Positions 1-64,000 of a DNA stretch of 64,000 nt are shown piece after piece. This stretch comes from Candidatus Altimarinota bacterium (lineage in GTDB: Bacteria; Patescibacteriota; Gracilibacteria; BD1-5; UBA6164): NCBI GenBank assembly GCA_025210615.1, contig JAOARJ010000004.1, positions 1-64,000 on the forward strand, written 5' to 3'. The notes beneath the pieces are model-generated. The model made no database searches. It saw only the letters and a list, made by a program, of their open reading frames with translations, and was not told the DNA's origin. Positions within the stretch are counted from its first letter, which is position 1, and every line of letters starts with the position of its first letter. The translations under genes were made by a program, and so were the position numbers.

Positions 1-474
1 GCATTGACCGATAATATCAGCAATGGTCATTAGTAAAACTAGAATAACCAAAATCAATAATATCGAATTTGTTGGCCCTACAACCCCTGTAAGGATAAAG
101 ATCCAAAACAAGGGAACGTCGGTAATTTTATCTGCCTTAGCATCTAAGATCGCGCCCTCGTCAGAGACCAGTCCACAAGCGCGAGCGACAATACCATCGG
201 TACCATCGCTAGCGAAAAGAGCTACATAGATCAAAAGCAAATATGAAAATGCCTCTGGATATGCCTCGTAGTTTTTATTAAGGCAGAACCAGAAAGTTAC
301 AAAATGTAATGGAATTGAGAAATAAATTCTCATCCGACTTATAGTATTCGGGTGGAAGAGCTTGTGATTCCTCACAAATTTCCTAACCATTTTGAACCTC
401 AGCAGAACCCAAACTAATGGATTCAACATAACGTAAATCATCAGCCCGTATTGGGCTTCCTGTAAAAGTGTCAT
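1..474 (-). CDS. CDP-alcohol phosphatidyltransferase (partial, UGA-free)
   Basis: Membrane enzyme of phospholipid head-group synthesis (PgsA/PssA-type family), cut at its C-terminus by the window edge; 158 residues are visible. The full family signature D-x2-DG-x2-AR-x8-G-x3-D-x3-D is present at residues 90-115 (SDGTDGIVAR, then GAILDAKAD), followed by a hydrophobic membrane segment. The start is set by a textbook Shine-Dalgarno, GAGGAGGTG, just before the ATG. Every glycine is GGN and no UGA occurs, and base composition is visibly less AT-rich than its neighbours. This contrasts with the UGA-rich genes around it and suggests horizontal acquisition or a gene kept readable in the standard code. 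The exact lipid product cannot be told from sequence. Confidence 0.88.
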   Translation of the reverse strand, partial: MTLLQEAQYGLMIYVMLNPLVWVLLRFKMVRKFVRNHKLFHPNTISRMRIYFSIPLHFVTFWFCLNKNYEAYPEAFSYLLLIYVALFASDGTDGIVARACGLVSDEGAILDAKADKITDVPLFWIFILTGVVGPTNSILLILVILVLLMTIADIIGQC

Positions 475-532
475 TCCGCACCTCCTCGTGCTTGATTTTT
501 TAATTTGTTTTTGTTTCAGTAACTGTATATAT

Positions 533-560
533 TTTATACTTATGTAATATTTTTTGTCAA
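533..560 (-). promoter_or_regulatory. Sigma70-type promoter of the phosphatidyltransferase gene
   Basis: On the minus strand TTGACA is followed after 16 bases by TATAAA, and the GAGGAGGTG ribosome site lies about 50 bases further down. The promoter sits just after the dnaN terminator, so the gene has its own transcript. Confidence 0.65.
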
Positions 561-571
561 CTCTTTTTAAG

Positions 572-611
572 TAAAAAAATAACTAGATTTGCTTCTTAAG
601 TTAACCTAGTT
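572..611 (-). terminator. Terminator of dnaN
   Basis: Inverted repeat AACTAG / CTAGTT with a long loop, followed on the minus strand by TTATTTTTTT. It lies directly after the dnaN stop codon and before the next promoter. The stem is short, so this is moderate evidence. Confidence 0.5.
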
Positions 612-627
612 CTTTAATTTATAAAAT

Positions 628-1758
628 TTATATTTTTAATGGCATTATAATATGCTTAAATTCTCATTGTTTTTTCTTATCTTCTTCTTTTTCATAAATC
701 GGCTTTATCATTATTGGTGACAGAGCTGACTCAAATGATACTGAAATATGAGTTGTTTCTATCGTTTCTAAAACTTCTTGCATATATTGAGAATTTACTC
801 AAACTGTGCTATCCTCCCCTTCTATACTACCTGTCAAATCTAGTTTTCATTCTCAAATTTGAGTTTCATTAGTTTCCATTAAAATTCATTGTTCACTAGA
901 AAAACTCATTCTCACAGAATAATTATTTTCTTTACTGATAAGATTAATTTTTTTAAGAGCTTGAATTAAATCTACTCTATTTATAACAGCTTTTGTAGAA
1001 TAAGAAGTTGGGAAAAAATTTGAATAATCTGGGAATTTCCCGTTTAATAATCTTGAATAAAGTTTTGTATTTCAGAAAATAAAAGCAACTTGATTTTGAC
1101 CAGTTATTACTTTTATATCATCTCAAGCATCTATAAGAGTTCTTAATTCTCTAGCTGTTTTACTAGGAATTATTTGAGCAAAATCATCTTTAATTTCACT
1201 ATTTAATTCTAATTTATATTCAGATAGTCTGAAACTATCAGTTGAAGCTAAAGCTATATTTTGTTTATCTAAATTTAAATAAATTCAAGCTAAAGTTGGT
1301 CTAATATTTCATTCTGCTGCTGAGAATAAAGTTTTTTCAATTCATTTTTTTAAAATATTACTATCAATATTAAATGAATTTACCTCTTTTATAACAGGAA
1401 TTAAAGGAAAATCACTCGCTGGAATTCATTTTATTTTTACATCACTAGATACAGTTTTTAAAATCAAATTATCTCCAGAAGTTAATTCTATACTTATATT
1501 ATCTTCGCTTACTAGTCATACATAACTTGTGAATAATTTACTAGGCACAGAAAATTCTCCTTCTACATCAATGCTTACTCCTTCAGTAATCACGTGTTCA
1601 ATCGCCATTTCTAAATTATTTGCCGTTAATAATATAGAATTATAGTTGGCTTTGATTAAAATATTTTCTAAAATTGGTGTTGCTCATACACTTGCTGTTG
1701 CGTGGTTTACTATATCTAAACCTTTTTTTAATGTTAAAGTATCAATAGAAAATCTCAT
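628..1758 (-). CDS. dnaN: DNA polymerase III beta subunit (sliding clamp)
   Basis: Ring-shaped clamp that tethers the replicative polymerase to DNA. The gene is 376 codons, the usual size for the family. The N-terminus (MRFSIDTLTL, then LENILIKA and LLTANNLEMAI) matches domain I of DnaN, and the C-terminus HIIMPLKI matches the family's terminal MPM/MPL strand. UGA codons fall on glycines, for example in SVGATPILEN. It is read divergently from the exonuclease gene at 1901; the 142 bases between them are nearly pure A/T and show no cluster of DnaA boxes. Nearness to dnaN can mean nearness to an origin, but no origin is visible here. Confidence 0.93.
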
Positions 1759-1900
1759 TTTTTAATCTAGTTTAAACAAATATTTTAAAAATAATTTTTT
1801 TTTAGTATAACGCATTCATAATTAAAATCAATAAAAAATTTTAAATTATGTTAAAAATTATTATACTTATACTAAATTATTTAATAAAAAGTATAAAATT

Positions 1901-2620
1901 ATGATATTTTTAGACGTAGAAACTTCTGGTTTTACAAAAAATAAAATTATAGAATTAGCTTATATAAAACAAGAATTATTAAAAAATAATGAGAATAATA
2001 AAGAAGAAAGATTTGAAAAAAGATATTGATTAGAATTTTGAGAAAAAATAGAATTAGAAGCAATGGCTATTCATCATATAACAGATGAAATGATAGAAGA
2101 TTTACCTATTTTTGAAAAAGATGAAAACTATAATAATTTAATTAATATTTTAAAAAACGATATTTTTGTAGCTCATAATACAAATTTTGATTATCGCGAA
2201 GTTTTAAATGGCATATATAATATAGAAATAGAAAATAGAATTTGCACTTTAAAATTAGCTAGAAGATTATTACCAAAACTACCAAAGCATAGCCTGCAAT
2301 ATTTAAGATATTATTTCAAATTAGATTTCGGAGAAAAAATAGACCCGCACGCGGCTTTAAGCGATGTTATAGTTCTAAAATGAGTATTTTATAAACTCCT
2401 TGAAATAGCTAGACTTGCTTTCCCCAATAAATCTGATGAAGAAATTATAGAGGCTTTTATAAAATTAGAAAAAGAACCTTGTTTATTATATAGTGTTGAA
2501 TTTTGAAAATATAAATGAAGTAAATGGTCAGATATTCCAAAAGATTATTTAGACTGGATAGTTAAGTCTAATCAATTTGATGAAGATATTGTCCATACAG
2601 CAAAACATTATTTAAAATAA
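1901..2620 (+). CDS. DnaQ-like 3'-5' exonuclease with C-terminal DUF3820-like domain
   Basis: Predicted 239-residue DEDDh exonuclease of the polymerase III epsilon / RNase T superfamily. Exo I is FLDVETSG at residues 3-10, Exo II is AHNTNFD in the middle, and Exo III carries HAALSDV with the catalytic His and Asp. The last ~50 residues (FGKYKGSKWSDIPKDYL) resemble the DUF3820 module often fused to such exonucleases. It may act in proofreading or in DNA/RNA trimming; its own operon-less position gives no further hint. The start ATG follows an A/T-only leader without a ribosome site. A strong hairpin terminator follows the stop codon. Confidence 0.85.
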
Positions 2621-2629
2621 AAAATTTAA

Positions 2630-2755
2630 ACAAAAGGAAACCTAGTATTTGTTCTAATACTAGGCTTTTTGAGCGACTCCCTGCTCACAAACTAGCCTCC
2701 CCAGTAACTAGCAAGAAGCAAGGAGCCTAAGGTCTCTGAACCTACAAAGACCTTT
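2630..2755 (-). ncRNA. Candidate structured RNA C (two hairpins plus terminator)
   Basis: No conserved coding frame. Read on the minus strand from a promoter at 2761-2787, it contains a hairpin AAGGTCT / AGACCTT (2729-2754), a three-part stem pairing CTCC, TGCT and CTAG with CTAG, AGCA and GGAG (2677-2724), and the hairpin terminator at 2641-2664. It carries GTTTGTGAG in single-stranded context, a string also present in candidate RNA B. It does not show the conserved cores of tmRNA, RNase P RNA or SRP RNA. Identity unknown. Confidence 0.45.
2641..2670. terminator. Bidirectional terminator
   Basis: Perfect 9-bp stem CCTAGTATT / AATACTAGG with a 6-base loop, followed by CTTTTT on the plus strand and by TTTCCTTTTG on the minus strand. 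It ends the exonuclease transcript and probably the minus-strand RNA at 2630-2755. Confidence 0.85.
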
Positions 2756-2760
2756 ACGGC

Positions 2761-2787
2761 ATTATACCCAATAAAAAACAAAATCAA
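2761..2787 (-). promoter_or_regulatory. Promoter of candidate RNA C
   Basis: Minus strand TTGATT, 15-base spacer, TATAAT. The spacer is short, so the call is weaker than for RNAs A and B. Confidence 0.4.
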
Positions 2788-3035
2788 AAAGAAAAATCCG
2801 GCAAATATTCTACTTTCTAACTATTTTGGTTAGATTTCAAATATCATGCCGGATATTGTTTTTTATGATATCCGTTCATTCATTCGGAGGGGTCGGGGAG
2901 GTGGAGTGAATGAACAAACGGATACCAATTTTTTGGGAGTGATGTATTCCCAAATATTTTGTTTTGCCTAAGTAATCTTTCTTCCGTTTTTAGCCGATCA
3001 TCTAAAAATAAAAGAAGATACTTAAACAAAACAAG
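2786..3035 (-). ncRNA. Candidate structured RNA A
   Basis: About 250 bases without a credible gene, read on the minus strand from the promoter at 3042-3069. Successive stems: a long imperfect stem 2961-2983 / 3010-3032 (core TTTTGCCTAAGTA with TACTTAAACAAAA), TTTGGGA / TCCCAAA at 2932-2954, TATCCGTT...AACGGATA at 2869-2924, and ATCCGGCA / TGCCGGAT at 2796-2854 followed by TTTTTCTTTTT, a convincing intrinsic terminator. The loop of the 2869-2924 hairpin is C-rich and contains CCACCTCCCC and CCCCTCC, i.e. anti-Shine-Dalgarno-like. Function unknown; regulatory RNA is the simplest reading. Confidence 0.55.
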
Positions 3036-3041
3036 AGCGTG

Positions 3042-3069
3042 ATTTTATGAAAATTTTTCTATTTGTCAA
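3042..3069 (-). promoter_or_regulatory. Promoter of candidate RNA A (copy of the RNA B promoter)
   Basis: Minus strand TTGACA, 16-base spacer, TAAAAT. The string AAAACTTTTGACAAATA around the -35 is the same as in the promoter at 3624-3651, showing a duplicated promoter. Confidence 0.7.
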
Positions 3070-3079
3070 AAGTTTTTAG

Positions 3080-3617
3080 AAATAAAAAATCCGACCTATG
3101 TTTATACATATCTCGGATAATATTTTTTGGAAACTCCCTCAGCCATTCCTCACAAACAGCCAAGGGAGTCATGAGAAAGGCGGAGTACCAAGTTGTTGCG
3201 GACTTGGTACTCCTCAATTAGGAGATTTACAAAAATTTTTTAAGGAAGACTTAGCGCGACGGCCAGACAACACTAAGCCTTCCTTTTTTTCAGCTTCTTG
3301 TCACTATCGCGACAACGAGACAGAAGCCCAATAAAATCTCAAGAGAACCTTACACAACCGGGGAAAGCCATGCAAGGTTCTCCTTCGAGGTAAGGTCGCC
3401 AAAAATTTTAAAAAGGTCCTCCTCTTTTTTTATAAGGAGCAGGGTACCACAAACCGAGGAGGACCTAGATAAGAAATTTTCATAGTTATACCAGCAATTG
3501 TTTTTAACAACACTAGTATTTTCCCTTTTAATTTGGGAGGAGGAAGAGTCATCTGCCTTTCGCCGACAATACAGACAACTCTTCCCCAACCACTAACACC
3601 AAAGGGAGTCTATAAGC
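3080..3617 (-). ncRNA. Candidate structured RNA B (about nine consecutive hairpins)
   Basis: About 540 bases read on the minus strand from the promoter at 3624-3651. Consecutive, mutually unrelated stems: 3542-3555/3572-3585 (GGAAGAGT...ACTCTTCC), 3415-3424/3456-3465 (GGTCCTCCTC/GAGGAGGACC), 3343-3351/3374-3382 (GAGAACCTT/AAGGTTCTC), 3293-3298/3322-3327, 3242-3254/3273-3285 (AAGGAAGACTTAG with CTAAGCCTTCCTT), a perfect 12-bp stem 3182-3193/3202-3213, 3133-3139/3163-3169, and a terminator stem ATCCGA/TCGGAT at 3089-3118 followed by TTTTTTATTTC. Base composition is much richer in GC than the neighbouring genes. Short open frames exist but simply run through the stems and resemble nothing known. 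Confidence 0.55.
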
Positions 3618-3623
3618 AAATGA

Positions 3624-3651
3624 ATTATAAAAATATTTTTTTATTTGTCAA
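3624..3651 (-). promoter_or_regulatory. Promoter of candidate RNA B
   Basis: Minus strand TTGACA, 16-base spacer, perfect TATAAT, lying just after the engB stop codon. It matches the promoter at 3042-3069 over most of its length. Confidence 0.75.
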
Positions 3652-3677
3652 AAGTTTTTATTTTTTCTCTTTTTATA

Positions 3678-4265
3678 CTAATCTAATAAATGAAAAATTG
3701 CATTTAATAATTCTTTATGATTCTTCCCTGTTTTAGCACTATAAGTAACAATAGTTTGTCAGAAAAATTTTTCTTTAGCTATTTTTTTGGCCTTAGCTAA
3801 TTCTGATTGTTTTAATTTATCTACTTTATTTAAAACTATCACAGCAGGAATTTGAAGCTCACTCAAGAAATAAAACATATCAATATCATGCTCAGTTGGT
3901 CATACTTTAGCGTCTAAAATAATCACAACTTTTTTAATATTTTCTCAAATATGAGCGATATAATCTGTTATAATTTTATCTATTTTTTCTCTTTGGCTTT
4001 CACTTACTTTAGCAAATCAATATCAAGGTAAGTCCACAAAATAATATTTTTTATTAAGCAAAAATAAATTCGCATGTTTTGTATGACCTGGCTTTGAAGA
4101 AGTTTTTACCAAACTTTTACTTTCAAAAATCGCATTTAAAATAGATGATTTTCATACATTTGACCTCCCTACAAAACATACTTCTGGTTTAGGTTTTCAA
4201 GGAGTAAAAGTTAGTTCAGATGAGCTTGTCACAGATTTTATAAATTCAACACTTTTTATCTTCAT
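3678..4265 (-). CDS. engB: Ribosome-biogenesis GTP-binding protein EngB/YihA
   Basis: Small GTPase needed for late assembly of the large ribosomal subunit. The 195-residue length fits the family. Walker A GRSNVGKSS is at residues 33-41, G3 DLPGYGFA near residue 78, and G4 NKVDK follows. The second Gly of the Walker A is encoded by UGA, which is direct proof of the recoding: a Trp or stop there would destroy the GTPase. Starts with an A/T leader and no ribosome site. Downstream on the same strand lie the candidate structured RNAs, which have their own promoters. Confidence 0.95.
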
Positions 4266-4368
4266 TTTGTATAATTTTTAAATAAATATTACTTTTATTA
4301 TATAAAACTTTGTGAAAAATGAAATTTTTTGTTATAATAAAGTTAATTATAAATTATAAAAAAATCTT

Positions 4369-5505
4369 ATGATTAATAAAAAACAAAAAGTAAACGCAGC
4401 TACAAGCTATTTCTTTATGGCAATATTTTTTCTACTGCCATCTAAAAATTCTAATATAAAAAATAAATTTGTAATTTCTCACGCAAAAAGTGCCCTGTTT
4501 TTACAAATTATGCTAATAGTAAGTTACATAATTTTTATCCATTTGGGATATTTTAAAGAATTCAGAATTCTGTGACAAAATTTAAACGATATTTTAATGA
4601 TAATATCAAGTGTGATTATTTTATTTATGATGTGAGCTTGAATGTTTAGAGCAAATACTTGAGAATACTTTTCTGTTTTTAAAAATATAAATTTTAAAAA
4701 TGGCGAAGCTATTTTATGAAAACAAACAAAAGTTTATACAGAAAAAGATAAATTATTCACTATTTTAACTTATATTCCTTTCTTGTGAATACTTATTAAT
4801 AAAAACTGAAATGATGAACCTAATTTTTCTATTTCAAAATTTTCGTCATTAATTTGAATTATTTTTGCAATTTTATTTATGTGGTGAGCAAATAATGCAA
4901 TCAATTTATCAATTTTATTCTATTTAATTTTCGTTATATTTATTGGATTATTTCTATTTATTAAAGAAGAATTATTGTTTTTTAATCTAAATATTCCTAC
5001 TATAAAAGATATTTATCTTAATTTTATAACTAGTTTAGTTTATATAAGAAATTTAATTTTTTCTAAACAATTTATAGAATATAAAAATTTAAAAATAAAA
5101 TTAGCTGAATTTCTAGATAATAAAGGGGTAGAAGATAAAAAGTTATTAGAACAAAAAAATAAATGTGAGATAAATAATAAGTTATTTTATATCCCTATTT
5201 TTAATATATTTTGACTAGTTTTTCTAAAAACTAACGCAAAAAATCACATAATTTCTTGATTAATTATTACAATAATTTTAGTACTATTATATATTTTTAA
5301 TTTAACTAATTATAGCTTATTTATGGTATTTTTTATCTGTTATTGAATAGCTAATAATGAAAAACTTGAATATAAAATTCCATTTGTTTTTGATATTTAT
5401 GCGCTACTCGCAAGTATATTAATAAGCATCAAAAATTTATGAAAAAAAGCGAAAGAAAAAAGCGTTACGAAAGAATCTTCAATGAAAGTTTGAGAGAATA
5501 AATAA
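4369..5505 (+). CDS. Multi-pass membrane protein, unknown function
   Basis: 378 residues with roughly eight to ten hydrophobic segments in two blocks, separated by a hydrophilic stretch near residues 245-275 (KNLKIKLAEF, LEQKNKCEIN). The N-terminal part (KNKFVISHAKSALFLQI) recalls small membrane families such as DUF4870/Tic20-like proteins, but this is not firm. UGA-encoded glycines occur throughout the membrane segments. It stands alone, followed by two GC-rich hairpins at 5528-5593 that separate it from the convergent rsmE. No catalytic motif is visible. Confidence 0.7.
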
Positions 5506-5527
5506 TGTTTTAATCAAGCTCTGCTTT

Positions 5528-5593
5528 AGCGTTTGGCTCTACAATATATTCGAAAGAAGCCAAACGCTCTGTGGCTCGGCTAAAAGCCGAGCC
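5528..5593. repeat. Pair of perfect GC-rich hairpins between convergent genes
   Basis: First stem AGCGTTTGGCT / AGCCAAACGCT (5528-5538 with 5558-5568, 11 bp), second stem GGCTCGGC / GCCGAGCC (5573-5580 with 5586-5593, loop TAAAA). Neither is followed by a T tract. They sit between the ends of the membrane-protein gene and rsmE and may work as transcription stops or RNA 3'-end protectors. A similar hairpin pair occurs at 15459-15514. Confidence 0.75.
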
Positions 5594-5610
5594 AAATTCA
5601 GTAGTAATTA

Positions 5611-6312
5611 CTAAATTATATTATTCTGAATTATATAAAAACTTGCTGTTATTGAAGCCGTTTCTATTCTCAAAATATTTCCTCATAAATATATCCCCTC
5701 TCATCAATTTTTCTTAAACTGCTCTATTTCTTCACCACTAAATCATCATTCAGGTCAAACTAATAAATCTATTTTTTCATTATTTTTTATTTGCGAAATA
5801 TGCTTACTATCAATATCTTTTGTATGCAAAAAATAAAATTTTTCTAATTCTTTAAAATCTAATTTATCTATAAAACCTAGCTTTAATAAACCATTTCTAT
5901 TTGATTGCTCTGTCGCTTCTTTGATTATATTTTCTAGTCTAGCTTTTTTATTTTGTGATATTATTAATTTTTGGCTTCTTTCACTATTAAAAAAAGTTAT
6001 TTTATTTACTCAAACTTCCGTGCATTTTTGAATAATTAACTCTATTTTTGATAATTTATTTGGCAATGCTGAATATAAATTTAATTTAAAATTATTATTT
6101 TCTTTTTTTATCTTCTCTAACTTTTTTAACTCTATATTTTTTTTATTTATATTTATTATTTCATATATATTATCTACACTAGAATTCGGCTTAAATAAAA
6201 TAATTTTATCTCAAATCCTACCCCTTAAAACTTTAGATACCTGATGAATAAAATCTTTATCACTAATTATAATTTTATCTTGTAAATCTGAATTTATCAA
6301 AAATCTTTGCAT
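5611..6312 (-). CDS. rsmE: 16S rRNA (uracil1498-N3)-methyltransferase
   Basis: 233-residue SPOUT methyltransferase that modifies U1498 of 16S rRNA using S-adenosylmethionine. The knot signature is clear: LLVGPEGGFSGEEIEQF, and near the C-terminus LGGNILRIETASITA. Several of these glycines are UGA. The N-terminal PUA-like part (MQRFLINSD, VLRGRIGDKIILF) is also typical. Single gene, minus strand, convergent with the membrane protein upstream in coordinate order; divergent from the SanA-like gene at 6373. Confidence 0.92.
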
Positions 6313-6372
6313 ATTTTTTAATTATTTTTAAAATAAGTATTAAATTTACTGTATTATATAAAAGTTTTTTTA

Positions 6373-7041
6373 ATGAGCAAAAAAAAATTAATTATAAAAA
6401 TTATTTTTATTATCACAATCTTAATAATTATCTCTTCTATTTTTATAAATATTTGTATTATTAATAACGCTGAGAATAAGTTATATACAGCTGATAATGC
6501 GCCAAATATGCAAGTTTGATTAATTCTGTGAGCCTGAGTTATTCAAAATAATACAAAATTAAGTGATGTTTATAAAGATAGAGTTGATACTGCAATTAGT
6601 TTATATAAATCTTGAAAAATAAAAAAAATTTTAGTATCGTGAGATAATGGTGATAAAAGATATAATGAAGTTGAACCTGCTCGTGATTATTTGATAGATT
6701 CTTGAATAAATTCTGATGATATCTTTCTTGATTATGCTGGCTTTAGAACTTATGACAGTTTATACAGAGCTAGGGACGTTTTTAAAGTAAAAAAAGTAAA
6801 TATCATAACTCAAGAGTTTCATTTACCTAGAGCGATTTATTTATGTGAAAAAATGTGATTAAAATGCGTATGAACAAAAGCTGATTTGCATAAATATATA
6901 GCTGAAGACAGGAATAATTTTAGAGAATTTTTTGCTAGAGTAAAGTCTTTTATAGATATAGCAATAGATAAAAAACCTAAATTTTTAGGACCAGAAGTAA
7001 ATATAAATTGAGAATCTAATGCTTTTAAAACAAGCAGTTAA
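6373..7041 (+). CDS. SanA/YdcF-like DUF218 membrane-anchored protein
   Basis: 222 residues with one N-terminal membrane segment (about residues 7-29) and an extracytoplasmic DUF218 domain. Family motifs: VGLILGAGVIQNN at the first strand, KILVSGDNGD, and NIITQEFHLPRA. SanA of E. coli affects envelope integrity and vancomycin resistance; the biochemical activity of the family is not settled. Monocistronic, ended by the ACTAGT hairpin just downstream. Confidence 0.85.
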
Positions 7042-7051
7042 AAATCAAAAA

Positions 7052-7078
7052 AAACTAGTATTAACTAGTTTTTATTTT
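7052..7078. terminator. Bidirectional terminator
   Basis: Stem AAACTAGT / ACTAGTTT with a 4-base loop, T tract on the plus strand and A-rich 5' side giving a T tract on the other. Serves both the SanA-like gene and the convergent pilin gene. Confidence 0.75.
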
Positions 7079-8321
7079 ATCTGACATATAATCATACTTG
7101 ATAATTATTACTTGCTTCACAAACACTTTTTTCTAATCAAAACCTCGTACAATATTCTCAAGAACCTGAATCCCATCTTCAAAGTCATATATTATTTTTT
7201 GCTGTTTCTCAATCCTTATAAAACCAAAAATCAAATATATTTTTGTCTTCTCAAGTTTTATTTCTTATCCATCAATTTTTTCATATAAAATTATTATCCC
7301 AAGATGTTTTCAAAGTATAATCAGTATCTGTTATAAACCAAGCTCAAGTTTCATCATTTGTTTTAGTTTGTTGAACAGATAAATCCAAGTTTGTAATAGC
7401 CCACCTTATTTCATTATCACTATTTCTTTTTATTAGTCACATAACTTCTGTCTGTCAAATATCTCCATAGCGTTTTCAATTTTGATCTATTCAAGTCAAT
7501 GCTCAAGCACTTAATTCACTTGCTGTTCATCATTCGTTAGCACTAAATAAAGTCCAACCTCAACCATCTGTAGTCATATCACAATAAACCTCAAAAATAT
7601 TTCATTTATTTTCTATTAAATAATTTCAATCTTGATTCTTAAAACTCTCACTTCCATCTAAATAATTCTTACAACTACGCCCTATTCCCGCTTTATAAAT
7701 TTGGTCTAAATATTTTATTTGAGAAGACTCTAAAGTATTTCATTCTCATAATAATGCTTTATAATCAGTTGTCGTTTCTACTTCTATTTCAGCTCAAGAA
7801 GCTAATTTTTTTTGCGCTAATCCACTTGTGTTTTTATCTATTAGAACTCAAATAGGATTTCAAACCATAAATGGAATTTTTTTATTTTCATCTGGAATTA
7901 TTTCATATTGCGATACTGCTTTTTGGTCTTCTCATTCAAAAAAAGTCGTTAAAGCAAATTGGTCTTGAGTTACGTTAGTATTATATGAATAGAACTCTTG
8001 TGTTTTTGGGTCTATCATTTCTTTACTTAAATCTAAATTTTGTCTTACTAAAGTTCAAATATATCATTGATATCAAATAGTTGTAACTCATGATTTTATC
8101 TCAACATAATCATCAGGCTTTACTAATAATCCTGTTTCTGATTCATAAGCGAATAATCTTTTTTTTATATTATTTAAATCTGTAACTCTTCTAGCGTCCC
8201 TTGCTCATTCTCCGTATCAACTAAGAGCGATAAATCAAATAGTAGATAAAATAGCAATAACAGCTATAACAATAGATAATTCTACAAGCGTGAATCCAAA
8301 TTTTTTATTATTTTTTCTCAT
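7077..8321 (-). CDS. Type IV pilin-like protein with C-terminal fibrinogen-like domain
   Basis: 414 residues. The N-terminus is a class III signal peptide and pilin helix: KKFGFTLVELSIVIAVIAIL, with prepilin cleavage expected after the first Gly and Glu5 in place. The C-terminal half carries the fibrinogen-like motif IFEVYCDMTTDGGGWTLF (about residues 245-265) and ends with KNGWIRNK and F-W-F repeats typical of that fold. So a pilus subunit appears to present a sugar- or protein-binding head. The gene lies 26 bases after the PrsW-like protease gene on the same strand, suggesting co-transcription. No pilus assembly ATPase is in the window. Pilin plus fibrinogen head is an unusual fusion; an adhesin for host contact is my inference. 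Confidence 0.85.
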
Positions 8322-8347
8322 AATTTTTATATTTTTAATTATTTTTT

Positions 8348-9481
8348 TTAAATAATATTTTTTCTATCTAGATCTAAAATATTTCTAAATAAAATTATCG
8401 CTTTAAAATAAAATACAGCAAGTAATGCCGCAAATAAACTAAGCAAAATAAAATTCACTCAAGCTATAATATTAAAAAGAAAATGTGAAACTACTGCCAT
8501 TATAAACATTTGAATAATAATTTCAAGTCTAGAAAATTTACTTAAATTTAAATTAATATCACTCATATCACTATAAAAAATAATTTTTATAAACAAGTTA
8601 TTAAATATAAAATTTTTTAGTAAACTTATAAAACTAAATTTTTTATAATTAAAAGCAAGATTATCATTTATAAGCTGTTTATCTGCTATAAGTGAAGTTT
8701 GGAATCATCATTTTTTTTCTTCTTCTTTATTTATATTATTTTCATCTAAATTTTTAATATTCTTATTTTTATTATGCTCTAATTTTGTTTTATTTAAATT
8801 ACTATTAAAGAAAGCTAGGATAACTCAAACAGCAGTAATACCAGTAAAAATAATGTGCGCTAAATCAGAAATTAAAATTCTTCATATAAGCTGAGTATTA
8901 CTCTCACTTGCTATTCCAGAAGCTTCAAAACTATTCGCGAAATATAAAATATTTTCTATAAAGAAAAAACTTGCTGACACTATCAAAGCCAAAATAAATG
9001 CGTCGATAAAACCATCATAAGTCATTCTTTCATTTTCATAATATAGAAACATTTCAAGTAGTCAAAATTTCATAATTTCTTCTATCATCGCCTTTATAAA
9101 CACGCTTTCTAGATTCGCTCACAGATTCAAATAAATAAGATTACTTATAAGCATAAAAAATATTGCAAAAGCAAAAAATACCAGCGTCCTACTCATACTT
9201 TCTTTAAATACATCAAATCTTTCTATAATAAAAAACCAAAAAAACAGCGATAAAAATGAAATAATACTGCTAAGGATAAGAGCATCAATACTATAAGAAA
9301 AAGTCTTATTCAGAAATAAAACGACTAGTGAAATTATTCACACCAGAACAAACATAGAACCGATAAGATTTGTCGTTACAACTTGTTTATTATTTGGCGT
9401 TTTTATATTAAAAAACAGATAAAAAATAATTGTCAGACTTATAAGAATTCACACAATTATTTTTATAACTTCTATTTGCAT
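8348..9481 (-). CDS. PrsW-family intramembrane protease
   Basis: 377 residues, about nine membrane segments. The family's catalytic motifs are present in order: MIEEIMKFGLL (the EExxK motif), SASFFFIENILYF (the F-x3-EN motif) and LAHIIFTGITA (the His motif). PrsW members cut membrane-bound substrates such as anti-sigma factors; no anti-sigma gene is nearby. A long charged loop (about residues 240-275, rich in N, K, E) precedes the last membrane segments. First gene of a likely two-gene unit with the fibrinogen-like pilin. Confidence 0.85.
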
Positions 9482-9581
9482 AATGCGATATTTAAAAATA
9501 TTTTCTCATATTATATAGTTTTTTATTTATTTCACAAAATTTATTTTTTTATAATATTTTTTTATTTATTTAATATAAAAT

Positions 9582-9608
9582 TTGACTTTTATATTTTTTA
9601 TGTATAAT
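9582..9608 (+). promoter_or_regulatory. Promoter and conserved leader of the 9680 gene
   Basis: TTGACT, 15-base spacer, TATAAT. The whole stretch from the -35 to AAAAACACAAA is nearly identical to the one at 11647-11700 before the other UGA-free gene, including the spacer length. Confidence 0.7.
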
Positions 9609-9632
9609 TGATTTTAATACAAAAACACAAAC

Positions 9633-9658
9633 GCAAGGCCTCGCCTTCAGAGGCTTGC
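9633..9658 (+). promoter_or_regulatory. Hairpin in the 5' leader
   Basis: Stem GCAAGGCCTC / GAGGCTTGC (one bulged base) in the leader of the UGA-free secreted protein, about 20 bases before its start. It could protect the mRNA or control access to the AGG ribosome site. Confidence 0.5.
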
Positions 9659-9679
9659 ACAACTATGAGGTTTATCTAA

Positions 9680-10060
9680 ATGATGAAAAGATTCTTCTCT
9701 CTCGTACTGGTTATGGTTACCCTTGGAACTCCTGCTGCTACTTTTGCTGATAACTCCGAAAAAGCGGAAATAGTAAGTAAAATTCAAAAAATCATGGCAA
9801 ATACAAACAGTACACTCAAAGATATGAGAATGCTCGTCTTTGTATCCCCCCGGAATAAAGGTCAAAAACTGCCAATAATTGTCGGCAGGATGTCAAGAAA
9901 AAAACTTACGCTCCGATTCGGAAGAGATACAGAAGCCTTTTCAAAAGAAACAATGTGCGACCTCTCAATATGGCAATTAAAACGCTTTCTGGGAGCAGCA
10001 ACAATAATGGATACACCCGCTCCCAAAGAAGCTATATTTGAATTTGTTGAAATGGAATAG
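9680..10060 (+). CDS. Small secreted protein, UGA-free, unknown function
   Basis: 126 residues. A signal peptide (KRFFSLVLVMVTLGTPAA) with cleavage expected after ATFA, about residue 23, leaves a ~100-residue mature domain rich in Lys/Arg and strands (PIIVGRMSRKKLTLRFGR). The start is preceded by GAGG at suitable distance. All glycines are GGN; Arg is often CGN (CGG, CGA, CGC), whereas neighbours use AGA. Own promoter, leader hairpin and a GC-rich terminator make it a self-contained cassette. I do not recognise the family. Codon and base use unlike the flanking genes point to transfer from a standard-code donor or to selection for code neutrality. Confidence 0.75.
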   Translation: MMKRFFSLVLVMVTLGTPAATFADNSEKAEIVSKIQKIMANTNSTLKDMRMLVFVSPRNKGQKLPIIVGRMSRKKLTLRFGRDTEAFSKETMCDLSIWQLKRFLGAATIMDTPAPKEAIFEFVEME

Positions 10061-10067
10061 TTCCGCG

Positions 10068-10096
10068 AGCCCCGCTTGCGGGGCTTTGCTTTTTTA
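10068..10096 (+). terminator. Strong intrinsic terminator
   Basis: Stem AGCCCCGC / GCGGGGCT with TT loop followed by TTGCTTTTTT. Its GC content is exceptional for this AT-rich sequence and matches the foreign look of the gene it ends. Confidence 0.9.
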
Positions 10097-10407
10097 TAAA
10101 AATAATTTTTTATTTTCTTACTTATCTCTTACATCATCTAATTATTATAACCTCGCAAACTGATAATTTAATACTTAAATAAAAGAGCGAATAAATTTTT
10201 CTCACGCGTAGCATACAAAAAATAAATAATAAATTCTTACAATGCTCTTACTCGTAACTTGTATTATAACCACGCAAGTTTGCAAACAATTAAACAAATT
10301 TAATTAATAAAATAGAAATAACAAGAAATCACTAATCAAAAGTTATAAAATTCTAATATATTAATTAAATAAACAACAAATAAATATTATAAAATAATTA
10401 TAGGATT
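10097..10407. other. Gene-free stretch with a direct repeat of promoter-like elements
   Basis: No gene seen. Two copies of TATTATAACC(T/A)CGCAA lie at 10143-10158 and 10262-10277; on the minus strand each reads TTGCG(A/T)GGTTATAATA, containing a perfect TATAAT. They could be tandem minus-strand promoters for a short RNA, with an AAGAGC/GCTCTT pair followed by TTTATTT as a possible end near 10170. This is weak evidence. Confidence 0.35.
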
Positions 10408-11586
10408 ATGAAAAACTTAGACAAAAAAATTATAGTAGCAGCAGTAATCGCTACTACACTTACTGGAACAGCTTTAGTAAGCGCTGATGATACTGTATCA
10501 GCTGATAATAATATGAGAGGAGGAAGATGATGAATGCATCAAATGGGACAAAGATGAGATAATTCAGGAGAAGGTAGAAGAGGACCAAGAATAGAAATGT
10601 TTAATGAAGTTTATGATGACGCTACTAGCGAAATCCAAGCTATTATTGATAAAATAAAAGCCAAAGAAGAAATCACTGACGAAGAAAAAGAAACTCTTAG
10701 AACATATATGCAAGGATTAATGGAAGACTGAACAATTGAAAGACCTGAAAGAGGTGAAAGAATGTGAGGAGAATGAGAAGGTAGAGGAGAAAATAGAGGG
10801 AATTGAGAATGACCTAGAGGTGAATGAAGAGGTAATCATGAGCAAGCTTTTGACAGAGTATATGATGATGCTAGTGATGAAATAAAAGCTATTATCGATA
10901 GTATAAAAGCTGGTGAAGAAGTATCTGATGAAGATAAAGAAACTTTAAAAGCTTATATGGAAGAGTTTAGAGAAGCTCACAAAGCTGAAATGAAAAAAGT
11001 AAAAGAAATTATGGATAAATATAAAGCAGGAGAAGAAATCACTGATGAAGAAAAAGCATATGTATTAGAAAATAGACCACAAAGAAATGAAAAATTTGAA
11101 AATAAAGTAAAAAATAATGAAAATATTTCTGAAGAGTTAAAAGCTATTATGGAAAAAGTTGCTAACTTAGAAACTTTAACAGATGATGAAAAAGCTACTC
11201 TAGAAACTCATAAAGAAGAAAGAGAGGAACAAAGAGAAGCCAGAAAAGAAAATAGACAGCAAGTAAGAGAAATTATGAATAAGTATAAAGATTGACAAGA
11301 GTTAAGTGATTCTGAAAAAGAATTTGCTCTTGAAAATATGCCTGGTCATAGCGAAAGAATGGATGCGCAATTTGAAAATGCTAGCGATGAAATCAAGCAA
11401 ATAGTTGAAAAAATTAAAGTTTTAGATACAATGACATCTGAAGAAAGAGAAGCTATAAAACAATATTTAGATGAAAATAGACCTGAAAGATGAGAAGCAA
11501 GAGGTGAAGGAAAATGAGAAAAAAGAGAAGGTAAAAGATGAGGACCTAGAAATCAAAATAGTGATTCTTCAGAAACTAATTCTTAA
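10408..11586 (+). CDS. Secreted acidic helical-repeat protein
   Basis: 392 residues. Signal peptide at residues 1-26 (VAAVIATTLTGTALVSA). The mature part has about six copies of a 35-45-residue unit of two helices joined by a loop, with the core pattern AIIDKIKAKEEITDEEKE / AIIDSIKAGEEVSDEDKE / EIMDKYKAGEEITDEEKA / EIMNKYKDGQELSDSEKE. Gly/Arg/Glu-rich linkers (RGEGRGNHE, GEARGEGKG), with many glycines encoded by UGA, lie at the N-terminus, between repeats 1 and 2, and at the C-terminus. No enzyme motif. The units resemble small calcium-free helical bundles; an extracellular or cell-surface scaffold is the most one can say. Followed by a terminator. Confidence 0.8.
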
Positions 11587-11604
11587 TGTTAGCTAGAACT
11601 AAAT

Positions 11605-11630
11605 AAAACTCCTGAGAAGGAGTTTTTTAA
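11605..11630 (+). terminator. Terminator of the helical-repeat gene
   Basis: Stem AAAACTCCT / AGGAGTTTT with a 4-base loop and a T run. Confidence 0.8.
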
Positions 11631-11646
11631 ATGATAATAAATAAAT

Positions 11647-11673
11647 TTGATTTTTATGTTTTTTAGATATAAT
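11647..11673 (+). promoter_or_regulatory. Promoter of the 11714 gene, twin of the 9582 promoter
   Basis: TTGATT, 15-base spacer, TATAAT, then a leader ending AAAAACACAAA. It aligns with the promoter at 9582-9608 base by base with only a few changes. Confidence 0.7.
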
Positions 11674-11713
11674 TACTTTTAATATAAAAACACAAAAAAA
11701 CATGGAGAACAAT

Positions 11714-11995
11714 ATGTCCGAGCGTAAGTCACTATTATTATTTATGATATCTTGTCCAATATTTTTTATATTAACGGATGAGATATTAAACAGCAATTAT
11801 ATAAATCCTCCTATTATAGGAGTATTGCTTTTCTTGTCTGTTTGCAGTCTGTTATTTGTAGACAGAAAGAAATTTGTAATTGGTCTTGTTATCTGGGGAA
11901 TCTATATCACTGTAACAGGTTCTTCAGAGATCGGTTATGGCGGCTTAGCCATCATAGCCTGCTTTGGTCTAGACCAATATACAATGCCCTCGTAG
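11714..11995 (+). CDS. Small membrane protein, UGA-free, unknown function
   Basis: 93 residues with about four hydrophobic segments (LLLFMISCPIFFILT, IIGVLLFLSVCSLLFV, FVIGLVIWGIYITV, GGLAIIACFG), so probably an integral membrane protein. I chose this ATG because GGAGAA lies 5 bases before it; an in-frame ATG at 11702 would add four residues but would place the ribosome site inside the gene. Glycines are all GGN, and no UGA is used although the protein is Gly-rich. Twin promoter with the 9680 gene, and a GC-rich terminator. No family recognised. Confidence 0.65.
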   Translation: MSERKSLLLFMISCPIFFILTDEILNSNYINPPIIGVLLFLSVCSLLFVDRKKFVIGLVIWGIYITVTGSSEIGYGGLAIIACFGLDQYTMPS

Positions 11996-12021
11996 GAATC
12001 CCCCTACGGGGCTTCCTTTTT
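11995..12021 (+). terminator. Terminator of the small membrane protein
   Basis: Stem GGAATCCCC / GGGGCTTCC overlapping the stop codon, loop CTAC region, then TTTTT. Confidence 0.85.
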
Positions 12022-12041
12022 CTCAAATTTTTTATAAAACA

Positions 12042-12067
12042 AAAACTCTAGCCTTAACTAGAGTTTT
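12042..12067. terminator. Bidirectional terminator, end of the first efflux operon
   Basis: Perfect stem AAAACTCTAG / CTAGAGTTTT just after the stop of the minus-strand RND gene. Confidence 0.8.
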
Positions 12068-12070
12068 ATT

Positions 12071-15000
12071 TTACTTTTTATTATTATCTATGTCTATAAT
12101 ATTTGTAGTTTTCTTTACTTGTTTATCTTCTCTATTTTTTAATAAAGTAAATATTAATTTTGGTAATCCAAATGTATATTTGAAAATAAATTTAAATAGT
12201 CAAGGTTTTTTATTTAAATAACTTTCATAATATAGGGCTGGTACTACGAATAATGTCATAGTTGTACCTGCTAACAATCAGAATACTATTGTATAAGATA
12301 ATCAAGCCCAAAATTTATCTTGGAAAGCTAGTGGCAAGATTCATAATACTGTTGTAATTGTTGTTACTAGCATTGGAATAAATCTTGATTTTCAAGCATT
12401 TAATACTGATTCCATAGTCTCCATTCATTCTGCTAAATTTGAATTAATCTTATCTATATAAATAATTGCGTTGTTTACTACTATTCATACTAAAGAGATA
12501 AATCAAATTCAGAATGCTAATGAATAAGGGTTTCAAGTTGAGAATAATCAAATATTTACTCAAATTAAAGCCATTATTACAGAATATAATACTATTAATG
12601 GTTGTCCATATGAATTAAATTGTAATACTAATATTGTAAAGATAATAAATATCGCTACGAAAAATGATGTTACCATTGATATTACAAGTTCAGCATTTTC
12701 TTCATTTTCTCAACCTGCTCCAAAACTTGTACCTGCTGGATATTTATACTGCTCGGCAAACTGCGTAAGTTTTGGTTGTACTTCAGAAGTATTTATTCAT
12801 TCTTCTAAATCTGCTCACACAGTTATAATAATTTTTTGATTTTCTCTATCAATATTTGCTATTGCTCTTTCAAATTCACTATTTGCTACATCTGATACCT
12901 TCATCTTCCCTTTTGCTGTATTTATAGTCAGATTCATTATATCGTATGGTGTAACTTCTTTATCAAAAGCATCTATTTTTACTTTTATATCATAATCTTC
13001 TTTTACTCATTTTATCGTTCATGCTTTCATTCAGTTTATCTCGGCAAATACAGCCATTTCAATATCAGTAGGTTTTAATCCTAGTGAAGCTAATTTATTT
13101 CTATCTAAAGTAAGAGAAAATTGTCCTGGAGTTCTAAGCCCTGATGAAGTCACATTTTTTGCTCAAGGAACTGTTCTTAAGAATTTTTCAAAATCATCAG
13201 ATACATCAAGTAAAGTTCTGAGTTGGTCAGTAGATTCCGCTATTAATTTTATTCAAACAGCTTGACTTCCTGGAGGACCATTTGATTGAGTTGAAGCATT
13301 TACTTTCAATCATTCTTGTCTTAAATAAGCCAAATTATCTTCTATAACTTTTTCTATTTCAAATGAACTTCTAAGTCATTTTTCTTCTCTGACAGCTGTC
13401 TTTAATAATTCTACATCTATCTTAACTTTATTTCAAGATACACTTGTGAAATAGTTTTTTAATTCTGGAATAGAAGTTAACGCTTCATCTACATTTTTGC
13501 TATATTTAGCCATAGAATCTGTTGTTCTTCATTGATTTGATTCTATTGTTACTGTCAAAAATGGTTGATCAGAAGCTGGAAACATATTAAATCAAATTGG
13601 GAAAGCTGAAAATGTCCAGAAAAACACTACAACAGGAACAAAAATCACAACGAGTCTTTTCCATTTGGCATTGATAAAGTTCTTCAAGATGTTATAATAA
13701 GTGTTTTTTACTGCATTAAATACTTTAAAACGCATTTTGAAATCTTTTTCTAATCTTTCAGTTTTTCATCTTCTTTCGTTTTCAAGTAGATTTTTTTCAT
13801 CATCTCACATAGTCTTCTCTTCCCTTGGATTTTTCACAAAATAATCATGTTTTTTATTCACTTTCATAAATATCGCAGAAGTTACCGTCAAAGACAAGAA
13901 TAGCGAAGCTAGAAGTGTAATAAAAATCGTAATAGGAATATATGCTAGATATTTTCACATCGCTCCTGGAAGACTCATTATTGGGAAAAACGCAGCAAGC
14001 GTAGTCATCGTACCAGAAATAAGAGCAACCCTATAATCACGACCAGCCAAAATAACCGCTGTTTTCGGATTATATCAAAGTCTCATATTATTTGATGCTC
14101 ATTCAATAATTACAATTATCGTATCAATAGCTACTCAAAGCGATAAAATAAGTGAAAAATTCGTCAAGAAGTTCAATTTATATCCCATATAATTTAACAC
14201 AATAAATGTGATAAAATACGCTAGAGGGATAATAGAAGTCGCGATAATTCATTCTTTTAATCAAATAAAAGTTAGAAGTGTCGCGAATACTAAGAATAAA
14301 GTCGTTAAAATATTTTTTAGTAAATCATCGTAATCATCTATCAAAATATCAGAAACATCTTGTACAATATCATATTTAAGACCATCATAAGATTGCTTTT
14401 GCATTTCTTTTTCTACATTTGCTTTCGCATTTATTGTTGAAGAAAAAACATTAGCTCCATCTTTTTTATCAATAGAAACATAAACTCAATTGAATCAGTT
14501 TTGATTATATATTCAAAATTTTTCGACATTATCATTATCATAATATCTAGTTAATTTAGCTATATCTTTTAAATAAGTTATAGAAGTTCAATTTGAGGCA
14601 ATTGGTACATCTAAGAATCATTTAATATCCTTTATTTCTCCACTAAATCTATAATCATAATCCAAATTATCTATCGTAAAGTTTCAAAGCGGAGTATTTT
14701 TATTATAATCTTTTAAAATATTAGCTACTCCCGCTACACTAAGTCAAAGATTTTCTAATTTTGCTTTATTAGCTAAGACTCTTACTTCATAATCAGTTGT
14801 TCACCTTACATTGAATTTATCAATTCCAGATTTTCATTCTAAAGAATTTTTTAATTCATCAGCTTTAGACAATAAGTAATCATGAGAATATTTATTTTCT
14901 TCTCAGTATAAAACGATACTAAAGATATTATTATCTTCTGAAGAAACATCAGTTACTACTGGATCTTCAGCATCACTAGGTAAATCAACTATATCAACTT

Positions 15001-15373
15001 TTGATTTTACATCCGTCAAAGTTTCATTAACATCAACTCAGTTTTTTAATTCAAGAGTTACACTACTTACTCAAAGTTTTGAAGTAGATTCTATCTTTTT
15101 TAGACCATCAATATCTTTTACTTCTCTTTCTATTTTATCAGTAATAAGCGAATCTATATCTTCAGGATTAACTCAAGTATAAACAGTTGTAATATTAATG
15201 AATCATAAATCAAGCTCTGGAGTTCTATCTTTTCAAATAGTAAAAATAGATAAAGCTCAGAAAATGATAACTAGAAAAACTAACAAGAAAGAGATTTTCA
15301 TTTGTCTAATCCAAAATCAGAAAAATCATTCTTGGGCTTGTTCTAATATTTTATTTTCACCTTTTTCTTTCAT
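12071..15373 (-). CDS. RND-family efflux transporter (AcrB-like), pump 1
   Basis: 1100 residues, the expected size for a proton-driven RND exporter. First membrane helix at about residues 28-48, large extracytoplasmic loops, helices 2-6, a second loop and final helix bundle. The helix-4 region reads GVAIDTIIVIIEG, so only one of the two usual adjacent Asp residues (DD in AcrB) is kept. The late motif YSLAFGIGFISLVGIVVNNAI is typical of the second half. Gene order TetR, adaptor, pump on one strand makes a standard efflux operon; no outer-membrane channel is present, as expected for a cell without a classical outer membrane. Substrate unknown. Confidence 0.9.
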
Positions 15374-15458
15374 TATAAATTATATTATTTAAGTATTTTT
15401 ATTTTTTACCTTTCTCTATGTTAAAATAAAGAAATAATAATGATTGTTTCTTTTTATA

Positions 15459-15514
15459 GTGCAGCGCGCATAGCGCGCTGCACATCAGCAGAGCCTTGTT
15501 TTGCAAGGCTCTGC
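15459..15514. repeat. Two perfect GC-rich hairpins inside the efflux operon
   Basis: Stems GTGCAGCGCGC / GCGCGCTGCAC (15459-15483) and GCAGAGCCTTG / CAAGGCTCTGC (15488-15514), both 11 bp without mismatch, in the gap between adaptor and pump genes. Without T tracts they are unlikely to be plain terminators; they may stabilise the adaptor mRNA or partially block read-through. Confidence 0.8.
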
Positions 15515-15545
15515 ATCAATAATCTTTTCTTTATTAATACTAGTA

Positions 15546-17477
15546 TTATTTAACTACCAAATTATGTTTATTCTCATCATAATTCTTCATTTCTGTTAAA
15601 ATAATCTTAGTTTCTTCTGATAATTCACTAGATAATTCTAAAGTATTCCCCCATATCTGAGCAAATTCAACTGTTTTCTTCTCTAAACTATTTTCACTAT
15701 TAATAATATAAATAAATCAAGTATTTCAATCTGTAGTTGTTACTATATTTATAGGTAATAAATGATTATTCGCTTCAAATTTTATAATAACTTCAACACT
15801 TTCTCAAATTATAGAAACAGGAGTATCAACAGTAATAACAACCTTATAATTAAGATTTGCATCAGCTACTTTACTAACTGATTTAACTGTTCAAGTTATA
15901 GTTTGATTTTGATAAACAATATCTACTTTATCTCATAATTTTACATGGTCTAGTTCTCCGATTGATAAAGAAATCTCTACTTCTTGCTTAGCATTACTTA
16001 CGACTTTAAATGCAGGAGTTCCACTAGATAATTCTTGTCATAAATCTACATTAATTTCTGAAATAGTTCAACTAATTGGTGATTTAATAAACAAATTATT
16101 ATAATTTCTTTGTGCTTCTTTTAAAGATATTTCAGCATCCACTATCGCCGCTTTATTTTGTTTTAATGTAATCTCTCTATTTTTCTTAGCATTTTCATAA
16201 TTTGTTTTAGCTGTTGCTAGAGATGTCTCTATTGTTTTTAATTGGTCTTTAGCATTTGCTATTGCTTGGTCATAAGAAATTTGTGTATCACTATCTGTTT
16301 TCTGCGAATTTAATTTTGCTATTTGCAGATTCTTTTCTTGAATATCTAAAGCCAATTTTTGTGATTGCTCATTATTTTTATATGTGTTTAAGAAAGTTGT
16401 AACATTATTTTTAAATGTAACAAATCCGTTATAATTCCCTTGAGAAGAAGATACATAATTAGTCACTATTTGTTTTTGTGAAGCCAAAGCAGTATCAGTA
16501 TATAAAGATTCTTTAATCAAAGTATCCATGGCATCCATAGTGTCTAAAATAATCTTATATCCTCCATCTATTTCCATTAATACAGCCTTAAATTTTTCAT
16601 CACTAGAAGTATCTAAACTTAAACTATTAAATTTATCTTTATTATCATCTAAAATTTTAAATTCATTATTAGCTTCTGTTAATGTACTAGGTTTTATAGC
16701 TCATAATAATTCTTGAAAATCATCATTTTCATTTTGATTTTTAGAAGTATAACCTAATATTTTATCCATTTCTTCATGAATATTATTATAGCTAGTTATA
16801 AAAGTGTCATATTGAGTACTTAAACTTCTTTTATTAGAGTCAAGAGTTTCTTGATTATTTTTTAATAAAGTATCATAATCGAATTTAGCTTTTTCTAAGT
16901 TAGCTTCTTGATTTTTTATATCTAAACTAGCTTTAGAATCTTCACTTGTTAAATCAGAAGTTTCCAAATTACTCTTCGCTTGTTCTAAATTCTTCTTAAT
17001 AACTTGTTTAGTTGATTCATATTTTGTTTCAGTTTGATCTAAAGATAATTTACTATCATTAACTGCTTTATCTAAGCTAATTACACTACTATCATAAGAT
17101 AATTTTGCTTTATTTAAACTATTTCTAGCTTGTTCCAATCTAATACCATAATTTCATACAGTATCTGACATTGCTACAACAGTTTGCCCTTTAACAACTG
17201 CATCTCATTCTTTTTTATAAATTTTAGATACTCTACCACTAGCTTGAGCGTTTAATGTAATATCTTGACTACCAGATATTCTACCATTTTTTTCTATAGA
17301 AACTGTTTTTGAAAAATCTTTTAACTGCTTAGTTTCTATATTATAAGCTGTTTTTATAGATTCTCATTCACCATTCGCTTCAGGTACTTCAGTAGCATCT
17401 CATCCGCCACAAGAAGTTAGGAATAATCCCGTGATTATAATTGAAGCAATTAATTTTTTACTTATTTTATTTTCCAT
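15546..17477 (-). CDS. Efflux periplasmic-adaptor lipoprotein (MFP), pump 1
   Basis: 643 residues. Lipoprotein signal ending LFLTSC with the lipidated Cys at residue 23. The biotinyl-lipoyl halves flank a very long coiled coil: GRVSKIYKKEGDAVVKGQTV near residue 85, then repeated ~60-residue heptad segments (SLNKAKLSYDSS, KKNLEQAKSNLE, AKTNYENAKKNREI), returning at NNLFIKSPISGTI and the beta-barrel (HVKLGDKVDIVYQ). The coiled coil is longer than in most MacA/AcrA adaptors. Partner of the RND pump encoded next. Confidence 0.88.
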
Positions 17478-17586
17478 AATTAATTAAATTATTTTTATTA
17501 TTATATAAATTTTTTGCACTCTATTTCCATTTTACTATAATTATTTTTTTATTACAAATTTTTAGATATTTTTAATTTATTTTTTA

Positions 17587-18387
17587 TTAAATTCACTCAA
17601 CTTTTTCTATAAAAAACTTGTAATCTGCGAATTTTTTCTCTTTAAACTCTTCACTAAAAAGTCAAATTGTAATAGCTTTTGCAAACTTAGAAGCACTTGT
17701 ATAAAAGAATTCTTCTCAAGTTATATCTTCTATATTTTCTTTTCAAGTTTCTTTTAAAACTATATCTCTTATTTGTTCGTCTTGAGAAGTTTGTATCTCA
17801 AATTCTTCAAATTCAGTTTCATATTCCTTTTTTATTTCTAATATTGAGAAGAAAAAATGCGTCATCATACTAAAATTAAAAACAAGTTCAATATCAATAT
17901 TCTCTTCATCAAAATTCTCTCAATAAACAAGTGTTAAAAGCAATTCCCTATGTCTTTTTTCAAGATATTCTCTATTAACGCTTTCTGAAAAATAATCTTT
18001 TCATCAACACATAATTCATTTAACAAGAGACGATTTTTGAATAAAAACAAGCCCTCACATCAAGTTTCTATAACATCTTTTTTTCAAATCTTTTTCATTC
18101 TTATTCATTTTCGTAACTCAGATTTGTCCTTTTGTGAAAACATAATCAATTATTTTCATATAAAGTTCGTCTTTATTCTTGAAATATAAATAAAATGTTC
18201 ATTTAGCAACTCACGCTTTTGCAACTATTTTATCAACAGAAACTTTTTTATATCAAAATTTGTTAAATAAAGGAATAGCTGCTGCTATAATTTGAAGATA
18301 TTTTGAAGTTTTTAATTCTTCTTCAGGAATTCATTCTTGTTCCCTAATAAAATTTAAAAATTTATTTAATTTTTTTGGTACAACCAT
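17587..18387 (-). CDS. TetR-family transcriptional regulator
   Basis: 266 residues, first gene of the pump 1 operon. The N-terminal helix-turn-helix is clear: AAIPLFNKFGYKKVSVDKIVAKAGVAKGTFYLYFKNKDEL shortened here to its core, VAKAGVAKGTFYLYF at about residues 56-70. The ligand domain is poorly conserved, as usual. It very likely represses its own operon; a repeat and a half-site lie between its promoter and start codon. Confidence 0.88.
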
Positions 18388-18403
18388 AGGCAATTTTTTA
18401 TTT

Positions 18404-18466
18404 AATGACTAAATGACTAAATCAACTTAAGCGGTCATATTGTATAGTATTTAAAAATAATTGCAA
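18404..18466 (-). promoter_or_regulatory. Promoter and possible TetR operator
   Basis: Minus strand TTGCAA (18461-18466), 16-base spacer, TACAAT (18439-18444). Just downstream lie two direct copies of AATGACTA (18404-18419) and an inverted GGTCA (18433-18437), which could be the operator. Confidence 0.45.
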
Positions 18467-18666
18467 GTCTTTTTTTGACTTTTTTCTTATTTTATATAAA
18501 AACAAGTTAACAAAGAGATATTTCCCGTTCAAAAATTTTATATTCTACTCCAGATTTTTATTTAAAAAATCTTTAAATATACTCTCTTGCTTGAGATTAA
18601 TGAACTTAATTTAAAAAAAATTTGATTTTTTCATTTTTTTTAATAATATAACTGGGCTAAAAAAAT

Positions 18667-18742
18667 GGATCAATAGCTCAGTCGGTAGAGCACCGGACTC
18701 TTAATCCGTTGGTCCCGAGTTCGAACCTCGGTTGATCCACCA
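18667..18742 (+). tRNA. tRNA-Lys (anticodon CTT)
   Basis: Cloverleaf with acceptor GGATCAA / TTGATCC, D arm GCTC...GAGC, anticodon loop CTCTTAA, T loop TTCGAAC, and genome-encoded CCA. 76 bases. One mismatch at the top of the anticodon stem. Confidence 0.95.
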
Positions 18743-18757
18743 TTTATGAGAAACTAA

Positions 18758-18790
18758 AAAAATAGACTTTAAGCTGGTCTATTTTTATTT
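18758..18790 (+). terminator. Terminator after tRNA-Lys
   Basis: Stem AAAATAGAC / GTCTATTTT with T run. Confidence 0.75.
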
Positions 18791-18888
18791 TGCCTTAAAT
18801 TATTAATTTTAAATTTTTACAATAATTATTTTGTTTTTTTAGCTTTTTATATAGTATTAATTTAATATTATTATAATTTTAAAATTAT

Positions 18889-19170
18889 ATGGTGAAAAAA
18901 TTAACAAGTTATAGAATCATTACAGTTTGGTGTAAATGTTGACAAAAATTAATCAAATATAAAAAATGACCTTGAAGAAGACTTTTAAAAATTCATAGAG
19001 ATAGAATCACAAAAGATTATAGCGGGATTTTTCTTGATAATTATGATCCTGCTTGAACAGACTTATATTGTCCTAACTGCAAGCAACGAATTACAACAGT
19101 GCAAGTTGTTAACTGAAAATATATAAATAAAGTCAATCAATGACAGATTTGAATAATAAGAAAGAGTTAA
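18889..19170 (+). CDS. Small zinc-ribbon-like protein, unknown function
   Basis: 93 residues, strongly basic. Two cysteine pairs, CKC at residues 15-17 and CPNC about 45 residues later, can form a zinc ribbon. Between them lies YKKGPGRRLLKIHRDRI. The layout suggests a nucleic-acid or ribosome binding protein, but I do not recognise the family for certain. Own terminator follows; a TATAAT lies upstream at about 18870. Confidence 0.7.
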
Positions 19171-19193
19171 AGTAAATTTATAAATATAATAAA

Positions 19194-19226
19194 AAAATAG
19201 ACTAATTTAGATCTATTTTTATTTTG
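19194..19226 (+). terminator. Terminator of the zinc-ribbon gene
   Basis: Stem AAAATAGA / TCTATTTT followed by TATTTTG. Confidence 0.65.
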
Positions 19227-19283
19227 ATTAAAATCTCTTTTATATATAATTATTTTATTACTAATAGAAATTTTTATAAAATT

Positions 19284-19901
19284 ATGAAAAAAATAATAAT
19301 TATATGATGAGCTCCTGCAACTTGAAAAACAACTTTAGCAAAAACTCTATCAGATAAATTTAATTATCCTTGGATATCTACTGATTTTATTAGAGGATGG
19401 ATGAAAACTTTGGTATCAAAAAAAGATTTTCCTAATTTGTTTAATTTTTCAGATATTACAGCAGAAGAACACTATAGTAATAATTATGATATTAAAAAAA
19501 GTATAAAGTCTGAACAAAAACGCGATGCAGATGTTTTTAAATGAGTAAAATCCTTTATTTCAAAAAATAAATACTGGGGCTGTTTTATAATTGAATGAAT
19601 CTCTATCCATCCTAAAGATATTTCACAATTAGAATCTCAAGAATATAAAATTTATCCTATATTTTTAATAGATGAAAATATAGATAGAATAAGAGATATT
19701 TTATATTCAAGATGACTTTGGGATAAAGCAGATACTTATGAAGATTGGGTAAAAGAAATTGAATTAGAATATTTAATCCAAACTAATGCATATTATTTAG
19801 AAGAATGTAAAAAATTAAATTTACCTTATTTTAAAATTGATAAAAACAGAGAAAAAACTATAGAAAAAATTTTCACTTCTTTTAAAAACAATAATTTATA
19901 A
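19284..19901 (+). CDS. P-loop kinase-like protein
   Basis: 205 residues. Walker A GGAPATGKTT at residues 8-17 with two UGA glycines, then STDFIRGWMK, which matches the position of the substrate/DxxR loop in small-molecule kinases (adenylylsulfate kinase, 2-phosphoglycerate kinase and shikimate-kinase-like proteins). GCFIIEGISIHP looks like the core strand with an acidic residue. The substrate cannot be deduced. Single gene in its interval. Confidence 0.75.
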
Positions 19902-20023
19902 TAATAAACAATAAATATTATCTTTAAAAAAAATAATTCAACATAATAAAAATGTTTTTTGCAAAAATAAATTTAATATGATAAAATTAGCGAGTATATA
20001 ATATTTTTAAACTAGATTTAATT

Positions 20024-21667
20024 ATGAATAATAGATTTGAGAGTTATACTCCTAGTAATCAAAAAAAATGACCGGAAAATAGTTTTGATTATAAAGCACA
20101 AAAACAAGCAGAAAAAATGAAAAGTAATGCTAATGCTCCCCATACTCTTGCCTGAGTATTAGATGCTGCTGAATCAATTATATGAGAAACTAATTGGGAT
20201 TTACCTAATTGAAAACGCTTAGAATCTAATCTTCCAACATTAGACAAAGAACTGCCTGAATTATCAGATATAATGAAAAGCATTGCTCAAGTTTGAGGAA
20301 CTGATAAAGTAAATAAATTTTTAAAAGAAAATGGTTTTAACATTCAATTAAGAGATATAAAAGATTCTGATATATTAGCAGTAGCTAATGCTTTAAAAAT
20401 ATCTATTGAATGGGATGATAATCTCAATGCTCAAAAAAGTAGCATGAATATATATAATAATGGAGCAGACTGAAGAAGAGATTATGAAAATCCAACAGAG
20501 GTTCCTTCTGTATTAATGGATAATGTAAAAGATATTTACCGTATAGATAGCCATAGATATCCGATAATAAAATTAACAACTCAAAGCAAAGATAATGTTT
20601 ATATAACAAAGTTAGATGGCATTCCTCCTCAATGAAGTATATGAATTCATGAAATGGTATCTGATTGGCAAAGTAACTTAACATACAATAATAAACAAGA
20701 AGTATGACCTCAATGATACTATTCAGGAAAAGTAGAATTTCCAATGGTTGATTATAATCGTTCTTGAAATATACATGAATTATTATGAGGTTCTCCTGAA
20801 ATTGAACCTCTTACTATAATAGATGAAGCATTATATCAACATATATTGCAAATAAATGAAAAAGGAGCAATGGCTAAAGCTGTATGAGCAGCTCAAATGA
20901 CAAGATGATTTGGTAATCAACCAGTAATTATTGATGGAGCTTTTGTTGTATGGTTTGAAAGAGATTGAGTTATTCCATTCAGCGCTTATATTTCACCAGA
21001 AGATATGAAAAATCCATGAAACTATGAAACAAATCAAGTACAAAGAAAAATAAAAACTCTACAAACTAAAGAAGAACAAATAGACACAAAAACTTTAGAA
21101 ATCAGAAGAAAACTAGAAACTTGAGATTATACTCCAAATGAATTTTTTGAAACAAATGAAGTATTATATGATTATGTTTACTCTAATTTTTTTGACTTAA
21201 ATATAATCACTGATGAAATACTATCTCACTTTAAAGATAAAATTAGAGAATATCTTGAAAAATATTGAATTGAATTAAAAGATTATTTTAAAGTATGAAT
21301 AAAAAATTGAGAATTTTATATAGAACCAGAGTATATTAAAAATAATTTTAAAGGTAAATCTTTCAATATATACAATGATGCAAAGATTGCAAGAAAACTA
21401 GAAACTTGAGATTATACTCCAAATGAAATCTTTGAAACAAATCAAGCATTATATAATCATATTCTTTCAAATTATAGTAATGAAAATATAGTTACTGATA
21501 AAATGCTATTTCACTTTAAAGATAAAATTAGAGAACATCTTTCAAAAATGGGAATTACCCCAACAGATAAATTTAAAGTATGAATAAGAGAAAACGCTTA
21601 TTTTGCTATAGATGCCAAATATCTTAATACAGTTACAGATATTGATATACCTTTTGGTAATAATTAA
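20024..21667 (+). CDS. Unknown protein with C-terminal tandem repeat; first gene of the denV-folA operon
   Basis: 547 residues, no signal peptide. The C-terminal third holds two copies of an ~80-residue module at about residues 360-437 and 455-535, both with RKLETGDYTPNE, then FETN, HFKDKIRE and FKVGI. The N-terminal part has no motif I recognise; a segment near IIDGAFVVWFERDGVIPFSA is the most conserved-looking. It starts an operon of four genes separated by 5, 13 and 24 bases, with DNA repair (denV) and nucleotide metabolism (folA) downstream. The link may be DNA-related, but that is inference. Confidence 0.75.
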
Positions 21668-21672
21668 TTTTT

Positions 21673-22065
21673 ATGACAAGAATAAATCTTATATCTCCTG
21701 AAAAACTCTATGATCAACATCTTCTTGCTGAACATAGAGAATTAAAACGTATTCCAAATGTAATAAAATCTTGAAAATATAATTTGGATAATATTCCTGA
21801 ACATTATGTTTTATGAACCTGACACGTAAAATTTTTTTATAATAAATTAAAATTTTTACATAATAGATATAAATTATTATTTAAAGAATGCAAAAAAAGA
21901 TGATTTAATATTACTAATTATGAAGAAAGTTTTTCTGACTTACCAGAAGAGCTATATAATGACTATTCCCCTTCTCAGTCAGCAATAAAACTAAATAAAA
22001 AGAGATTACAAGAAAAAATAGATTCAAAACCTGATTTTTATAAATATTACTGAAATAAAATATAA
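21673..22065 (+). CDS. denV: Pyrimidine-dimer DNA glycosylase / AP lyase (T4 endonuclease V type)
   Basis: 130 residues, aligning over its full length with phage T4 endonuclease V. MTRINLISPEKLYDQHLLAE matches the T4 N-terminus; the catalytic Thr2 (N-terminal amine after Met removal) and Glu23 are both present. Further matches are LGTGHVKFFYNKLKFL and the C-terminal FYKYYG. The enzyme cuts the glycosyl bond at UV pyrimidine dimers and then the backbone. It is rare in bacteria and usual in phages and large viruses. Full use of UGA for glycine shows long residence in a code-25 genome. Overlaps no neighbour; 5 bases after the preceding gene. Confidence 0.93.
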
Positions 22066-22078
22066 TTATTATGAATTT

Positions 22079-22516
22079 ATGAAAAAACTTGAAAATATAA
22101 TTGTAAAAAAATTATTAAATAATAAAAATATAATTCTAGTTTGAGAAACAAATAAATGAAAAAGTTATTTTATAGAAAACAAAGTTCTACCTATTTTAAA
22201 AGAAAAAAATATTAATTTTTCATATTTTGAAGATTGTGAAAGGTTAGTCAATAATAGTTCTAATATTTATTTAATTGATGAAGTAGAAGTGTTATTTGAT
22301 AAAGATTTCTTAGAGAAAAATCATCCTGAAGAGAACCCATATTACACCAACAAATACATAAAAAAAGTTAGAAATTGGCATACAAAATTAGCACAAATAA
22401 ATTCTACTATGATTTGCATAGTAACAAGAAATAAACAAAATGAAAGAACTTATCTAGTAAATAATTATAAATTTCTTGAGTGGAATAAAGAACCTGTGGA
22501 AGTTATTGAATTTTAA
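22079..22516 (+). CDS. Small P-loop NTPase-like protein
   Basis: 145 residues with a Walker A, GETNKGKS at residues 22-29 (two UGA glycines), and a Walker B-like strand NIYLIDEVEVLF. The body is too short for a full ATPase such as AAA+; it may be a minimal P-loop protein or a degenerate kinase. Sits between denV and folA in the same operon. The downstream in-frame ATG was chosen because the first ATG at 22071 runs into a UAA after nine codons. Confidence 0.7.
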
Positions 22517-22540
22517 ATATAAAATAACAAAATTATAACA

Positions 22541-23014
22541 ATGGAAATAAATTTAATCGCAGCAATGACACATGACAAAGTTATTTGAAAAAATAATTCC
22601 TTACCTTGGGATATTCCTGAAGATTTAGATTTTTTTAGAAAAACTACAGCTTGAGCGTGCGTTATTATGTGAAGAAAAACTTTTGAGTCAATATGACATC
22701 CTCTCCCTAATAGAAAAAATATTGTTTTATCAAGAAATAAAAATCAAAAAATATCTTGAGTTGAAATATTAAATTCTAAACAAAAAATTTTAAATTATTT
22801 AAAAAATAATAATATAAAAGAAAAAATTTTTGTTATCTGATGAACTGAAATTTATAAATTATTTTTAGATAACACTGATTATATTTATTTAAATTTGATA
22901 CATCATAATTATCCTTGAGATACCTTTTTTCCTGAATTTGAAGATGATTTTATAGAAATAAATAGAGAAAAATGAGAAGAATTTGATAAAATTTTATACA
23001 AAAGAAAAAACTAG
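22541..23014 (+). CDS. folA: Dihydrofolate reductase
   Basis: 157 residues, usual size. NADPH-dependent reduction of dihydrofolate for thymidylate and purine synthesis. Motifs: INLIAAMTHDKVIGKNNSLPW, of which the IGKNNSLPW part is the Met20-loop region, then PEDLDFF with the catalytic acidic residue, VIMGRKTFESIG and FVIGGTEIYKLF. Last gene of the denV operon, ended by a clear terminator that overlaps its stop codon. Confidence 0.93.
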
Positions 23015-23036
23015 ATTAATTTCTAGTTTTTATTTA
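23006..23036. terminator. Bidirectional terminator after folA
   Basis: Stem AAAAACTAG / CTAGTTTTT, overlapping the folA stop and the end of the convergent fibrinogen-like gene. Confidence 0.8.
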
Positions 23037-23737
23037 ACAAACCAAGTATCATAATGTCAATCATGAGAACCATTTCAATTATGCCGAGATCCCCGATGTT
23101 TTTGAACTATCCGATATTCAGTAGTATTATAAGGACTTCATCAATTCATCATAATCCGAGGATGATCACTTGCAGCATAATAACATCAATCTCTTATAAC
23201 TTCTGTACTTGTATTTCAGAAAGATTCTTGTTTTAAAGCCTTTGAAAAAGTTAAAATATCTAATTTTATACAATACAAGTTAGCATTATCAACGAATCCA
23301 TCTGCCATACATTTATTAAAATCTACTTCTGTCCAATCTCAAATACCCCTATGTATCATTGTCCGTCATCAATCAGCTCTCATATCGCAATAAGTTTGAA
23401 AGGCGCTTCAAGTATGAGCGTCTGGTTTTATCTTATAATATCAATCTGTAGTAATTCACTTGTTATATATGTCATTACAATTTTTCCCATCAGCTCATCA
23501 TAAACATTTTTTTACTCATCAAATATCGCTGCACAACTCCCCTGTTATATATAATTTTCAATTTAGCTTTATATCACTTCAAGATATATCTATTTTCTCT
23601 GTTAAACTAGATATATTTGTCCAAGTAGTATTGTCTAATACTTCTCAAGAATTTTTAGTAACAGTTATAGCTCCAATAAAATTAGCTAAATATATTCAGC
23701 TTAATAATATTGATAAAATTAAAATTATTTTTTTCAT
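23030..23737 (-). CDS. Secreted protein with fibrinogen-like domain
   Basis: 235 residues. Signal peptide (KKIILILSILLSGIYLANF) then a module shared with the proteins at 34533 and 39639: TKNSGEVLDNTTW, DIKLNGKLYITGELC and KKCLGG. The second half has the fibrinogen-like core YYKIKPDAHTGSAFQTYCDM followed by RADGGRTM, a variant of the usual TTDGGGWT, so the binding loop may differ. Single gene. A surface adhesin or lectin is likely from the family, but the ligand is unknown. Confidence 0.75.
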
Positions 23738-23845
23738 GATTATTTATGAGTTTTATTATTTAATTTAGATAGATTATAATAGTTTTTTATATTAAAATCA
23801 AGTTTTTTTATTTTTATTAATTTTATATATTTTTAATAAATTATA

Positions 23846-23854
23846 TTATCCACA
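23846..23854 (+). other. Single perfect DnaA box
   Basis: TTATCCACA matches the DnaA box consensus, but it stands alone in this gap, so it does not define an origin. Confidence 0.3.
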
Positions 23855-23858
23855 GTAT

Positions 23859-23887
23859 TTGCATAATATAAAAAAATGTGCTAAAAT
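23859..23887 (+). promoter_or_regulatory. Extended -10 promoter of the 1290-residue protein
   Basis: TTGCAT, 17-base spacer, TGTGCTAAAAT. Similar in layout and sequence to the promoter at 28542-28570. Confidence 0.6.
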
Positions 23888-23917
23888 TATAGCGTATATT
23901 ATGTATAATAATAAATT

Positions 23918-26900
23918 ATGACTGGAGAAACTCAAACTCATGAGGAAATAAAAAAGCAAACTCCTGAGGAATTAAAAGCTGAAAAATTACAACAATCAGA
24001 GGAGCAACAAGAATTAAGCGAAAAACTTATAGCTGATTGAATTCTAAAAAAAGAAGAAAGAGATGCTGTAAAAGATGCTTTTAATAACAACAAAGAAACA
24101 TTAAAAGTCTTTATTTTGCAAGAAAAAACTGATTTTATTGAATCAGATTTTTGAGCGTTAAGTAAAGCTTTAGTATGAGAAAAAAATATTGCAAAAATTA
24201 ATCATGCTCTTTGAGTCCCTTGAGATAAATATTCTATTGATACATTTAAAGCCGTAATAAAATTCCAAAAAGATCATAGTATAAATAGAGAAAATCCTAA
24301 AAATACTCTAAAAGTAGACTGAATTATCGGGCAGCAAACATTAAAAGAAATTTTATGAGAACAAGATGATTCTTCTTTTGAAAACCTGCAAGAATTAAAA
24401 GATAAAGCCATAAATATTGTGCTTGACTCTTGTTTTGATAAACTTGAATCTAAGGAATGAATTGATTTAAGTATTGATTGAATGTATGAGCATGTGGTTG
24501 AAGTATTAGATTTAATTGAAGATTCTTTAAGCGATGATAATCCTCTTAAAAAACACTTCCCTGCGTTAAAAGAAAATTTCTTTATGCCAAAAGAAAATTG
24601 AAAAAAGACAATAGAAATAGCTCTTAATAAGCTTCTAGAAACAGATAAACAAGCTGAAGAAAAAACAAATATACAAATAGAAGATGTTAGACATGTTGTA
24701 CTTAATTCAGTATGAACATTGTTTGATATTGCTAAAAACTCTACTCCAGAAGAGATAAATAAATTAATATCAGAGTTTCAAAAAATGCCTGCAGTTAAAG
24801 AATTTACTGAAAAAATTCCTGATTTTAATGTAATTTTTACTGAAGTTTTACCCTCTATTATAAAAACAGTTGATAAACAAGAATTTTTAAATAACTTATG
24901 AAATTTCTTTGATAATATTTCTCCTAGTTTACAAACAATTATAGAGCAAAGATGAACTAAGCTAGATAAAGCTGAATTAAAACAAATAAAATTAAATTTA
25001 ATCAGAGAAACAGCTCATTTTTTAAATAATTCTATAAACGAAAAATCAATAGAAGAAACACTAAAACAAGCAAGTAAATTATCTTTTATTAAAAATAATG
25101 CATTTGCCAATGATTTAATGTGATTAATTTGAGAACTTCCAGCGAATAAAAAATTAGAAACATTTAAAAATATTAATAATTTCTTTATTGAATTAACAGA
25201 TCCTGATTTAAATACGGATGATGAAACTTTATCTCCTGAAGAAAAAGCAAATAAAGATAAAAAATTTCATGAAGTAACTGATAAATTTGCTAAAAAACTT
25301 ACAGAAATCTGAAAAGAAATTTGAGCTGAAAAAATATTAGATTTCTTAAAAAAACATAATTTAATTTCTCAAAAAGAATTACCAAAACAACCTCATAAAG
25401 AAACTCTTTGAGATAAAATTATATGAATAACTGCACGTGTTTCTCCTCATTCATTTTTAGCAATAAAAACCTTTGAACTATGAGAATTTATAGTAAAAAA
25501 TTATGATAGAATTATTGAAGCCCTTGATGCTTTTATAAAAAATTCTGATGTTTTCAAAAAATTTACTATTGATAGATATGAAGATTGAGAACATTCAGTA
25601 GATGAACTTTTAAAACATGCTATTAATGAAGATTTACTTTGAAAAGTTATACAAAATATGTGATGAAAATTCGCTGAAAGTCTTAATGTAATTTGAAAAA
25701 TTAATTTGGTAAAAATAATTAAAGAAGCAAGAAATAGTTTTATAGAAACTATAGATATCTGAGGAGAATGACTTAGTGAAGATAAAAAAGATAAAATCAC
25801 TCCTTCAATAGAAACATTATCAAAAGCATCAGCAAACAAAATAATAAAAGAATCTTATAAAGCAATAAAAGAAAAAATTCAAGAAGCAACTCAAAATGAA
25901 TGAAAAGAATCTATCATAACTAAACAAGAATTAATAGAAATTTGACTAAATTCAATAAAAACAGTATTAAAGGAAAATCCTACTATTTTAGTAGATATTC
26001 TAAAAGAAGCCTGAGTTAATATAGAAAATATAGATGGAAAAAAATTAAATGAAGCAGCTGATTATATGCTTTCTCATCCTCAAATGAAAGATATAATAAG
26101 CAACATTATAACAATGATACATTCTAAAATTGACAACAAAGAAGATATTTTATTAGAACTTAAAAAATTAGCTCTTGATACTAATGAAAATTTCTTACAA
26201 GAAGCATTAGACAATAATTGAGATATTGCTATTGATGTATTAGTAGATACTTTATTTGATAAAATAATTAATACTCCTGAGGGAAGTAAAATTTTATTTA
26301 ATGCTGTAAAAACGAAATTGCATTTAGAAGGACAAATTTCTGAAACAAATGCAGTAGAAATCTGAAATATATTAAAAAAACATCTGAATCCAGAAAAATT
26401 AAAAGACTTTATCAAACCATATAAAGAGCTTATTAAAAATCCAAAAGAATTTTCTAATGAAGATACTACAAAAATAGCTTTTGAATTATATAATTTAATA
26501 GAAGATAAAGATGCTTTTTTGCAAGATTTATTTGAAAATGTTATAAAAACACCTGAAGCAAATCAAATTTTAGCAAATTTAATTTCACAAAATTTAGATA
26601 TCAAAATTCCTGAATGAAAAACTCTTGAAGTTGTGAATCTTGTTACTTATAGTCTGGACAAAACTCAACTTAAAGACTTTGTTGATTTATATATAAATCT
26701 TCTTGAAAATGATGGAAAAATTTCTCAAGATGAATTAATGGCTCTATGATGAGACTTTTATGATATGGTGAAAAATAAAAATGATTTTTTACAAAAATTA
26801 TCTGATAAAAATATCATAAACAATGTTTTAAATTCTGATGATAAGGCAGATAAAACTCATTCACCTAAAGAAGACGAAAAACAAGAAGAAACTAAAGAAA

Positions 26901-27790
26901 AGATAGAAATAACAGATTCTATGATAATAGCTTGAATTGATGCTATTTATGATACTCATTTTGAAGCTGAAAATGATGCTCAGTTTACACAAACTTGTGA
27001 AAGTTTATTAAAACAATTTTGATTAGAAAATATACTAGAATTGGACATTTTATGACAAAATATTTGAGAAATTTCTTATGAATTTTTCTCTTGTATAAAA
27101 AAAGAAGACTTAACACAAATTTTAATTTCACATAAAAATACATTAAATAATTCTATTAATAAAAAGCATGATATAAGTGATTTATGAGATTTATGAGTAG
27201 ATACTTTAAAGGTTATGGATGTTAAAAAATTACAAGATTTATTAAAAGAAAGTGGTAATAAATTATCTACTGTTGAGTCTATGGGAGTAGATTTAGCTGA
27301 TGAAATTCAAGCTGTAGTTAGAGAAAATACTAAAGAAATAAAAGATGCTAACGAAATTTGAGAAAAATTATTTAATTTATATAACTCCCCTATAAAAATA
27401 GAAGAGTGAACTCAAGAAGCAGAAGATATAAGAGAAGATTGAGAAAAAATATTTAATGTTATGCATTTGTTAATTTCTAAGTTAGATAATGATTATCTTG
27501 ATGACAATTTAGTTTTTGAAGATAATGATAATGAAAATTCTGAAAATAGTAATTCTACTAAAGAAAATAATAAAAATTCAATATTAACAAAATTAAAAGA
27601 AGATTTCTGAAGTGCATTTGTATGAAATAACCTTTGGTTCTTATTTGCAAATTGTGTTGATGCTCTTTATGCTAGATATGGTGGTGAACCAGGACAACTT
27701 ATAAATGATTATTTTAAAGATGATAGTAATAAAGAAAATTTCTGAGAAACTATGCGTGATTTTATGATAAATAGTTCTGCAAATAAATAA
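23918..27790 (+). CDS. Very long acidic helical protein with peptidoglycan-binding-like domain
   Basis: 1290 residues, no signal peptide seen. Near residues 78-147 a PG_binding_1-like three-helix domain is suggested by INHALGVPGDKYSIDTFKAVIKFQ and KVDGIIGQQTLKEIL. The rest is a long run of amphipathic helices rich in Lys, Glu and Asn with repeating phrases such as IIKTVDKQEF, NNLGNFFDNI and DELMALGGDFYDMV, ending in a short hydrophobic C-terminal patch (NNLWFLFANCVDALY). It may be a cytoplasmic or wall-associated scaffold. Own promoter and terminator; downstream is a PH-like membrane protein. No enzyme motif found. Confidence 0.75.
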
Positions 27791-27800
27791 TAAAAAAATC

Positions 27801-27832
27801 AAAACTCTAATTTATAGCTAGAGTTTTTTACT
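27801..27832 (+). terminator. Terminator of the 1290-residue protein
   Basis: Stem AAAACTCTA / TAGAGTTTT plus T run. Confidence 0.8.
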
Positions 27833-27904
27833 TGAAAAAAATAATTTTTTAGATATAATAGTGATGATTTACTAAAAATATTATATTTTTAAACTATTAA
27901 AAGG

Positions 27905-28495
27905 ATGAAGATTTTTAATGATTTCGATACAAGCCTTAAATGAAACGAATACAACGACGCCATTAAAAAACATTGAAAAGAAAATGTCTTACTTATAGAA
28001 AGATACACTGCTTTTTGGATTATGAGAGGTTTAATTCCTGCTATTTTCATTACTGTTTGAGAATTTTTCCTACTTTTTTTTGCCTTTAAATTTGAAAAAT
28101 CAATCCCTGTATTATTTTGGACAATGTTTTGAGCCGGAGTTGTGCTAGGATTAATTTTTTTATATTATTTATTTAATGTTTATTTAGACTATAAATTTGA
28201 TTTTTCATTAGTAACCCCTGAATGAATTCTAACTTACAAACAAATTTGACTACTGGATTCAAAATTTAAAGACTTACCAGCATGAAAAATAAGATCTATC
28301 CAAGCCAGAAGGGACTGACTTTTATGAAATATTTTCTGATTTTGAAGTATAGAAATATTGACAGACTGATGAATGGCAAAAACAGATGCGGAATGAAGAA
28401 CGCAAGCAGGTAGAACAAAATTTAGCTATGCATATAGACCAAATGAACTTAGAAAAAAAATAAATAACATATGCTTATTGAAATATTCAAAATAA
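27905..28495 (+). CDS. Membrane protein with PH-like (bPH2) domain
   Basis: 196 residues. Two adjacent membrane helices (about residues 40-62 and 70-95: GLIPAIFITVGEFFLLFF and VLFWTMFGAGVVLGLIFLYY) followed by a PH-like strand domain starting DYKFDFSLVTPEGILTYKQ and containing DLPAGKIRSIQARRDG and GSIEILTDGG. This layout matches bacterial PH-domain membrane proteins (YdbS/YdbT type). An AAGG lies directly before the ATG. Function of the family is unsettled. Confidence 0.7.
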
Positions 28496-28499
28496 AAAT

Positions 28500-28530
28500 A
28501 AAACTCTATAGTTAAAGAGTTTTTTATTTT
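28500..28530 (+). terminator. Terminator of the PH-like gene
   Basis: Stem AAAACTCT / AGAGTTTT plus T run. Confidence 0.75.
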
Positions 28531-28541
28531 TTCTACTTTTT

Positions 28542-28570
28542 TTGCAAAATTTTAATAATTATGCTAAAAT
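28542..28570 (+). promoter_or_regulatory. Extended -10 promoter of the SH3-domain protein
   Basis: TTGCAA, 17-base spacer, ATGCTAAAAT. Shares TTTGCA and GCTAAAATT-TAG with the promoter at 23859-23887, suggesting joint control of the two large proteins. Confidence 0.55.
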
Positions 28571-28590
28571 TTAGGTATAATTATTTTTTT

Positions 28591-30486
28591 ATGGCATTAA
28601 TAATGACTGAAATTCAAAATCATCTAACAGGTTCAACATGAGAAAATCAAGATCAAAATAATAAACCTAAACAAAAAGTTGAAACTAATATCCCTGGTAT
28701 AAATATTGATAAAAATATAGACTTAAATAACTTATCAGAGGACGAAACACAAGTTGTAATGAATAAAGTACAAGAAATGTTTACACAATCTTGAAAAACT
28801 TGAGATTTATGAGAGTTTTATAAAAGACTTTATAATGAGTCTTTTTCATGACAAATAAGTCAAATAAAACAATTTTTTTCTCTTCTTTTTATAATGATTA
28901 GAGACGCTTTATGAATTCCTAATGGACATACATTAAAAATCTGAGGAAAATTAAGGAAATGATGAACATTAAATGTTAGAGATGAAAATGGAAAAGTTAG
29001 AACAACTGTACAGGATGGACAAAAAATAGAATATTTATGAGAGAAAAAAGTAATGCTATGAGGACAAACTTTTATCAAAGTAAAATTCAAAAGACCTTCA
29101 TGAACAGAAGTTACCTGATATGTAGCTGAAAATTATACTGAAGGTTATTCAAAAGAAGAAAAATATTTAGACGGATATTTAAAACAATTATGATATTCCC
29201 CTATTACAACAAAATTAAAAGCTAATATCTATAAGGATATTTTCTGAAAATTTTCAAAATATAATCCAGGAAATTCTAAACATAATTTAGATATTTATCA
29301 TTATTTAGTTCAAAAAAATGAAATTGGATCTCTTATTTGAAAATACAGATTATCAAAATTAACTCAAGATGAAATAGACAAGCTAAGACAACAAAATGCT
29401 CAAAGACAATCTGAAAGAGAAAAAAATAGAAAGAAACAACAACTAAAAGCCGAACAATTAAGAGAAACATTAGAAAAAGAGACTAACGAAATTTTGGATA
29501 AAATAAAAAATGATTCTATATTACAAGGATATTTAGATAAAAAATATAATTGAAGTTTTTCTAAATTTTGTTTTGACGCTTTTTGAAGCTGATGATACAA
29601 TAAAACAGATATTTCTTCTACTGCTAGAGGATATGCTTGCCTTTATATGAGAGCTAACGCTACAAATAAAAGGAGTTTAGAATTATGGCAATATTGTGAT
29701 AAAATTTGATTAAAAGATAGAAAAAAACAAACTCCAGAATTATTAGAAAAATACTGATTATCAATAAGTTTTTATAATTCTTGAGAGCAAAAAAATACAA
29801 AGATTTTTTATTGATTAGTTATAGAAAATGAATTATGAAAAGATGTATTAGACTTGATGGATAAAGCAAATAATGTTATAAGTACAAATTTTGAATGAAA
29901 AGTTGAACTAGAAAGAGCTTATTTATTTAATCCTAATGATTTTAAAATTTGACCTCCTCTATATTTCACAAATAATACAAATAAAGAAAATAAAAAGAAA
30001 GATTATAAATCAAACTCAATGGGTAAAAAATATTATCTTTTTGGTGAAATAATACAAATCCTACCTTCTGGAAAAAAAAGTTATAACTGTTCCGAATCTA
30101 CTAAAGAAAATTTAAAAATATTATGAGTTACAGACCCTGATGAAGGTCATTCAAAAACTTTGATACATAACTTAAAATATCCTAATAAGAAAGGTTATCA
30201 ATGATGAATTGATTTTGATTTAGTTTGAGATGATTTTGTAGAAAATTTTGAAAATTGTCTTAGAAATATTCCTGAAAAATTTAATATAATTGATATTTAC
30301 CCTAATACAACAAATTCCCACAGAGCCATGATTATAAAATGAATTGATAATCAATTCTATGTAATAGGTTCTTATTATTGAAAAGATAAAGAAAGTCGTT
30401 ATGAACTGCAACCATTATGAGAGCGGTTAATAGAAATAAGAAAACGTTGTAATGAAATTATTATCTGAAAAAGATACCTTGTATAA
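28591..30486 (+). CDS. Large protein with SH3b domain
   Basis: 631 residues. Around residues 122-190 a bacterial SH3 domain is suggested by TLNVRDENGKVRTTVQDGQK, EYLGEKKVML and TGYVAENYT; such domains bind peptidoglycan. A charged coiled coil follows (about residues 260-300, QRQSEREKNRKKQQ). The C-terminal half contains SKFCFDAFGSGGYNKTDISS, which resembles lysozyme-like or amidase substrate-cleft loops, and HSKTLIHNLKYPNKKGYQGG, but I cannot assign a fold. No signal peptide. Possibly a wall-active protein. Confidence 0.7.
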
Positions 30487-30489
30487 AAG

Positions 30490-30525
30490 AAAACTCTTCC
30501 CTATTTGAGAAGAGTTTTTATTTTT
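30490..30525 (+). terminator. Terminator of the SH3-domain gene
   Basis: Stem AAAACTCTTC / GAAGAGTTTT plus T run. Confidence 0.85.
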
Positions 30526-30612
30526 TTATTACTAAAAAACTCGTCAATTTGACAATATAATAAATATTAATATACTAAAGTTTATATAATATATTTTATA
30601 AATAAATTCTTT

Positions 30613-31080
30613 ATGAAAAATATATATAAACTAACTTTATCTTTATCCATTCCTCTTTTTATAGGATTTATTTCTTCATTTTTTACAATGAACTCTATAG
30701 ATTCCTGGTATACAAATTTAGAAAAACCTTTCTTTAATCCTCCTAATTGGATTTTCTGACCTGTTTGGACAATATTATACATAATGATTTGAATATCGTT
30801 CTATTTAATATGGAAAAAATGATTTTGAAAACAAAAAAATAAACTAATTTTAGTTTATTCTATTCAACTTTTATTAAATTTTTTATGGTCATTTTCATTT
30901 TTTTATTTTAAAAGTCCTACATTATGACTAATAAATATTATTATACTACTAATTTTTATAATTTTAAATATTATATATTTTTATAAGTCAAACAAAATAG
31001 CGTGATATTTACTTTTTCCCTATCTAATTTGGGTTATATTCGCTACAATTTTAAATTTTTATATATTTATTTTAAACTAA
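30613..31080 (+). CDS. tspO: TspO/MBR family membrane protein
   Basis: 155 residues with five membrane helices. The family signature is present: [21 protein letters not shown], of which the [14 protein letters not shown] part forms the ligand pocket, and later LLLNFLWSFSFF. TspO binds tetrapyrroles and affects stress responses in bacteria. UGA encodes Gly in FGPVW while UGG encodes the Trp right after it, a neat demonstration of both codon assignments. Possible TTGACA at 30549. Confidence 0.9.
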
Positions 31081-31087
31081 AACTAAA

Positions 31088-31112
31088 AAAATCCTTTTTT
31101 AAGGATTTTAAT
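31088..31112. terminator. Bidirectional terminator
   Basis: Stem AAAATCCTT / AAGGATTTT; ends tspO and the minus-strand tsf/tRNA-Trp transcript. Confidence 0.75.
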
Positions 31113-31123
31113 AAATTTTTTAA

Positions 31124-31199
31124 TGGCAGTTCCACGAGGACTCGAACCCCGATCGCAGGATTTGGAGTCCTGCATTCTAGCCAGTTGAACTATGGAACT
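31124..31199 (-). tRNA. tRNA-Trp (anticodon CCA)
   Basis: Acceptor AGTTCCA / TGGAACT, anticodon loop CTCCAAA, T loop TTCGAGT, encoded CCA. 76 bases. A CCA anticodon reads UGG only, in line with UGA not being Trp here. A hairpin AAGAGCTC / GAGCTCTT (31204-31223) separates it from tsf. Confidence 0.95.
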
Positions 31200-31230
31200 A
31201 TGCAAGAGCTCAAAAGAGCTCTTTATTTGA

Positions 31231-32022
31231 TTATATAGTAATTCTAACAAAAGATTCTAATGTATCTTGTCCGATAAAATCACCAACTTTTTTAGTATTG
31301 TCAATAACAAAATCTTGAGTTAATAAAGAAATATCTTCTTTAAATTTATTGATTTTTCCTTCTAAGATTTTTTCTAATACTTGTTCTGGTTTATTAGCCA
31401 TTTTTGGATCATTTTTCATTTGTTCCATAGCTATTTCAGTTTCTTTTGCTACAATTTCCTCAGCTATATCACTTGGTGACAAAACTTCTGGTTTAGCAGC
31501 CGTAACATGCATTGCTACTTGTTTAAGAGCTCCTTCATCAGCTGCAGCATCTTTAGCTACAACAACGGCAGCTTCTTTTCTATTTGAGTGAATATAAGAA
31601 CCAAATTTAGCTCCTTCTAGGATTTCTAATTTTTTGATAGTTAAGTTTTCGCCCATTTTAAGTACAGCGTCAGTTCTTAAAGCTTCAATTTCTTCAGTTG
31701 CAGCTTCAGCACTACCTTTAGCTTTTAATACTTCTGCCATTTTTTCTAATACTTCATTGAATTCTGGAGTAATAGCTACGAAATCAGTTTCACAAGCCAT
31801 AGCAACGATATAAGCTTTATTTCCTTCGATTAAAACTTTAATTCCACCTTCTGAAGTTTCTCTATCAGCTGCTTTAGCGGCTTTTGTTAAACCTCTTTTT
31901 CTAAGTACTTCAATCGCTTTTTCAACGTCACCATCAGTTTCAACTAAAGCTTTTTTACATTCCATCATAGAAATACCTGTAGCATCTCTAAGTTTTTTAA
32001 TATCACTAGCTGTAATTGCCAT
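31231..32022 (-). CDS. tsf: Translation elongation factor Ts
   Basis: 263 residues. Guanine-nucleotide exchange factor for EF-Tu. The N-terminal UBA domain (DIKKLRDATGISMMECKKAL) and the TDF core motif in ACETDFVA are typical; the C-terminal domain ends QDFVIDNTKKVGDFIGQ. All glycines are GGN; not one UGA is used, unlike the average gene in this window. Located 29 bases after rpsB on the same strand, the standard rpsB-tsf order, with rpsA upstream. Confidence 0.97.
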   Translation of the reverse strand: MAITASDIKKLRDATGISMMECKKALVETDGDVEKAIEVLRKRGLTKAAKAADRETSEGGIKVLIEGNKAYIVAMACETDFVAITPEFNEVLEKMAEVLKAKGSAEAATEEIEALRTDAVLKMGENLTIKKLEILEGAKFGSYIHSNRKEAAVVVAKDAAADEGALKQVAMHVTAAKPEVLSPSDIAEEIVAKETEIAMEQMKNDPKMANKPEQVLEKILEGKINKFKEDISLLTQDFVIDNTKKVGDFIGQDTLESFVRITI

Positions 32023-32051
32023 AATATAAAAATTATTTTATAAAATTAGTT

Positions 32052-32906
32052 TTATTTAGTTTCTTTTTTTTCTACTTTTTCTGCTTTAGGTTCAGCTTTT
32101 TTAGCTGGAGCTTTTTTTTCTAATCTAGCATCTTTTTTTTCTACTTTTTTGTCATCTCTTTGAGTCATTTTTTTGAACCCACCTTTTCTAGCACCACCTT
32201 TAAATCCACCTTTTTTCTCAAAACCTCCTTTTTTAGGAGCGCTAATAGCGTCTTTTAAGTATTCTAAGATAAATTTAATAGATTTAAATGAGTTAGTATT
32301 AGCAGGAACAAAGTTAGTAACAGCATCAATATCACCATTTGTGTTTAATAAAGCATAAACTGGAATATTTAATTTATTAGCTTCTAAAACAGCTTGTTCT
32401 TCAAATCTTCCATCAACTACAAATACAGCATCTGGAGTTCTTCTCATTTCTTTAAGACCTTTATATGCTTTATCTAATTTTGATAATTCAAGTAGTTTAG
32501 CTGCTTTTTCTTTTTTAGTTAAAACATCTAAATTTCCTTTTTCATTATCTTTTAATAATCTCATATAAGTAGCGATTCTTCTTTTGATAGTTCTAAAGTT
32601 TGTTAATAACCCAGGAACCCATTTTTCACTTACGTAAGGGTGTCCAGTAGCAATAGCTAAGTCTGCTAATGGTTTTCTAGCTTGTACTTTTGTAGATACA
32701 AATAATACAGTTTTCCCTTCTTTAGTTAGAGTTTCTAACTCTTTTTTAACTTCGTTTAATTTCTTTTCAGTTTTATCTAAGTCAAAAATATGAACTCATG
32801 AACTAGCTCCGTAAATGAATTCTCTCATTTTTGGTGACCAGAATGATTTTTTGTTACCAATGTGAACGATATTTGACAACATATCTTTTACAACTTTTTT
32901 AGTCAT
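32052..32906 (-). CDS. rpsB: 30S ribosomal protein S2 with low-complexity C-terminal tail
   Basis: 284 residues. S2 core motifs: NIVHIGNKKSFWSPKMREFI, VHIFDLDKT, GHPYVSEKWVPGLLTNF, DAVFVVDGR. Compared with the usual ~230-250 residues there is a tail of ~60 residues: GGF repeats (KKGGFEKKGGFKGGARKGGF) then Lys/Ala/Glu-rich blocks. A single UGA codon is seen, in GASSGVHIF, which matches the GARN-VHI region of other S2 proteins. Upstream AAGG eight bases before the ATG may serve as ribosome site. Confidence 0.95.
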
Positions 32907-32995
32907 AGTGTTTTACCTTAAGTTTTATAAATATTTCATCACATAACTTTATATTATAAAGCAGGTTTGTGATTTTTAAGTATTATTAAATTAAA

Positions 32996-34273
32996 TTATT
33001 TTTCTTCAGTTTTTTTAGTTTCTTTTTTAGCTTCAGTTTTCTTAGCTGGAGCTTTTTTTTCAGCTTTTACTTCTTTTTTATCTTCTGCTTTTGCTTCCTT
33101 TTTAGGTGCAGCTTTTTTAGTTTCTTTCTTTTCTACTTTTTTGTCATCAGCTTTAGCTTCATCTTTTTTAGCTGGAGCTTTTTTAGGAGCTGGTTTTTCT
33201 TGAAGTGCTTTTAATGATAAACCAATTCTTTTAGCTTTTGGTTCAAAATTAATAATTTTAGCTTCAATAGTTTCACCAACAGTAATAAAGTCTTTAATAT
33301 CTTTAACAACTCCGTGAGAAATTTCAGATAAGTGGATAAGACCTTGAATACCTCCAACTAGTTCTAAGAATGCACCAAATTGAGCAATTCTTGAAACAGG
33401 AGCTTTAACAACATCACCAAGTTTGTATTTTTTAGCTAATACATCCCATGGATTTTCTTGTAGTCTCTTCATAGATAATGAAATTTTATCTTCATCCATT
33501 CCGATAACCATAACTTTAACTTTTTGACCAACTTTAGCAAATTTACTAGGGTTGTTAACATGTCCCCAATCAATCTCAGAAACGTGTACTAAACCTTCTA
33601 ATCAGTCAAAAGTAATAAATAAACCATATGTTAAAATACCACTTACAACTCATTCAACAGTATCACCAATCTTTAAGCTCTTTAATGCTTCTCCTCTCTT
33701 TTCTTCAATAGCAGCTTTTTCAGAGAAAATAATTTTTTTACCATTTTCGTCAACATTAATAACTCTAACAGTAAATTCTTCTCCTACTAAACCTTCTAGA
33801 TGTTCAAGGATTTTTTCAGGATCAGCTCCTTCTACTCTAGGGTAGTGAATAGGTGTAAGTTGTGAAACAGGAATAAATCATTTTAATCCATCAATATCAA
33901 CTAATAAACCTCATTTATTAGCTTCATTAGGAACAACTTTAATAATTTCTTTACTTTCGTAATATTTATTAAGATTAGTAAGACTTTTGATTTGGTTAGC
34001 TCTCTTAAGAGAAAGAATAATCAAACCTTTGCTTTCACTATCTCATAATACAATAGCTTCAACTTTATCTCCAGCTTTAACAGAATTTAAATCAACACTT
34101 GATCCAAGTTCTTTACCAGAAACAATACCTGTAAACTGACCGTTTACATCAACTATTATAACTCTACCTTCAACTGATAATACAGTCCCTTCAATAAGGT
34201 CTCCAGTTTTTGGGTAGTTTATTTGAGCTGCCTCTTGGAATAATTCCTCAAATACGCTTTTTTCAGTAGGCAT
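32996..34273 (-). CDS. rpsA: 30S ribosomal protein S1
   Basis: 425 residues with four S1/OB domains: EGTVLSVEGRVIIVDVNGQ, the second around NKGGLLVDIDGLKGFIPVS, the third EGVVSGILTYGLFITFDGLEG, and the fourth KAPVSRIAQFGAFLELVGG. The last ~75 residues are a low-complexity Lys/Ala/Glu tail (KKAPAKKDEAKADDKK). About five UGA glycines occur, all in the middle part. S1 helps load mRNA on the ribosome, which matters in a genome where few genes show a Shine-Dalgarno. Same strand order rpsA, rpsB, tsf. Confidence 0.95.
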
Positions 34274-34352
34274 AACAATATAAAATATTAAGTAATAAAA
34301 TACAAAAAACTTTAAATATAACTAAACATTATATTTATTTTTTGCAATAAAA

Positions 34353-34430
34353 TGGGGTGCCCAATGGGTCTCGAACCCACGACCTCCAGAGTCACAACCT
34401 GGCGTTCTAACCAACTGAACTATGGGCACC
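34353..34430 (-). tRNA. tRNA-His (anticodon GTG)
   Basis: Acceptor GTGCCCA / TGGGCAC with an extra 5' G opposite C73, the identity mark of tRNA-His; anticodon loop TTGTGAC; encoded CCA. Confidence 0.95.
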
Positions 34431-34441
34431 ACAAAATTTTA

Positions 34442-34472
34442 ACCCGCCAATATTTTCTTTATTAGCGGGCTA
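34442..34472 (-). terminator. Terminator of the triple fibrinogen-like gene
   Basis: Stem CCCGCTAATA / TATTGGCGGG on the minus strand followed by TTAAAATTTTG; lies between that gene and tRNA-His. The T tract is imperfect. Confidence 0.55.
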
Positions 34473-34532
34473 ATTATATTAAAATTGCGAATAATGTCAA
34501 AAGATTTTTAGTACTTTTTTAATAATTTTATA

Positions 34533-37520
34533 TTACCTGAACCATAATCTAAATTTTTCAGAATGCCAAGGAGTATTATAAGAACTTCAAGAAGCATTAT
34601 AACTTGAATAATAATAATCTCAAGAATTAGATCAAAAATTATTTCACCATGAATTCTTTACATCATCCCAAGAATCATTATCTCTCCAAAAAAAGAAAAA
34701 CATGTTATTTTGAAAATTCATTACATCAGCCGAAATATTTTCCCAAGTTATACTTTCTCAAATAGCATAACGACTTCTATTTGTATCATCACATCATTTT
34801 TGTAATAAGCTCCAACCTGAATGTACATCTGGATGAGGCACTATATCATTTGAACTTCTTAAATCATAATTATAACTTTTCTTAAAAATACACATTTGTC
34901 ATGAACTCTCTGTTCTACTTGCATCAAATCTTACTTCACTTCAATGCATTTTACTCATATTTACTTTATGCTCATTTCATAGTCAAGCTGTTCAAATAAC
35001 AGTATCTTTATTTATGACAGCAGCTTGTGTACTAGCATGATGTTCTAATACTAATGTCCAACCTCCTCAATCTGTTGTCATATCACAATAAGCTTGAAAA
35101 GCCGCATCTCAAGTTCAAACTCAATCTGGATCTATCCAGTATAATCAATCTCAAGTACTACTTCAATCATCTAAAATATCTTTACAAGATAGTCAAGGGT
35201 TTCAAGATGTTCATTTTTTTAATTTCCTAAGCCAAAATCAGACAGATCATTCAACTTGCCATCATCAAGATCATCAAGCTACCCAAGGATAATCTGCAAC
35301 AGCTCATTCTCTTTGAAATAAGAAAGATTCATAACCAAAATTACTACATCATGTAGAATGTGAAAATCAATATAGACTCCAAGATAAATATGTAGCTCAT
35401 AATAATTTTTCATAAACATACTTTATTCATGAAAAAGTATGTCATTTGATTACTGAATAATCTGAGTCTGTCATTGTTATACAATTTCAATTTCAGCTTT
35501 GTCAAAAATCTACAACACTAGGGTTCGGAATTTTTACAGAAACAACATTATCATAAGAATTTGCATTTCAAGTATGATTCGTTGTACCATCATAAGTTAA
35601 CAAATATTGAGTTGATTTTTTAACAATTTCTCTTGAATCTTTTGTTGCTGAATTATTTCTTGTTAAAGGATTCCGAGTTCCTCAATTTTCATACAAATTT
35701 TTAAACAAATTAGCTTTAGCATTTGAATATCAAACTAATGTCCAACCTCATCAATCTGTTGTCATATCACAATAAGCTTCAAAAGCCGCATTTCAAGTTC
35801 AAACTCAATCTGGATCTATCCAATATAATCAATCTGCTGAATCAGCTTCAGTAGCTAATATATCACTACATGATTCTCATGGATTATCTGCCGAACTTCA
35901 TTTTTTAGAAATCCCTGTTTTTATAAAAAATGCATAATCATATTGTAGTCAAGAAGGTTGATTCCAATAAGAAAATCAAGTAAGGTGATCATCTCATATA
36001 CGACAAGCTTGTCAATTTGATGAAATAGAACCTGAATTCCACCAACAATTCAATAATTGTGCATCAGCACGAGGTCTATAACCATAATTAGCTAAACCTA
36101 CATCATAAAAAGTTCATAATCATCATCCATGATCGTCTGATCATGCTCATCAAATCGATATTCTATCTTTATCAGCATTTACTCAAGTAAGTCATCTACT
36201 TGTATTTAGATATAAATCAGAACCTTGTTTTATAGTTGGTTCTTTTGCATTTAAATTTGATAAATTATTTTCTGCTATTTTTCAATTTGTTAATTTTATA
36301 CTATCTCAAGCATTAAAATAATATCATAACGACTTATTACTTTGAGCTAAATTATATGACTTCCAAGCCTTGTTAGTTCATTCTTCATGCACTTTAATCA
36401 ATAACTGATTTCAAGCTAAATTAAATCATCATTTAGATTTATAATCAGCAGTAAAATTATTACTTATATTTCAATATCAATTATTTAAATCAGTCCAATA
36501 AGTAGAATCATAATATTGTACATTTCAGTCATTTGTATCTAAGTTCATTACCATTGTCCAACCTCATCAATCCGTTGTCATATCACAATAAGCCTGAAAA
36601 GCTGCACTTCAAGTTCAAACTCAATCTAGATCTATCCAATATAATCAATCTGCTGAACCAGCTTCAGTAGCTAAAATATCACTACATGATTCTCAAGGGT
36701 TACTTGCTGAACTTCATTTTTTCGGTGTTGGTATCCGATATTTAAAATCATTCATAGCAGAAGCACTATATATATAACTTCACCACATTAAATACAGATT
36801 TCAAGCTAAAGTTTTAGAGGCTATTGTTGTTCAATTAACAGACATAGTAATTAAATTACTACTATCTCTTTTAACTACTATTTTATCTCATTCTACAAAA
36901 TTGTCTTTTATAGGTGAAGCTCATTGTCAAGGAAACTCTGCTTTTAAGTATTGTAGATATACATCAAAAATATTTGTTTTATCTAAAGTATGAAAATTTC
37001 ATGTATAAATTCCAGAGCTAAATGTTCATAAAAGAGAATCTTTAAATAATACAAAAAAAGTAGAATTTACTCAATATGTTCAAGGATGTGTCCAATGAAT
37101 CTCAAATTCTCAAGAAAATTTTTGTTTTAAATAAGCAGCAGCTTGTGGTGTTTCTATTGAAGCTACATTATTATCAGTAACCGTTATATTTGAAGAAGGA
37201 GTCCAATCATTAGCTACAACTCTTGTAAAAACTTTATCAGCTTTACAACTAGAAGTCACACTATCCCATGTTTCACCATCTCAACACTCTCCTAAACATT
37301 TTCAACTACTGTCACAAATCTTCCCTGTTACATATAATTTTCAATTTAATTTTATATCACTTCACGATACATCCACCTTTCCTGTTACACTAGAAAGGTC
37401 TACCCGAGCTTGTCTAGGCATAATATTATCAGGTCATAAAGTCATATTTATCGCAGAAATAAAATTCGTTATATATATTCAGGCTAGAATAATAGAAAAA
37501 AATAAAATCAGCTTTTTCAT
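34533..37520 (-). CDS. Large secreted protein with three fibrinogen-like domains
   Basis: 995 residues. Signal peptide (KKLILFFSIILAGIYITNF), the N-terminal module shared with the proteins at 23030 and 39639 (SGSDIKLNGKLYVTGKIC, then GKCLGECG), a ~160-residue linker, then three copies of a fibrinogen-like domain. Each begins NPGESCSDILATEA or NPGLSCKDILDDG, continues GLYWIDPDGVGTG and AFQAYCDMTTDGGGWT; the CDM Cys is at about residues 312, 584 and 812. In all three the DGGGW is written GAT, UGA, UGA or GGA, GGT, TGG. Aromatic-rich ends (GGWWNSGS-like, FRLWFR) follow. Most likely a surface lectin or adhesin. Very Gly-, Ser- and Trp-rich. Confidence 0.85.
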
Positions 37521-37642
37521 AATTTTTAGTTATTTAGAGATTTATAAAATTATTTGGCTGATTATACTAATAAGGTCATATAAAATCAAGTTTTTTATAT
37601 ATATTTATTTGACAATTATATAAGCTATATTATAAAAAATAT

Positions 37643-37670
37643 TTGCAAAAAAAGTATAACTATATAAAAT
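37643..37670 (+). promoter_or_regulatory. Promoter of the sbcD-tatD unit
   Basis: TTGCAA, 16-base spacer, TAAAAT, about 30 bases before the start codon. A TTGACA on the same strand further up (about 37609) could be a second start. Confidence 0.5.
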
Positions 37671-37696
37671 TATTTTATTAAAACTAAAAAATAAAT

Positions 37697-38803
37697 ATGA
37701 AAATAATTCACTTTTCTGATACGCACCTTTGATATAATATTTCTTGAACAAAAAGAGATGATGATTTTTATAAAAACTTTAATAAAGTTATAAAAATGAT
37801 TTTAAAAGAAAAACCAGATTTTGTAATTCATACTTGAGATTTATTTCACACTTCAAATCCTTCTAATAAAGCAATAAGCAAAGCTTTAAACTGATTTCTA
37901 AAATTATCTGAAAATAAAATTAATACAATAATTATAGCTTGAAATCACTCTAAACCTCGCCTTAACACAAGCGTTTGTCCTCTTGAAATTTTTAAAGAAC
38001 TAGATTATATCTTCCCTATTTACTCAGATAATATAAGTAATATTGAATTTGATGAAATAAATTTTGTCTGCTTGCCACATATTCATGATGAAGAAATATT
38101 TAAAAAAGAATTTAAAAGAGCTCCAAAATTAAAAATAAAAAATAAAATTAATATTTTTATGAGTCATTTCGGCTTACAAGCTAAAGATTATGATGAATAT
38201 ACTGATGAAATATCTTGAGTAAATATTGAAATAAATCTACTTGAAGATTTAAAAACTTTTGACTATGTAGCTCTCGGGCATTATCATAAAAACTTTTGTT
38301 TATCAAAAAATATTTGTTATAGTTGAAGCACGGAACATACTAGTTTTAACCAAAAAAGCTATAAATTATGAGTAAATTTGCTAGAATTTAAAAATAATAA
38401 ACTATATAAAAAAACTATAAATCTAGATACTAGAAAAATAGAAGAAATATTTATAAATTGCGAAAATTTTAATAATTTCTGAGAGCTTGAAAATTATTTA
38501 GAAAATCAAAATTTTGATATAGAAAATAAAATAATAAAAGTAATTTTTGAAAATATGAATTCTAGCTTATTACTAGGCTTTAATGATGATATTATAAATA
38601 AATATTTTAAAGATAGTTTTTATTTTGAATACAAAAAATTATTTATAGAAGATAAAAAAAGTATAAATAACATCGAATTTGATGAGCAAAATATCAGTTC
38701 TAATTTACTGGATAATTTTATAGAAAATTATGATTTACCAGATAATTTTTCTCTAGAGGACAAACAAAAATTAAAACAAGAAATTTTAAATAATATTAAA
38801 TAA
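37697..38803 (+). CDS. sbcD: SbcD/Mre11-like DNA exonuclease
   Basis: 368 residues. Calcineurin-like metallophosphoesterase motifs in order: HFSDTHLGY, VIHTGDLFHTSNPS, IIIAGNHSKPR, FMSHFGLQ and ALGHYHKN. These match the Mre11/SbcD nuclease family that processes DNA ends and hairpins. No SbcC ATPase gene follows; instead tatD starts 9 bases downstream, so the partner must be elsewhere or absent. The C-terminal part is Asn/Asp/Lys-rich and divergent. Confidence 0.85.
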
Positions 38804-38811
38804 AAATAATT

Positions 38812-39615
38812 ATGATTATAGACTCACACACTCATTTACTTTTATCAAGCCAAAAAAATGATATAGAAATAGCTATAAAAGAAGCTAAAGAAAATAGAGT
38901 TACAAAAATATTTGAAATCGCCGTAAATTTAGATTATATAAAACAAGCTAGAAAGTTATCAAAAAAATATGATGAAATTTATTATAGCGCTTGAATTCAT
39001 CCTTGCGACGCAGTAGAATACGGCTTAGATAAATTAGATGAAGTAATGAATAACCTTGAAAACTTAATAGAAAATAGTGATAAATTAATTTGAATCTGAG
39101 AATGCTGACTTGATTTTTATTGGCTTAGCAAAGACGCTAAAAAAGCTCCTCAAGAAGTAGAAACTCAAAAAGCATATTTTATAGCACAAATCCGCTTAGC
39201 AAAAAAATTAAATATTCCCCTTATTATTCACGATAGAGAGGCTTGATTCTCCGTTTTTGAAATATTAAAACAAGAAGAATATTGAAACTTTGTTTTCCAT
39301 TGTTATAATGAAAACTTATGATATGCCAAAAATATTTTATCAGACTTCCCTAAAGCTATGTTCAGTTTTGCTTGAAATTTAACTTACAAAAGTGCAAAAA
39401 ATATCCAAGAAACAGCAAAAAATTTACCAATAAATAAAATAATGGTAGAAACTGACGCCCCTTATTTAACTCCACAAAAATTTAGATGACAAGAAAATTT
39501 TCCAAAAAATACTCTTTATACTCTTGAATTTTTAGCTGAACTTAGATGAGAAGATTTAGACACTCTAGAAAGTCAAATTTATAAAAATACAACTAATTTT
39601 TTCAACATAAAATAA
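38812..39615 (+). CDS. tatD: TatD-family metal-dependent DNase
   Basis: 267 residues. Metal ligands of the TatD TIM barrel: DSHTHLL at residues 4-10, IGECGLDFY, IIHDREA, FHCYNEN and VETDAPYLTP. Family members are 3'-5' DNases or D-aminoacyl-tRNA-hydrolase-like enzymes. Second gene of the sbcD unit and followed by a terminator. An insertion after GLDFY (WLSKDAKKAPQEVE) is slightly longer than usual. Confidence 0.92.
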
Positions 39616-39645
39616 AACTACTTATTTAAGTAGTTTTTTTATTTT
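39615..39645. terminator. Bidirectional terminator after tatD
   Basis: Stem AAACTACTTA / TAAGTAGTTT plus T run; overlaps the end of the convergent fibrinogen-like gene. Confidence 0.8.
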
Positions 39646-40562
39646 ATCCACATAAGTACTCATCATCAAATATAAGATTGTTCCCCCTCATCTGTTATTC
39701 AACAACCTGGTTGCCGAAGTCAATAACCTCAAATTCATTTAACTCACATAGAATGTCAACAATAAACAGCTCAATTACCTCAATTTCATAAACGAACCTT
39801 ATATACATTCCGTCCCTCGCTGTAAACATTAATAGCATTTACCTTAACTATAGCTGGAATACTTGGAGACATTTTATTATTTACTCAATACCAGTTAGTT
39901 GCGTTATTAACTCAAGAAGTTGGCTGAATAGAATTTATAAAAATATCTTTAAAAGTTTTAGCTGTCGCCCAGTTTGCTGTCATAAAATCACTTCATCAAA
40001 TTAATTGAGCCCTAAAATCATTAAAAACTAGAGTTCACCAAGCTTTATTTTTATAGTTTTGGTTATTCAAGTTTATGTTATTCTCATTAAGCAAAGTGTC
40101 ATCAGTCCAAATATTTTTATCATATCACCATATGTTTCATGAGTTAGTAGCCATTTTTCAAACTAATGTCCAACCTCATGAGTCAGTTGTCATATCACAA
40201 TATACTTGAAATTTGTCAGCTATATCTCCACCATTTGGATCTATCCAATATATTCAATCTCAAGCAGTATTATCATCAGCTAAAATCGTTTTACAAGACA
40301 ATCAAGGATTTTCTTCTGTTCCCTCTTTTATTCATAAACATTTTCAAGAATTATCACAAATTTTTCAAGTCACATATAATTTTCAGTTTAATTTTATATT
40401 AGCTCCTGTTACATCTATTTTATTTGTTAAACTAGAAATATTACCCCAAGTCGTATTATCTAATACTTCTCAAGAATTTTTAGTTATAGTAATAGCTCAA
40501 ATAAAATTAACTAAATATATTCAGCTTAAAATTAAACTTAAAAACAATATTATCTTCTTCAT
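39639..40562 (-). CDS. Secreted protein with one fibrinogen-like domain
   Basis: 307 residues. Signal peptide (KKIILFLSLILSGIYLVNF), shared N-terminal module (TKNSGEVLDNTTW, ANIKLNGKLYVTGKIC, GKCLGI), then NPGLSCKTILADD, GIYWIDPNGG and FQVYCDMTTDSGGWT at about residues 120-135. The first glycine of the DGGGW loop is replaced by Ser. The C-terminal half ends in a Gly-rich stretch with cysteine pairs (VYCGHSMGVKG, PGCGITDEG). Close paralogue of the protein at 23030, whose first ~70 residues are nearly the same. Confidence 0.8.
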
Positions 40563-40634
40563 AAATTTTATAAATTTAAATTTTTATTAACCTGATTATA
40601 ATATTTTTTATATAAAATAGCAAATTAATTTAAA

Positions 40635-40668
40635 TAAAAAACTCACTATTTCTAGCAAGTTTTTAATT
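40635..40668 (-). terminator. Terminator of the LamG-domain gene
   Basis: Minus-strand stem AAAACTTGCTA / TAGTGAGTTTT (with a mismatch) and T run. Confidence 0.55.
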
Positions 40669-40669
40669 A

Positions 40670-41872
40670 TTATTTTTTAATTTTATTATATAATTCATCA
40701 ATTTCATCTTGTGATAATCTCTTTTTATAAACTCTTATTTCATCTAATAATCATTTAAAATAATCATTTATAATTCAGTATCAGATACTCATATAAAATG
40801 TCTCTGAGAAAAATAAACTTCAAGAAGGAAATTTCATTTCGATTTTTTTACCATCTATAAAATATTCTGCTTTGTTCTCTGCTCAATCGATATTAGCAAC
40901 AAATAAATGCCATCTTCAATCATCATAATCTTCTACATTTTTTATATTATTTGTAGATAATCTAAGTTTCAGAGCCATTTGATCAGAAGTAATTCAAACT
41001 GCTGTATTAAATTCTTTTGGATTATCAAATACATCTTTAAAGTAAAAAGCAAAACTATAATCAGTATTCTCTTTTAATGATTTAGCAAATTCATTTACTA
41101 CTACTCTTTGCATCTCTCAAGAAAACTTCGTCGCTTTTCATACAACTCAATCTTCTTTTCAGATTTCTATTCATCCATCTGGAATTCAATGAAATTTATT
41201 CCCACTAATATCATATAAATATCCTTTTTCTGTAAGTGTTTCCATATTCCAATAAGCTACCAAATCTGGGTCATATTCATACTCTGAAATGTACATTATA
41301 GGAGTTAATTTTCTATCATTTCAAACTATTTTTACACTATCATCGAAATATACATAAAAAATCTCATCAGTATTCGCAATATTATTCGGTGCATCTTCTA
41401 AATCTTGAAAGGGGATATTATTTTTATCTACAAAAATTCAAAGACGATTTCACTTCCATAATATTTTTCAATCTTTACAAAAACTCATAAGCTCATATTT
41501 ATCTCCTGTTTTAGTGATTGTATAAATATAATCGCTATATTTTATATCTTTTAATTTCAATCTATCCTCCGTTAAATCTTTAGATGCATATCCTTGATAT
41601 AAAATAAAATTTCATTTTCAAGCTAAAATTCAAATAGATTTTTCAGGACTAGGATAAAATCAATTATCTTTTTTATATTGTTCTAAAGCATCAGCAATTT
41701 TTGTAATTTCTTTAGATTTTTCTTCTAAAACATTAGAATTTTTACTTGTTTTATAAAGTGAATAAGTCATCACAGTGATAATCGATACTATAACAATAGC
41801 AAGTGAAACCAAAAAGGCTGAGTAAATTATTTTTTGTTCTCTAGTATCTTTTCTCATCATTTTTTTGCTCAT
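40670..41872 (-). CDS. Membrane-anchored protein with LamG/concanavalin-like domain
   Basis: 400 residues. One N-terminal membrane helix (about residues 17-37, FLVSLAIVIVSIITVMTYSL) followed by a pseudopilin-like stretch (ADALEQYKKDNGFYPSPEKS) and a C-terminal LamG-type jelly roll: DLVAYWNMETLTEKG, YDISGNKFHGI, GRWHLFVANIDG, and FKGLLDEIRVYKKRLSQDE at the end. The LYDISGN...H-G and DEIRVY phrases are typical of LamG lectin-like domains. The N-terminal part resembles CPR pilin-like proteins in which a K-DN-x-YP motif follows the helix, but the prepilin cleavage site is not evident. Another candidate surface-binding protein. Confidence 0.8.
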
Positions 41873-41944
41873 AATCTTTTTTCTAAATATATTAAATTTT
41901 TTATAAATTTTTAGTATTTTATAAATTTTTTTGTATAAATCAAG

Positions 41945-43603
41945 CTAAAAACTAATAAGTTCAGTCTCCTGACTATTTCTAGCTTTTAATTCATAGCTGT
42001 TTGCTTCTAAAGTTTTTGGTGATACGACTATTCTATAAGGGATTCCTAATAAGTCGGCGTCACGTGCTTTCTGACCAAATCATACTTTTTTATCTCTATC
42101 GTCTATAAGAACTCTCGCACCTTTTTTCTCTAAATCTCTCGCTAACTGCTCTGCCTTTTCTAAATTATCTCAAATCACCATAATATAATGCGTATATGGA
42201 GCGATATTTTCTGGCCATACAAGACCGTTTTCATCCATCATAGCTTCAGCAATTACTCACATAACTCTAGAAATTCAAATTCCATAACATCACATTAAAA
42301 CTTCATTGTTTTTACCTTTTTCATCAGTATAAGATAACCCAAACGCATCAGAAAATTTTGTATAAAGTCTGAAAATATTTCATACTTCACTCGCTTTTTC
42401 AAAACGTAATTTCTCCCCATTTGGTGACATAAATCATTCTTTTGCCTCCGTAAAATCACCAAATTCCTTAATATCCATATCGCCTAAATTGATATTTATT
42501 CTATCTACTCCGTCTTGTTTTCCTCATCAAATAAAGTTTTTTACAGTTTTTAATGAATTATCTCAATAAAAAGTTATATCATAATTATCTTCTTTAATTG
42601 GCGATACATATCCCCTTGCTGTTCCTAAATTTATTAAATCTTCTTCGCTAGCTTGCTCAAAATCTCTTCATAAAATTCTTCATACTTTTAATTCATTTAC
42701 TTCCAAATCTCATCTTACAGATATACCAAAAAATGTTCAATCAGATTTTTTATAAACAACTGTTTTTATCATTTGCCAATTTGGTTTTCCAAAAAATTCT
42801 ACCATAGCGTCTATTGTTCTCACATCTGGTGCATCTATTTTTTCCATTTTTAATTCAGCTTCATCTGAGTTTTTATCATCAGATTGCCCTTCTGCTACTT
42901 CTAAATTCGCACAATATCAAGATTCATCAAAACAAATTATATCTTCTCAAATAGGAAGTAATGTTTGGAATTCGTGAGAATATTTATCAGTAAAGGCTCA
43001 ACCATCAGCAGTAGCCACTTTCGTAATATCTCAAATTCAAAGTCTATCAAAGATTTTTTTATAAGCCTGCGCTACCATTTCATAATATTCTTGCATAGAC
43101 TCTTCTGTTTTATGGAAAGAATATAAATCTTTCATCCAAAATTCTCTTCATCTTAAAATTCAAGATTTAGCTCTCGCTTCATTTCTAAATTTATCTTGAA
43201 TTTGATAAACTCAAAAATCTAAATCTTTATATGATTGTACAAATTCTTTTATTAAAGGCGTTACTGACTCTTCATGAGTTGGACTAAGCGCATATTTTGT
43301 ATTCCCATGACCATCTAATTTGAATAAGACATCTACGTTATCCCATCTATCTGTTTTATCCCAAGATTCCTTTCTACAAAGGGCTGGCATCAATAATTCA
43401 TGCGCTCAAATAGCGTCCATTTCTTCTCTAACTATATTTTCAATATTTCTTAAAACTTTTAATCAAAGTGGTAAAAAATGGTATGCTCAAGCTAATTCTT
43501 GACGAATAAATCATCATTGAATTAATAATCAAGTAGAAACATTATCTGAAACATTTGGAACACTTTTTAGTGTTTTTATAGGATTTTTTGATACATATTG
43601 CAT
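41945..43603 (-). CDS. proS: Prolyl-tRNA synthetase
   Basis: 552 residues. Class II synthetase: YALSPTHEESVTPLIK, the motif 2 loop KFRNEARAKSGILRGREFWM, an editing-domain-like insertion in the middle (about residues 225-390), and motif 3 GCYGIGISRVMGV, then the anticodon domain ending DDRDKKVGFGQKARDADLLG. Last of a three-gene minus-strand run rbfA, ftsQ-like, proS with gaps of 18-33 bases. Many UGA glycines, including ones inside the conserved motifs. Confidence 0.95.
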
Positions 43604-43621
43604 AATTTTTTAAATTATTTT

Positions 43622-44656
43622 TTAAAATTTATAATTATATATTTGCTCTAAATTATTTTGACATTTTGGTATATTATTCCAATCTCTTTCATCTTTTTTT
43701 CAGCAATAAAATATTTTTCATTCTATTCTCAAATCTGCGTATACAAGCTCCTCTAAACTATTTTCATTCATAAGTAATTTTAGTCTATTCAGTTGGTCTT
43801 TAGGATCTGTTACTAAATCAAAAATAAGTTTTGTGTTTTTGCCAACTAAATTTATATGAATCTCTCTTTCAAGCGGAAAATAATCATAACTTTCTACCTC
43901 CAAACTACCAAAGTTTTTCAAAAATAATTGTTTTATAATACTTAATGCTGTTATATCCTTTTCGTTTACAAAAGCCGAATATCATAAAAGCGATAGAGTA
44001 TCTTCATCTTCAAGATGAATTTTTAGACTAGATAAACTTTCTTTATACCCACCGGGGACTAGGCTACCATTTTCAAGTAATAAATACTTTTTTCCATTAA
44101 TAATCGTATTAAATTCTCATTTATAAGAAGTTAATAATATTTTTAAAGAAGTAGGATAAACTCTTGAAATTTCTACTTTATTAAGATTTGCTTGCAGGTC
44201 TTTTAAAGATTTAATAATTTTATTTTTATTTATTGTTAAAATAGGTTTTCCATATAAATCAGGCACAACATTATAAGCAATATCAATATTACTTAAATCA
44301 TCAGTTCTCTCTATATAAACAGCATTTATAGCAAAATATGAAGAAAAAAACAAAATATAAATCACTCATAAAACCAAAAAACCTCAAAGACCAAAATAAT
44401 AAGGAGTATAATTTGTTTCCTTTAAACTTTGTTTTAAATCTTTGAATTCTATTTTTTGTTTAAACATTTTATAAGCTCACCTCTTGCTTTTGAATTTCGC
44501 TTTATTTTTTCATAAATCATAAAATTTATCTTTTATCTGAAAAAAAGTTTCAGGATTAGTGTTTTTACGCTTATTTTTCTTAAATTTTTGCTTTATTTTA
44601 TTAATAAAATTTTTATTAAAAATCTGTTTAAACTTTGATGATTTTCTATTTCTCAT
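43622..44656 (-). CDS. ftsQ: FtsQ/DivIB-like cell-division protein with POTRA domain
   Basis: 344 residues: a ~80-residue very basic cytoplasmic tail (KKNKRKNTNPETF), one membrane helix (about residues 85-107), then an extracytoplasmic POTRA-like domain: INAVYIERTDDLSNIDIAYN, GKPILTINKNKIIKSLKDL, NKVEISRVYPTSLKILL. This order and the VPxxxGKPILTI and YPTSLKI phrases fit FtsQ. Sequence identity is low, so FtsQ is a family-level call. Placed between rbfA and proS, not in a division cluster. Confidence 0.65.
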
Positions 44657-44689
44657 ATTTTTTTAAAATTTTTATTTAAATTTTTATCT

Positions 44690-45031
44690 CTATTTATTAG
44701 TGTCTAAATCATTTATAATTCCTGATATATAAGCCATATCTTCTCAAGTTTTATCAGCTCTAAAACGAATTTTAGGAACTCTTCTAGTTTTTATTAATTT
44801 ATTAGCGTTCCTTTGGATATTAAATCAATGCTTAGATAAAGCCTTGGGTAATAATTCAATATTTTTAAAACTACTTACATAAATATCAAGATATGATTTA
44901 TCCTTACTAACAACCGCTTTAGTAACAGTAATAGGACCAAAGTCTATCTCTTCCATTTCCATTTCTTCATGAATAAGATTGCTAATTATTTCTCTAGCAA
45001 TACTTTCAAATTTATCATGTTTTATCGTCAT
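44690..45031 (-). CDS. rbfA: Ribosome-binding factor A
   Basis: 113 residues. KH-like fold protein of 30S maturation. Typical phrases: KFESIAREIISNLI, ITVTKAVVSKDKSYLDIYVSS, and the C-terminal TRRVPKIRFRADKT. Slightly short for the family. First gene of the rbfA, ftsQ-like, proS unit and divergent from the lipoprotein gene at 45175. Confidence 0.85.
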
Positions 45032-45115
45032 ATTTTCGTGATTTATTTATAAAATTAACTTCAGTATAAACAAAAACGCTTATTTTTCAATAAAATTATT
45101 CAAAAAAACATTTTT

Positions 45116-45143
45116 TTGACAAGAAAAAATAAAATCATATACT
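45116..45143 (+). promoter_or_regulatory. Promoter of the repeat lipoprotein
   Basis: TTGACA, 16-base spacer, TATACT; a small inverted repeat ATAC...GTAT overlaps the -10. Confidence 0.6.
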
Positions 45144-45174
45144 CGTGTATAGTTTAATTTTTAAATTTTATTTT

Positions 45175-45948
45175 ATGAGAAACAAAAAAAATATTGCTAT
45201 TATTACTACTATTGCTTTAACTAGTGTATTATTAACTAGTTGCGGAGAACCTACTCCTGAAGAAAAATTAGCTAATGAAATTACTAATGCAATTACAAAT
45301 TGAGAAGTAAATGAAAAAGAAGCTGATATTTCTGCTTCTAATGAAGACTTAGAATATAAATATATTAAAGAAAATTCAACAAAAGAAGAATTAAAACAAT
45401 TAGCTGAAACTTCTAGAACTTCTTTAGTACTAGATGAAGTTGCTAGACATCCAAATTCCGATGAAGAAGTATTAGATATTTTAGCAAAAAGTACATTAGA
45501 ATCAGTAAAATTAAATGTTCTAGAAAATCCTAATGTAACTCCTAAAAATCTAATTACACTAGCTAAAAACACTAATTTTTCAAATGTATTAGATGCTATC
45601 ATAAAAAATAAAGAAACAACTGAAGAAGTATTACAAACTATCGCAAATAAAACAACTAATTCTTATATTTTTGAAGCTATTATAAAAAGTCCTAGCGTAA
45701 CTAAAGATGTATTAAGTACAGTTGCAACTCGTACAAAAAGCTCTTCTGTATATGTAGCTATAACAAAAAATTTAGAAGCTGATTGAGATACTTTATTAAT
45801 TATAGCAAGAAAAACATCTAATTCTATGGTATTTGAAGCTATTATAGAAAGCCCTGAAGTTACTAAAGAAGTCCTAGAAATGGTAAAAGCAAGAAGTTCT
45901 AATAGAGCTGTAAAAACAGCCGCCGACGAAGCGTTAAAAAACTTGTAA
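45175..45948 (+). CDS. Lipoprotein with short helical repeats
   Basis: 257 residues. Lipoprotein signal with LLTSC and lipidated Cys23. The mature part is built from about seven ~25-residue repeats, each of the form (xS)xxFEAIIKSPSVTKDVLSTVATRT; examples are LDEVARHPNSDEEVLDILA, VFEAIIESPEVTKEVLEMV and SYIFEAIIKSPSVTKDVL. They resemble the leucine-rich-repeat-variant / HEAT-like alpha repeats and probably form a surface-exposed solenoid. Binding partner unknown. Own promoter and terminator. Confidence 0.8.
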
Positions 45949-45963
45949 AATTTAAAACATTAA

Positions 45964-45995
45964 AAAACTCCTTATTAATTTAAGGAGTTTTATTT
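45964..45995. terminator. Bidirectional terminator
   Basis: Stem AAAACTCCTT / AAGGAGTTTT; ends the lipoprotein gene and overlaps the recJ stop codon. Confidence 0.8.
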
Positions 45996-47636
45996 TATTA
46001 CATCTATTACTCTTATCATAATATTTTTACGTCACATCCAATAATCTTCACTCAACTCAGCTATTATATTCACGCTTTGCAGCTTATTTAAATCATAATA
46101 ATATTCTCACATATTAAAGCCATATACTTTAAATCAAGGCGCATTTTCAAATTTCAAATGCATATTTGTCTTCCCTAAATAACTTACTTTTTTTATAACA
46201 AAATCTTTTATTAAAAAAACTGGTTTTTCATTTCATCTTCAAAATGGCGCAAATTTATTTATTTCTCACAAAAAATTAAAACTTACATTATTTATACTAA
46301 TAATTTTATCTATATTTATAGATTTTGGTTCATATTTTATTTCAGTATTTTTTCAAAAATTATCTAAATCTAACTTAAATTTATCAAAATTATTTTTTAA
46401 TAAAGTAAATCAAGCTGCGCTATTATGCCCTCAATAATAAACAAAATTATCTTTTAACTCATCAAGCATATCTACAATACTAAAATACTCTGGACTTCTA
46501 GAACTTCACACAATTTTATCATCATCACTAGCTAAAACTATACTAGGTTTATTAAACATTTCAGTGAGTCTTCAAGCTATAATACCAGCTATTCAATGAG
46601 GAATATCATTATTATAATAAAATAATATTTTGTCAGTTTTATCAACGCAAGATAAAGCGTCTTCCATAAATTTACTTGTAAGCTTTTTTCTTTGTTCATT
46701 AAGGCGTTCTATTTCTAAAATATTCTCACTTATTGAATCTCAGTTATTATTAAGTAATATTTTTAATGCTTTGTAAGGAGTATCAAGCCTTCAAGCTGAA
46801 TTTAATTTCGGAGCAATATCAAATCAAACTGTATCACAATCTATACTCTCAAAACTATTATATTGAAGCATTTCTCTAAGTCACCTGCTCCTCGAATATT
46901 TTATTTGTTTTAGTCCTTCGCTAACTATAATCCTATTTTCTCAAATAATATTCATGCAATCTGCAATAGTTCAAACACTCGCTATATCAATAGTTTTTTT
47001 CAAATAATCTTGTCTTTGCTCTTCACTATAAATCTTTGATAAAACAGCATCTACAACCTTTAAGGCTACTCAAGCTCAAGCAAGTTCATCAAAAGGATAC
47101 CCGCAGTCTAATCTCTTTGGGTCAACAACTGCGACAGCATTTTTAGGTAAAATTTCTCCCTGTTCATGATGGTCAGTAACAATTATATCAACTCATTTTT
47201 CTTTAGCTCTAGAAATAATTTCATCATCTCTAATACCACAATCCACTGTTATAATAAGGCTTACTCATTTTTCTTTTAGCTCATCTACAAAATAATCTTT
47301 TAAACCATATCAATCCTCTATTCTATGAGGAATTCTATAAGTTGCTTGTATTCAAAGAGTGAACAATAAATGCGTCATAATAGCCGTAGAAGTCACTCAA
47401 TCCACATCATAATCACCAAAAACAGCAACTTTTTCGTTATTTTCTTTAGCCAATAAAATTCTATCTACTGCTAAATCCATATCTTTTAATAAAAATGGAT
47501 TATGTAAATCATTTAAATCTCAAAATAAATTAGCTTCTTCTCAAAGCCTATTATAAAGTAGTTCTTCTAAAGAATAATTTTCGTTATCTAATTTATAAAT
47601 CGCTTTTTGTCATTTTATCGTATCAAAAATTTTCAT
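45990..47636 (-). CDS. recJ: Single-stranded-DNA-specific exonuclease RecJ
   Basis: 548 residues. DHH-family phosphoesterase motifs: [41 protein letters not shown], then DHHA1 with YYGGHNSAAGFT. RecJ trims 5' ends in recombination and mismatch repair. The length and the C-terminal OB-like region ([19 protein letters not shown]) are usual. UGA encodes key glycines, for example in DYDVDG. Single gene; convergent with the lipoprotein. Confidence 0.95.
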
Positions 47637-47722
47637 TATTTTTTATTAATTTTGTTATTATTTTTATAGATTTTTATTATATAAAATTTATTTTTTTTAG
47701 CAATTTATTATTTTATTTTTAT

Positions 47723-47757
47723 TAAAAAAAGCTAGATTATTAATCTAACTTTTTTTC
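47723..47757. terminator. Terminator of the second efflux operon
   Basis: Minus-strand stem AAAAAGTTAGATT / AATCTAGCTTTTT overlapping the RND stop codon, then a T run. Confidence 0.8.
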
Positions 47758-50700
47758 TTTTCTAATCTTAAATATGTATTATAAACAAATATTGGAAACA
47801 CTAACAAGGTTAATATAACTGAAGCAATTAATCAGAAAGCCATTGTAAATGCCATCCCTGAGAAAACGACATCTCCCATCAATGTCATTACTCACAAAAT
47901 TGTAGTTGCATTTGTTGCAATTATTGGACCAATTCTATCTCCTGTCGCTTTTATTAAAGATTCTTCTAAACTTAATCATTCTTTCTCTTTATAATAAAGC
48001 ATTTGTTCTAATAAGATTATCGCATTTCAGGTTACTATTCAGATTAATGATAGAATTCATAGATTTCAAATTGAAGTAAATAATGTTCCAAATAATAGGT
48101 TCATCACTCAATATCAAGGCAAAATTCAAACAAATCAAAATAAAAATGTCATCATTATAATTCCTCAAATAGCAAAACTTCCAAATTTCAAAGCCATTAT
48201 CAAAAATATAATTATAAACGCTATTCATATAGCTGATTGAAGCTCTCAAACAGTATCTTTACTAGTCTTCCATTCTCAAGATAAAACTAATCTAAATTCA
48301 TAATCAACTCATTTTTCTTTTACTATATACTCCCTCACGTTTAATTTTTCTATTTCATAATTTTCTCATAAGAAATTTGGTGTCATAATCGCTTTATCAA
48401 ATCAAGCAACAATACTAGAAATAGGATTCCCTTGAGTTGTGTCCCCTGTTAATGTAATAATATTTTCTCAATTTAAATTAGTTAAACTTTTTTGTTTTTG
48501 CGTTTTTACTATCTGAGCTATTTCACTAAGCGGAACTTTTTTTCAAGAAGAATTTGTAAAATATAAACTACCAAACAAATTTTCTCATAAATTTTCATCT
48601 TTTTTTAGCTTTATATAAATCTTTTTAGGCTCTAAGCTTGACGCATTTTCACTAAATGAAACATAATTTCAATCAAGCATTGTCTTCACTGACATCGCAA
48701 CTTGTTTGACACTTAATCAAAGCCTTGTTATCAGCTCGTGATTAAGGATAACTTCATAATTTGTCTTATAGTCATCAATATCGTTATAAATATCTTTCAC
48801 GCGATATTTTTCTAGCGTCGGCATCATTTTTTCTTCTAGTTTACGATAAAAACTAAGCAATGATGCTTGTGATTGAAGCGTTGGAGCTTTCACTTCTAGA
48901 ATAAAATCTCATTTTTCAGGAACTCAACCTGCCGTATCAAAAATTTTCAGTTTCATAAGAGGATATTTTTCTAAAAGATTTCCTTTTATTTTAGCTGTTA
49001 TTAACTCATTAAAATTTTGACTTTGAGTATTTCTATCAGCTTTTTCAGTCAAGTTTATAACTCAAGAAACTTGATTTTCAAAAACTCTAGCTGTGCCTCA
49101 TCTTGTAGCAAGTATTCCGCTTAATAAAGGTGAATTTCAAACTGAATAAGTTGTATTAACAATAATATCTAAATTTTGATTTTTTATTTCTTCTGTAGTT
49201 AATCATAAATTTTCCTTACAGAAATTACTATCAACCTCACTATTTAAATAAAAACAAGTTAATAATTTATTAAAATCCTGCGTAATTTCAAGCGTTTTAT
49301 CAATTCATTTTTCAGCTGGTGCATCAATAAAATAATTCAATTGTCTTTGATCAGCTTTGGGCGTAGAAGCCTCTTTAATAAGCCCTAACGAAGTTGGAAT
49401 AGTAAAGGCTCAAATTAAAATTATAATAAATCAAAAAACAACTTTTCTTCTATTTTTTTTATGTAAATCAGTCTTTCAAATCAATCCAGAAATATATTTT
49501 TTATATCCTTTAATCAGCTTATTTTCAGCTTTCTTTTCAGGTTTTACTTTCCTATTTTTATTTATCATGTAAAACACATACGGAACAAGAGTTATCGCCA
49601 AAAGATTTGAAAACAACATTGACCAAATCACATAAATCGGCAATGGTTTAATAAATTGTCCCATAAATCCAGTTACCATAAACATCGCACTAAACGCTAC
49701 AATTCTGGTTATCATAGCCAAAGTTAGACCAAATCATACCTCTTGAACACTAAATTTTATAATACCTAGCAAGTCTTTTTCTTTATTTTCTGGTAATTTC
49801 CAGTTTTTCAAAATATTATCAATCACAACAGTAGAATCATCAACAAGCATTCAAAGTGCTACAATAAGCGATACTAAAGTCATTTTATTAATATTATCTC
49901 CAGTCAAAAATATTATCAAAAAAACAATTCAAAATGTCAGAGGAATCGACAAAGCTACATTAACAGCATTCCTAAATCATAAATAAAATAACAGAACAAA
50001 AATCACGATGAAAAATGACTGCACGATATTTCAAATCATCTCATTTGTCGCATCTGACGCGTTTATTCACTCATTTAAAACCTCTTCATATTTTACATTT
50101 TCTGGAAAATATTTACTTATTTTTGCTAAATCTGCTTTAAAATTTTGATAAACTTTTACTGAATTCAATCATTTTCTCTTCGCTACTCATAAAAAAACAG
50201 TAGTTTTTAATTCTCAATTTTTACTAATAAAATTATCATTTTTATATTCACTCACACCTGAAGAAACCTCAGCTACATCAGATAAATAAACTAAATTTCA
50301 ATTATAATTTCATACTATCAAGTTTTTTAATTCTTTCTCACTATCAATATCTCAGTTTACTTTTACACTAGCCACATTATCGCCAGATTCAAGTTCTCAA
50401 CCAGGAAAAGAAAAATTATTTTCATTTATCACATTTTGAAGTGCAAGAAAATCTACTCATTTAGCTTCCAACTTATTAATATCAGCTTCAATATTTAAGT
50501 TTTCAGTATCTCATCAAATCACATAAAATTGCGTATAATCTTTATTATTTCTAAGTTTTTCTTTTATGTCCAGTGCTACTTTTCTAAGTAAAATTTTTTG
50601 CTCATCTTTCGTTTTATCATCAGCGTCATAATATAAACCAATTCAATAAATTGGCATTGCTTCGCTGTCTATTTCGCTTATAGCAGGCATTTCCACTCAA

Positions 50701-51068
50701 GCAGGTAAAACTCATCTTTTTTCTTGCAACTTTTGTATAACTCTAACTCTCGCATCATCTTTCGGAGTATTTACTTCAAAAGCTACAACAATCGCTCCAT
50801 AATTATCATTAGCAACAGTTGTAATATCATCGATATCATCTAAATTATAAAAAAACTTTCAAAATGGCTTATTTATATAATCTTCAACTTCCTTTTGAGT
50901 GTATCAAGGAGCTTGAAAAACTATTGAAAAAGCAGGTGATTCAATACTCGGATTATATTGTTTTGGGGAAGTGAACCATCAAATAGTTCATCAAACCAAT
51001 ATCACCAAAAATAATATTATAGTCAACTGGTTATTTTTGATAAAAAACTCTACAATTTTTTTGTACAT
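47745..51068 (-). CDS. RND-family efflux transporter, pump 2
   Basis: 1107 residues. First helix at about residues 12-34 (LTIILFLVILVGGTIGWF), then QYNPSIESPAFSIVFQAPGY, a typical RND opening. Helix 4 contains ALGMLVDDSTVVIDNILKNW with the complete proton-relay Asp pair, unlike pump 1. It is 20 bases downstream of its adaptor gene and forms the operon marR, adaptor, pump. The sequence is clearly different from pump 1, so this is a separate system rather than a recent duplicate. Substrate unknown. Confidence 0.9.
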
Positions 51069-51087
51069 AATTTAATTTTTTTATTTA

Positions 51088-53016
51088 TTAATAATCTATA
51101 ATTTCGTCGTTTTCTTTTATTTTTTCAGAAGAAATCGCGCAGAAATATGCATTACATTTTTCAATATTAATTTCTATTTTCACTCTTTTTTTATCTTCCT
51201 CATTAATTTTCACTAAATAAGATTGTCCAAATTGATATTTCACAAATTCGTATGGGACAACTAATCAAGAAATTTCATTTTTATCTAAACTAACTACACT
51301 ATAATTTCAGATTTTTAACTTTTTGTCTGTATTATCTACCTTAATTTCTATTCAAATTCTTTTTGATAAATTATCTACTGTCGGCAAAATTCTAGTTATT
51401 TCTCATTCAATATTTTTATTTATCGCTTTTACAAAAATATTTACTTTATCAGTTAAATTAACTGAAGAAATTTTATCCTCAGGAACAAAAACTTTAAGCT
51501 TTAATTTTTCATCTTTTGAAATCATATAAACAGGTGTTCCCGCTCACAATACTTGTCCAACAGAAGCCATTTTATTTACAATAACTCAATCAAAAGGAGC
51601 CACAACTTTTGAATTTTTAAGGGCTAAAGTCGCTGTTCATCTTTGTCCTGATAAATTATTTATCTGCGCTCTGATTTGTGATAATTGAGAATCTTTTTGA
51701 GCTTTTAAGCTTTCTAAACTAGCTTTTGCCTCACTATAAGATAATTTTGATAACTCTAATTGATTTTCAGCTACTTTTTTCTTTGTTTCAACTTCGTTTA
51801 ATTGTCCAGATGTTTGAGCATTCGTTGAGTTATAGCTTTGTTTAGCTAATTCTAATCATTTTTTCTTCGCTTCTAAATCTTTTTTTAATAAATCAATATC
51901 AAGATTTATTTGCTTATTTAAACTATCAATCCCTTGCACACTTCATTTTAATCAAGTAATTTTATCTCAAACAATATTTATAAGAGTCGTTTCAATTTGT
52001 CCTTGAAAATTTACAACTTGATTTTTATAAGAAGTTAAAGTTGCTGTATTTAAAGCAGAACTTGAAGGAGTATTATCAAGTAGTTCATAGAAATCTGAAG
52101 AAAAAACTCTAAGTTCTTCATATAAAGCGATACTTTCTTTTAATAAATTATAAATTTCTTCTTGTTTATTTTCTTTTTTCTCATCTCATGGTTTAAAATC
52201 TAAGCTCTCTACCTTGCTTACCCATGAGTTTACTTTTGGTAATAAAATTTCAAATTCTCTAAGTACTTTTAATTTAGAATCTTTTTCTATCGCTCATAAA
52301 TCACTTTCATAAGCATCATTTTTTGTTTTGTTTTTTTCTGTAACTCATAAAATTTCATCAGTGAAATTCACAAAATTTACGGCTAATATTTTTGCTCAAG
52401 AAAGCCCATTATTCGCATTTGAATAAATATTTTTTAACTGTTCATCATATAAACTAAATGTGTTATCAAGTCTTGTTTGAGCAGCTTTAACTCAGATTTC
52501 AGCCTGTTCTATTTGCCTTTCTATAGTCTTTAATGTTTCTGATTTTACACTTTCAGTATCGCTTACTCAAGTCGTAATTCAAGATAAATTTTCCTGCGCA
52601 ATCTTTACTCATTGCTCAGCTTGTTTTATTTTTTCTTCTACTGATTTTATTTGAGCATCAAAAGATTTTTCAGTATTAGTATAAAGATTCCTTGTAGAAG
52701 CTAAAACTCAATTTACAGCAGATAAATTTACACTAGCTTCTTCTCAATCTAAAGTTGCAAGTAATTCTCATTTTTTTACAAAATCTCATTTTTCTTTTGT
52801 TAAAGATACTATTCTTCAAGGAGTTTTTGGCGCAACAATAGTACTTTCATCCCCTTCAAGTAATCAAGTATAAGTTTCTCACATCGCAATTGATCATTTT
52901 TGCACTGCATAAGTATCCACACTTATAGTATTATTTACTGGCTTTATCCCCTCTTGTCAACAACTGGCAAGCAAAAATAAAGTACTCACAATAGCAATTA
53001 TCTTTTTATTTTCCAT
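51088..53016 (-). CDS. Efflux adaptor lipoprotein (MFP), pump 2
   Basis: 642 residues. Lipoprotein signal with LLASC and Cys19. Lipoyl-like half SIAMGETYTGLLEGDESTIV and GDFVKKGELLATLDGEEASV, a very long coiled coil (about residues 110-430), the returning half KNSKVVAPFDGVIVNKMASVG and a barrel domain (EDKISSVNLTDKVNIFV). Same length as the pump 1 adaptor, which suggests a common envelope thickness to be spanned. Start lies downstream of a promoter with a predicted MarR site. Confidence 0.88.
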
Positions 53017-53049
53017 ATTTTTCACAAAGTTTTATAAAATAAATAGTTA

Positions 53050-53102
53050 ATATATATTAAGTATAACAGATACATATTATATTATTTTTAAAAATATGTC
53101 AA
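53050..53102 (-). promoter_or_regulatory. Promoter of pump 2 with predicted MarR operator
   Basis: Minus-strand TTGACA at 53097-53102 and a TATAAT/TAATAT -10 near 53074-53081. Just downstream, 53050-53065 carries ATATATATTAAGTATA, exactly repeated before marR. Around it lies the 14-base palindrome TTAATATATATTAA. Confidence 0.55.
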
Positions 53103-53150
53103 ATTTTTGTTAATTTTTATTAAGTATTTTTAGAAAAATAAAAAAATCAA

Positions 53151-53624
53151 CTAATTTTCGTTGATTTTTAATTCAATATTATCTAGAAAAATATCTTCAA
53201 ATTTTTGCATATGATGTAACACTATTTTTCTTTCTTCTGGAGTATAAGTTCTTTGTATCTCTACTAAAAATTCCTCTGACATACCATCTCTAATTTCATT
53301 TGCTAAATTTAATCATTTTTTTGTTAAACTTACTTCAATATTTCTTCATTTTTTATTTTTTGAAATAACTCAATCTTTATCCATTTGTCTGATTATTTGA
53401 CTAAAAGACTGATATGAAGTATAAAATAAATCTTTTAATTCTCACATTGATGCAACATTATGTTCTTCTAAATAATCTAACAAGAAAAAATATCTTATAT
53501 TTATTCAATATTCTCTTTTTAAAATTCTTTCTCAGAGAGCGGATAACCTTTCTCAAGTGAAGAAAAACTTTTCTATAACAGCTTTACATTCCAACTGCTC
53601 TTTTGTAATTTCACTTTTTTTCAT
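53151..53624 (-). CDS. MarR-family transcriptional regulator
   Basis: 157 residues. Winged helix: YFFLLDYLEEHNVASMGELK, SYQSFSQIIRQMDKDGVISKNK, and the wing GRNIEVSLTKKG. Dimerisation helices at both ends. First gene of the pump 2 operon, with 134 bases before the adaptor gene, where a second promoter lies. It probably represses both promoters through the shared operator; the inducer is unknown. Confidence 0.88.
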
Positions 53625-53654
53625 AAAAAAATTATAAGTAAATATTTTAACTTC

Positions 53655-53686
53655 ATATATATTAAGTATATTATAAAAAATTGCAA
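53655..53686 (-). promoter_or_regulatory. marR promoter with predicted operator
   Basis: Minus-strand TTGCAA (53681-53686), 17-base spacer, AATATA (53658-53663). The shared 16-mer ATATATATTAAGTATA at 53655-53670 overlaps the -10, which suits autorepression. Confidence 0.55.
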
Positions 53687-53700
53687 GATTTTTACTATTT

Positions 53701-55692
53701 TTATTTCTCTTTTATCTCCTCAGATAATTTTATTATCTCATCTATAACTTTATTTTGCGATTCCATAAAGTCTTCTAAATAATCTTTTTTAGTTAGGTCT
53801 ATTCATAATTTTTTTAACGCATCATTTGGTAACTCACTACTTCAAGTTTTTAAATATTCCATATATTTTTCTTTAAATCAAGGTTCGTTATTATATAGTC
53901 TAGTCGCTATATTATCAGCAACAGCAACAGATAAAGCATAATCATGAAAATAATATGGTCTATAATATTGAGTTAATATATACCATCTTGCTTCCCGACC
54001 TTCTAATGTCTTATAATCTTCTCAATAATATTGTTTTTCTAAATCTAAATATAATTTATTTACCCCTGAAATTGTTACAACTTGATCATTCCAAATTTTA
54101 TCATAAACTTGTTTTTCAAGATTTGATTCAATATTTATACCCCAAAAATTATTTCTTATTGTACTCATATAAGCTCATAAATATTTCAATTTTTCTTCTA
54201 TTGTATCAGCTTCTTCTGCCATTTGTTTTGATATTAAAAGCTCATTTGTAATTGATGGAATTTCTCTAGGAAAAGTCATCCCTGCATATCTATAAGGCTG
54301 ATTATTCATACTTTCATAACTATTTACCGAGTGTCATAATTCATGCGCAAAATTAAATATATCATTAAATTTTCATCAAAAACTTAACAAAGTATAAGGA
54401 ATTTGTATAGCATAATTATTTGTAGAAAAGGGATTTCAATCTTTATTCTTAGCTGGATAAACATCAATTTGACCATCGTTAGATACGACCTTAAGAGCAT
54501 CTAAATATTCTCATCATAATTTTTTAAGCCCAGAAAAGATAATTTTTTTCACTTCTTCATAAGTATATTTTTTATCATTTTTTATAAGCGGAGTATAAAA
54601 ATCAAAACTATAAATTTTTTCGTATCAAAAATAATTTTTCAAAAATGTAATATATTTATGCATTACCTGCTTATTTTCAAAACCAACTTCAACAAAATTC
54701 TTATAAACTTCTTCTCAAAGTCATTTATTTTGATATATTGATTCCAAAACACTATTATATTTATAACTTTTCTTAAAGGCAACTGTTTCTTTTTTGTCTG
54801 CAATAAATAAATTTCATAAAGTATTCTCATATTTTTTATAAGTACCAAAAATTGTTTCATAAAATTTTTTCTTAAATTCTCTATCTGAATGTCATACGAT
54901 AGAGATAAGTCCTCATAAATTCGCAGTTATTTTTTCTCACTCTGGCGTTTCTATCTCTGGATATTCGATATCCCCATACATAAGCTGATTATACATTGTA
55001 GAATATCCAGCACTTGCCTTTCTAAAACTCGCCACAATTTTTTCTTCATTTTCTGGCAAAATATGTTTTTTCTCATTTAAATAAAATCTAAAAGTATTTT
55101 TATAGTCTGAAAATTCAACATTTTTTAATAAAGCATTTAGTTTTTTATCACTAAAATTTTTTAATTCTTGACTAAAAAAATTTCTACCTTCTACATATTC
55201 TAAATTTATTTTTTGAACTTTTTTACTTAATAAATCAGCTTCTTCATCTTTTGCGTTTATAGCAGTTCTAAGCCTAGCATAGAAACTTACTTTTCATAAT
55301 TTTTCACTAAATGTATCCTGAAGCTTTAAAAACTCTAATAATTTCTCATTATTATTTAATTTTCATTTATATTTAGGAAATTCTGGTAATAATTTTTCTA
55401 CTTCTTCTAAATCTTTTTCAGCTTCTTCTATACTAAAATAAACCTTAGTCAAATCCCATTTATATTTACTATCTATTTCATCTCTTGATAAAGTTTTATT
55501 TTCTTCTTTATCTTGCTCTATATTATTATCATCACTGTTATTAGGTAAAATTATCTTATTATTCCCTTGTTTATCAGTAATTAGATCACTATTTTCTATC
55601 TTACTTATAACACTAAAAATTAAAATTATCAATATAGTTCAAAATATTGCATTTTTTATAATAGCATAACCATTATTATTTTTATCAGCCAT
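53701..55692 (-). CDS. pepF: M3-family oligoendopeptidase F, membrane-anchored
   Basis: 663 residues. Zinc metallopeptidase of the thimet/PepF family. Active site FAHELGHSVNSYE (HExxH with the downstream Glu), and the PepF phrase RYAGMTFPREIPSITNELL. Other family phrases: WDLTKVYFSIEEAE, RAYKKYENTLW-type segments and YYGEDYKTLEGREARWY. An N-terminal membrane helix (about residues 12-30) and acidic linker are added to the usual ~600-residue enzyme, so it likely works outside the membrane, where it could digest peptides taken from surroundings. Single gene. Confidence 0.9.
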
Positions 55693-55801
55693 AGATTTTC
55701 ACTTAAAAATATTAAATTTTTATCATTATATATATTTCAAGGTTATATAAAAATAAAAAACAGTTTTTAAGTTGCAAACTGCTTTTTTTATGTTTTAATT
55801 T

Positions 55802-56281
55802 TTATACTGCTTCTTTAAAGTATGGTCCTTCTCCACCTAAATAATCACAAAAAAGATCAAACATTACTTTTAATTTAGAGCTTATTTCAGAATTTTCATC
55901 TCCTATTTTAGCTACTTTAAGTCAAAGCTCTGCTCCTCTTAAGCCATCTACTAAATAAACTTCTAAAATCAAAGCTATTTCTTCACAACCATTTTCTTTT
56001 AATAAAGAAATTGTTCTCTCTAATGGACCTCATGTAGGTAGATTTTTAGTATGTTCATAGGCAAAGATCAAATCTTCTATTCCATTTTCACTTCTTAAAT
56101 TGTTTAATTTTTCTAAAAAATCTTTATCTGATATACTCTCTGCAGCTAAAAAATTTAGATGTGAAGCTTTCATTACCCCCTTTAAATCGCGAAAAGGCTC
56201 ATTAATCCCATTAGGTCAAGTTGAAGGGAACTCAGTCCCTCCTCATCACGGTTTACGTATTCCAGATATAAGTCAAGACAT
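55802..56281 (-). CDS. Small unknown protein (159 residues)
   Basis: No family recognised. Frame is open with UGA read as Gly, from the chosen ATG (MSGLISGIRKP) to GPYFKEAV; an inner ATG at 56173 would give 123 residues beginning MKASHLNF, preceded by GGGGG. The longer start is favoured by the promoter 35 bases upstream and by a leader shared with the genes starting at 61561 and 62485. The C-terminal part is helical and acidic. Divergent from the EAL-like gene. Confidence 0.55.
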
Positions 56282-56314
56282 AATGATAAAAGTTACAAAA
56301 ATATTATTTACTAC

Positions 56315-56342
56315 ATTTTATTCTTTTTTTACCATTTGTCAA
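56315..56342 (-). promoter_or_regulatory. Promoter of the 159-residue gene
   Basis: Minus-strand TTGACA, 16-base spacer, TAAAAT. Layout equal to the promoters at 61594 and 62518. Confidence 0.6.
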
Positions 56343-56421
56343 AAAATAAATTTGACAAATAATTTCAAATACTTATTATTTAACGCAATTTAAATAATTT
56401 TATAAATAAAAAATCATATTT

Positions 56422-57432
56422 ATGGTTGATGTAGATAGTCAAATTCCCGGTTCTATAAACACTTCTCAAGATTGATGTGATATGACAATTTTTAATAAAC
56501 TAAAAAATGAAATCATCTGTTGTAAAGAATGAGTTTGTTATATATTATGAGAATATAATGATAAGGAAGCAGATAAATTTGAAGAAGATAAAACAATAAA
56601 AAATATATTCCCTGTAGAAATAGAGACAGCTTTTCAACCAATATGTGATGATAATAGAGCCCCTATAAAATATGAATCTTTATTAAGAGCTTCTTGGGAA
56701 CACCCTGAAACCAAAGAAAAAAATTATATAAGACCTGATAAATATTTAGAATATTTAAAAATTGTTTCTCCAGAAAAATATGAAAAAACTATCCTAAATG
56801 TAATAAAACAAGCGGTATGTTTTTCCTCTGAAAGAAAAGTTCCTATAACATTAAATTTTTGAACAGTAGAGTTCTCTAACGATGAATATAGTTCTTTTCT
56901 AAAACAATGTTGTGAATATTATGGAGTCCAAACTGATATGATAACGATTGAAATATTAGAAGAAATTCCAGCATCCAAAATATTAAAACAAATTTGAATA
57001 GACAAATTAAAAGACTTAGCAAATAAGTGATTTGGTTTAGCAATAGATGATTGTTACTCAAATATGTATCAAAAACAATGAATTAAAGATATGAAAGCAT
57101 TAGAAGAAGAAGCAGAAGCAATAGAAATATTATTATCAGAAACTTCTGAATTAATAAAAGTAGTAAAGATAGATAGAAAAATCGTTGAACACTTTTTCCC
57201 TGAAGACTGAAGAGAGATTTCAGAAAACCAACTAGCAAAATTTATGAATAATTTTTGAAGTAAAGCTTTTCATGGTAAACAGGTTATTTTTGAGTGAGTC
57301 CCAAAAGGCAGAGTTAATGAAGTTTTCGCTTTTTTTAAAGAATATTTACCAAAAATAGATTTTCTTGTACAATCTTATGCAACTTGAGAACCTGAAATCC
57401 CCAAAAAAACAAATAATAATAAAGAATCTTAA
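56422..57432 (+). CDS. Divergent EAL-domain protein (c-di-GMP phosphodiesterase-like)
   Basis: 336 residues. The EAL fold can be followed through its landmarks: AFQPICDDNRAPIKYESLLR (ESLLR at 85-89 replaces EALLR), PITLNFGTVEFS for the Asn strand, ITIEILEEIP for the TE strand, FGLAIDDCYSN for DDFG, KVVKIDRKIVE and VIFEGV, ending with VQSYATGEPE. Catalytic residues Glu, Asn, Glu, Asp-Asp, Lys and Glu seem present, although DDFG has become DDCY. So it could be active, or a c-di-GMP receptor. No GGDEF partner is in the window. The first ~60 residues are unrelated. Confidence 0.78.
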
Positions 57433-57452
57433 TTAATTTTAAGATTTTTTTT
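57424..57452 (+). terminator. Terminator of the EAL-like gene
   Basis: Stem AATCTTAA / TTAAGATT overlapping the stop, followed by TTTTTT. Confidence 0.75.
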
Positions 57453-57461
57453 ATTTTTTTC

Positions 57462-57490
57462 TTGATTTTATAAAAAAAATATAATATAAT
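57462..57490 (+). promoter_or_regulatory. Promoter of the 57539 gene
   Basis: TTGATT, 17-base spacer, TATAAT. A small hairpin TTGC / GCAA lies in the leader. Confidence 0.6.
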
Positions 57491-57538
57491 TCTGCCTTGC
57501 GATAAAAAGCAACAGTTTTATTTACTATCAAAAAAATA

Positions 57539-58096
57539 ATGAGTCCAGAAGCTGCTAGGAGCATATGATGAAATAAAAACTATTATAGTGAATGAAAAAG
57601 AGAAATGCCTCTTTCTCCTGATTATTCATGTTTTTCTCCTGATTCTGAAATAATTAGAAGAACCTGATGAATGCATCCAAAAGTAGACGAAGTATTATGA
57701 TATAATACAGATTATCCTCACTTATCTTCGCAAGAAATTGACTACTATATAAACAATTGAAAAGCTGATATAATCGCCTCTCAGGTTGGTTCTTGTCATA
57801 AAATAACAGATAATAATCTAATAAATTTAATCAAAAAAGTTTCAAGTAAAAAACTATGAAGTTTATTAGATTTCTGTAAAAAGAGAAAATGATTTTTTAA
57901 ACAAAATTGAGAAATAATAGCCCAAAGAATAATAAAAGCTAGAGAGATTAATTTAATAAAAAAATTTGTTCCTCATTTAAAATGATTAGAAGAAGAAACT
58001 CAAGAAAAAATTCTGAATATATATCCTAGATGGAGAACTCTTGCTAAAATTGAAAAAATTGAATGAGCTTCTGGTGTTTTCGATAGAAAAAAATAA
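57539..58096 (+). CDS. Unknown basic protein (185 residues)
   Basis: 185 residues. No family recognised. N-terminal part Ser/Pro-rich (MPLSPDYSCFSPDSE), middle with GYNTDYPHLSSQEIDYYI, and a Lys/Arg-rich C-terminal half (DFCKKRKGFFKQNGEIIAQ, YPRWRTLAKIEK). No signal peptide, no membrane segment. Own promoter and terminator. It may bind nucleic acid, but that is only a guess from charge. Confidence 0.65.
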
Positions 58097-58103
58097 TATA
58101 ATA

Positions 58104-58138
58104 AAAATCCTTAAAAATAAAATAGGGATTTTTTTATT
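58104..58138 (+). terminator. Terminator of the 57539 gene
   Basis: Stem AAAATCC / GGATTTT and T run; long loop. Confidence 0.65.
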
Positions 58139-58182
58139 TTTGCATATAATCAAAATAATAAAAAATTTTTAATAAAAATGTT

Positions 58183-59490
58183 ATGAAAAAAATATACTTT
58201 GTTTGAATCTGATGAATCTGAGTTTCTGGGCTTGCTAGATATTATTTACACGCTTGATATAGCGTTTATTGAAGCGATAAATACGATAGTGAATTAATCT
58301 GAGAACTAAAAAAAGAATGAGCAAATATTATTGTCTGAGAAGATGAAGATAGAATAAATAATGATTTTGAAAAAGTTGTTTATACTGAAGCTGTTCCTCT
58401 TTCTCAAAGTGAATTACAAAAAGCTCAAGATTTATGAATAAATATTGAAACTTATCCTGTGGCTTTAAGTAAAATAGTGAATGATAAAAAATTAATAGCA
58501 GTGTCAGGTACACACTGAAAATCTACAACAAGTTCTATGATAAGCCTAATGTTTCATAATTCTGAACTTAATACAAATGCTTTAGTTTGAACATTATTAA
58601 AAGAATTTGATAACAAAAATGCTTATTACTCAGATAGCGAGTATTTTGTATTAGAAGCCTGTGAATATAAAAGGTCATTTTTGGCTTACAAACCATATAT
58701 AGCAGCTATTACAAATGTAGATTTAGACCATCTAGATTATTATAAAGATTTAGAAGATTATTTAAGTGCTTTTGAAAGTTTTTTAAGTAATATCAAGCCT
58801 TGATGATACGCTATTTTAAACTGAGAAGAAGAAAATTCTAAAAAATTAATATGATTAAGAGAAGACATAAATTATGCTGTAATATACAATAATTATTTTG
58901 AGTTAAATAATAAAAAGTATTATTTTGAAAATTATGAGTTACTGATTCCTTGAGAACATATAAAATATGATAGTAAAATCGCCTATGTAGCATGAAAAAT
59001 CGCTTGATTATCAGATGATTTAATTATAGAAAATTTAAAAAAATATTCAGGAGCTTGGAGAAGAATGGAAATTATAAAAACTAGCGTGAATAATAATATT
59101 TTGATGAGTGATTATGGTCATCATCCAAATGAAATAGAACCGACTTTAGCTTCTATAAAACAAAAGTTTCCTGATAAAAAACTAATTGTATTTTTTGAAC
59201 CTCATCAATATTCAAGAACTTTAGAGCTACTTGAAGAGTTTAAGAATTGTTTTGGTTCAGCTGATAAAATAATTATTCCTTCAATTTATGAATCTAGAGA
59301 CTCTGATGAAGATAAAGCTAAAATCAATGCTAAAAAATTCACTGATTTAATAAATCACAATAATAAATTATACTGAGTTAGTTTAAAAAATGCTGAAAAT
59401 ATATTAAAACAAGAAGATGAAAATAATAATAATGCAATATTATTATTGCTAGGAGCTGGAAATATTGATAATTTAAGAAATATTTTATAA
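58183..59490 (+). CDS. murC: UDP-N-acetylmuramate--L-alanine ligase
   Basis: 435 residues. Adds L-Ala to UDP-MurNAc in peptidoglycan precursor synthesis. Rossmann entry FVGIGGIGVSGLARYY, P-loop AVSGTHGKSTTSSM, AITNVDLDHLDYY, GAWRRMEI and DYGHHPNEIEPTL are all in order. Four of the five glycines in the entry motif are UGA. Followed 23 bases later by rsmG. Confidence 0.95.
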
Positions 59491-59513
59491 AAAATAAATT
59501 ATATAAAAATTTT

Positions 59514-60224
59514 ATGCAAAATAATAATGAAAATATTAAAAAACTTTTTGAAAAATACTCAATAAAAGCTAGTGATGGAATTATAAATAAATTTAATGAT
59601 TTTTTAGAATTTTTTAAAGAAACTAATTCTATAACAAACTTATCAGCGATTAGAGATGATAATGGAATAATTTTAAAACACTTTGTAGATAGCCTTATTG
59701 TAAGCCACTTTGAATGTTTAAGATGAAAATTACTTGATTTATGAACAGGTTGAGGCTTCCCTTGAATCCCTTTAAAAATTTTTTTCTGAGATAATTTAGA
59801 TATAACATTAGTTGATAGTGTTTGAAAAAAAATAAATGCTTGTAATAATTTTATAGAAAAATTGAATTTAGAATGAATAAAAGCAATAAATTGACGCGCT
59901 GAAGAATTAGCTTTTAAACAAAATTATAGAGAACAATTTGATTATATAACTTCTAGAGCGGTTGCTTACTTCCCTACTATTTTAGAATATTGCTTGCCTT
60001 TTATAAAGCCTTGATGATATTTTATTGCGTATAAATTAGACAATCCAGAAGAGCTAAAAAAGTGAGAAAAAGCTTTAAAAATTCTATGAGCCAAAATAGA
60101 AAAAATAGAAACTTATAAAATATGAGAAGATACTCGTAAACTTCTTTTTATAAAAAAAATAAAAAGTACGCCTAAAGCGTACCCTAGAAATAATGGAGAA
60201 CCAAAGAAAAAACCGCTTATATAA
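59514..60224 (+). CDS. rsmG: 16S rRNA (guanine527-N7)-methyltransferase
   Basis: 236 residues. SAM-binding motif LLDLGTGGGFPGIPLKI, NLSAIRDDNGIILKHFVDSL in the N-terminal helix region, ITSRAVAYFPTILEY, and the family's C-terminal TPKAYPRNNGEPKKKPL. Second gene of the murC unit. The inverted repeat GTACGC / GCGTAC within the last codons is noted below. Its end overlaps a convergent 48-residue gene by 8 bases. Confidence 0.93.
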
Positions 60225-60363
60225 TAAGCAGTAGTTCCTCTTTTTCTTGTTTACTCATATAGCTAATAAACCTTAAAAATTTTGTTTTTTCTCATTGCGA
60301 AAGCACCTTAGAATTAAGAATTCTAGCTTGCAAATTTGGTCCAATTATAGTCTCCTTTTCCAT
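60217..60363 (-). CDS. Microprotein, 48 residues
   Basis: Sequence begins MEKETIIGPNLQARILNSKV, continues with one UGA glycine (LSQGEKTKFLRF) and ends KEELLLII. Regular heptad-like spacing of Leu and Lys suggests one or two helices. A/T leader before the ATG like its neighbours. Too short for certainty, but it is the only open frame filling this gap and its overlap with rsmG is compact. Function unknown. Confidence 0.5.
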
Positions 60364-60468
60364 AATTATTATATATTAAATATAAAGTCGAAAAATCTTT
60401 TTTTCTAATACTTAAGTTACAAATATATAATAGCATAAAAAATCTTATTTGTAAAATATTTTTATAAA

Positions 60469-60945
60469 ATGTCAATAATATTAGGTATAGACCCGTGAAC
60501 AACTACCACAGGATACGCATTAATAAAGAAAGAAAATAGAAAACCTATTTTGCTTGATTATGGAATTATTGAAACTACTCCAAAAATCCCTTTAGAAGAA
60601 AAGTTATTTGAACTTTGAGCGGATTTTAAAAGTATTTTAGAAAAATATTCTCCTGATCTGGCTGTTGTAGAAAAATTATATTTTACAAATAATATAAAGA
60701 CTTGAATAGATGTAAGTCATGCTAGATGAGTTATTGTTTATAAATTAAAAAAGAAGAATATAAATATTCTTCACCATACTCCTTTGGAACTTAAAAGTGC
60801 TATTTGTTGAAACTGAAATGCTCCGAAAAGACAACTTCAAAATGCTATAAAAATATTATTCTGACTTGATCAAATTCCAAAACCTGATGATGCAGCTGAT
60901 GCTATTTGACTCGCTTATATGTGATTTTTAAATAAAAAACTCTAG
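60469..60945 (+). CDS. ruvC: Holliday junction resolvase RuvC
   Basis: 158 residues. Opening GIDPGTTTTGYA with catalytic Asp8, AVVEKLYFTNN with the second acidic residue, and the closing PDDAADAIGLAYM with the last two. The first Gly of the DPG motif is UGA and the second of TTTTG is GGA, so both codons coexist in one motif. Monocistronic with terminator. Confidence 0.95.
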
Positions 60946-60968
60946 TTATGTTTCTAGAGTTTTATTTT
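60936..60968. terminator. Bidirectional terminator after ruvC
   Basis: Stem AAAACTCTAG / CTAGAGTTTT overlapping the ruvC stop codon; also serves the convergent gene ending at 60980. Confidence 0.85.
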
Positions 60969-60979
60969 TTTATTTAATT

Positions 60980-61561
60980 TTATCTTATTTGATCTAATTT
61001 TTGATTTATTTTTGCCCTAAAATCATGAAAATCTTGTTCAGTATATCCATGGGGTAATGATTCTAGCATAAACATAAATTGACTTCTCAATGTTTTAGAA
61101 AAAGTATTAGATAAAGAACAGCAATGTCTTAAAAATCTTTCATCAAGCAATAATGATTCATCAAGATTATTTCTATCCAATCTACCTAAATCAGCTAAAA
61201 ATATATAAGTTAATAATTTTCCTTCAAGTTTTGAAGTTCCTGCAACTTTAGTTGCAGCATAGTAAAAAAACTTTTCTCATAAATTTTCTTTTCACCCAGT
61301 ATTATCAAGATAACTTTCTATCTTACTTAGAGTTAATTTCTCTCATTCTGTATATCAAGGGATTACTAAAGCCGCCATAGCATCTCAATAAGTTTCATCA
61401 TCTGTTTGTTTTCCTCAATCTAATACTGGTTTAGCAACTAAAGCTCAATTAACATTTTCAACCGTACAATCAATGACACTTCAACCAACTCTATTAAGAA
61501 CTCATGAGCATTCTAATTTTTTATCTCAAAATTCTGAAGATTCTAATATATCTCCTCACAT
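60980..61561 (-). CDS. Unknown protein (193 residues)
   Basis: No family recognised. Begins MGGDILESSEFG; Cys, Gly and Asp-rich first half (LECSGVLNRVGGSVIDC), helical second half (KLLTYIFLADLGRLDRNNL, SLSNTFSKTLRSQFMFML). An in-frame hydrophobic stretch (KIIFVTIVF) lies directly before this ATG with no start codon of usual type, so a longer secreted form with a rare start cannot be excluded. Shares promoter layout and leader with the genes starting at 56281 and 62485. Confidence 0.6.
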
Positions 61562-61593
61562 AAAAACAATAGTTACAAAAATAATTTTAATTA

Positions 61594-61621
61594 TTTATAA
61601 TGATTTTTTATGTTTTGTCAA
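61594..61621 (-). promoter_or_regulatory. Promoter of the 193-residue gene
   Basis: Minus-strand TTGACA, 16-base spacer, TATAAA. Confidence 0.6.
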
Positions 61622-61627
61622 TTTTTT

Positions 61628-62485
61628 TTAACTAAAAACTCTTTTTTTCATCTCTCTACCCAAAATTATTATCTTATGTTTCATAACATCTATCTTAGAA
61701 GGTTTTTGAAAATTCATAGCCCATCATCAAAGCTTTTTTGAAGAAAAAATATCCTCTCATTCTTTTAAATAAAACTTCATAATATATTCTTCATCTTCAC
61801 ACAATTTTCTCTTTTGTTCATCTGATAAATAAATACTATTTTCGAAAACTACTTCCCTAGACTCTGGAGATTTTCTAATAAATAAATCTATAATAGGCTT
61901 ATATTTATTTTCTTCTTTTGTGCCCAAAATTCATTTTAAAACACTAAAAAATGCTCAAGTAAATCTAGTCATATCATCATTAGGATATCTAGATACAAAT
62001 GCTTTCATAAATTCTTCATCTGAAAATAAACATATAGTAGTCTCGTCTTTTTCTACTTTATATTCTTCACGAGAATAAATAGCTTCAAATAAAGATTTAC
62101 AATTAACATTTTTATTCTTTTTTATAACCTCAATAAAAAATGCTTTATCTAAATCAATTTCTCATAATCTATATTGAAAAAATAACGTTTCTAAAATTCA
62201 AACATTTGCCGTTTTAGCTAATTCTGCTTGTTGCTCAAGTGTTAAATCTCTATAAGAAATCCCTTTTCATGAATCACTAGATATTTCTCTCAATATACGT
62301 GCAACCCTTACATCATCTGGTTCTTCTCACTCTGGATATACTACTTCAATCTCTCTTTCTCATGTAGCTCAAGATAATACATCTCATACTCCAGTATCTA
62401 CTGTTAATATCTCTGATAATTCCCCTCATTTTGAAGAATCTATTCCCTCTCTTTCTTTATCTGGAGTTTCTCAATTTCCTGACAT
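61628..62485 (-). CDS. Unknown protein (285 residues)
   Basis: No family recognised. The first ~75 residues are acidic and Gly-rich (GGELSEILTVDTGVGDVLSG, of low complexity), then a helical domain: LTLEQQAELAKTANVGILE, IDLDKAFFIEVIKKNKNVN, TRFTGAFFSVLKGILG and EDEEYIMKFYLKEG. No membrane segment. Lies between the 193-residue gene and nadK on the same strand, each with its own promoter. Confidence 0.65.
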
Positions 62486-62517
62486 AATAAAAAACAAATT
62501 ACAAAATACTTTTATAC

Positions 62518-62545
62518 TTTATACTTATATTTTCTATATAGTCAA
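62518..62545 (-). promoter_or_regulatory. Promoter of the 285-residue gene
   Basis: Minus-strand TTGACT, 16-base spacer, TATAAA, placed just after the nadK stop. Confidence 0.55.
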
Positions 62546-62549
62546 ATAA

Positions 62550-63302
62550 TTATTTTATTTTATACCTAATATTTTCAAAATCATTATCTTCTAAATATAA
62601 AACCTTTATAGAATGACTAGATTTATCTAGTATAACTTTATTAAAATCTGTTATTTTATTATTATCAAAATGTCCTGTAAAACCTCTTTTTAAAGCTGTA
62701 ATTTCTAGTTTTTGAACTTCTATAATATGCGATATTTTGTCTCTTGAATTTATATCTGTTACACTCCAAATATTATCTAAAAGTGGCATTACTACACCAC
62801 CAGAATTTATATTATACCCCGTTGAACCAGCAGGCGTAGAAATAATTATTCCATCTCATGCAATTTCTCTTTTGGGATAATTTTCTCAAACAATAGACAA
62901 AATTCACATTTTTCAATAGTCTGCGTTCATATAAAAATCATTGAACGCAATATAATTTTTTTCTTCTCCTGAATTAAAATAAACTTTCCCTTTTATAAGA
63001 GGAAATTCTATCATTTTAAATTCTCAAGATAATTCTTCTAGTGAATCTATTTTATTGAGCAAAAAATTCTTTGTCCCTGTTCAAAGTGGAAAAATAAATT
63101 TATTTTTATCATAAAATGTATGGACTGCCTTAAAAAAATTTCAATCTCATCAAATAGAAATAATAATATCAGCTTCTTCGCTACTAGACACTAAATTATT
63201 ACCAAATTTAGTTAATAATTTTTGTACTAAAATTCAAGTTTTAGTCGTTTTATTTTTATCAGTATAAAATAAAAATAATTTTTTGTTATTAAGATTTGTC
63301 AT
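62550..63302 (-). CDS. nadK: NAD kinase
   Basis: 250 residues, near the family's minimum. Phosphorylates NAD to NADP. Signature IISIGGDGNFFKAV, AFNDFYMNA (the NE/D motif), and GDGIIISTPAGSTGYNINSGG in which the usual TPTGSTAY is TPAGSTGY. Starts within the 3' end of the upstream gene, overlapping its last 14 bases, so the two are translationally linked. Confidence 0.93.
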
Positions 63303-64000
63303 AATATTTTTCTTCTCAAAAATAAATATATTCTCAGGATAAATTTATAAATTTACTGTCTAAAATCATATAATTATCCGCTTTAGAATCATCAAATGGC
63401 ACGATATAAATATCTTCTCAGTCACTTAACGCTGTAATTTCATAAATTATATTCTCATTTCAAGTATTTTCAAAATTCAGATAATAATCTTTATTTTCTA
63501 CATCTAAAAGCGTATTTTCTATTCAAGTTTTAGTAATTTTTTTATCTAATAATTTTATTTCTTTTTTGTTATTAAATACTGTTTTATCAGCTATATAAAA
63601 GGACATATTTAGATTATTTATATTTCCAGATAACGCGTTTATTTTTATCTTAAAATTATTGTAAACTCCTGATTTTTTAGGTAGTTTTACTGAAATATTA
63701 TCTCAAGAATTATTCGTATTATTCTCTATGATTTCCATAATTTTATCGTTTATAGAAAAAGAAGTTTTTATATCTCCAGATCAAATACTTCAAATAATTT
63801 TCTTACGATGAATATCATCATCATCACATTGTTTCGTTGAAGAGGAATCCACCTTTGAATAATCGCTTGTATAACTGCATTTATAATCATTATTATCAAG
63901 AGTATAATTTATATCCACCGCTGCTGGAGGTGTTTCTCATCAAATCGTTAAACAAGTTGCACTAAGAGCTCCCTCTAAAATTTTTATATTTCAATTACAA
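63289..64000 (-). CDS. Unknown protein, partial (C-terminal 236 residues)
   Basis: Open with UGA as Gly from the window edge; its start lies beyond position 64000. Cys-containing first part (ATCLTIGGETPPAAVDINY, YKCSYTSDYSKVD), then strand-rich sequence with short repeats of Asn, Ile and Lys (LDKKITKTGIENTLL, YLNFENTGNENIIYEI). It looks extracytoplasmic, perhaps with Ig-like folds, but no family is recognised. Coupled to nadK by overlap. Confidence 0.6.

Follow-up and report, generated by a model that had tools for sequence, protein, structure and literature searches.

Tandem strings of predicted RNA hairpins in a Gracilibacteria genome, with loops possibly addressed to the RNAs of another bacterium

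The DNA analysed here, referred to as the window, is a stretch of 64,000 nucleotides from Candidatus Altimarinota bacterium, the genome of which is called G000 below. Its ORFs are open under code 25, the genetic code in use by Absconditabacteria and Gracilibacteria. Between an engB-like GTPase gene and an exonuclease gene, a structured region occupies positions 2640-3617 on the minus strand. This region holds no credible gene, as had been claimed for about 1 kb in an earlier reading of the same DNA (the original prediction): the code-25 ORFs found in the ORF listing are at most 79 aa long and overlap across both strands. The GC content at the locus is 33-44% compared with 17-28% across most of the flanking sequence, in agreement with the claim of a value much above the surroundings. 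The features of the locus are the following.

3678..4265, minus strand: engB-like GTPase gene, upstream neighbour
3624..3651, minus strand: promoter P1, TTGACA, 16-base spacer, TATAAT (12/12 matches), within the extended motif TTTTGACAAATA
3089..3617, minus strand: predicted RNA 1, about ten hairpins with a terminator at the end (z -10.9)
3540..3587, minus strand: hairpin of RNA 1 with a 19-bp stem (structure prediction)
3408..3472, minus strand: hairpin with a perfect core, GGTCCTCCTC/GAGGAGGACC, and the apical loop UACCCUGCUCC
3338..3389, minus strand: hairpin of 22 bp, loop UUCCCC
3289..3331, minus strand: hairpin of 15 bp
3242..3285, minus strand: hairpin of 18 bp with a GC-rich apical part, GUUGUCUGGCCGUCGCG
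3182..3213, minus strand: perfect 12-bp hairpin, loop CCGCAACA
3132..3170, minus strand: hairpin of 17 bp, apical part UUUGUGAGGAA
3089..3118, minus strand: terminator hairpin of RNA 1, then UUUUU (sequence and fold)
3042..3069, minus strand: promoter P2, TTGACA, 16-base spacer, TAAAAT (11/12 matches), extended motif TTTTGACAAATA
2796..3035, minus strand: predicted RNA 2, four hairpins with a terminator at the end
2866..2927, minus strand: hairpin with a 20-bp AT-rich stem and a 22-base apical loop, ACUCCACCUCCCCGACCCCUCC
2796..2854, minus strand: terminator hairpin of RNA 2, then UUUUUCUUUUU (sequence and fold)
2761..2787, minus strand: weak promoter P3, TTGATT at 2787-2782, 15-base spacer, TATAAT at 2766-2761 (read from the sequence alone)
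2640..2755, minus strand: predicted RNA 3, hairpins 2754-2729 and 2727-2675 and end hairpin 2665-2640
1901..2620, plus strand: exonuclease (RNase_T) gene, converging neighbour

P1 and P2 share one layout, in which TTTTGACAAATA is followed after 12 bases by TATAAT (P1) or TAAAAT (P2), and at up to one mismatch CTTTTGACAAATA is found in the window only at these two promoters. Given their 12/12 and 11/12 matches and 16-base spacers, the two copies of one promoter described in the original prediction hold up. For its third, weaker promoter the TTGATT and TATAAT boxes with a 15-base spacer can indeed be read, but P3 is absent from the consensus promoter scan's listing of the window. Across 60 genomes the P1/P2 motif gave 65 matches while the reversed pattern gave 2, hence it is a genuine promoter signature of the lineage. 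When the 65 motif sites, which belong to 35 genomes, were screened for hairpin density as single loci or as longer stretches, arrays were observed only at two sites of G000 and at one site of G001, a genome from another genus of the same family.

Folding of the minus strand from 3625 to 3085 gave -207.6 kcal/mol (z -10.9) and from 3040 to 2640 -147.2 kcal/mol (z -11.5), none of 100 shuffles being as stable in either case. On a window-wide folding scan the array kilobase is a clear outlier with a mean z of -3.6, the runner-up region being at -1.9. It is furthermore the hairpin-densest kilobase in 1.19 Mb (95% of G000), with 194 per 1000 bases in 7-bp stems compared to 122 for the runner-up. About 20 hairpins were extracted, with stems of up to 22-31 bp with mismatches and no two alike, which agrees both with the claim of some fifteen consecutive unrelated hairpins and with the argument that differing stems speak against a repeat array. 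The units end, as stated earlier, in a hairpin with a T run (3089-3118 and 2796-2854), and the tandem, promoter-driven, structured non-coding units first proposed are thus present as sequence features with terminators, their transcripts being predicted. The end hairpin of RNA 3 (2665-2640) is common to the converging exonuclease gene. In terms of predicted structure, the hairpins look like independent modules in which the loops matter rather than like one folded machine. Elsewhere in the window, the intergenic stretches 5521-5640 and 15421-15540 hold GC-rich paired hairpins of very high stability; these are probably strong terminators, and the same hairpin type recurs at L090:15000, L115:12720 and L178:590.

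The array was compared with known RNA families and with the genomes of relatives. Searches of Rfam 15 on both strands, at curated and at permissive thresholds, returned chance-level matches only, and no RNase P RNA, tRNA or tmRNA match was obtained at the locus, the RNase P RNA of the genome being located at G000:C4:166254-166626. The statement that the region is neither tmRNA nor RNase P and belongs to no matched family is therefore borne out. RNA 1 (3089-3615) was searched against 353 class genomes, among which there are no congeners, and gave only a few short matches of chance size; the engB neighbourhoods of relatives that were fetched contain no array. In a nucleotide search of 60 relatives the matches gather at the two promoter stretches and at other AT-rich stretches, and among those followed up only the match in G001 leads to an array. 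Hairpin peaks at L090:14701, L115:12501, L133:3201, L045, L118 and L241 were considered as arrays and rejected, as they correspond to terminators, a tRNA or genes. Plasmid and phage collections gave chance matches, mostly AT-rich, and scans of IMG/VR with five window loops gave none or chance-level ones, those inspected sitting in apparent coding sequence. An IMG/VR match to the EcpR1 pattern was also rejected since Rfam does not call it EcpR1. No loop of the window array could be assigned to an RNA already known from a bacterium; it is the G001 array that holds the foreign match.

That array was found through a promoter-sized match and lies at G001:C4:237,100-238,040 (L088:12100-13040). Its flanking genes, as named from reading the translations, are a guanylate kinase-like gene and a gene adjoining dnaK. 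The array consists of a promoter motif of the P1/P2 type followed by about 20 hairpins, with one terminator in its middle and one at its end, and no other kilobase in the scanned part of G001 (0.73 Mb, about 60%) is as dense in hairpins. The two arrays are non-syntenic and their hairpins are different; hence the design is common to both while the sequence is not. Past the second terminator of this array, L088:13045-13240 may form further structure, as it contains the palindromic elements TTACGTAA and TTGACTCTTAGAGTCAA.

GOLLD, ROOL and OLE are large ornate bacterial RNAs with a conserved overall fold. The window array is similar to them in size and folding strength but shows neither conservation nor an Rfam match. 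The original prediction had suggested such a new large structured RNA class, and the very strong folding and the array's own promoters would fit one RNA with a conserved fold. However, RNA 1 does not recur in the 353 class genomes, the engB neighbourhoods of the relatives fetched are devoid of arrays, no Rfam family matches and the array of G001 lies elsewhere with other hairpins, so that this suggestion, already weakened, is unsupported and appears most improbable. A function at the level of DNA, as recombination or protein-binding sites, or an origin as mobile-element debris was considered as well, given that each hairpin is at the same time an inverted repeat of the DNA and that the arrays are non-syntenic. 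Yet one and the same strong promoter precedes both arrays, which run in a single orientation and have terminators, and according to the translations of the neighbouring genes no integrase or transposase adjoins the array in the window; we thus give this explanation very little weight.

Within the G001 array a match to EcpR1 (RF02500) was detected when 74 kb were searched with all families; it scores 84.3 bits against a cut-off of 60 (E 2.7e-10) and spans model positions 1-113 of 113. None of the 353 class genomes has another EcpR1 match; at the same cut-off of 60 bits none was obtained in the window or elsewhere in G000, and none was seen in 380 further genomes from the phylum, searched without a positive control. 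EcpR1 is a small RNA hitherto known only from Rhizobiales that base-pairs with and silences dnaA and gcrA mRNA; the rhizobial RNA is a single two-hairpin molecule encoded downstream of divK-pleD, with an essential SL1 loop, UCCGCCGCAUCU, and the motif UCCUCG in SL2 (PMC4414408). The G001 array has both EcpR1 hairpins in order with their loops kept: the SL1 loop, UUCGCCGCAUCU, agrees with the essential sequence at 11/12 and SL2 reads CCUCCUCG, in which UCCUCG is present. The stems have been rebuilt with pairing kept while both regulatory loops are almost letter-identical, a picture of working loops on variable stems in which the EcpR1 parts kept are the functional ones. In contrast to the rhizobial RNA (also named Atu_C6), which acts on the dnaA and gcrA of its own cell, the copy in G001 is a single module of an array of about 20, in a bacterium from another phylum, and the window's genome has no match. 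Contamination is unlikely because the array lies on a 267-kb contig with code-25 genes around it. A complement of the 12-base SL1 loop, at up to one mismatch, is found in G001 only within the array itself.

Start regions and loops were then compared for Shine-Dalgarno words. Taking the first ATG of long frames as uncurated ORF starts, GGAGG was found before 1 of 731 ORFs in G000 (expected 0.4) and before 2 of 361 in G001 (expected 1.7); Shine-Dalgarno words are thus not in use in the start regions of either genome. In G001, GGAG is slightly more frequent than expected before genes (14 vs 7.2). The 731 start regions of G000 have a G content of 2-7% per position. Most other sampled relatives show a similar lack of Shine-Dalgarno signal, GGAG being weakly over-represented in G026 and G022. 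The 16S rRNA, sought for its 3' end, was not found in the G000 or G001 assembly. The loops differ in this respect: on predicted structures and with modest numbers, Shine-Dalgarno or anti-Shine-Dalgarno 5-mers are carried by 4 of 20 apical loops of the window array (0.96 in shuffles; reached by 1 of 200) and by 7 of 21 in the G001 array (1.2 in shuffles; reached by 0 of 200). In the window array CCTCC is enriched 21-fold and CTCCC 31-fold over the genome rate. The apical loop ACUCCACCUCCCCGACCCCUCC of hairpin 2866..2927 holds anti-Shine-Dalgarno words, and the loop ACUGGGGAGG of the RNA 3 hairpin 2727-2675 is Shine-Dalgarno-like.

A comparable build is known from the alpha-r14 RNAs, each of which has several hairpins whose stems vary greatly and whose loops are anti-Shine-Dalgarno (PMC3927594, PMC10746234). 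The array modules resemble regulators of Shine-Dalgarno-using bacteria because alpha-r14/NfeR1 RNAs (SmelA075, SmelA099) share this build of hairpin strings with anti-Shine-Dalgarno loops. The likeness does not extend to the sequence of the loops. Indeed, CCUCCUCCC, the anti-Shine-Dalgarno word of the rhizobial alpha-r14 RNAs (PMC3927594), stands there in every loop, unpaired in each of three hairpins, whereas the loops of the window differ from one another and a single copy of the word is present, at 3543-3535, on the 3' side of hairpin 3540..3587 and predicted paired.

Repetition within the array was also considered, as the words GTTTGTG and GTTGTC each occur in three copies. Many hairpins in one RNA are likewise a feature of the decoy RNAs CsrB and RsmZ, and together these features would suit a decoy for an RNA-binding protein, as in CsrB, or for the ribosome. 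However, no motif is common to most loops, GGA is found in a small minority of the window loops and not in most apical ones, and the excess of repeated 6-mers is modest (54 vs 40 +/- 8). A decoy of this kind is in our view improbable.

The main competing explanation is that the small RNAs form an ordinary cluster which evolves rapidly and regulates genes of its own cell, EcpR1 having been acquired by G001 from a rhizobial neighbour and repurposed. Tandem small RNAs with their own promoters are common in bacteria, and two window loops, 2954-2932 and 2754-2729, show weak, marginal matches to the genome's own start regions (1 of 15 shuffles as good). Overall, however, twelve window loops paired with these regions no better than shuffled loops did. 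Given this lack of excess pairing, the absence from G001 of an own complement of the EcpR1 SL1 loop outside the array and the presence of Shine-Dalgarno and anti-Shine-Dalgarno loops in genomes that do not use such words, regulation of own genes is weakened and we regard it as rather unlikely.

The reading that we prefer, tentatively and at somewhat short of even odds, is that the window locus encodes small RNAs of several hairpins each, the loops of which would target RNAs in a second bacterium that uses Shine-Dalgarno sequences and is probably the host. For the window array it is derived from the G001 array together with the loop statistics. The tiny bacterium belongs to a group that depends on hosts, and one Absconditabacterium whose lifestyle is known feeds on another bacterium as its host (PMC8080830). 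The array is possibly private to its species and host-directed. According to this host-directed model, two to three trans-acting small RNAs would be transcribed from P1, P2 and P3, each one a string of independent hairpins displaying short regulatory loops, where the stems would serve as scaffolds and the apical loops as working parts. The loops would address RNAs of a Shine-Dalgarno-using host or prey, a proposal that draws mainly on G001. Some would imitate small RNAs of the host, by anti-Shine-Dalgarno or target-specific seeds, while others would imitate its ribosome-binding sites and act as decoys for its small RNAs, and the outcome would be a change in host translation. Delivery of the RNAs into the host is assumed in the model.

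If the host-directed model is true, such arrays would be RNA effectors in which each loop is a readable host address label, and therefore could be used to predict on which hosts uncultured epibionts live. Should the RNAs instead act in their own cell, hairpin arrays private to a species and a borrowed rhizobial RNA in genomes without Shine-Dalgarno use would still call for an explanation.

Two further structured RNA candidates were observed in G000. At L174:6380-6540 (G000:C6, about 166,380-166,540) a structured small RNA is predicted (z -5.0) with a promoter-like TTGATT/TATAAT, a GGACCUCCUUGG hairpin, a 10-bp GGCCCCCUUG/CAAGGGGGCC stem around a tRNA-like GGGGGUGUAGCUCAAU stretch and a terminator; Rfam returned nothing for that stretch at E values up to 1, and the RNA resembles one module of the window array. 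The other, at L007:1555-1705 (G000:C9, about 82,870-83,020) beside a promoter-like match, is a predicted branched and very stable RNA of about 150 nt (z -7.9); it has no Rfam match at curated thresholds and is possibly an unrecognised RNA of the lineage.
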